Positions 1-32,677 of a stretch of DNA of 32,677 bases are shown here, one piece after another (the first letter of the stretch is position 1; the number at the start of each line of letters is the position of its first letter). Source of the DNA: Candidatus Poribacteria bacterium (GTDB lineage Bacteria; Poribacteria; WGA-4E; PCPOR2b); contig JADFGN010000014.1 of NCBI GenBank assembly GCA_022567695.1, positions 1-32,677 of the forward strand, in the 5' to 3' direction. Under the pieces are notes generated by a model. The model saw nothing but the letters and a program-made list of their open reading frames with translations, was not told where the DNA came from and made no database searches. The translations under genes and the position numbers were made by a program.

Positions 1-1
1 G

Positions 2-76
2 ATCGAGGTGGTGAAAGTGTTGGGTAAGTACTGGTTTGAGATTGTCGAATTGCCGCCTGAACCAATTGGAGAGTGA
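2..76 (+). CDS. C-terminal tail of a stand-alone response regulator (CheY/Rcp1-like), partial
   Basis: The first 75 bases read open on the plus strand and end in TGA. The 24-residue peptide includes VVKVLGKYWFEIVELPPE. This resembles the last helix and tail of single-domain receiver proteins of the Rcp1 type, which usually end in a Trp/aromatic-rich stretch followed by a V-x-LP motif. The stop overlaps the GTG at 73 of the next gene, and the next gene's ATG lies only two bases beyond it. The two are therefore probably one operon, as is common for Rcp1-like receivers next to hybrid histidine kinases. The rest of the gene lies outside the window. Confidence 0.6.
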   Translation: MEVVKVLGKYWFEIVELPPEPIGE

Positions 77-78
77 AT

Positions 79-1185
79 ATGGACGAATGCACACTTAACG
101 TCCTACTCGTCGATGACGACGAAAATTATTATCTCATCAGTCGCGATCTCTTTGCTAACATTGAGAGAGTGAAGTTTGAGTTGGAATGGGCATCAACTTA
201 TGATGTTGCGCTGGAAGCAATTCGGTCTAATCGACACGATGTCTATCTCGTTGACTACCGGCTCGGCGATCGCGACGGGTTGGAACTCTTGCGCGAAGTG
301 GTTGCGGACGAATGCAAAGCACCAATCATTATGCTTGCCGACCGAGAAGACCATGAAGTAGACATTGAGGCGATGAAGTCTGGCGCGGCGGATTATCTCG
401 TCAAAGATGGGCTTGATGCCGCTTTGTTGGAGCGATCCATCCGGCATGCCATTGAGCGCAAACGGGCAGAGGAGGAGATCGCTGCAAAAAACCGTGACCT
501 CAAGACCCTCCTCTATGTCATCTCGCATGACTTAAAAGAACCGCTTCGGACAATCGAGAGTTTCTCAAGCTTGGTTAGCAAAAGGTACGCCGAACGCCTT
601 GACGAAAAAGGGCAAGACTTTCTCAGACGCATCGTGCGAGGGGTAGATCGATTGAGACGCCTCCTTGACGATTTCCTGATGCTGTCCCGTGCGCGTGAGA
701 TGGAGCCACCAGTGGAGGAAGTGGACGGGGCAGAGGTTGTCAACGAAGCTTTGAACCACCTCGAGGCGATGATTAAGCGTACCGGAGCCCAGATTCAAGT
801 TTCTAAAGATCTCCCGCGGCTTCGGGCAGATGAAACATGGGCGACCCAGGCACTGTACAATCTGATTGCAAATGCGCTGAAGTTCACCAATGGCGGTGCT
901 GTGCCCGAAGTCGAGATTGCGCCTTATCGGCCAGACAAAGGGAATTCCAGAGGCACGGGGTTGGTTGTCCGTGACCGCGGTATGGGAGTTCCTCTGGAAC
1001 ATGCCGAACGAATCTTCCAACTCTTTCAGCGGGCGGTTGGGCGTGAAATCGATGGAACAGGTGCGGGACTTGCTATCGTCAGGGAGATTGCCGAACGGCA
1101 CAGCGGCCATGCCTGGGTTCGTCCACGCCAAGGCGGCGGCTCTGAGTTTATCATCACTTTCGGGACATCTGAGGACCAAAATTGA
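79..1185 (+). CDS. Response-regulator receiver / sensor histidine kinase hybrid
   Basis: Soluble phosphorelay protein without membrane segments. Numbering below counts from the GTG at 73. An N-terminal REC domain (about 8-125) has the acidic pocket VDDD, phosphoacceptor Asp61 in LVDYRLGD and Lys111 in LVKDG. It is followed by a HisKA dimerisation helix with His152 in YVISHDLKEPLR (about 140-207). The HATPase_c domain (about 250-365) has an N-box around NLIANALKFTN and G-boxes DRGMG and GTGAGLAIV. The architecture matches cytoplasmic REC-HK proteins that pass phosphate between receivers. The ORF track starts at GTG 73, but GGAG at 67-70 is better spaced for ATG 79, so I chose that. A receiver gene lies immediately upstream and a REC-GGDEF gene follows, suggesting a three-gene relay that ends in cyclic-di-GMP. 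No sensory input domain other than REC is visible. Confidence 0.9.
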   Translation: MDECTLNVLLVDDDENYYLISRDLFANIERVKFELEWASTYDVALEAIRSNRHDVYLVDYRLGDRDGLELLREVVADECKAPIIMLADREDHEVDIEAMKSGAADYLVKDGLDAALLERSIRHAIERKRAEEEIAAKNRDLKTLLYVISHDLKEPLRTIESFSSLVSKRYAERLDEKGQDFLRRIVRGVDRLRRLLDDFLMLSRAREMEPPVEEVDGAEVVNEALNHLEAMIKRTGAQIQVSKDLPRLRADETWATQALYNLIANALKFTNGGAVPEVEIAPYRPDKGNSRGTGLVVRDRGMGVPLEHAERIFQLFQRAVGREIDGTGAGLAIVREIAERHSGHAWVRPRQGGGSEFIITFGTSEDQN

Positions 1186-1327
1186 ACACTTATACTGTGA
1201 GCCGTCACAAACTGCGCTTATGCAATGTCATCCAACAAGATCAAGATTCCCGTGAATTGAATCGAGTTGAAAGGGACTCCCGTTAGGGGTACAACCCTTA
1301 CTTGTGATTAAGGAGGTAAAGTGATAG

Positions 1328-2206
1328 ATGAATATCCTACTCATTGAGGACAACGAAGATGACACACTCCTGATTCAGGAGATGTTGGTTAAGGTAACGG
1401 ACTCTTCGCTGGACCTAAAGTGCGTTGACCAACTCTCAAAAGGATTGGAGCAATTAGCGCTGGGAGGCTTTGACGTGGTTCTGTTAGACCTCAATCTTCC
1501 AGATAGCTTGGGGTTGAGTACGCTTAACAGGGTACTTACTCACGCCCCCGAAATCCCGGTCGTGGTATTGACGGGGTTTGACGATGAAACGCTTGCCATA
1601 AAAGCTGTGCGAGAAGGTGCCCAGGATTATTTAATCAAAGGGGAAATTGATAATCCGCTGATGCGTGCGCTTCACTATGCTATTGAGCGGCACCGGTTGC
1701 ACATGGCATACCGGAGTATGTCACTTATCGACGATCTGACGGGATTGTACAACCGGCGAGGCTTCTTAGCACTTGTTGAGCAACAGCTAAAGTTAGCTCA
1801 ACGAACAAAGCGGGGATTCATGGTTGTTTTTGCAGATCTTGATGGCTTGAAGCAGATTAACGACACTCTTGGACATAAGGAAGGGGATAACGTACTGATA
1901 AAAACCGCGGACCTCCTTAGAGACACCTTTCGTGAATCGGATATTATTGCCCGCCTAGGCGGGGATGAGTATGCTGTGCTTGCGGTAGAAGCCAACAAAG
2001 TAAATCCCACAATTCTTGCGGAACGTCTCCAGAAGAACATCAAAGCTTATAACACGAAAGGGAGCCAACGCTACCAACTTTCTCTAAGTGTAGGGATGGC
2101 ACAGTATGACCCCAATCACCCGCGTTCTATTGATGAACTGTTGGCTGAAGCAGATGCATTAATGTACGAGCACAAGCAGAGCAGAAAGCGCAATCGTGTG
2201 GCGTAA
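1328..2206 (+). CDS. REC-GGDEF response regulator (diguanylate cyclase)
   Basis: Predicted to make cyclic di-GMP from two GTP when its receiver is phosphorylated. The REC domain (about 2-120) has IEDNEDD, phosphoacceptor Asp54 in LLDLNLPD and Lys104. The GGDEF domain (about 130-290) begins with the usual DDLTGLYNRRGF and has the active-site signature GGDEY at 211-215. The inhibitory I-site RxxD is present as RESD at 202-205, exactly five residues before the signature, so product inhibition is likely. A strong AAGGAGG ribosome-binding site lies about 11 bases before the ATG. The gene is 142 bp downstream of the REC-histidine kinase, its probable phosphodonor. It converges with the minus-strand dioxygenase remnant, ending about 20 bp from it. 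Confidence 0.93.
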   Translation: MNILLIEDNEDDTLLIQEMLVKVTDSSLDLKCVDQLSKGLEQLALGGFDVVLLDLNLPDSLGLSTLNRVLTHAPEIPVVVLTGFDDETLAIKAVREGAQDYLIKGEIDNPLMRALHYAIERHRLHMAYRSMSLIDDLTGLYNRRGFLALVEQQLKLAQRTKRGFMVVFADLDGLKQINDTLGHKEGDNVLIKTADLLRDTFRESDIIARLGGDEYAVLAVEANKVNPTILAERLQKNIKAYNTKGSQRYQLSLSVGMAQYDPNHPRSIDELLAEADALMYEHKQSRKRNRVA

Positions 2207-2225
2207 TCTACTTTCGCATCGAAAG

Positions 2226-2552
2226 TCACCGGACGACAGCCTCTTCTCCGAGGTGTTCTCGCACCCATTTCCGCAAAGGAACGTCCTCATCTTGGGGAGA
2301 GAAGTAACCGTTGGCACTTGTCGCGTAACCCAAAAGTTGACGCCGGATAGGATTGACTTGGTCGTAAAGATGTTCCAGTTTCATGGCAGATTTGCTTCGC
2401 AACCACCGGTAGCTGTAGCCGTAAAACAGCACTTTGCGCGAGCAATCTGTGATGTTGGGGCTTGCGGCGTGCCAGAGTCGGCGATCAAAGATCAGTGCAT
2501 CTCCGGCTCTTACTTGCGTAGAGACTGCACCTTCAGGCAGGCGAGCACTGCG
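2226..2552 (-). pseudogene. 3' half of a PhyH-family dioxygenase gene (remnant)
   Basis: The ORF track shows only a 68-residue piece starting from a GTG. The same frame is open further upstream to the TAG at 2553-2555, giving about 108 residues. These look like the C-terminal half of a phytanoyl-CoA dioxygenase family protein. They include AGDALIFDRRLWHAASPN (distal metal-binding His), then the Tyr/Trp-rich YGYSYRWLRS and NPIRRQLLG typical of the tail. The N-terminal half, with the HxD motif, is absent. The fragment lies in exactly the same frame as the sulfatase and is separated from it only by that sulfatase's own TAG stop. This suggests a deletion that removed the gene's 5' half and joined its 3' half to the sulfatase end. 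It is very unlikely to be functional. Confidence 0.72.
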
Positions 2553-3815
2553 CTAATGCATTCGAGCCAGTACCAACTGCAACTTCTTCCGCGCGTCAGA
2601 AGCGTCTTCGCCGCCCTCACCCGCCGAGATCGGATGTTCTTCCAATACGTCAGTTTGAATGTGAAACAGACGCCCATCATCGTAAAGCTTCCAGCATTTA
2701 TCCTGTGCCCATCGCTGTAGGTAATACCCGTCTTTCCCCCAACCCGGCAGAGGGTCATGGTGGGCAAAGATCCATTCACGCGGATTTCCCCGCTCACCAT
2801 ACAACTGTGGCAGAAATGAGCGGCCATCGAAGATTTCGTCTTCTGGCAGTTGCGTCTCGGCGAGTTCCATCAATGTCGGCAGGAAATCGCTGCAATCGAT
2901 AAGGTCATCGCAAGCTACGCCGCTCGGCGTCGTCCCTTTCCAATTCGCGATCAGCGGCACACGCGTGCCAGCATCTGTTGACAACCCCTTACCGCCTTGA
3001 ATTTCTTGATCGCCCAACCGAGATGTAACTTCCCGCGGCGATCCATTGTCCCCGAAAAAGAGCAGAAGCGTATTTTCACGCAAGCCGAGTTCATCCAACT
3101 TCTGGACAATGCGACCAATGACCGTGTCCATATACTCGACCATATCTCCAAAATACGTCCGATTGCTTCGATGCCGATCTACCTTCCAATCTCCGCTGTG
3201 CGGTGTCGGTTGAAACGGCCCGTGGGTGAGTGCCATCGGATAGTAAACAAAAAACGGTTCGTCTTGATGGCGTTCAATGAAGTCGTTGATGTAAGCCGTG
3301 AAGATATCGGGGCCGTATTTTCCCTCGGTGTTCTCAAGGTACTTTCCGTTTTGCTGAATGACCGGATGCGCATACCGGGACCCTTTCATCTCTGTATGCT
3401 CGGTATGCCACAAGCAGTATTCATCAAACCCGGATTCGTCGGGACGCATCCCTTTCCCTCTCCACTCCGGTTCATAGTCCGGCGGATTATAGCTGTAGAG
3501 CTGCCACTTACCTGAAATACAGGTTTTGTATCCCGCCCCCTTCAGGTGATGTCCAAAGGTTTTCTCATTGGGGTCGAAGATACCAAACGCCTGCCAATTC
3601 CGAAAGTTGTATTTTCCCGTCATCATCTGCACCCGGGTCGGGGTACAGAGCGGAAGCGCATAAGCGTGGTTAAAGCGCATACCAGTTGCGGCTAAGCTGT
3701 CAAGGTTTGGTGTTCGATAAGATGTGCCGCCGTAACATCCAAGACATTCGTAGCCGAGGTCGTCCGCCATAATGAGAACAACATTGGTTTTCTGTGTTGA
3801 CGATTTGGATTTCAT
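2553..3815 (-). CDS. Arylsulfatase-type (S1 family) sulfatase
   Basis: Hydrolyses sulfate esters, probably on polysaccharides or other host-derived sulfated compounds. The 420-residue protein starts with VVLIMADDLGYECLGCYGG (first metal-binding Asp pair). The formylglycine signature is C57-T-P-T-R61 in a Cys-type motif, so maturation needs a formylglycine-generating enzyme that is not in this window. The fifth position is Thr instead of the usual Ser or Ala. FGDNG and a Lys in GGKGLSTDAGTRVPL supply further active-site elements. There is no clear signal peptide, so the enzyme may be cytoplasmic or use a non-classical route. The start ATG has a GAGGTG site about six bases upstream. The C-terminus ends with the usual late-subdomain WKLYDDGRLFHI. 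A dead PhyH gene follows directly. Confidence 0.93.
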   Translation of the reverse strand: MKSKSSTQKTNVVLIMADDLGYECLGCYGGTSYRTPNLDSLAATGMRFNHAYALPLCTPTRVQMMTGKYNFRNWQAFGIFDPNEKTFGHHLKGAGYKTCISGKWQLYSYNPPDYEPEWRGKGMRPDESGFDEYCLWHTEHTEMKGSRYAHPVIQQNGKYLENTEGKYGPDIFTAYINDFIERHQDEPFFVYYPMALTHGPFQPTPHSGDWKVDRHRSNRTYFGDMVEYMDTVIGRIVQKLDELGLRENTLLLFFGDNGSPREVTSRLGDQEIQGGKGLSTDAGTRVPLIANWKGTTPSGVACDDLIDCSDFLPTLMELAETQLPEDEIFDGRSFLPQLYGERGNPREWIFAHHDPLPGWGKDGYYLQRWAQDKCWKLYDDGRLFHIQTDVLEEHPISAGEGGEDASDARKKLQLVLARMH

Positions 3816-4053
3816 TAGTTCACCTCAGATTCTTGCATCAACAAAATTCATGCTTCAAGAAAACTCACACCAACCGTCAAGATAGAATAACACACATCGT
3901 TTTTATGCACAAGAGTTAATGTTTCCGTTTGCGACGGACAGCGGAAAGAAACCACTGGCGTTTATGGAACATTATCATTCTGCCCCAGCTCGTGCAACTG
4001 CAAAAAGGTGCCTAAACTTGTCACATTTCCGCGAGGTCTGTTGATAGCAGCGT

Positions 4054-4086
4054 AACCTTGAGAAGGTTTGAAACCTTCTCAAGGTT
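4054..4086. repeat. Perfect 16-bp inverted repeat with 1-nt centre
   Basis: AACCTTGAGAAGGTTT at 4054-4069 is repeated as its exact reverse complement at 4071-4086. The palindrome lies in the 395-bp gap between the sulfatase start and the sigma-Kelch terminator. No ORF is supported in the rest of that gap. A related shorter palindrome (AACCTTCGGAAGGTT) occurs at 24702-24716. There is no T-tract, so this is more likely a dispersed palindromic element than a terminator. Confidence 0.75.
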
Positions 4087-4115
4087 GGAATGCCCGCCAT
4101 TGTCGATCCCAATTT

Positions 4116-4138
4116 CTAATCTGACAAAGTCGTGTTAA
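4116..4138. repeat. Recurring intergenic word TGACAAAGTCGT (copy 1)
   Basis: CTAATCTGACAAAGTCGTG is found here. Closely similar words occur at 9636-9658 and 20877-20896. All three are intergenic and each lies just after an inverted-repeat element. Confidence 0.5.
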
Positions 4139-4147
4139 ATCACCATG

Positions 4148-4180
4148 AAAAAAGCCCCGCGTCACAATGTGACACGAGGC
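4148..4180 (-). terminator. Rho-independent terminator of the sigma-Kelch gene
   Basis: Read on the minus strand, a stem GCCTCGTGTCACA / TGTGACGCGGGGC is followed at once by six T residues. It lies 31 bp downstream of the stop of the gene at 4211-6049, in the right orientation. Confidence 0.85.
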
Positions 4181-4210
4181 AAGAATTCGGAGAGCTATTT
4201 GTCGGGGTTG

Positions 4211-6049
4211 TCAGTTCTGCGTTTTGATTTCACCCCATGTGGTTGAGAGTTTTCCGGCGGGGTTGACGCTTTGGGGAATTCTTTCTCCGGTATCGTACTC
4301 TTCGACAATCGAGGTCCAACCGATAACTGGACCGCCGCCAATGGCGTAGATTTTTCCATTAATTGCACTGGCAGACAGTGCTACCCGCGCAGTTGAAATA
4401 TCGTTGCGTTTTGTCCAACTGTCTGTTACCGTATCATATTCTTCTACAGTCTTTGACATTTGGAATGCGGCATTAATCGCGCCTCCGATGACATAAATCT
4501 TCTCTTTCACCGCACTAATGCCGAAAGCCGACCGTGGGGTTGGCATATCGGTTCTCTTCGTCCATGTGTCTGTCACTGGGTCATATTCTTCTACAGTCGA
4601 TAGGACGACCAAGCCACCAGCGATACCGCCCATGGCATATATCTTTCCATTGACGACACTGGTAGATAGAAAATTTCGTGGAACATTGATGGGAGCTTTC
4701 TGCGACCATTTGTCCGTCACTGGGTCGTATTCTTCCATGCTAGAGAGCCTTCCCCCATTGTAGCCACCGATAACGTATATCTTGCCGTCTACTACACTCG
4801 CTGAAAAAGAGTTCCTTGAGGTCGGCATATCGGCTTTCTTTGTCCATTTGTCTGTCACTGGGTCATATTCCTCTATGGTTGCGAGTGGCATATTTAACTT
4901 GCCCGGCGTATCGGCGGAACCCCCTATCGCATAGATTTTGCCATTAACAACAACGGTTGCTAAGGCACATCTTGGGGTTGGCATATCCGCTTTTTCGCGC
5001 CATGTGTTGTTTACTGGATCATATTCTTCTACGGTTGAAAGCACTTGACCATTCCAACCACCAATGGCATAGATTTTTCCGTTTAGTTCTACACCAACGG
5101 TTGACAGAGAGAATCTTGGCGTTGGCATATCCGCTTTTTTATTCCACTTCCCACCTCCACCGAGGAAATTCACCGGCTCCGGCTTCGGCTTCTGTCCAAA
5201 GTCCCCGTCCCCCTTCTCGCTCGTGAGAATCGTAATCTTCGTGATCTCTATCGTATCCACAGGAATCACGCCGATTTCCGAGACTTGCGTTTGGCTCAAC
5301 AGCGCAGAGCCAATGAGTTCGCCAATCGGATACAGGGGGCTTTGCGGAATTGCCATACTCAACATCAAAGCGATCATAATCCCGGTAGCGGAAATACCGA
5401 ACGGTAGCGCAGGTTTGTATGGCGCGGATTGGATTTTCGTTCGCTTCACGGCTTCAACCACACGGAAGGTAAATCCGGGTTGCAATCTCACTTCATCAAA
5501 CGTCGTACTCATCATAGTAATCATCTCCTCTTTGAGTAATGCTCTCGCACGAGAAAGACGTGCGTTGATATTTGTTACAGAAGTACCGAGGAACTGAGCG
5601 ATTTCCTTACTTTTCATGTCTCCTAAATAGTAGAGGCTTATCACTTGACGATATATCTCCGGGAGCTCACCAAGTGCTTCACGGAGGGCATCATAATTTA
5701 ATTCCTTTTGATAAGCACTTATCGCGGGTTGTTCGAGAATATCTTCATCAATATCTTCAGCATACTCACTATCTGGACGACTGGACTGACTCCGTAGAAA
5801 ATCAATACACAGATTAGAAGTAATCGCATAAATCCAAGGTCGGAATTTGTCTGTCCGTTTCAACGTCGAAAGTTTTCGATATGCCTTGACGAACGCTTCT
5901 TGAGCGATGTCTTGGGCGTCGTGAAAATTACCGAGCTTGGAATAAGCAAGTGAGTAGACCGCTGTTTTGTATTTCTCAATCAAAAAACTAAAAGCCCCGG
6001 GTTCTCCTAAAAGGCATTTTTGAATGAAATAGCCATCTTCTGTGTGCAC
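4211..6049 (-). CDS. ECF sigma factor fused to a membrane segment and a six-repeat Kelch propeller
   Basis: One 612-residue ORF. Residues 1-175 are an ECF sigma-70 factor: region 2 with DAQDIAQEAFVKAYRKL and RPWIYAITSNLCIDFLR, then region 4 with LPEIYRQVISLYYLGDMKSKEIAQFLG and VTNINARLSRARALL. Residues about 217-234 (GISATGIMIALMLSMAIP) form one hydrophobic membrane-spanning segment. A Pro/Gly-rich linker (280-300) leads to six Kelch repeats (about 301-590), each with KIYAIGG-like and EEYDPVTDKW-like strands, enough for a six-bladed propeller. With one membrane segment the sigma domains would be cytoplasmic and the propeller outside. The start is GTG, with GGGGAA five bases upstream. No separate anti-sigma gene lies next to it, so the C-terminal extension may itself sense a signal and control the sigma domains. 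That role is inference. Confidence 0.9.
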   Translation of the reverse strand: MHTEDGYFIQKCLLGEPGAFSFLIEKYKTAVYSLAYSKLGNFHDAQDIAQEAFVKAYRKLSTLKRTDKFRPWIYAITSNLCIDFLRSQSSRPDSEYAEDIDEDILEQPAISAYQKELNYDALREALGELPEIYRQVISLYYLGDMKSKEIAQFLGTSVTNINARLSRARALLKEEMITMMSTTFDEVRLQPGFTFRVVEAVKRTKIQSAPYKPALPFGISATGIMIALMLSMAIPQSPLYPIGELIGSALLSQTQVSEIGVIPVDTIEITKITILTSEKGDGDFGQKPKPEPVNFLGGGGKWNKKADMPTPRFSLSTVGVELNGKIYAIGGWNGQVLSTVEEYDPVNNTWREKADMPTPRCALATVVVNGKIYAIGGSADTPGKLNMPLATIEEYDPVTDKWTKKADMPTSRNSFSASVVDGKIYVIGGYNGGRLSSMEEYDPVTDKWSQKAPINVPRNFLSTSVVNGKIYAMGGIAGGLVVLSTVEEYDPVTDTWTKRTDMPTPRSAFGISAVKEKIYVIGGAINAAFQMSKTVEEYDTVTDSWTKRNDISTARVALSASAINGKIYAIGGGPVIGWTSIVEEYDTGERIPQSVNPAGKLSTTWGEIKTQN

Positions 6050-6104
6050 CAGTTTCCCCGATTCGTCTGGATTCAGAGCAGATTATTATCCGCTCTCATT
6101 TAGC

Positions 6105-6133
6105 AAGACGGAGCAAACCCCCAAAACCTTACA
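6105..6133 (-). promoter_or_regulatory. Putative ECF-type promoter of the sigma-Kelch gene
   Basis: On the minus strand TGTAAGGTTTT is followed after 12 bases by CGTCTT, about 55 bp before the GTG start. The pattern (AA-NN-TTTT, 12 bases, YGTC) and a TTGC in the spacer match the likely promoter of the second ECF gene at 29028-29055. It may be autoregulated. This is pattern recognition from two examples only. Confidence 0.35.
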
Positions 6134-6152
6134 AGGTGATGAAATTTTTCAG
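6133..6152. repeat. 20-bp direct repeat, left copy
   Basis: AAGGTGATGAAATTTTTCAG occurs identically here and at 6352-6371. The two copies bracket a G+C-rich repeat block of about 200 bp. Confidence 0.8.
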
Positions 6153-6182
6153 TTATTATCCGAATGTAATCAGACCTATGCA

Positions 6183-6349
6183 TAACCCCCTCTAACTCCC
6201 CCTTGCCAAAGGGGAGAACCTACGTCGTCTGCGGATCTCCCCTCCTTACGAAGGAGGGGCCGGGGGAGGTTAACAGAACTGTCCGCCCCTGAATTCTCGC
6301 AGAAGAGGAGCCGGGGGAGAGGTTTTAGGATCGGCTAAGTGAAAAAGTC
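6183..6349. repeat. Dispersed G+C-rich palindromic repeat block
   Basis: The block holds several hairpin-forming units of the type CCCCTCCTTnnnAAGGAGGGG followed by CCGGGGGAGG. Its right end, reverse-complemented (TTAGCCGATCCTAAAACCTC and beyond), matches the start of the block at 28069-28175 almost base for base. It is therefore one family of dispersed intergenic repeats in opposite orientations. Confidence 0.8.
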
Positions 6350-6351
6350 TA

Positions 6352-6371
6352 AAGGTGATGAAATTTTTCAG
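6352..6371. repeat. 20-bp direct repeat, right copy
   Basis: Identical to 6133-6152. The copies may be a duplication made when the intervening repeat block arrived, or a duplicated promoter-proximal segment of the sigma-Kelch gene. Confidence 0.8.
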
Positions 6372-6660
6372 ATTTTCTTGAGGAGTTGATTATGCTTCCC
6401 TTATTCTCGCATGAACACTTAATCCGAGCAACAAAAAAGACTCACATAACAAACGCCTGAAAATGTCGAAACCTGACTTTGTATCCTCCCTTTGCCATCA
6501 CTGTTTTTTTGATCGCGACCTGATTAGAAGGGCTGGCATCTTTGAAAGTTCAGATGATATACTTATCGATGCAATTATATAATCCGTTTCAGACTGGTGT
6601 AACCCGCGCCTCACGGAATTGACGTCCGGCTATGAAGAATTGAGCAAAGGAAAAGAGTCA
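6372..6660 (+). other. Gap with a possible decayed short ORF
   Basis: No gene is supported here. One frame from ATG 6463 reads 39 codons, meets a TAA at 6580-6582 and then stays open in the same frame to a TAG at about 6701. The peptide has a CHHC cluster near its start. I do not recognise it and see no ribosome-binding site. It could be a decayed gene or chance. Confidence 0.2.
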
Positions 6661-6700
6661 ATCGCCTGGGCTAAGAAAAAATGGTCCGGGCGATTTTTTT
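6661..6700 (+). terminator. Rho-independent terminator-like hairpin
   Basis: ATCGCCTGGGC pairs with GTCCGGGCGAT (9 of 11 positions exact) across an A-rich loop and is followed by a seven-T run on the plus strand. It lies 40 bp before the membrane protein gene and would insulate it from upstream plus-strand transcription. No clear plus-strand gene precedes it. Confidence 0.6.
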
Positions 6701-6739
6701 AGGTGGGAAAACGAGTGACCCAACACCTCATGCTAGAAA

Positions 6740-8659
6740 ATGAACCAGAAAGGAAATAGACAAAAGGCGCATAACGGAGCAACATCGCGGGCAATTCTAA
6801 TCGGTCTGTTTTTACTTCCCTTCAACGTCTACTGGCTGACCATCGCCGAGATGAAGTACGATTCTCAGGCGACGGCACTTCCTCTGTTTATCTATCCCGT
6901 TTTTATTCTTTTCTGCCTTGTTGTTATCAACAACGGAGTCGGGAGGTTACGGAAAGAAATTCGTTTATCGTCGGGGGAGTTGCTCACGGTTTATGTGATG
7001 CTTGTTATTTCGACCTCCATAGCGGCATACGGTATGCTCCAAGATCTCTTTGCGGTCATTGTTCACCCTTACCGTTTCGCGTCTTCAGAAAACGAATGGA
7101 AGAATCTCTTCTTTCGCTATATCCCGTCTTGGTTCACAGTTAGTACACCTGACGTATTGGTCGGATACTATGAAGGAGATTCAACGCTCTATGAAACAGA
7201 ACAGGTCCTTGCTTGGATAAAGCCTGCCGTTGTTTGGAGTTCATTCCTCTTTGTCCTGTTATTCATGATGCACTGCATCAATACGGTGTTTCGCCTGCAA
7301 TGGGTCCAACAGGAACGCTTGGCATTTCCGGTCATTCAACTGCCAGCCGCGATGGCGCAATCAAAGCGTTTTTTTCGGAATCACATGCTGTGGCTTGGTT
7401 TCAGTATCGTCGCGGGTTTGGATATCCTTGACGGGCTACACATTCTTTTTCCGACGGTTCCTTATCTCCACCTCAAGCTGACGAATATTCACCAATATTT
7501 CACTGAAAAACCGTGGAATGCGATGGGGACAACGCGAATTTCGTTTTATCCCTTCATGATCGGAATAGGATTCTTTCTCCCGTTAGACCTGTCGTTCTCC
7601 TGCTGGTTTTTCTTTGTTCTCCGCCAACTTTCGCGGGTATTTTCAAGTTATCTCGGGATGCGTAGCCTTCCGGGGTTTCCCTACTTTCACGAACAATCGG
7701 CAGGCGCGTGGATTTGCTTGGCTTTCATCTCCTTATGGCTGACGAGAAAGCATCTTATTTTTGTGCTACGTACCGCCTTGGCAGCCAAATCATCTGTAGA
7801 TGCCCATGAACCCATGCGCTATCGCACGGCATTGTTGGGATTAGTTTTTGGGATTCTGTTTCTGATTGGATTTGGGCATCAGGCAGGCATGTCGATCTCT
7901 GCCGTGCTGCTGTTCTTTGGATGCTATTTTGCTATCGCCGTTGCCGTCACACGGTTACGTGCCGAATTGGGCGCACCTCATGGTATATTTAATCATCCAC
8001 TGGACATGATGGTAACAGCTTTCGGCAGTAAAATGTGGGGACCGAGCAACTTAACTGCGATGTCCTTCCTTTTCTGGTTTAATCGAGGTTATCGTCCGCA
8101 CCCGATGCCGAACCAGTTTGAAGCCTTAAAACTGGCTGAGATTGCGCATATAAACAATCGTCGGCTACTATTTGCAATGACGGCCGCTGCTGCCCTCGCG
8201 ATAATCTGTTCTTTCTGGACAAATTTAGATATGCTCTACCGCGATGGCGCAATTGCGAGAGTGACTGCATTCCGGCTTTGGGTTGGCAACGGTACCTTTA
8301 CACGATTAGAACGATGGTTGTTTCATCCCGTCGCACCAGATTTTATCCGGACGAGTTTCATGGGCGTGGGTGGGTTATTGACTCTGATCCTGTTGGTCTT
8401 GCGACTTCGTTTTTTCTGGTGGCCCCTCCATCCCGCTGGATATGCACTTGCAGTGAGTTTCGCGATTGATTATTTCTGGTTTCCGTTTTTTATTAGTTGG
8501 GTCTTGAAATCACTCATCTTGAAATCCGGCAGAGTCAAGGGATACCAGCGTGCCATACCGTTCTTTTTGGGGCTAATTTTAGGAGACTTCGTAATTGGTT
8601 CGTTATGGATGATTTTCGGTGTTTTGACACAGCAACAGGTTTATATGATTTTCATTTGA
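6740..8659 (+). CDS. Large polytopic membrane protein, DUF6785/OPT-like family
   Basis: A 639-residue protein with many hydrophobic segments (for example near residues 15-35, 48-70, 85-110, 160-185, 215-240 and 360-400, plus several near the C-terminus). Conserved-looking loops include ELLTVYVMLVISTSIAAYG, VQQERLAFPVIQLP and LRAELGAPHG. These match my memory of the DUF6785/DUF6784 membrane proteins common in Planctomycetes and Poribacteria, which resemble oligopeptide transporter (OPT) proteins. Substrate unknown. It lies upstream of a PhyH dioxygenase (about 60 bp) and a sulfatase on the same strand, so uptake of a compound degraded by those enzymes is plausible but inferred. The start ATG lacks a strong ribosome-binding site. 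Confidence 0.75.
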   Translation: MNQKGNRQKAHNGATSRAILIGLFLLPFNVYWLTIAEMKYDSQATALPLFIYPVFILFCLVVINNGVGRLRKEIRLSSGELLTVYVMLVISTSIAAYGMLQDLFAVIVHPYRFASSENEWKNLFFRYIPSWFTVSTPDVLVGYYEGDSTLYETEQVLAWIKPAVVWSSFLFVLLFMMHCINTVFRLQWVQQERLAFPVIQLPAAMAQSKRFFRNHMLWLGFSIVAGLDILDGLHILFPTVPYLHLKLTNIHQYFTEKPWNAMGTTRISFYPFMIGIGFFLPLDLSFSCWFFFVLRQLSRVFSSYLGMRSLPGFPYFHEQSAGAWICLAFISLWLTRKHLIFVLRTALAAKSSVDAHEPMRYRTALLGLVFGILFLIGFGHQAGMSISAVLLFFGCYFAIAVAVTRLRAELGAPHGIFNHPLDMMVTAFGSKMWGPSNLTAMSFLFWFNRGYRPHPMPNQFEALKLAEIAHINNRRLLFAMTAAAALAIICSFWTNLDMLYRDGAIARVTAFRLWVGNGTFTRLERWLFHPVAPDFIRTSFMGVGGLLTLILLVLRLRFFWWPLHPAGYALAVSFAIDYFWFPFFISWVLKSLILKSGRVKGYQRAIPFFLGLILGDFVIGSLWMIFGVLTQQQVYMIFI

Positions 8660-8718
8660 GCACTTGGTGGAGATTGTCGAAAACATATGATAAACCGTGA
8701 ATCAGAAAGGAGTTTATT

Positions 8719-9477
8719 ATGAAACAAGAACCGATCTTTCAGCCATACAAATTTGGCGAACAACAGAAGGCAATATTTGATCGGGATGGCCATTTTATCT
8801 TTCCTAACCTTCTGACACCGCAGGCTTGCGAGAGGCTGACTGAGTCGTTGTCACACATCCAATCACTCGCGTCGGCGGCGGTGAAAGGTCACGAACCGAG
8901 TCGGTTTTCCGCAGAATACGACGAATACTTAGAAAGCCTAATCGGTCATCCGCAAATGCTTGAACTTGCCCGCAAAATCCTTGGCGAAGACATCCGTTAT
9001 GACCATTGTGTCGGCCTCAATCGTCCGGGCGGGAATCAGGGAATTCGCTGGCATAGCCATGGCTATTCGGAAGACCATCCGAGTTTAGGTTTTGTGCGCA
9101 TCTTCTTTTACGTTAACGGCTTTGATGTCGATGATGGCGGACTGAAGGCCGTGCCGGGCAGCCACCTTTATCGCGACCGCAAAATCCACGCGCCAACGGA
9201 TGAAGATTTGCGGAAGGGCTGGCTGGCGGGCAAAACGCATCTAATCACTCACGCACCGTTAGAGATATTGCCTCTGTCCGCTCCCGTTGGTACTGTAGCT
9301 TTGATGTGGACGCACGCCGCCCACGCAGTTAGTCCAAGAAAACCTGATAGTGACACGCGATGGTGTGTGGTTTATGCTTACCGCAATCCGGGCAGGCCTT
9401 CTGGTGCGCGTTGGATTTCTGAAGCCTTCGAGCAAAAACCCATTGCCGGTGCAGAAGGTCTTATGAGCCTCTATTAA
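8719..9477 (+). CDS. PhyH-family (phytanoyl-CoA dioxygenase-like) Fe(II)/2OG oxygenase
   Basis: A 252-residue protein with the double-stranded beta-helix pattern of phytanoyl-CoA dioxygenase relatives: FDRDGHFIFPNLLT at the N-terminus, VGLNRPGGNQGIRWHSHGYS in the core, DDGGLKAVPGSHLYR, then MWTHAAHAVSPR. The usual metal-binding HxD appears to be H112-S-H114, with His in place of Asp/Glu. The distal His would be His199 or His202, and a later Arg (for example Arg207) could bind 2-oxoglutarate. The first motif is therefore atypical and activity is uncertain. A good AAAGGAG site precedes the ATG. It lies between the DUF6785-like membrane protein and a sulfatase; its substrate is unknown. Confidence 0.85.
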   Translation: MKQEPIFQPYKFGEQQKAIFDRDGHFIFPNLLTPQACERLTESLSHIQSLASAAVKGHEPSRFSAEYDEYLESLIGHPQMLELARKILGEDIRYDHCVGLNRPGGNQGIRWHSHGYSEDHPSLGFVRIFFYVNGFDVDDGGLKAVPGSHLYRDRKIHAPTDEDLRKGWLAGKTHLITHAPLEILPLSAPVGTVALMWTHAAHAVSPRKPDSDTRWCVVYAYRNPGRPSGARWISEAFEQKPIAGAEGLMSLY

Positions 9478-9481
9478 GTCA

Positions 9482-9636
9482 GATTCGGTAGGTCGGGTTG
9501 AGGAAAACAACGCGGTGTAGTTGGTTCTGTTGGGTCTCACTGGCCAACCGCTCCATTTTTCGATCTGCCTCAACCGAAACCCGACAGTCTTGGCAGTTCT
9601 GTTGGCCTGGGTGCCGTTCAACCCAACCTACGAATC
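9482..9636. mobile_element. MITE-like element with about 18-bp terminal inverted repeats
   Basis: The left end GATTCGGTAGGTCGGGTTGA and the right end CAACCCAACCTACGAATC are inverted repeats (about 17 of 18-20 positions). They enclose 155 bp without a supported ORF. The ORFs listed by the track here are fortuitous. Confidence 0.65.
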
Positions 9637-9658
9637 TAATGTGACAAAGTCGTACTAA
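9636..9658. repeat. Recurring intergenic word TGACAAAGTCGT (copy 2)
   Basis: CTAATGTGACAAAGTCGTAC directly abuts the MITE-like element. Compare 4116-4138 and 20877-20896. Confidence 0.5.
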
Positions 9659-9723
9659 TACCAATCTGCAATAAAGATAGTAATTTCATAAAGATGTGAC
9701 CTCGATTAACGCAAGTTGGTATA
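9656..9723. repeat. Second short inverted-repeat element
   Basis: AATACCAATCTGC at the left and GCAAGTTGGTATAA at the right are imperfect inverted repeats (about 12 of 14) enclosing a 68-bp segment. It lies between the MITE-like element and the start of the sulfatase gene. Confidence 0.5.
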
Positions 9724-9753
9724 AGTCAGCCCAACAAAGTTGAAGGAATTACC

Positions 9754-11148
9754 ATGTCAGATGGAATAACGAACCGACCAAACTTTCTCTGGATTTACGG
9801 CGAGGATCTTTCTCCAGATCTTGCCTGCTACGGGACGCCTACCGTGCAAACACCAAACCTCAATCGCCTTGCATCGGAAGGGGCACTTTACACGAATGCC
9901 TTTGTCACCTGCCCCGTATGTTCCCCAAGCCGCTCAGCGATTATTACCGGAACGTATCAGACCAGCTTCGATGCGCATAACCATCGTAGCAACCGCGATA
10001 AACCGTTGCGCGAAGATATCCGGTTGATCACGGACTATTTTCGTGATGCGGGTTATTTTACCTGCAATAGCCCGGGGCCACCCTATAATCGTCCCGGCAA
10101 GACCGATTTCAACTTTTCCGTCCATCCACCGTTTAATGGGATGGATTGGAGCGAACGCGAACCGGGACAGCCGTTTTACGCACAAATCAACATTCCCGAC
10201 ACGCATCGGGACTTCACAAGAGATCCGGAGAACCCCATTGACCCGAATAAGGTCGAGTTGCCGCCCTACTATCCCGAACATCGCATCACGCGCATCGATT
10301 GGGCACACTACCTTGAGAGTGTTCAGGTCGTGGATCGGAAGGTCGGTCAAATTCTCAAACGTCTCGACGACGAGGAATTAACCGACAACACGATTATCTT
10401 CTTCATTAGCGACCACGGCAGGGCACACCCTCGCGGCAAGCAATTTCTGTACGACGGTGGCATCCGAATTCCATTGATTGTCCGATGGCCCCAAAACATT
10501 GAGCCGGGAACGGTTGTTGATGATTTGGTCAGCGGAGTTGACTTCGCACCAACTTGCTTGAATCTCGCCGGTATTGAAATCCCAGAGCACATGGAAGGGC
10601 AGATCTTTTTAGGCTCTGAATCCTCAGAACGCGAATGCGTCTTCGCCGCACGAGACCGATGTGATGAAACTGATGATCGCATTCGTTGTGTGCGAACGAA
10701 GCGTTGGAAGTACATCCGAAACTATTTCCCCGACCGTCCTTACACACAGTTCAATGCCTACAAAAAGAATCAATATCCCGTGTTGACGCTAATGCAGGTT
10801 CTCCATGCACAAGGTTTGCTTTCACCAGAGCAAGCAAGATTCATGGCATCCAAACGTCCAGCGGAGGAACTCTACGACCTCCAGCACGACCCGCACGAGC
10901 TACACAATCTCGTCGAAGATGAAGAATGCGAAGCGGTACGCAATGAACTCCGCTCAAGACTCGATCAGTGGATTATTGAAACGGGCGATATGGGGGAGAT
11001 TCCTGAGGGTGCTGAGGTCGTTGCGTATTGGGATAATCAGATGGCAGGGCAATTTGAAAAGTGGATGGAGAACAAGGGATTATCTTCCGACATCACCGAT
11101 GAAGAATACCTCGCTTGGTGGGAACAGAAACTGACGACCTCATTATAG
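9754..11148 (+). CDS. Sulfatase (S1 family, sulfamidase-like)
   Basis: A 464-residue sulfatase with the canonical Cys-type formylglycine signature C56-S-P-S-R60 in VCSPSRSAIITGTYQ. Metal-binding regions are FLWIYGEDLSPDLACYG at the start and FFISDHGRAHPRGKQFLYDGG in the middle. The GEDLSPDLACYG form resembles heparan N-sulfatase/sulfamidase-like enzymes rather than arylsulfatases. The C-terminal part has the usual TKRWKYIRNYFPDRP and ELYDLQHDPHELHNL elements and a Trp-rich tail. No signal peptide is apparent. GAAGGA lies upstream of the ATG. It needs formylglycine activation by an enzyme elsewhere in the genome. It is in the same direction as the dioxygenase and membrane protein, but repeat elements separate it from them. 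Confidence 0.93.
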   Translation: MSDGITNRPNFLWIYGEDLSPDLACYGTPTVQTPNLNRLASEGALYTNAFVTCPVCSPSRSAIITGTYQTSFDAHNHRSNRDKPLREDIRLITDYFRDAGYFTCNSPGPPYNRPGKTDFNFSVHPPFNGMDWSEREPGQPFYAQINIPDTHRDFTRDPENPIDPNKVELPPYYPEHRITRIDWAHYLESVQVVDRKVGQILKRLDDEELTDNTIIFFISDHGRAHPRGKQFLYDGGIRIPLIVRWPQNIEPGTVVDDLVSGVDFAPTCLNLAGIEIPEHMEGQIFLGSESSERECVFAARDRCDETDDRIRCVRTKRWKYIRNYFPDRPYTQFNAYKKNQYPVLTLMQVLHAQGLLSPEQARFMASKRPAEELYDLQHDPHELHNLVEDEECEAVRNELRSRLDQWIIETGDMGEIPEGAEVVAYWDNQMAGQFEKWMENKGLSSDITDEEYLAWWEQKLTTSL

Positions 11149-11221
11149 ATAGCAGAATTGGCTTATGTCAAAAGCAGTACACTGTTAAATAGGTCTTGAC
11201 AAATTAGGATAGTTATTTATA

Positions 11222-11283
11222 GCTGGGAGGGCAAGGCTCCTGTCGCGCCTATCTTGGTTCGGCGGGAGCCTCACCCTCCCGGC
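11222..11283. repeat. Long G+C-rich hairpin repeat
   Basis: GCTGGGAGGGCAAGGCTCCT and the right arm ending in CACCCTCCCGGC pair over about 24 bp (19 exact, the rest mostly G-T) around a short loop. It lies in the 343-bp gap after the sulfatase. No T-tract follows, so it is more likely a dispersed repeat than a terminator. The rest of the gap (11284-11491) holds no supported gene. Confidence 0.65.
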
Positions 11284-11491
11284 AACTTTGCACTTTATTT
11301 TACAGTGCAGTAGCGAGCTGTACGTTGCATTCTCGCGCAATACACATACAGTTTGTGACCCAAGTTACGGAATCGCGGAATAGAGATACGTATCATCCAA
11401 AAGCGATGAAGAATCTAATCTGAAAAAATCACTAAACCTGACGCACGACCAATTCACCCATCCGCGATTGCGACGAGGAGGTAGCGACTGA

Positions 11492-14400
11492 ATGAATAAT
11501 CAAAAGGTACAAGGATACAAAGCGAGAGGGAATTTCACGTTTCACGTTTTAGGTTTTCTGCTTTGCTTCGCTTTTTTCAACGGTCTTACATTAAATGCAC
11601 ACTCAGCATTAAATGCGAAATCGGATTCAAGTGGCATTACTGTTGAATTGAATCTTCCGGAATTGAAAACGACAACGGTAGAACACAACGGAATTCGATA
11701 TCAAACAGTTAGTTACGATGACAGCGGTTTTACAAACGAAGCGGGAAACCCTCGCCTTCCTGTTTCGAGAGTCATACTTGGCGTGCCGCCGGATACGAAT
11801 TTCCGCATTGAAGTGCAACTCGCAACGAACAAAACACAGCAGGGCTACCGCCTCCTGCCCGTTCCACATTTCGTTTCCCAACCCCGGAATAGCATCTCCA
11901 CTCCGAACCCTGTAGAAGAGATCCAAACCCCCGTAGAAGAATGGCGCGAGGATGGTCCCGCCTATCGAACAGGCGGTAGCTACCCTCACGATTTGGCACG
12001 TATTGTTTATGACGGTTACCTCCGCTCGCAACGCCTTATCTATCTTGAATTGCATCCCGTCCAATATGACGCGCGAACGAGATTATTACGGATTCACCCG
12101 CGCATGGTTGTGCGCGTTCATTTTGAAAATCAGTTCAGTCGTCCTACACCCAGCTACGACCAATCAAGTAGCAGTTCACAAATCTATTCAGCCCCCATTG
12201 TTCAGGAGCCGGAGCGATTCGAGAGGACATTCCAACACCTCATCCTGAACTACGATGAAGCCAAACGTTGGCGTTTACCCAGAGGAAAGAATAACCGCAC
12301 CCCAATGGCTCCCGCCGCCCGACAAGCGACGACAACGATGCGGTATAAAATCCTCGTCGATGAAACGGGCATATATCGATTGACAAGTGATGACCTGCGT
12401 CAAAAGTGGGGGATAGAGCTGAGAGATGTCGATCCCCGCTATTTGCATTTACAACGTTACGACACAGCGCGTGGTAACGAGAGCCAAGAGATTCCAATAT
12501 ACGTTCATGGTGAGGGAGATGGCCGTTTTGACCGTGGAGATTACATTGATTTTCTCGGCTTGGATGCGAAGGACAGATACACACGGTGGAACGTCTATTG
12601 GCTCAGTGTGGAAAAGACTCGGGGCGTGCGCGTTTCAGAACTCAACGCGAGTCCCGCCGATCCAACAGCAACGATTGTACCAGTTTTCCGTTCTAAAAAC
12701 CACTTTGAAGAAGACCATCTTACAAGTAATCTGGAACACGTTCATCCCGAGGATGTTTCGCCGGACGACAAACATGGTTGGTTTGAGGCTCTCGATTTTT
12801 GGTTTTGGACAGGCATCAAAAATTCAAGTGACTTTGATAAAAAAGATTTGGAATTCCCACTGTATGACCTCGCCCAGAGCTTTGCCCAACCGAAAATCCA
12901 AGTGACCTTGCAAGGTGGAACTCCCGCCAACCACGAGATCTTGGTCTCGCTCAATGACGTGCGAATCGGGGGCAAAAGCGCAAAATGGGAACGCCAGAAT
13001 TTTACGACAATTGAACGAACCTTGCGGGTTTGGGATAACTTACGAGACATCACTAAAGGCGACATGAACGTAATGAGTCTCGCGCGGGTCGATACGACGT
13101 CTGAAGATGACACAACGCGCTATCCTTACCATGTTTACATTAACTCTTTTGATGTGGAGTATACCCGTCTGCTGAAGGCGGTCAATGACTATCTTGAATT
13201 CTCGTCTCCCGCCAGTAAAGAGTCATATTCCATCCGTAGGCGCCGAAAATTGGAATATACCCTTCAAGCATTTCTTTCGCCTGACATAGAAATCTTTGAA
13301 TACGACGGCGAGAGGTTGATCTCCAAATTGCAAAATCCGAAAATCGCCCGCGTGGTTTTAGAGCGAGCTGAACGCGATCGCCTCCGTGCCATCTTTCAAT
13401 CCAACGTCGAGCGCGGAGAAGACGAAGAAGCGTTAGAGGAAATCTTTGATATTCCGCGTATCGCCTATAATGCAACTTTCCAGTTTCCTGACACTCGCAA
13501 TGCAAAATTCATTGCCGTTTCGTCGGCGGGGGTTCGTGAACCTGTCCACGTAGAAGCGGTACTCCCCAGCGATTTGCTGTCCAATTCCAACGGTGCGGAC
13601 TATCTAATCATTAGCCACCCCGTCTATTTTGAACCCGCACAAAAATTGGTAGCGTGGCGATCAACGCCGAAAGGGGGCGGATTTCGAGCAAAGGTGATTG
13701 ATGTCACGCAAATCTACAATATTTTCAGCAACGGTATGGTGAATCCACAAGCCATCAAGGAATTCCTAAAGTACGCCTATGAAAACTGGACATCACCCGC
13801 ACTCTCCTATGTTGCGATTATGGGCGACGGAACGTATGACTTTCGGGGAATCGACGAAGAGCTTTATCCAGAGGCTCCCGAAGTCATGGGTTATATCCCG
13901 ACTCACTATATCTGGACTAGCTCCTTCGGACGAACTTCGACCGATCACTGGTATACAACGGTTAGCGGCTTTGACGAACTCCCAGACTTCTTCATCGGGA
14001 GACTCAGCGCAGAGACGTTAGATCATGCCAACGCGATTGTCGACAAAATCGTTAATTATGAACGGAGTCGGCCAAATGGAAACTGGCGGCGTCAGATCAT
14101 TTCAGTGGCAGATGATGAAGTCAATAACTCTGGTGATTTCATCTTCAAAAAAAGTTTGACGGAAATTGCACAGAGTCGTACCCTCCTCGGTTATGAAACA
14201 ATTAAAATCTTCCTCGAAGATGTCATTGATATGGTGGAAGCAAACCCCCAAAACTTTCCGGGAAAATTACCGCAACGTGTGGCGAAAGATATGGTTATCG
14301 AGGCGTTGAGCCAAGGAGGCATTATCGCGCAATACGCGGGGCATGGAGGAAGGATTGTATGGGCGCATGAAGCCATCTTTGATAACGCCGCAATAGACCT

Positions 14401-17400
14401 GTTAGATCAGACAGACCATCTCCCGTTTATGCTGGTCTTGAGCTGTTATAACGGCTATTTTGATGCCCCCGGCGAACCGAGTATGGCGGAAAAGCTGCTT
14501 CGGAAAGATAGAGGCGGCATCATCGCTATGTTGAGTGCTACCCGCTTGACTTACGGTAGCGGTAACGATGCGCTCAATCGAATCATCTTCGACGACATAT
14601 TTAAGCGAAATGAACGGGAACTCGGTGCTATCAGCTTCAACTCCAAAGTGGAGCTACTCATGCAAGAGGGACTGGGTCAAATTGATGTGATGATGGCGTA
14701 CACCCTCTTCGGCGATCCGGCCATGAAGTTGGCGATGGCGGATTACGAAATGCAACCCAAGATCGAAACCAATACGGTTGCCCCGGGCGGTACGCTCAGA
14801 GTCGCGCCCGGACAGATCTATGAAGCGGATTATGATTCAAGGCTTAAACAGAAGACATTTACCCCGTTTCCAAATTTCAATGGCAAGCTACAGGTCAAAG
14901 CTATTTTCCCCGGCAAGTATAAGACCGTCGAAGGGAAAGAAGGCCCGGTTGAATTTTACACTGGGGATGTGACAGTCACGGAAGAATTGAGTGTCACCAA
15001 CGGTCGCTTCTCAGGGATTTCTATTACCGTGCCGAAAGAAATAAGCGCGGGAACCGCTCATGTAGAATATTACGCTGAAAACGCCACTCACATTGCCGTT
15101 GGAGGCGAGTCCTTCACGGTACTCGTACCCAAGATTCTCGATGTTCAGCCCGAAGTTGTGACTGACACCACATTCCGCATTTCCGCGCAAGTTTCGGATG
15201 AATTGGGAGATAAGGGCATCAAGGAGGTCACACTTGATTGGCGCAATCCAATCGTGCGGCAGTGGCAGACGGAAACAATGGTTCCAGATTCATCACGCGG
15301 GGAGGGATGGTATACCGTCTCACAACCATTGCCGTTGTCCGCGAATGGTGACACGATTCGATATCAGATCGTCGTCGTTGACACCGATGGGCGTCGCGTG
15401 GAATCCGAAACGCTGAGGTTCCGACCATTTGTGTTTCCAGATCTGAGAGTTGTAGACACGGCATCGTTTTCGGATGAACCGCTAATTTACTATCGCTATT
15501 CGTCTGAGGCGAATGCCTGGACGCTTAACGCAGATATCGAACAGGTTGAAGATGTCGAGTTGAAGGACAGTGTGGAAGTTGCCTTCTTTGAAGGAAATCC
15601 AGACCTTGACGAGGACAACGTTGTAGATGCAGATGCCAAGCTGATAGGACAAACGCAGCTCCGTCCCACAGCATGGAGTCGGCGAAATCCGCTAGAGCCG
15701 AATGAGAACTCAACACAGAGTTCATCCTCGCCCCTACGTACCTACCAGGAAGATCCTCTCAACACCAACTGGATCGCGACAGCGACCATCCAGCATGAAT
15801 TATCAATGGGCAACTACGAACTCTTCGTGTGGGTAGATGCCGTGTGGGAAAGCGATACTTCCAACCAAGAAACCACAAGCGTACCTCGTGGAAAGGTGCG
15901 TGAAGGTGATGAGACCGATAACATCAGCGTTCGCCGCATTCAGGTAAATGGGACTCTCATTGGGAAGGGCGATGTCCGTGCTTTCAGTCAAGATGGTGTC
16001 ATCGATTTCCGCGTGCCATCAAGCGCGATTGTTCAGCCCGCCGTTTTAACAATTACTCCACTCAAGGTACAAGAGGAGGGAGCAGGTTTCAACCTCGCTC
16101 TAACTGGGCGACAACCGAGTTTGAAGCCAATTGCGTTGCCAAATGGGAGTGATGCCGCTGCTTATCACGTCACGCTGGATGATGAGTCTCCTAACCTGAA
16201 ATTGAATCAACCGATTCCAGTCGAGATACGCTTCGATCTTGATGCCTTGAAAGCCAGTATTAGAGATGAGCTATTTGGAAGTGTTGAGGAGGACTCCGCA
16301 TTCCAACCAAGTATTATTGCTCTCGACCCCGATCAGATTGCAGCGATCAACGAAGGTGCTGAACAGCGGGCACAAGAGATTGGCGCGTATCTTTGGATCG
16401 ATACCCTCGGCAAATGGGTACGCCTCGATTCGGAATTGGTCACGTCTGCCAACAGGTTAATGCAGACCCAAACGGTGGTAGCAAACGTCCGTGAATCCAA
16501 TCATGGAAACGGCGAAATTGGTAATGCTACCGTAGCGTCAACAGAGGCAACCCCTGGTAAAAGGGTGCTGCTCTTCACATCTCCCAATACCTACCGATCG
16601 CTAATCGGCAAAGACGGTAATCCTCTAGAAGTTCTCAATCCAAATGAGACGATTAACCAATTCCAGGATAGCCAAAATTTCAGTGGGGGCGTTTCGATTG
16701 AAATAGAACCGGGTGAGAGGGCATTTCAGTTTGGGGATGTACTCACCTTTCAAGTCGCGCAATCAAGTAGCGAAACCAATGGAGGCTCAAGTTTTTATGC
16801 CTCATCTTTTCGTGAGCAGAACCGGGGAACTGGCACCATTCAATACATACGGCTGGCGTCGAATTCGGAGATGCCAGCGGATGGGTGGGTCATCTTATTG
16901 GTCGATTCGCAACGTTTCCAGGTGGAAGGCCAGAAAACTGGTATTTTATCCCGGAACAACCAACCGATTCTTGGTGTGGTTGGGGAGGAATTCACATATT
17001 CAGAGTTTGGTTTGACCCTCAAGATTACATCGGGCAAATGGAATTTTGAGGCTGGTGATAGCTTCCGATTTGAGACCAAAGAGGTCGGGCGCATACGTGC
17101 CGAAATTCCAATGCTCGGAAGAACAGCATTGATGCGAAGCGACGATACGATTCCACCAGATATTCAGTTAACCATTGGCAGGCAAAATTTCGTTGACGGC
17201 GATCCGATCTCCCCAGAACCGCTTATCCAAGCCACACTTGGGGATGATAACGGTATCGATTACATCACTCGCCCCATCCGCCTGGAAGTTAGCCAGGACA
17301 ACCGTGAATTTAAATTGATTCCAGAAACAGAATATCGACTAATTCACCGTACTGGGGCTAACCAAGTGGTCTTGAACTATCAATCTCCCAAGCTGGAACC

Positions 17401-17779
17401 TGGCACATATCAATTCCGTTTGACCGCAAGCGACCTTGACGGGAATGAATCTCAGCAAGAAATTGAAGCCCGTGTCCATAAACTGCTTCAGTTACTTAGA
17501 GCGATGAATTATCCGAATCCATTCAAGCGTGAGACAACGATCACTTGCGAACTCACAGGCGTTGCCGACGAAATGACCGTCAAGATCTACAGCCTATCCG
17601 GGCGTCTGATCCGAGAATTCAAGGAAGATGCTTCCGCCGGATTTATGATGATGCCTTGGGATGGCTATGATGAAGACGGTGAAGAGGTCGCAAACGGTGT
17701 TTACTATTGTAAGATTCGCGTTAAAATGGAGGGAGAGAAAGACCTCACGGAGTACATCAAGATGATGAAGCTGAAGTAG
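11492..17779 (+). CDS. Gingipain-like C25 cysteine peptidase with type IX-type sorting domain (PorU-like)
   Basis: A very large secreted protein. Residues about 1-38 form a signal peptide with the hydrophobic core FHVLGFLLCFAFFNGL. A region resembling the C25 propeptide follows (LPVSRVILGVPPDTNFRIEV). The C25 peptidase domain spans about 700-1080 with catalytic His951 in AQYAGHGG and Cys985 in VLSCYNGYFD. It ends in the usual TLFGDPAMKL. Next come beta-rich, probably Ig-like and CARDB-like regions. The last about 90 residues start with NYPNPF, include KIYSLSGRLIREF and end WDGYDEDGEEVANGVYYCKI, a FlgD-like type A sorting domain. The order matches PorU, the sortase of type IX secretion, or a secreted gingipain-like protease. 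GAGGAGGT lies about nine bases before the ATG. A PorV-like gene lies about 1 kb downstream, which favours the PorU reading. Confidence 0.88.
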   Translation: MNNQKVQGYKARGNFTFHVLGFLLCFAFFNGLTLNAHSALNAKSDSSGITVELNLPELKTTTVEHNGIRYQTVSYDDSGFTNEAGNPRLPVSRVILGVPPDTNFRIEVQLATNKTQQGYRLLPVPHFVSQPRNSISTPNPVEEIQTPVEEWREDGPAYRTGGSYPHDLARIVYDGYLRSQRLIYLELHPVQYDARTRLLRIHPRMVVRVHFENQFSRPTPSYDQSSSSSQIYSAPIVQEPERFERTFQHLILNYDEAKRWRLPRGKNNRTPMAPAARQATTTMRYKILVDETGIYRLTSDDLRQKWGIELRDVDPRYLHLQRYDTARGNESQEIPIYVHGEGDGRFDRGDYIDFLGLDAKDRYTRWNVYWLSVEKTRGVRVSELNASPADPTATIVPVFRSKNHFEEDHLTSNLEHVHPEDVSPDDKHGWFEALDFWFWTGIKNSSDFDKKDLEFPLYDLAQSFAQPKIQVTLQGGTPANHEILVSLNDVRIGGKSAKWERQNFTTIERTLRVWDNLRDITKGDMNVMSLARVDTTSEDDTTRYPYHVYINSFDVEYTRLLKAVNDYLEFSSPASKESYSIRRRRKLEYTLQAFLSPDIEIFEYDGERLISKLQNPKIARVVLERAERDRLRAIFQSNVERGEDEEALEEIFDIPRIAYNATFQFPDTRNAKFIAVSSAGVREPVHVEAVLPSDLLSNSNGADYLIISHPVYFEPAQKLVAWRSTPKGGGFRAKVIDVTQIYNIFSNGMVNPQAIKEFLKYAYENWTSPALSYVAIMGDGTYDFRGIDEELYPEAPEVMGYIPTHYIWTSSFGRTSTDHWYTTVSGFDELPDFFIGRLSAETLDHANAIVDKIVNYERSRPNGNWRRQIISVADDEVNNSGDFIFKKSLTEIAQSRTLLGYETIKIFLEDVIDMVEANPQNFPGKLPQRVAKDMVIEALSQGGIIAQYAGHGGRIVWAHEAIFDNAAIDLLDQTDHLPFMLVLSCYNGYFDAPGEPSMAEKLLRKDRGGIIAMLSATRLTYGSGNDALNRIIFDDIFKRNERELGAISFNSKVELLMQEGLGQIDVMMAYTLFGDPAMKLAMADYEMQPKIETNTVAPGGTLRVAPGQIYEADYDSRLKQKTFTPFPNFNGKLQVKAIFPGKYKTVEGKEGPVEFYTGDVTVTEELSVTNGRFSGISITVPKEISAGTAHVEYYAENATHIAVGGESFTVLVPKILDVQPEVVTDTTFRISAQVSDELGDKGIKEVTLDWRNPIVRQWQTETMVPDSSRGEGWYTVSQPLPLSANGDTIRYQIVVVDTDGRRVESETLRFRPFVFPDLRVVDTASFSDEPLIYYRYSSEANAWTLNADIEQVEDVELKDSVEVAFFEGNPDLDEDNVVDADAKLIGQTQLRPTAWSRRNPLEPNENSTQSSSSPLRTYQEDPLNTNWIATATIQHELSMGNYELFVWVDAVWESDTSNQETTSVPRGKVREGDETDNISVRRIQVNGTLIGKGDVRAFSQDGVIDFRVPSSAIVQPAVLTITPLKVQEEGAGFNLALTGRQPSLKPIALPNGSDAAAYHVTLDDESPNLKLNQPIPVEIRFDLDALKASIRDELFGSVEEDSAFQPSIIALDPDQIAAINEGAEQRAQEIGAYLWIDTLGKWVRLDSELVTSANRLMQTQTVVANVRESNHGNGEIGNATVASTEATPGKRVLLFTSPNTYRSLIGKDGNPLEVLNPNETINQFQDSQNFSGGVSIEIEPGERAFQFGDVLTFQVAQSSSETNGGSSFYASSFREQNRGTGTIQYIRLASNSEMPADGWVILLVDSQRFQVEGQKTGILSRNNQPILGVVGEEFTYSEFGLTLKITSGKWNFEAGDSFRFETKEVGRIRAEIPMLGRTALMRSDDTIPPDIQLTIGRQNFVDGDPISPEPLIQATLGDDNGIDYITRPIRLEVSQDNREFKLIPETEYRLIHRTGANQVVLNYQSPKLEPGTYQFRLTASDLDGNESQQEIEARVHKLLQLLRAMNYPNPFKRETTITCELTGVADEMTVKIYSLSGRLIREFKEDASAGFMMMPWDGYDEDGEEVANGVYYCKIRVKMEGEKDLTEYIKMMKLK

Positions 17780-18014
17780 TATAGTAGCCGAATTTGCAAA
17801 AATTTGGATCTGAACATGGGCTCGTTTCAGTCTTTAATCTGTGTCCTACCCATTCGCCTATCGTGAGACCATGGTAGCATGAAAACGGTCACTGTGCTAT
17901 ACTTAAAGGAGACATTAAACAGGAGCAAGGAAATCCTGCGGGACCTTTCAGGAACTCCAACCGATTTGGATCGCATGGTAGTCAAAAGCAATTTTCTGCC
18001 AATAAAATTCAGGC

Positions 18015-18036
18015 ATTATCAAAAATAATTGATAAT
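18015..18036. promoter_or_regulatory. Palindromic operator-like site upstream of the toxin-antitoxin pair
   Basis: ATTATCAA and TTGATAAT are perfect inverted 8-mers separated by six A/T bases. They end 16 bp before the antitoxin ATG. Toxin-antitoxin operons are commonly autorepressed at such sites. The rest of the 17780-18052 gap holds no confident gene. Confidence 0.4.
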
Positions 18037-18052
18037 AGCGAGGTGATAAACA

Positions 18053-18343
18053 ATGGCAATGGAAGTCGGAGAACTCTATGCGCAAGTCGTCAAGTCATTA
18101 TCTGCCGCAGATCGGATCCGGCTGGCAACCCTGATTCTTAATGACATTCCCCCGCAAGCAGTGGTGGACCTCCCCTACGATTTGGAAGAGGAGGACTCAG
18201 AAACCGAGCGGGCAGCGTGGCAAACGTTGTCGGCGGCGGTAAACCAGAAAGTATGGGATAACCCCATTGACGCCGCTGACTGGGACAACTGGCAGCCCCA
18301 GAAGAAACCGAATCGTAAGACGAAAGCCGGGAGAACAAAATGA
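18053..18343 (+). CDS. Putative antitoxin of a MazF-type toxin-antitoxin pair
   Basis: A 96-residue acidic protein with a basic tail. The N-terminal helix ELYAQVVKSLSAADRIRLATLILNDI resembles helices of small bacterial antitoxin-like proteins. The middle is strongly acidic (DLEEEDSETE) and the end is rich in Lys/Arg/Pro. The last codons overlap the next gene's ATG in an ATGA arrangement, so translation is probably coupled. GAGGTG precedes the ATG. I do not recognise a named DNA-binding fold. The antitoxin role rests on its size, charge, overlap with a MazF-like toxin and the palindrome upstream. Confidence 0.65.
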   Translation: MAMEVGELYAQVVKSLSAADRIRLATLILNDIPPQAVVDLPYDLEEEDSETERAAWQTLSAAVNQKVWDNPIDAADWDNWQPQKKPNRKTKAGRTK

Positions 18344-18693
18344 GAAGACTGAGATACCAGCGCGGCGATGTGGCGTTAGCTTTGGTGCCGTTCGCCGACG
18401 CGACGGGAAGCAAACTGCGCCCTGTCGTCGTGGTGGGCAGTGACGCTTTTCACGCCGCGCAGCCTGTCAATGTGCTGGTTGCTCGTATCAGCGGCAACGT
18501 GTCGGCACACCAGACCTCGACCGACTATTTACTACAGGACTGGCAAGCCGCAGGACTAAGACGCGCCAGCGTAGTGACCTCGTTTTTGTTCACACTCGCC
18601 CCGACCGAAATCCACGTCACGATCGGACGCCTCACTGACCGCGATTTACGCGGCGTCGAAACGTGCTTGCGTCTCGCCTTGGACTTGCCGTGA
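18340..18693 (+). CDS. MazF/PemK-family toxin (endoribonuclease)
   Basis: A 117-residue PemK/MazF-like protein. Typical elements are YQRGDVALALVPF at the start, KLRPVVVVGSDAF next (the Arg-Pro-Val strand that carries catalytic residues in the family), DYLLQDWQAAGLRRASVV in the middle and IGRLTDRDLRGVETCLRLAL at the end. Family members cut mRNA and are held inactive by the partner antitoxin. It overlaps the antitoxin gene by four bases. The pair sits between the PorU-like and PorV-like genes, which are otherwise functionally linked. The pair therefore looks like a later insertion; its codons also look richer in G/C than the neighbours. Confidence 0.85.
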   Translation: MRRLRYQRGDVALALVPFADATGSKLRPVVVVGSDAFHAAQPVNVLVARISGNVSAHQTSTDYLLQDWQAAGLRRASVVTSFLFTLAPTEIHVTIGRLTDRDLRGVETCLRLALDLP

Positions 18694-18817
18694 AAAGCAA
18701 CTTAGATGAGGAAAAATTATGAGGTTTACACAACAAAGTTCTAGAAAATCGCTCCTGTTTCATTGTTCACATAGTTAATTGAGGAATGACAAATATCATG
18801 CAAGGAGAACTGAGTCG

Positions 18818-19855
18818 TTGAGCTTTGGAAAGAGGAATATTAAACAACCCATGCATCACCGTTTTTACGTCATCCTTATCTTGGTTGTTCTTCTCAATCA
18901 CACCACTGCCGACGCCGCAAACAAATTCGCCGGGGAATTCTTGACACTCGGCGTCGGCGCACGACCTTTAGGCTTGGGCGGAAGCTTTGCAGCAATCGCT
19001 GATGATTCGACAGCCACTTACTGGAATCCTGCGGGACTTGGGCGTTTGAGCCATTCCGAAGTTGCTTTCATGCATTCCAGCCTTGGTGATTTGGATAGCT
19101 ATGATTTCGTCAACTATATTCACCCGATTGGTAAAAATGGTTCTATCGGCGTCAGTTGGCTACGTGTTGGCATCGACGACATCCCAATTACGAGCCTACG
19201 TGTGACCTCTCGACCTATTGGACCGAGCAATCGTCCAATAGAGGATGGAACTTTTAGCAATACGGATAACGCTTTTATATTTTCCTACGGAAGACGAATT
19301 GGATTGGACCTACTAGACCTATATGTGGGTGGAAATGCTAAGTTGATTTATATCGCTTCCTTCGGCAACACAAATGCCTTTGGGCTGGGCGGAGACCTCG
19401 GTGTTCTCTGGAACACAAACCCTCAGCGATCTAGCCGGTTTTCAGTTGGTGTTGTTGCACAAGATTTCTTTAAGACGAAACTCTACTGGAACACCCCACC
19501 TGATGCTGAAGGGCAGGCATCGAATACAGACACAATCGATCAGAATTTAAGAATCGGTGTTTCTTACAGTCAGGACATTGCCTCCTTAAACAGCCGATTG
19601 CTGTTGACAACCGACACCGATAGTCTCTACTCCTTTGAAATGCACTACGGCGCAGAATACGTTTTCGCTGACCTATTGTCACTTAGGCTTGGCGTTCAGG
19701 AACGCAAGGGCTTGAACACGATTCGCCAACTAACGGCGGGTGCTGGTTTACGGCTCTCTTTCATCACAGGTGCAGCTTTTTCTATTGATTACGCTTTCCT
19801 CAGCAATGACGAGCTTGGAAATAGCAATCGAATCTCGCTGATGACACGGTTTTGA
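18818..19855 (+). CDS. PorV/PorQ-family outer membrane beta-barrel protein
   Basis: The protein has a signal peptide (MHHRFYVILILVVLLNHTTADA in part) followed directly by the family hallmark FLTLGVGARPLGLGGSFAAIADDSTATYWNPAGL. Alternating beta strands then run to a C-terminal strand ending in RF. In type IX secretion PorV binds the sorting domain of cargo and carries it to the PorU sortase at the outer membrane. The ORF track starts at TTG 18779. I prefer TTG 18818 because AAGGAG lies ten bases upstream of it. ATG 18851 is also possible but has no well-spaced ribosome-binding site. It is downstream of the C25/PorU-like gene, with only the toxin-antitoxin pair between. A related FadL-like/UPF0164 barrel cannot be excluded. 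Confidence 0.82.
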   Translation: MSFGKRNIKQPMHHRFYVILILVVLLNHTTADAANKFAGEFLTLGVGARPLGLGGSFAAIADDSTATYWNPAGLGRLSHSEVAFMHSSLGDLDSYDFVNYIHPIGKNGSIGVSWLRVGIDDIPITSLRVTSRPIGPSNRPIEDGTFSNTDNAFIFSYGRRIGLDLLDLYVGGNAKLIYIASFGNTNAFGLGGDLGVLWNTNPQRSSRFSVGVVAQDFFKTKLYWNTPPDAEGQASNTDTIDQNLRIGVSYSQDIASLNSRLLLTTDTDSLYSFEMHYGAEYVFADLLSLRLGVQERKGLNTIRQLTAGAGLRLSFITGAAFSIDYAFLSNDELGNSNRISLMTRF

Positions 19856-19911
19856 AACATATCAGAAAAGAAAACGGATCTCCTGATATTTTAATTTTAG
19901 GAGGTACACAG

Positions 19912-19959
19912 TTGATTCTGATTCCCTCATTCACCTATCTGCCTGTTTCTTTTTCATGA
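19912..19959 (+). other. Possible 15-residue leader ORF coupled to the DUF4159 gene
   Basis: A near-perfect TTAGGAGGT site precedes TTG 19912, which opens a 16-codon frame (stop included) ending in TGA. The TGA overlaps the DUF4159 ATG as ATGA. The DUF4159 start itself has no ribosome-binding site, so translational coupling is plausible. A frameshift error in the sequence is an alternative. Confidence 0.3.
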
Positions 19960-20735
19960 CTCCATTCACCAATTGTTGGATTCGTCCATTCGTCCATCTG
20001 GCATTTTTGCTGTTGCTGTATGTTTTTATTCTCTCTATATTCTGTATAAGCATTCCCGCCTTCGCCAACGGCATTGATGATTCCGATCTCTTTACCTTTG
20101 TTCGGCTGCGATATACAGGAACGAGGTGGCGCGGCAACGGATGGGATGTCGATTGGCCGGCCTCTGATCGCAATTTCATCTGGCATCTCGGACAGGCAAC
20201 CAATATCCCGGTATTCCCTCGCGAGAAGATTGTTCATGTTGGTTCACCGGAGCTTTTCAACTACCCCTTTGCCTACATCTTGGAAGTTGGATCCCTGAAA
20301 TTGACCGACGCCGAGGCGAGGAACTTACGCGAATATCTGTTGCGTGGTGGTTTCATCATGATTGATGATTTTCATGGTGGCCGGGAGTGGCGTAATTTTT
20401 ATCAGCAATTAAAAAAGATCTTTCCAACACGCGAGCCTAAGGATATTCCGATTTCCCACCCCATCTTCCACTGCTTTTTCGACATTGACGAACTGATCCA
20501 GATTCCCGGTTTAGCTTCCTTTTTTAGGGGACGGACGTATGAGCGGGTTGACGGTTATCCCGTCTATTGCCGGGGCGTATATGACGATCACGGGCGTTTA
20601 ATGATGATGATCAATTTCAACACCGACATTGGGGATGCGTGGGAACATGCGGCGGAGGATTTTTATCCACGGAAATACTCAGATATGGCTTATCGGATGG
20701 GCATCAACGCAGTCGTCTATTCATTGACGCATTAA
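19956..20735 (+). CDS. DUF4159 domain protein with N-terminal signal/anchor
   Basis: A 259-residue protein. Residues about 10-37 are strongly hydrophobic (FVHLAFLLLLYVFILSIF) and end in IPAFA, a likely signal peptide. The rest matches my memory of DUF4159: FTFVRLRYTGTRWRGNGWDVDWPASDRNFIW, YPFAYILEVGSLKLTDAEARNLREYLLRGGFIMIDDFHG, and near the end NFNTDIGDAWEHAAEDFYPRKYSDMAYRMGINAVVYSLTH. The domain resembles glutamine-amidotransferase-like ThuA folds, but its function is not established. DUF4159 genes often lie near MoxR-like AAA and VWA-domain genes; none are present here. It lies about 100 bp downstream of the PorV-like gene and could share its transcript. Confidence 0.85.
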   Translation: MTPFTNCWIRPFVHLAFLLLLYVFILSIFCISIPAFANGIDDSDLFTFVRLRYTGTRWRGNGWDVDWPASDRNFIWHLGQATNIPVFPREKIVHVGSPELFNYPFAYILEVGSLKLTDAEARNLREYLLRGGFIMIDDFHGGREWRNFYQQLKKIFPTREPKDIPISHPIFHCFFDIDELIQIPGLASFFRGRTYERVDGYPVYCRGVYDDHGRLMMMINFNTDIGDAWEHAAEDFYPRKYSDMAYRMGINAVVYSLTH

Positions 20736-20807
20736 AGTTTATCCACTGCGTCATTATACCTTGACTCTGTCACATTAAAACCGTTAACCTTAACGAGATC
20801 CTATCCT

Positions 20808-20876
20808 TGTGGGAGCGAGATCCCTCTCGCGATGAACACCCAGCGCACGCATCGAGTCTAGGAAGACTCTCCCACA
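20808..20876. repeat. Short inverted-repeat element (TGTGGGAG...CTCCCACA)
   Basis: TGTGGGAG and CTCCCACA bound a 69-bp segment that also contains an inner hairpin (GCGAGATCCCTCTCGC). It lies in the gap between the DUF4159 and FG-GAP-like genes. Confidence 0.6.
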
Positions 20877-20896
20877 GATGTAACAAAGTCGTAATA
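20877..20896. repeat. Recurring intergenic word TGACAAAGTCGT (copy 3, TAACAAAGTCGT)
   Basis: GATGTAACAAAGTCGTAATA directly follows the TGTGGGAG inverted-repeat element, just as copy 2 follows the MITE-like element at 9482-9636. Confidence 0.45.
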
Positions 20897-20921
20897 CTTT
20901 CTTTCTATGAAAAGGGAAACT

Positions 20922-22322
20922 ATGCGTTTTCGTATCTCGACTCCACAACCTGCGACTCTCTATAAAAAAGTTCCCATCCCCGATGAGTTCATTTCCGTGA
21001 ATGCCGATGGGCAACGCTGGGGTGGAGACATCCGCATCGGCGATCTCACTGGCGATGGCAACGTCGATTTCCTCGTCTATAAATCACTCGGAGGGATCAA
21101 GCCGTGCTTTCTCGGAGCGTTCACGCTTGATGGTGAACCGATCTGGTCTGTCGGCAATAAAGACCTCACGGCAATGGATGCCGATAGTGAGGATATACTT
21201 CAGACAACCTCTCCAGACCGTCCCGGTCCCGTCGCAATCTATGATATTGATCAAGACGGTACAACAGAAGTGATTTGCTTTTTGATCGATTTTGATGAAG
21301 TGGGAGCGGTTTCCCAACCTCTGAGCAGGTGGAATCTTGAAGCAATCGATCTCGTCATCTTAGATGGGAAAACAGGAGAGATAAAACGGCACGCCTCGCC
21401 CGCTGAACTTCGTCAGTGCAACGCTTATGTTGATGGTGAACTCCATCTTTCTAACTATGTTCACCATCGGTTGATGATTGCCAACTTCACCGGAAACTCA
21501 CAACCACAGGATTTCGTCGTCAAGCTTGGTAATGACATACTTGCCTTTAACCATGAACTTGAAATCTTGTGGCAATACACCAATCGGTGGTATCGCTACT
21601 CCAAGCATGCTGCTTATATTCCCGCTGTCGGCGATTTGGATGGCGACGGCAGAGACGAAGTAAACGGCGGGCATTTCGGACTTGACCACGATGGCAACGT
21701 ACTTTGGGAGAAGTATCTCGGTGACAATATGGATGCCGTTCTCGTCGAGGAGTGGGATGGCGATCAGAGTAACGGAAAAGAGGCTATCCTATCCGGGGGT
21801 GGGCAAGTTCTCGATGGGCACGGAAATACGTTGCTCGAACTGGGCATGGAACTCGTTCCACATGGGCAGGAGATTCGCTACGGGAACCTTCGCCTCGACA
21901 CAGCGGGCCCCGAACTCGTCATCCGCTATAACGGACACCATCCCGATCTAATGGTTGTGAGCCACAGCGGCGAGGTGCTCAGTCGATTTCAAGCCGATGA
22001 ATCTCCAAACAACACAGGGTTGGAAATCATCCATTGGAACGGAGAAAATGAAGCAGACCTGATCTATAGTCCGGCTGCGCTTTACGATGGCTATGGCAAC
22101 AAGGTCGTAACGTTTCCCAATCTGCCACCGCCGACAGGAGGTAAGATGGGGTGGTATCACTGCTTTCCTGCAAATGTGTGCGGGGACGAGCGCGAAGAGG
22201 TCATTTTGTATGACCCGCATAGCGATGCGATCTATGTCTATACTCCGCCGCCTTTTGATGCAACGGCTTTTCGTGGGTACAAGCACACACCGCGACAATA
22301 CAATGCACGGTTGATTGATTAA
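20922..22322 (+). CDS. FG-GAP/VCBS-like beta-propeller protein
   Basis: The ORF is 471 residues from ATG 20907. I prefer ATG 20922, five residues in, because AGGGA sits just before it and the first ATG has no ribosome-binding site. Calcium-loop-like repeats typical of FG-GAP/VCBS and rhamnogalacturonan-lyase-like propellers recur: IGDLTGDGNVDFLVY, YDIDQDGTTEVICF and VGDLDGDGRDEV, with further loops after them. Repeated phrases such as LDGEPIWS and DHDGNVLWEKYL fit propeller blades. No signal peptide is visible, which is unusual for these mostly secreted proteins. A polysaccharide-binding or lyase role is possible, but no catalytic residues can be assigned. It stands alone between repeat-rich gaps. 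Confidence 0.7.
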   Translation: MRFRISTPQPATLYKKVPIPDEFISVNADGQRWGGDIRIGDLTGDGNVDFLVYKSLGGIKPCFLGAFTLDGEPIWSVGNKDLTAMDADSEDILQTTSPDRPGPVAIYDIDQDGTTEVICFLIDFDEVGAVSQPLSRWNLEAIDLVILDGKTGEIKRHASPAELRQCNAYVDGELHLSNYVHHRLMIANFTGNSQPQDFVVKLGNDILAFNHELEILWQYTNRWYRYSKHAAYIPAVGDLDGDGRDEVNGGHFGLDHDGNVLWEKYLGDNMDAVLVEEWDGDQSNGKEAILSGGGQVLDGHGNTLLELGMELVPHGQEIRYGNLRLDTAGPELVIRYNGHHPDLMVVSHSGEVLSRFQADESPNNTGLEIIHWNGENEADLIYSPAALYDGYGNKVVTFPNLPPPTGGKMGWYHCFPANVCGDEREEVILYDPHSDAIYVYTPPPFDATAFRGYKHTPRQYNARLID

Positions 22323-22367
22323 TTACCTAATTGATGAGGTCAAAATCAAGAACCGTATCGATCTAAG

Positions 22368-22697
22368 ATGCTCGCCTTAACGTCCTCAGAAAAGGAGTTG
22401 AAGCAAGTCACCATGGAATCTATTATGTTCTCTAAAGTGAAAGCGAACCTGCCTTGGCTAGAAGCTCGGGTGATTGTGAACCAATATTTGCTTTTTCATA
22501 TCGGTAGCGCCTTTATGGCAGGAAATCCAGCACTCGTAGACAAGGACAGTTGTTTGCTTCAGGTGCCGGTATTGTATACAACCACGAAAGGCAATAAAGA
22601 AGTCGGCACATTTTATGTAAAAGCAGACACCAACAAACTGCTACTACCGAAATCGACTCCCAAAGAAGAAATTTACCACAATGCAGAAATTGATTGA
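22368..22697 (+). CDS. Hypothetical small protein upstream of a C39-like peptidase
   Basis: A 109-residue ORF of unknown family. It reads like a beta-rich soluble protein: LPWLEARVIVNQYLLFHIG, then LLQVPVLYTTT and VGTFYVKADTNKLLLP. ATG 22368 is the track's start; ATG 22413 (MESIMF) is also possible, with AAGGAG about 15 bases upstream. Its 3' end overlaps by 17 bases the ATG of the C39-like peptidase gene at 22681, so the two were probably an operon and may work together. I infer no function. Confidence 0.5.
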   Translation: MLALTSSEKELKQVTMESIMFSKVKANLPWLEARVIVNQYLLFHIGSAFMAGNPALVDKDSCLLQVPVLYTTTKGNKEVGTFYVKADTNKLLLPKSTPKEEIYHNAEID

Positions 22698-23156
22698 GAA
22701 AACGCATTATCCGCAAGAATCAGAATATAGTTGTATTCCGGCGTCCATTCGGATGGTTTTTCTGCTTTTGAGAAGGGACTTGGAGAAAGGTACGCCGAAC
22801 TCGATCTGATTAATTTATTGGGGACCAGTCAAAGCGGTAGTCTTTTGGAAAATCTGATGAGAATTTCCAAGTTAGGATTTCAGGTTGAGGTTGTGTCTTC
22901 AAATTTGTCGGAGTTGTTAGCTTACCTCCAAGCTAAGAAAAAGCCCGTTATTGTAGTGGTGTATGCTCAGTACATTCCCTATCTAAACAGTGATAGTTTG
23001 CATGCTGTCGTCGTTGTCAGGCTAGATGCCCAGAACATTTACTTCAATGACCCTTTGCGAGAGGAATACCCCATGATTCTTTCCCATGATGAATTCCAGA
23101 GAGCTTGGAGTGTCTGGGGTAATCTTCTGATTAAGATTGAACGAACCATGAATTGA
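22681..23156 (+). pseudogene. C39-like cysteine peptidase gene with a frameshift
   Basis: The track shows only a 141-residue ORF from TTG 22731. A different frame from ATG 22681 reads YPQESEYSCIPASIRMVF, a typical C39 start with oxyanion Gln12 and nucleophile Cys18. A shift of -1 at the TTTTT run (22756-22760) joins it to the downstream frame, giving RMVFSAFEKGLGERYAELDL and a full-length domain of about 158 residues. The catalytic His (SLHAVVVV) and Asp (YFNDPLREEYP) lie in the second part. Without the shift, the first frame ends at 22809. C39-like proteins include bacteriocin-leader peptidases and non-transporter homologues; this one has no ABC transporter domains. The shift may be a real mutation, a homopolymer sequencing error or, less likely, programmed. 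Confidence 0.65.
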
Positions 23157-23222
23157 TCGCCATGGACGCTGACATCTCCTCGCTGTTGTGTTTGCTGACT
23201 CTCAGTCAATTGTGGTGTGCTT

Positions 23223-23372
23223 TCATGAGATAAGCAGAGTTATTTCTGTTTCAGGATGCGCCAGCGTAATATCATAAATCTCCGCCTCGCCCTCCCAAAC
23301 CACCTGAATGGTTACAAGGTGTATTTGCCATAGACGATAGAAACAGATGGTATTATAATTTCATCATTCAAC
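23223..23372 (-). pseudogene. Possible remnant of an unidentified gene
   Basis: On the minus strand the stretch ending at TGA 23223-23225 reads VTIQVVWEGEAEIYDITLAHPET, protein-like in composition. Just upstream a second frame reads IIIPSVSIVYGKYTL, so one frameshift would join the two. I do not recognise the family and no start is visible. The rest of the 23157-23440 gap is unassigned. A 27-codon plus-strand frame at 23377-23460 also looks protein-like but cannot be placed. Confidence 0.3.
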
Positions 23373-23756
23373 AGATATGATACTCGGTGTGGAGTGGGCA
23401 AAGCACGGAAAGTTGGATATGGAAGCTGAATTGGTTGTTTATGCGTTATATCGGCTGTAAATCGAACTTATTGTCTCACCTTGAAAAAGTCGTGATCGAC
23501 CAGCTGGGAATCAAAAAAGGGACGTTCTGTGATCTCTTTGCAGGAACAGCGAGTGTTGCAGCACACTTCAAACAGCGCGGTTTTCGGATTATTTCTAACG
23601 ATCTGCTTGAACTCTCTTACGTCTTTCAACGGGCGTTGATTGCCAATAATGAAGAACCCGCATTCGCCCGAATTGCCCCAACCCTCGGTGACGTATCGCG
23701 TGAGAGCCTTTCTTCCAATCTATCTCCCTACCATAACGTGAGTTCGACGTAAGCAA

Positions 23757-23882
23757 TTAAACGATAACAGCAGGTAAGTCCCCCAACTGAGGTAAACGGA
23801 TGTTGAGCGAAGGTTTTTTCTCTTGGTAGGTATAAGCAATTAATGCGCTGACAACATTAACCAGAAAATTAAATCCGCTCAT
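23757..23882 (-). pseudogene. C-terminal tail of a transposase
   Basis: Minus-strand frame of about 41 residues ending at TAA 23757-23759: GFNFLVNVVSALIAYTYQEK, then KPSLNIRLPQLGDLPAVIV. The FNF...SALIAYTYQEKKPSL pattern resembles the C-terminal end of DDE-type insertion sequence transposases. I cannot assign the family from memory with confidence. The stop is about 20 bp inside the left inverted repeat, the normal place for a transposase gene's end. The gene stops resembling a transposase at about 23877, where the four-helix-bundle fragment begins on the other strand. Confidence 0.5.
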
Positions 23883-24201
23883 CAAGCAACTTCCGCCACA
23901 AGAACATTACTGTCTGGACCAACAGATGAGGAAGGCAATTGTCTCGGTGACGAACAATATCGCCGAAGGTCATGGGCGCTGGCAGTATAAAGAAAACATG
24001 CGCTTCTGTCGAATTGCTAGAGGGTCGACCGAGGAAATCCTTGACGACATCAACGTCTGCCTTGATGAGGACTATGGTCAGAGAGAAAACAACGAACAAC
24101 TCAAGGGAGAAGGCTACCATCTGATTTGCGGCGCTTCGACCATTGCGAAAATCAACAGTTATATTGCTTATCTTCGCCGTAGTCAACAAGGAAGCAAATG
24201 A
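23872..24201 (+). pseudogene. 5'-truncated four-helix-bundle (S23/IVP family) protein
   Basis: From about codon NPLIKQLPPQEHYCLDQQMR the frame encodes a typical four-helix-bundle protein related to 23S rRNA intervening-sequence proteins: RKAIVSVTNNIAEGHGRW, then YKENMRFCRIARGSTEEILDD and VCLDEDYG. About 25-30 N-terminal residues, normally containing a DFxxLxVY start, are missing. No good start codon precedes the conserved part; ATG 23926 would give only 91 residues. Function of the family is poorly defined. Here it sits inside an inverted-repeat element, against the remains of a transposase gene. Confidence 0.7.
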
Positions 24202-24336
24202 GTCGTCACCAGACACCAGTCACCATAATGCTGTAGAACTCAGAAGCAGCTTGGATTTCTTATATCGAACTCACGTTACCATAAGGTCATTTCGTGGTTG
24301 AATTGTTTGCCCGGTAAAAAGGGGTACATCGTTCAG

Positions 24337-24460
24337 TAGCTAACATTTTTTAAAAGCGGGACTTTGAATGATTACTTGTCATCTGAAAAGTCGCTCGGCC
24401 ACTGGGATTTGGAAAGGATGATAACAACGAAATTCAACGATTTCCCAAAACCGTTAGCTA
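24337..24460. repeat. Possible small inverted-repeat insert in the methyltransferase remnant
   Basis: TAGCTAAC at 24337 and GTTAGCTA at 24453 are inverted 8-mers bounding 124 bp. The left one begins exactly where the methyltransferase frame is cut by its TAG. No methyltransferase sequence resumes afterwards. This may be a second insertion or chance. Confidence 0.25.
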
Positions 24461-24770
24461 TTAAAGGGTCAAAACACTCGAAACCCTTGTCATAGATTGC
24501 TTTGTCACGATTTTTAAAAAGTGTGAAGAAACCCGACATTCAACCTCCTAAAACAACCGTAAAATGGTTCAATCGTGGATACCGTGTGTTTTTTGAGCAA
24601 TTCAACAACTGTAAAGAATTCCGACACTGGTCGAGACGATTCATCCGTAAGCGTCAAAAACAGTGGGCTTTGTTACCCGAAATATTGAGATGGTCCAATC
24701 CAACCTTCGGAAGGTTCGTTCAGCCATTGAGATCTAACTGTTCCAAAGTTTATACTATTTCTTAATTTGA
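24461..24770. other. Gap without a supported gene
   Basis: The track's 87-residue ORF at 24502-24765 starts at TTG, has no ribosome-binding site and is unlike anything I recognise. The segment also holds the palindrome AACCTTCGGAAGGTT (24702-24716). Probably decayed sequence. Confidence 0.4.
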
Positions 24771-24839
24771 CATGTCATCTTGAGCAACGCGAAAGATCTA
24801 GATTCTTCAGCTTCGCCTCAGAATGACATGAGGATTTCT
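24771..24839. repeat. Dispersed hairpin repeat (TGTCATTCTGAGG family), copy A
   Basis: CATGTCAT and ATGACATG bound a hairpin-forming unit. The 51 bp at 24789-24839 equal the reverse complement of 29126-29176 except for one base. The two copies lie outside the RNA polymerase-like gene and its ECF gene, in opposite orientations. Confidence 0.85.
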
Positions 24840-24893
24840 AGATCTGCCAGCTTGAAACCTTCCGAAAGTTATCAATTAATTCTGTCCGGGCAC

Positions 24894-27800
24894 TTATCCA
24901 TCACCTTTCACAGGTAATCCGACGAAAAGGCGACTATCAACGTCCACAAGCCGTTCAACATCCTCGGTTGCTGCGGCGAGGGCGAAGACAATGCCGGGAC
25001 GCTTGGCTCGCATCGCACGTCCGAGAACAGTGAAGCCACCTCCGATGCCGCCCATTCCTTCCCCAAAGTATGTCTGTTGGCTTACCACTCGTGCCAATCC
25101 TTCCCAATGGCGGTGAATGATAGCGCGTAATTCATCGGATGTCAGACCGTCTCGGTAGCCGTGACGAACCTTGGGCGGGGTTGGCCTGTCGAAGTGAGAA
25201 CTGTTCCATCGGACAACGATCTGCGAAAGGGAATCCATTCTGCCTCGCGCCCCGCTCTTGATGGCGAGGAGTTGGGGGCCCAAATCGTTATCATCGAACT
25301 CCTTCCGTGTGGCAAGCTGCTCAATGAGTTCCTCCGTATACGCATCCCAAGTTTCCTCATCGGCATCTTCAGGTGGAGGTGTTCGCTGCAAACTTTCGCC
25401 AATAAACGGACTCATTGACATTCCCGACTCTTTAGCAAGCTCAAAGCCGCGGTGCATCAGGTTCTCAAGGCGGTCCAGCGTTTTGTTGACCCCCTCGCGT
25501 TTCAGGACCTCCCGCATTGCGTCGGCAAGCGTTTTCTTTGTAGCGAAGCCTTCGGCAGTTGTCGCAACGTCGGTTCCAGCAAGCCTTGAGATCTCCTGGC
25601 GTCCGGCAGGTGTACGACTGAGGTTTACAAGCCCCAACATCGACTCGTTGGCGGGGAGTAGGGTTGTCAGCAAGCCCGGAGTACGTTTAAAATGTCCCGC
25701 CACAGAAAGGAGTTCTCCTGCCTCACGCTGTCCCTCAGCAGTGACCGGTAGGAAGAGCGCGGCTTGATCGCCGTCGAAATCTGCATTCATTAGTCCGCAG
25801 ACGATTGGATCGATATGGAGCGCATTGTCCTCATGCCGTATGGGGTGAAACGCTAGGAATGAAGTGGGCATCAGTGCCGGCGCACGATACAGAATGACCC
25901 ACGAGTGTTCCATAATCTCGTCGAGTATTTGCGTTGCCTTCTGGGTTCGTGCATTGACATCGGCGTCGCTACCGATAATCCGCGTGACAAAGGGTCCAAA
26001 GAGTGTCCACGCCATCTTGTCTGGAATACCGACCTGATCATGTCTCAGGTCGATGTCCGGCTCGATCACTGCACGTCCACTGAAAAGGGTTGGCGTATGG
26101 AAACGCATATGCTCTGAACTAACGAGCGTGTCTAGGTATTCTCTAACACGTACCTCAAGTTGATTCAACGTTTGGCTGGTCAGGCTTTGGGGTGTACTGG
26201 TTGCCAACATCCGCTCGGCTCTTTCGTTAACTTCGACGAGTGCTTGGTAGGCGGCGAGTGAATTTTCATCCCGCCTTACTTTCTCGCCCACCCACCACAT
26301 TCCGTCGTGATACAAGTGTTTGGATTCGTCACCGCCCGTGTCCGTGCTCTCAAAAACACCAACTTGATTAAGGGTCTGGCTGCGAAGCCACGGATGAGGA
26401 ATTGGATGAGCCAATTTGAGGACTTTGCCTTCGCGGTGCGCGAACCGAAAAGCCAAATTTTCGCCATTAAGTTCGGCGCGAATTCCCGCAATTGCCAAAC
26501 GTTGCATAAGATTTGAAAACATTGGCGTGGGCGGACCAGCCTGTTGGATTTTGCCGGCTGCAAGCCGAGAAGCGAGGGTATTCGCATCAGGTCGTTCGGC
26601 AGAACAGGTGTTGAATCGATCTTTTAAGGTTTCAAACGCACCAAGGTCGCGTAACACAAGATATTCAGCATTCCCTAAACTTTGAGCTTCTGCACGTTCG
26701 CCCGTTGATACGGCGATTTTCTCGCGTGCGATGTGATAGAGTGTACCCCAGTAGACCCACCCCACCAGGCTAGGTCGCTGAAGCTTTTTGCCATTCCTAC
26801 CAAGCGTGAGGGTCTCCATTCCATCTTTGGGAAGGCCTGCGTCTTTCAAGCGTTTACGGAGTTCTTCACGGCTCGGTGCTTGAAATGGTGGTACAATGGC
26901 GGGTTTCCCCTCTGCTCGTGCGATGCGGCTCATGATCGCTTCTCGCAATTGACCAAGGGTCATCCGTGTCTGCAAGCCCATAAAGCTGTAAACAAGCTCT
27001 ACTGGTGTTCCATCAAGCAGATGTGGCATATCTTTGTCGGGAAGAATGCGCGTCACACACCCTTTCACGCCGTGCCGGTTGGCGAACTTATCGCCCGGCT
27101 CAACGGGGTGGGGATAGTTGAAACGTCCCGCGCACGATTCGCTCATAATGATTGCGTCCTCGAAAGTATCAACCCCCCAAGAGACGTAGGCAGTCAACAC
27201 ATTTCGTCCATACCAGAAGTCAGGTACATTGGGTTCATTGCCAGTCTGGACGAGAGCTGGCTCCGGATCTGGTGGTATAAAACACTGCCGCATCATGTTG
27301 ACGCCCATGAGTTGCCGATTGGCGTCATTGTGCTCCAAAAATGGCATCATCGTTGCGGTGAGCCCCAGTATCCCTTCAGGCTGGTTATCAATGATAACAA
27401 GCTTTCCATCCCGAATTTCAGCACCGACAGCAATACTCAAGATCGTCCCAACGCTTGGCCCCTCCGGCATCTCGAAAGGACAGACACGCCCGAAATGCGC
27501 GGGATTGTAAACCTTTTCACGCCATAAAACGCGGACACGCCTAAGATGCGTGTGCTTGTCAAGCCAATTTCTCTCCTGAAGCCGATTGTTCCACGACCCG
27601 TCAAGTATCAACTCTCGCACCCATGTGTCGAGCGGCATCCACGATTTGAGAAGCGACGCGCTCCACGGCAGGTCGGAAGATACGCCTTCCAAACGTACCT
27701 TAAAGTTGTCGTAAAACTGTTCGCCAACACACTTAATCTCAGCGGTATCTAATTCCTCATGTGAAGCAATTGGAACAATCACATAATGTTCACCGTCGAT

Positions 27801-28025
27801 TTTGAAAACGCCTTCCTCATCCGGGCAAGGAATATCGGTGTAAACCACTTCAACATTTCCAGATGAAGTCGCAAGCGATATCTTCACCTGACAAGTGTGA
27901 GAGCCGGTCGAAACAAAATGACAATCGTTGAGCGGGAGTCGGTCAGCCAAAAGCTGTGGTAATCGATCCGTCATCAATTGATCAAAAGATGCTTTATGCC
28001 AAAAGGCAGTGATGTTGCGTGACAT
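24894..28025 (-). CDS. Single-chain RNA polymerase-like protein: beta and beta' core motifs fused
   Basis: 1043 residues. Beta-like part: GVFKIDGEHYVIVP (72-85, compare the beta protrusion), HFGRVCPFEMPEGPSVGTI (177-195), MMPFLEHNDANRQLMGVNM (226-244), NVLTAYVSWGVDTFEDAIIM (275-294), GDKFANRHGVKG with both active-site lysines (K313, K321), and the clamp-anchor stretch VGWVYWGTLYHIAREKIAVS (421-440). Beta'-like part: FSGRAVIEPDIDLRHDQVGI (648-667), LYRAPALMPTSFLAFHPIR (712-730), catalytic NADFDGDQ (747-754, Asp749/751/753), SGARG (924-928) and HGYRDGL, then a bridge-helix-like HWEGLARVVSQQ. The protein ends soon after. I see no trigger-loop motif (SIGEPGTQLTMRTFH in E. coli) and no zinc ribbon; the beta lobe appears much reduced. 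Normal beta plus beta' exceed 2400 residues. It is probably an extra polymerase, not the housekeeping one. An ECF sigma gene lies upstream on the same strand. Confidence 0.88.
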   Translation of the reverse strand: MSRNITAFWHKASFDQLMTDRLPQLLADRLPLNDCHFVSTGSHTCQVKISLATSSGNVEVVYTDIPCPDEEGVFKIDGEHYVIVPIASHEELDTAEIKCVGEQFYDNFKVRLEGVSSDLPWSASLLKSWMPLDTWVRELILDGSWNNRLQERNWLDKHTHLRRVRVLWREKVYNPAHFGRVCPFEMPEGPSVGTILSIAVGAEIRDGKLVIIDNQPEGILGLTATMMPFLEHNDANRQLMGVNMMRQCFIPPDPEPALVQTGNEPNVPDFWYGRNVLTAYVSWGVDTFEDAIIMSESCAGRFNYPHPVEPGDKFANRHGVKGCVTRILPDKDMPHLLDGTPVELVYSFMGLQTRMTLGQLREAIMSRIARAEGKPAIVPPFQAPSREELRKRLKDAGLPKDGMETLTLGRNGKKLQRPSLVGWVYWGTLYHIAREKIAVSTGERAEAQSLGNAEYLVLRDLGAFETLKDRFNTCSAERPDANTLASRLAAGKIQQAGPPTPMFSNLMQRLAIAGIRAELNGENLAFRFAHREGKVLKLAHPIPHPWLRSQTLNQVGVFESTDTGGDESKHLYHDGMWWVGEKVRRDENSLAAYQALVEVNERAERMLATSTPQSLTSQTLNQLEVRVREYLDTLVSSEHMRFHTPTLFSGRAVIEPDIDLRHDQVGIPDKMAWTLFGPFVTRIIGSDADVNARTQKATQILDEIMEHSWVILYRAPALMPTSFLAFHPIRHEDNALHIDPIVCGLMNADFDGDQAALFLPVTAEGQREAGELLSVAGHFKRTPGLLTTLLPANESMLGLVNLSRTPAGRQEISRLAGTDVATTAEGFATKKTLADAMREVLKREGVNKTLDRLENLMHRGFELAKESGMSMSPFIGESLQRTPPPEDADEETWDAYTEELIEQLATRKEFDDNDLGPQLLAIKSGARGRMDSLSQIVVRWNSSHFDRPTPPKVRHGYRDGLTSDELRAIIHRHWEGLARVVSQQTYFGEGMGGIGGGFTVLGRAMRAKRPGIVFALAAATEDVERLVDVDSRLFVGLPVKGDG

Positions 28026-28068
28026 GATGTGTCCTCCTGTTTCAGAAATTCAGAGATATTAATACGAG

Positions 28069-28175
28069 TTTTTCAGTTAGCCGATCCTAAAACCTCTCCC
28101 CCGGCCCCTCTCCTGCGAGGAGAGGGGAGTGAGTATCTCCCCCTTCCCTCGCAGGGAAGGGGGCCGGGGGGGTTA
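28069..28175. repeat. Dispersed G+C-rich palindromic repeat block, second copy
   Basis: Starts TTTTTCAGTTAGCCGATCC and contains two hairpin units (CCCCTCTCCTGCGAGGAGAGGGG and CCCCTTCCCTCGCAGGGAAGGGGG). The first about 45 bases match the reverse complement of 6303-6349. It lies in the 324-bp gap between the ECF gene and the polymerase-like gene. Confidence 0.8.
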
Positions 28176-28238
28176 GGTCTGTGGTGTTGTTTTTCAATAA
28201 CTCACACTAAGCGTTTAAGAGATTTAGGATACAGGATT

Positions 28239-28340
28239 TTGCATCTTGCATCTTGCATTTTGCATCTTGTTAGAGCGCACTATCCTGTATCTTGCATCTT
28301 ACATCTTGTATCTTGCATCCTGTACTTTGCATTCTGTATC
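28239..28340. repeat. Heptanucleotide tandem repeat (TTGCATC)n
   Basis: Four TTGCATC/TTGCATT units at 28239-28266 and eight degenerate units (CTGTATC, TTGCATC, TTACATC, TTGTATC and so on) at 28285-28340, with 18 unrelated bases between. The array lies in the 5' region of the polymerase-like gene. The plus-strand ORF at 28029-28349, with its repeated SCILHLA peptide, is only a translation of this repeat. Confidence 0.85.
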
Positions 28341-28349
28341 TTGTCCTGA

Positions 28350-28955
28350 TCACTCCTCCCATTCGATTGCGAGTTCCTTCCACTCACGAGCAAGACGCTT
28401 CATCGTATAATGTAAACGTGACTTCACAGTACCTTCTGGAATACTCAGCAACCCCGCGACTTCCCGAATATCCATCTCCATTTCATATACAAGACGAACA
28501 ATCTCGCGCTTCTCTTCAGGTAATCCATCGACGAGCCGCTGAACCAAGTCATGCTGCTCAGCTTGTTCAAGCACTTCGTCTGGCCCAGGGGACGAAGCGT
28601 CGATCATCCAGTCGGGGCTAGGACTGAAGTGCTCTCCCTCTTCGTCGGTCTCATCCGGCGGGATTTCGAGCGGTCGTTGCCTTCGCCGACGCACCGTACG
28701 GAGATGATTGAGAGAAAGATTGGTTGCAATGCGATAAAGCCATGCTTTGAATTCACCTCGACCGTTCCACTGTTCAGCACACGTCCACACACGCAGAAAG
28801 ACTTCTTGTACGACATCATCGGCGGCGCTGCCGTCTCGCACCGCCCGTGCGACATGTCGGCGAATGGCATCCCGGTAACGCTCAAACAACGTGTCAAATG
28901 CGTTAGCGTCGCGTGCCCGAACTCTCTCAAGGAGATCTCCATCCGATGGTATCAT
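28350..28955 (-). CDS. ECF-family RNA polymerase sigma factor
   Basis: A 201-residue two-domain sigma factor. Region 2 (about 12-90) reads AFDTLFERYRDAIRRHVARA, then AADDVVQEVFLRVWTCAEQW and EFKAWLYRIATNLSLNHLRT. The linker is acidic (DETDEEGEH). Region 4 (about 132-190) reads LPEEKREIVRLVYEMEMDIR and EVAGLLSIPEGTVKSRLHYT. Length and order are normal for an ECF factor. AAAGGA lies five bases before the ATG. No anti-sigma gene is adjacent; the next gene on the strand, 324 bp away, is the fused RNA polymerase-like protein. The sigma factor may serve that enzyme or the normal polymerase; the sequence does not decide. Confidence 0.95.
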   Translation of the reverse strand: MIPSDGDLLERVRARDANAFDTLFERYRDAIRRHVARAVRDGSAADDVVQEVFLRVWTCAEQWNGRGEFKAWLYRIATNLSLNHLRTVRRRRQRPLEIPPDETDEEGEHFSPSPDWMIDASSPGPDEVLEQAEQHDLVQRLVDGLPEEKREIVRLVYEMEMDIREVAGLLSIPEGTVKSRLHYTMKRLAREWKELAIEWEE

Positions 28956-29027
28956 CTTTATCCTTTTGCTCAGTCGTTCTTTGATCGGGGAAGGATTGCT
29001 TGTAGAACTCCATTCAGGTCATTAACA

Positions 29028-29055
29028 TTGACACCGCAAGGATAGAAAAAGTTCA
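29028..29055 (-). promoter_or_regulatory. Sigma-E-like (ECF) promoter upstream of the ECF gene
   Basis: On the minus strand TGAACTTTTT is followed, 13 bases later, by GTGTCAA. This resembles the ECF consensus GAACTT-N16-GTCAAA with similar spacing. It lies about 75 bp upstream of the ECF start and suggests autoregulation. The sigma-Kelch gene has a similarly spaced site at 6105-6133. Confidence 0.45.
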
Positions 29056-29125
29056 TAGCCGGTCTGAAAATTCTTGCGTTGTGAATTTCATGCGATTGAC
29101 ACGTTTAACTACAATTTTAGAATCG

Positions 29126-29235
29126 AGAAATCCTCATGTCATTCTGAGGCGAAGCCGAAGAATCTAGATCTTTCGCAAGCCTGCCCTCGAATCCTTCACG
29201 AAGCCTGCCCTTGAGCGTAGCGAAGGAATGACATT
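29126..29235. repeat. Dispersed hairpin repeat (TGTCATTCTGAGG family), copy B
   Basis: The first 51 bp are the inverted copy of 24789-24839 (50 of 51 identical). The unit extends to GAATGACA at about 29234, inverted relative to TGTCATTC at 29137. It also contains a direct repeat AAGCCTGCCCTyGA (29176 and 29200). The rest of the gap to 29362 holds no gene. Confidence 0.85.
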
Positions 29236-29362
29236 ACTTTGGGACCAGATGACGGGAACGTGGAAAGAGAATGTCGCCATTAAGCTGTTCATACTTTCAA
29301 CTTTTATATCGTCATTCCGTCCAATGGGAAATTCAGAGGATTAGATTTATTCGGAGGGTAAC

Positions 29363-30154
29363 ATGCTAAACCACACAGAAATCCAGTCTTTTCTCGAAAA
29401 CGGCTACGTTATTCGCAGAGGGGTGTTATCTCAAAGGGACATTGAAACGTACCGGGCAGCTGTAGACCGCATTCTGTATAAATGTCGCATTGAAAAGGCA
29501 CATCAATATTTGCGCCACATTGATGGTGAGAAGGATGACATCTGGGGGGTAAATAACATCTTTCACCCAAGCATCAGGGAACATGCCCTTGTCGAATCGG
29601 TCGGGCATCCGCAAATTTTAGGCGTGATTGAAGATTTAATTGGCACACAGTTGCGCTATCACCTGTGTACACTTTTGGTGAGTTCAGAGCAGAAGCCGTA
29701 CCATATCAACTGGCATCGGGATTCGGCAAGAGATGGCGAAGTTCCACTTGAGCGATTGTTGGCGAGGCTCAAGAGTCACGTGCAACTTAACGGCGCGTTA
29801 TACGACGATGAAACGCTCTACATCGTCCCCGGCAGCCATCGCCGAGAAATCACCGATGCCGAACGGGAAATTCTGCGGAATTCGCCCAAGGCCGATATGC
29901 CAAATCAGATGGCTGTAAAGTTACAGGCGGGCGATATTGTATTTTACAACTCAAGTCTGCTCCACAAAGGCTATAACAAATCGGGCGCGAAACGCCAAAC
30001 CCTGCACTATGCCCTTATCGTCGCGCCACCAGAGGATGAGCCGCCAAATCCAGAGAGTCCAACGAGTCAGGAATGGTTGAACAATCCGGAGTTTTTGGAT
30101 AACCTCAGTCCGCGAATCAAACCGCTGTTTGACAACTGGCTGAAGTATGGGTAG
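29363..30154 (+). CDS. PhyH-family Fe(II)/2-oxoglutarate dioxygenase
   Basis: A 263-residue phytanoyl-CoA dioxygenase-like protein with an intact facial triad: His118 and Asp120 in INWHRDSARD, and distal His201 in SSLLHKGYNKSG. Arg211 is a candidate for 2-oxoglutarate binding. The N-terminus FLENGYVIRRGVLSQRDIETY and the core strand TLYIVPGSHRREITDAE are typical of the family. GGAGGGTAAC places the start at ATG 29363. Its substrate is unknown. It converges with a kinase-like gene on the minus strand. Unlike the dioxygenase at 8719, its metal-binding motif is the standard HxD. Confidence 0.9.
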   Translation: MLNHTEIQSFLENGYVIRRGVLSQRDIETYRAAVDRILYKCRIEKAHQYLRHIDGEKDDIWGVNNIFHPSIREHALVESVGHPQILGVIEDLIGTQLRYHLCTLLVSSEQKPYHINWHRDSARDGEVPLERLLARLKSHVQLNGALYDDETLYIVPGSHRREITDAEREILRNSPKADMPNQMAVKLQAGDIVFYNSSLLHKGYNKSGAKRQTLHYALIVAPPEDEPPNPESPTSQEWLNNPEFLDNLSPRIKPLFDNWLKYG

Positions 30155-30202
30155 AATTTTTCGAGGTAATCTGAGGGAGTTGAATTATAAGTCCTTTTTT
30201 CC

Positions 30203-31327
30203 TTAACTTTCCAAAAGTTCGGCGCACCCCAAATCTTCAAAAGCAAGCGCAAACCTTTGTAAATCATGCCACCACGAGGGTTGATTATTCGCCCATCGCC
30301 ACACCGGAAGGTAAAACAGTTGAATCACACTCAACCTGTAGTCATACCACAGGTCATTTATGTCGTAGTCATCAACACCGTGTGCCAGTAGAGCACTGTG
30401 ATAGCGCAAAAGGAGATGTTTTTCTTGTGTCTGCCGAAATTGAGGATACCAGTAGAGTGCGATCATGTATGCAAGGTCTCTCGCCCCCGCGCAGATCTCC
30501 CAATCCGCCCAATCTATCATGTACACTCCGCCGGGGATCGAAGTCCGCGGAAGCAGATAATTCCATACATGCGAGTCTCGATGAATCAGGGTCAAGTGTT
30601 TTCGTTGCGAAAGACGCCTTACGAACGGAGAAGGCCATGCCGCGAAAATCTTTTCATAACTTTTGCGAATGGCGGAGGAGAGTCGATCGCCTAAGAAATC
30701 GGCAAATTCAGCAAACTTCTTCGCCGTGTTATCAACGAGACCTGTGAGGTACGCTTCCTCATAGAAATGCCCAACAATCTCTTTTCCGAGTCGCGAATCG
30801 TCCCACCATTCGGCGTGAAATTTTGCCACGCAGTCGATGATCTGTTCGCACTGCAATCTGGTTGGAGGTAAGGGTTCCGACTCCAGCACATGATGTGTTT
30901 CTGATACGTCTTCAAGTAGAAGATGGTAATGCCCAATCTCCTGCGAATAGACCGCATCATAGCAACCGACAACTGGTGGGTCGATCATCATGTCGGCAAT
31001 AACGTTATAAAAGAAAACCTCTTTGATCGCCCAATCGTCGAAGCATTCATGTAATGAACGTTTTAAGAACAATCGTCTCGGTGCGGATTCGGGGGCGTCA
31101 TCCGAGTAGTTGACGTTCAAAAAGGAGATCACCGAGGCATATCGCATCGGGAACGACGTCGCCTCGACTTTCGTGACTCTCCCGTGAGAGAGGCCCCCTT
31201 TTTCATGAAGTCGCTGGGTCAACCACTCCGGAGTAATCTGTTCCGTACTCGTGATGACTTTCTTCATTTCTTTTTTTCGCCGGAAGTCAAGGCTCTGGCT
31301 TTCCGATTGCCCGTATTGTCGCTGCAC
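30203..31327 (-). CDS. Aminoglycoside-phosphotransferase-fold kinase (APH/ecdysteroid-kinase-like)
   Basis: A 374-residue small-molecule kinase-like protein. LFLKRS (Lys89) would hold ATP. The catalytic loop is LIHRDSHVWNYLL (HRD 249-251, Asn256) and the metal-binding motif is YMIDWADWEICAGARDLAYM (Asp272). The pattern fits the choline/aminoglycoside phosphotransferase superfamily, close to the ecdysteroid kinase-like/DUF1679 type. The acceptor substrate is unknown. The start is GTG 31327, supported by AAAGGAGGG about nine bases upstream; Met21 (MKKVIT) is a later possible start without a clear site. It converges with the PhyH gene and has an alpha/beta hydrolase remnant upstream. Confidence 0.85.
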   Translation of the reverse strand: MQRQYGQSESQSLDFRRKKEMKKVITSTEQITPEWLTQRLHEKGGLSHGRVTKVEATSFPMRYASVISFLNVNYSDDAPESAPRRLFLKRSLHECFDDWAIKEVFFYNVIADMMIDPPVVGCYDAVYSQEIGHYHLLLEDVSETHHVLESEPLPPTRLQCEQIIDCVAKFHAEWWDDSRLGKEIVGHFYEEAYLTGLVDNTAKKFAEFADFLGDRLSSAIRKSYEKIFAAWPSPFVRRLSQRKHLTLIHRDSHVWNYLLPRTSIPGGVYMIDWADWEICAGARDLAYMIALYWYPQFRQTQEKHLLLRYHSALLAHGVDDYDINDLWYDYRLSVIQLFYLPVWRWANNQPSWWHDLQRFALAFEDLGCAELLES

Positions 31328-31362
31328 TATAAATACCCTCCTTTAGAAACGGCTTGTTAGGC

Positions 31363-31896
31363 TTATCTCATTTCTGACAAAAACCTCTTGATGTGAGGTA
31401 GCACCAAATCACTCCGTACATAGGCGTCACCATGAATGAGGTCAGGTAGAGAAATGAAAACAGAATTCGGGATATGTTTTACACACTCTTTTATCGAAGA
31501 GTACATCAATTCGTCGGATTCACCCGCGTATAGCAAACAAGGCATCTTCATCGCTGGTAAAATATCTGCACAGCCACTCCAATCCCGCGCGGCGATTGTT
31601 GATGCAATTAGAGCTTGTGCATCATTTTTCAGAAATCGACCTCTTTCTTTTGGCGACTTTTGTCCCCATGCGTCTGCGGCAGCCGGTATTCCTTTTGTTA
31701 AAATCTGAATCTGTTGATTGTAAACTTCAGGATATTGAGGGGCGTAGGGATGCATCCCTCCGATGATTAAAGAGCGTGTTCGTTCAGGGGCGTATTTTGC
31801 AATGCCAAAGCAAACCTCGCCACCCATCGAATATCCCATGAAATGAGCCTTTAGGATTTCGAGTTTATTGAGGACAACGATAACATCATCGACTCG
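31363..31896 (-). CDS. Alpha/beta hydrolase, 5' part missing
   Basis: From about VDDVIVVLNKLEILKAHF the protein is a normal alpha/beta hydrolase: nucleophile elbow GYSMGG with its Ser, LLYAGESDELMY carrying the acid, and DLIHGDAYV carrying the His. The first about 80-90 residues, with the oxyanion-hole strand, are missing. The 40 residues that precede this in the track's ORF come from reading the G+C-rich segment backwards and are not hydrolase-like. The gene is cut at about 31893-31900, where composition changes abruptly. It is therefore either truncated in nature or broken by a mis-join. Confidence 0.75.
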   Translation of the reverse strand, partial: RVDDVIVVLNKLEILKAHFMGYSMGGEVCFGIAKYAPERTRSLIIGGMHPYAPQYPEVYNQQIQILTKGIPAAADAWGQKSPKERGRFLKNDAQALIASTIAARDWSGCADILPAMKMPCLLYAGESDELMYSSIKECVKHIPNSVFISLPDLIHGDAYVRSDLVLPHIKRFLSEMR

Positions 31897-32180
31897 TTCG
31901 AGGCCTTCGAGGACGAAGACCGCGACGGGGACGACTCTCCCTAGATCCAGGAACACCGCGTGCCCACACGACCGTCCTTCAGTGTCTGCGAATTCTCCGA
32001 CTCCTTCCATTCACTGTGGGCGGAGATGGCCGAGGACGTCGACTACAGCAAGCACTTCCTCGCCGCCGGGGCGATCAACAAGCTGGCCGAGAACCTCCAG
32101 AAGCAGGGCAAGCCGGTCCAGGCGGTCTCCTACTTCGCCCAGGTGGCGATCGACTTCCGCCGGAAAAACGCCAACGCCGC
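31897..32180 (+). other. G+C-rich foreign-looking segment coding on the plus strand
   Basis: About 284 bp much richer in G+C than the surroundings, with strong third-position C/G in plus-strand frames. It carries the end of one protein (FEAFEDEDRDGDDSP then TAG at about 31944) and the inside of another (WAEMAEDVDYSKHFLAAGAI, then NKLAENLQKQGKPVQAVSYF). Neither continues into the flanks. The segment separates a 5'-truncated hydrolase from a 3'-truncated sialidase-like gene, both on the minus strand. Confidence 0.6.
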
Positions 32181-32633
32181 ACCTGCGTCGGTGGAGAAAG
32201 TAGCATACCAGTTCCCTGTCACCAAGATTTCTGAGCCTCGTACGGCAATGCTCGGTTCATTCACGGTACTCGTGACGCCGCTGGTCTCGGAGTCCGTCAA
32301 TGGGCGGTTGGTGATAAGCCTTATCGTGGTCGCCGCGACTGAGGTTGCCATTACGCTCGGCGCCGGCGCGGCGCGCACAATCGCTAGCGGGGCCACGCCT
32401 ATCGGCACCGGGAGATGGTGATCACGTAAACGAGACTGTCTCGCGGCAAGTTCCGCCTGTGGATTTGGCGGCATCAGAGATCTCGCAGCCTGAGATGCCG
32501 TAACCGTTCTTGGGGCCGGCACGGACGCCGACTTCGCATTGAAATCCTCCGCAGATGTGAACCCTGTGAAAAGCCACAAGGCAACGAAATACGTTAAGGA
32601 AACCGTTCCTCTAAACTTCATGACCTTACGCAT
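32181..32633 (-). CDS. Secreted sialidase/BNR-like protein, N-terminal part only
   Basis: The start ATG 32633 follows an AAAGGAGG site about seven bases away. The first about 28 residues are a signal peptide (TVSLTYFVALWLFTGFTSA). An Ala/Pro-rich stretch follows, then TVNEPSIAVRGSEILVTGNW and YATFSTDAGA. These resemble the first blade of sialidase-like BNR-repeat proteins, where a Ser-Thr-Asp-x-Gly Asp-box-like turn follows an EPSIA strand. The frame then runs into the G+C-rich segment and loses similarity (AFFRRKSIATWAK). The remainder of the propeller is absent. Confidence 0.55.
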
Positions 32634-32677
32634 GTGAGCCTCCTTTATTGAAAAGTACGAGTGCCTTGTTGATTGCA

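Follow-up and report, generated by a model that had tools for sequence, protein, structure and literature searches.

The window analysed here (32,677 bases) spans the entire contig C194 of a Candidatus Poribacteria draft genome, which comprises 7.3 Mb in 733 contigs and is about 91% complete, with an estimated contamination of 6.7%. The contig terminates at base 32677, as extraction of the locus with flanks gave sequence on the left side only (1500 + 1378 = 2878 bases). Its final ~790 bp, from about 31890 to 32677 and lying within 800 bases of the contig end, carry a series of gene fragments that follow a truncated hydrolase gene (Table 1). Comparisons with relatives were made on a panel of 97 genomes, only eight of which belong to the same family as the host, and it needs to be mentioned that 10 of 80 sampled contigs of the assembly read as N (masked).

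Table 1. Features at the right end of contig C194, in window positions.
Feature	Positions	Strand	Basis
Alpha/beta hydrolase, C-terminal part; N-terminal ~76-116 residues missing	31363-31885	-	Pfam Abhydrolase_1, E=6e-5 (below gathering score), and 15 related-genome homologs
Piece A, end of an open frame (...IDSFEAFEDEDRDGDDSP, stop TAG 31942-31944); may continue into piece B	31886-31945	+	Frame and GC3
Piece B, open on + strand (VPTRPSFSVCEFSDSFHS); GC3 lower than in piece C	31946-32012		TPR homology stops short
Piece C, internal fragment of a ~600-aa TPR protein (WAEMAEDVDYSKH...FRRKNANAA), both ends cut	32013-32186	+	Identity to L002 and L022
Junction zone C/D	32172-32214		Bases fit TPR family (APASVEKVAYQF, +) and sialidase family (GNWYATFSTDAGA, -)
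Piece D, sialidase-like N-terminal part with a signal-peptide-like start, lacking ~370 C-terminal residues	32187-32633	-	48% identity over 50 aa, Ruegeria conchae protein
End of contig	32677		Locus L034, left flank only

The body of the contig is, judging by homology, native to the lineage at least up to a fused RNA polymerase gene at 24894-28025, since this protein has close relatives (about 50-64% identity) in seven of the eight same-family genomes. The composition of the hydrolase gene (44.0% G+C, ordinary for the genome) also fits a native contig body. That this gene lacks its start, as the original prediction stated, is borne out by its alignment to the 15 related-genome homologs, which begins only at VIVVLNKL, near 31884; the homologs have 76-116 further upstream residues, including an LLHGWGG segment that is absent here. 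By this comparison the hydrolase gene is cut at the left edge of the tail.

Composition changes beyond this edge. The stretch 31890-32183 has 63.6% G+C. Windows of the same length drawn from 750 kb of the genome average 48.1% (sd 4.7%), and 0.05% of them reach such a value. In the 57 codons from 32017 GC3 is 0.95, above all 14,915 windows of 57 codons taken from 380 long ORFs, where the genome maximum is 0.912. Scored by a third-order Markov model, the tail is only slightly low (z -2.4). The claim of a G+C-rich patch of unlike composition, coding in the opposite direction to its neighbours, thus stands, with homology supporting + strand coding between 32017 and at least 32183. What does not stand is the idea of a single foreign patch, as at least two pieces are present, with a change at about 32012.

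Homology to a TPR protein identifies the second of these pieces. A 74-residue + strand reading from 31960 had one relative in a scan of public bacterial and archaeal genomes, namely an interior stretch of a 618-aa protein of the Lentisphaerae MAG K_DeepCast_250m_m2_056 (L002, 53% identity). This family is carried by 10 of 289 sampled genomes of the same phylum, mostly as ORFs of 540-640 aa, and the best match there (L022) reaches 63% identity across 56 aa; aligned across 66 aa it is 59% identical, with E=8e-22 in a small database. The homology runs on the + strand from the W at 32017 to at least 32183 and, more weakly, to 32214. Piece C resembles the ~600-aa TPR proteins of that phylum in being 53-63% identical to them over 53-56 aa, and differs from them in having neither N- nor C-terminus: only ~57-66 interior residues are present, rather than a complete gene with a start and its TPRs. 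The family was not found in the 97 relatives of the host, nor was a second copy or the remainder of the gene found in the assembly. As far as homology can tell, piece C represents an interior segment of a gene, with affinity to a different phylum.

The homologs carry other sequence upstream of the position matching 32012, and TPR homology does not reach piece B. Between 31890 and about 32012 there is a stop codon (see piece A), and codon bias is unlike that of piece C, the shift falling at about 32012. Pieces A and B had no significant relative; plasmids gave chance matches only, and nothing significant was found in the 289 genomes of the TPR protein's phylum. The patch is therefore composite, the material before ~32012 differing from the material after it. 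The same break bears on the possibility that the patch is a real small gene, starting at GTG 31960 and encoding a short TPR protein. The frame is indeed open from 31960 to 32421, with AGGA placed 7 bases before the GTG. However, the codon bias break lies inside this proposed gene, homology is limited to the interior of a ~600-aa protein, and the frame beyond ~32214 runs antisense to the sialidase-like gene. We consider a genuine small gene here extremely improbable. As homology covers the interior only and the homologs differ upstream of 32012, piece C is better read as a mid-gene fragment for which GTG 31960 is an unsupported start.

The right flank was originally described as a sialidase-like gene without its end, and the missing end is clear. 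Piece D matches a 425-aa protein of Ruegeria conchae plasmid NZ_CP081104.1 (WP_170543932.1; 57.5% identity over 40 aa by tblastn), and the match breaks off after ~56 family residues. The two proteins share a GNWYA-type N-terminal motif, whereas piece D is cut after those ~56 residues and has an additional N-terminal leader of ~100 aa. Neither the missing C-terminal part nor a second copy was found in the assembly, and the family was not found in the 97 relatives of the host. At 57.5% G+C for 32187-32633, a value that 1.1% of windows reach, piece D is G+C-rich, and together with the lack of any relative in related genomes this means that it cannot count as native; it is probably foreign too. 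Of the two native neighbours assumed by the original prediction, only the hydrolase, ordinary in composition, keeps this status, as the sialidase-like side looks foreign. Against the genomes of the TPR protein's phylum, piece D itself gave only weak matches (E about 0.02-0.04) and the full family a single distant one, so that a common donor for pieces C and D is not shown. Since the bases at the C/D join fit both families, the two may possibly have a short stretch in common there, which would leave the exact position of the join uncertain.

The hydrolase, TPR and sialidase-like pieces are each cut at the joins, and a functional element is absent. At least three unrelated pieces, in frame, truncated but undecayed, lie end to end within 790 bp and adjoin the contig end. 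The adjoining pieces seem to derive from different organisms: piece C matches another phylum and no relative of the host, and the family of piece D is absent from the relatives. With such pieces set end to end at the end of a contig in a contaminated draft, chimeric reads or mis-assembly offer the best explanation, and we regard it as quite probable that the tail is artefactual. In this scenario, the true contig would have been joined near 31885-31890, either in the reads or by the assembler, to short stretches of DNA that belong to other organisms of the sample, one or more of them from another phylum. We infer that the joins were made in the laboratory or in the computer and not in a cell. 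The tail is like chimeric or mis-assembled ends of metagenome-derived contigs in its unrelated truncated genes, its composition break and the contamination signal; it is unlike them in that several very short pieces stand in a row instead of one join.

Several observations count against an artefact. The pieces measure 60-190 bp, less than one would expect from an ordinary assembly mis-join, and for none of them was a close source genome found. Nor did a sample of ~70 contigs show chimeric ends to be common in this assembly. Among these readable contigs, 10.5% of contig ends deviate by more than 0.10 in G+C, compared to 0.8% of windows. Three G+C-rich ends were inspected closely (L068, L074 and L051); they carry long native-looking ORFs, one of them frameshifted, and no foreign mosaic. 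Several contigs have near-identical short stretches in common at their ends, a pattern that repeats would give. Because of these long ORFs and repeat-like shared ends, the excess of deviant ends was left out as evidence.

On one hand, the row of pieces might be a natural scar, left when several short stretches of foreign DNA were taken up through illegitimate recombination or end-joining repair and native DNA was lost. Several discontinuous donor segments lying near one another are reported as a possible outcome of natural transformation (PMC13344027), and join bases that fit both families at C/D are compatible with a short shared stretch. Nevertheless, such an event requires at least three pieces from unrelated donors to adjoin one another, exactly at a contig end, undecayed and in a contaminated genome, which makes it unlikely; that repair or transformation stitched several fragments of 60-190 bp, derived from unrelated bacteria, together at a single locus in an uncultured bacterium seems to us slightly less likely still. 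A literature search on short-patch double illegitimate recombination and on metagenome contig-end chimeras gave no paper on precisely such a case.

On the other hand, the original prediction had attributed the joins to chimeras of single-cell whole-genome amplification or to mis-assembly. Amplification by MDA (phi29) does yield chimeras whose parts meet at short complementary sequences of 2-21 nt (PMC1855051), and the abrupt joins seen here, possibly at short shared sequence, are alike in this respect. However, more than 85% of MDA chimeras are inverted sequences with intervening deletions (PMC1855051), and their parts are adjacent on the chromosome (PMC4595205); they are mostly inverted nearby copies of one template, whereas here a gene of another phylum is involved. 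When 31300-32677 was compared with its own assembly in both orientations, nothing beyond chance matches of 18-21 bp was found (the assembly being ~91% complete, with some contigs masked as N), and no overlap of the contig end with other contigs of the assembly was found. As no part of the tail matches its own genome in either orientation, the typical form of an MDA chimera, made of rearranged or inverted parts of that genome, is not what we see, and this reading would require co-amplified foreign DNA. It is thus very unlikely, and metagenome mis-assembly or chimeric reads fit better. What remains of the earlier proposal is that unrelated DNA has been joined here, with the gene on either side truncated, and that chimera or mis-assembly is favoured as the cause; single-cell amplification specifically is not supported, given the lack of own-genome matches and the piece that points to another phylum.

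Searches of phages and plasmids with the patch DNA found nothing, and in IMG/VR no relative turned up for the TPR piece, piece D or the Ruegeria protein, so there is no sign of phage origin. As a matter of annotation hygiene, the final ~790 bases of contig C194 are best regarded as suspect, and neither a gene fusion nor a foreign insertion nor a gene loss in the lineage should be deduced from the hydrolase, TPR and sialidase-like fragments.

Elsewhere in the assembly, a gene of L074 near its contig end (~11000-11966) is seemingly frameshifted, with two overlapping frames of one formylglycine-generating-enzyme-like protein. The gene at 24894-28025 (-) encodes a single-chain 1043-aa protein with RNA polymerase beta-like and beta'-like domains, in which NADFDGD is kept and which is distinct from canonical rpoB; two more canonical beta-subunit-like matches lie on contigs C216 and C635 of the draft genome, possibly as contamination. 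The fused protein is conserved at 1024-1104 aa in those seven same-family genomes and in both genomes of another family. An ECF-type sigma factor gene lies just upstream of it, at 28350-28955 (-), and a sigma-like ORF also stands upstream of its relatives in L137-L142 and L145; this conserved pair is worth separate study. Degenerate short repeats (translated ...SCILHLASCILHL...) occupy 28029-28350, just upstream of the polymerase gene, and in L145 a leader of similar, repeat-like kind (LRITHYALRITYY) stands before the relative. The contig also encodes a 2095-aa PorU-like protein (type IX secretion sortase) at 11492-17779 (+), followed at 18779-19855 (+) by a PorV-family protein (NCBIfam).
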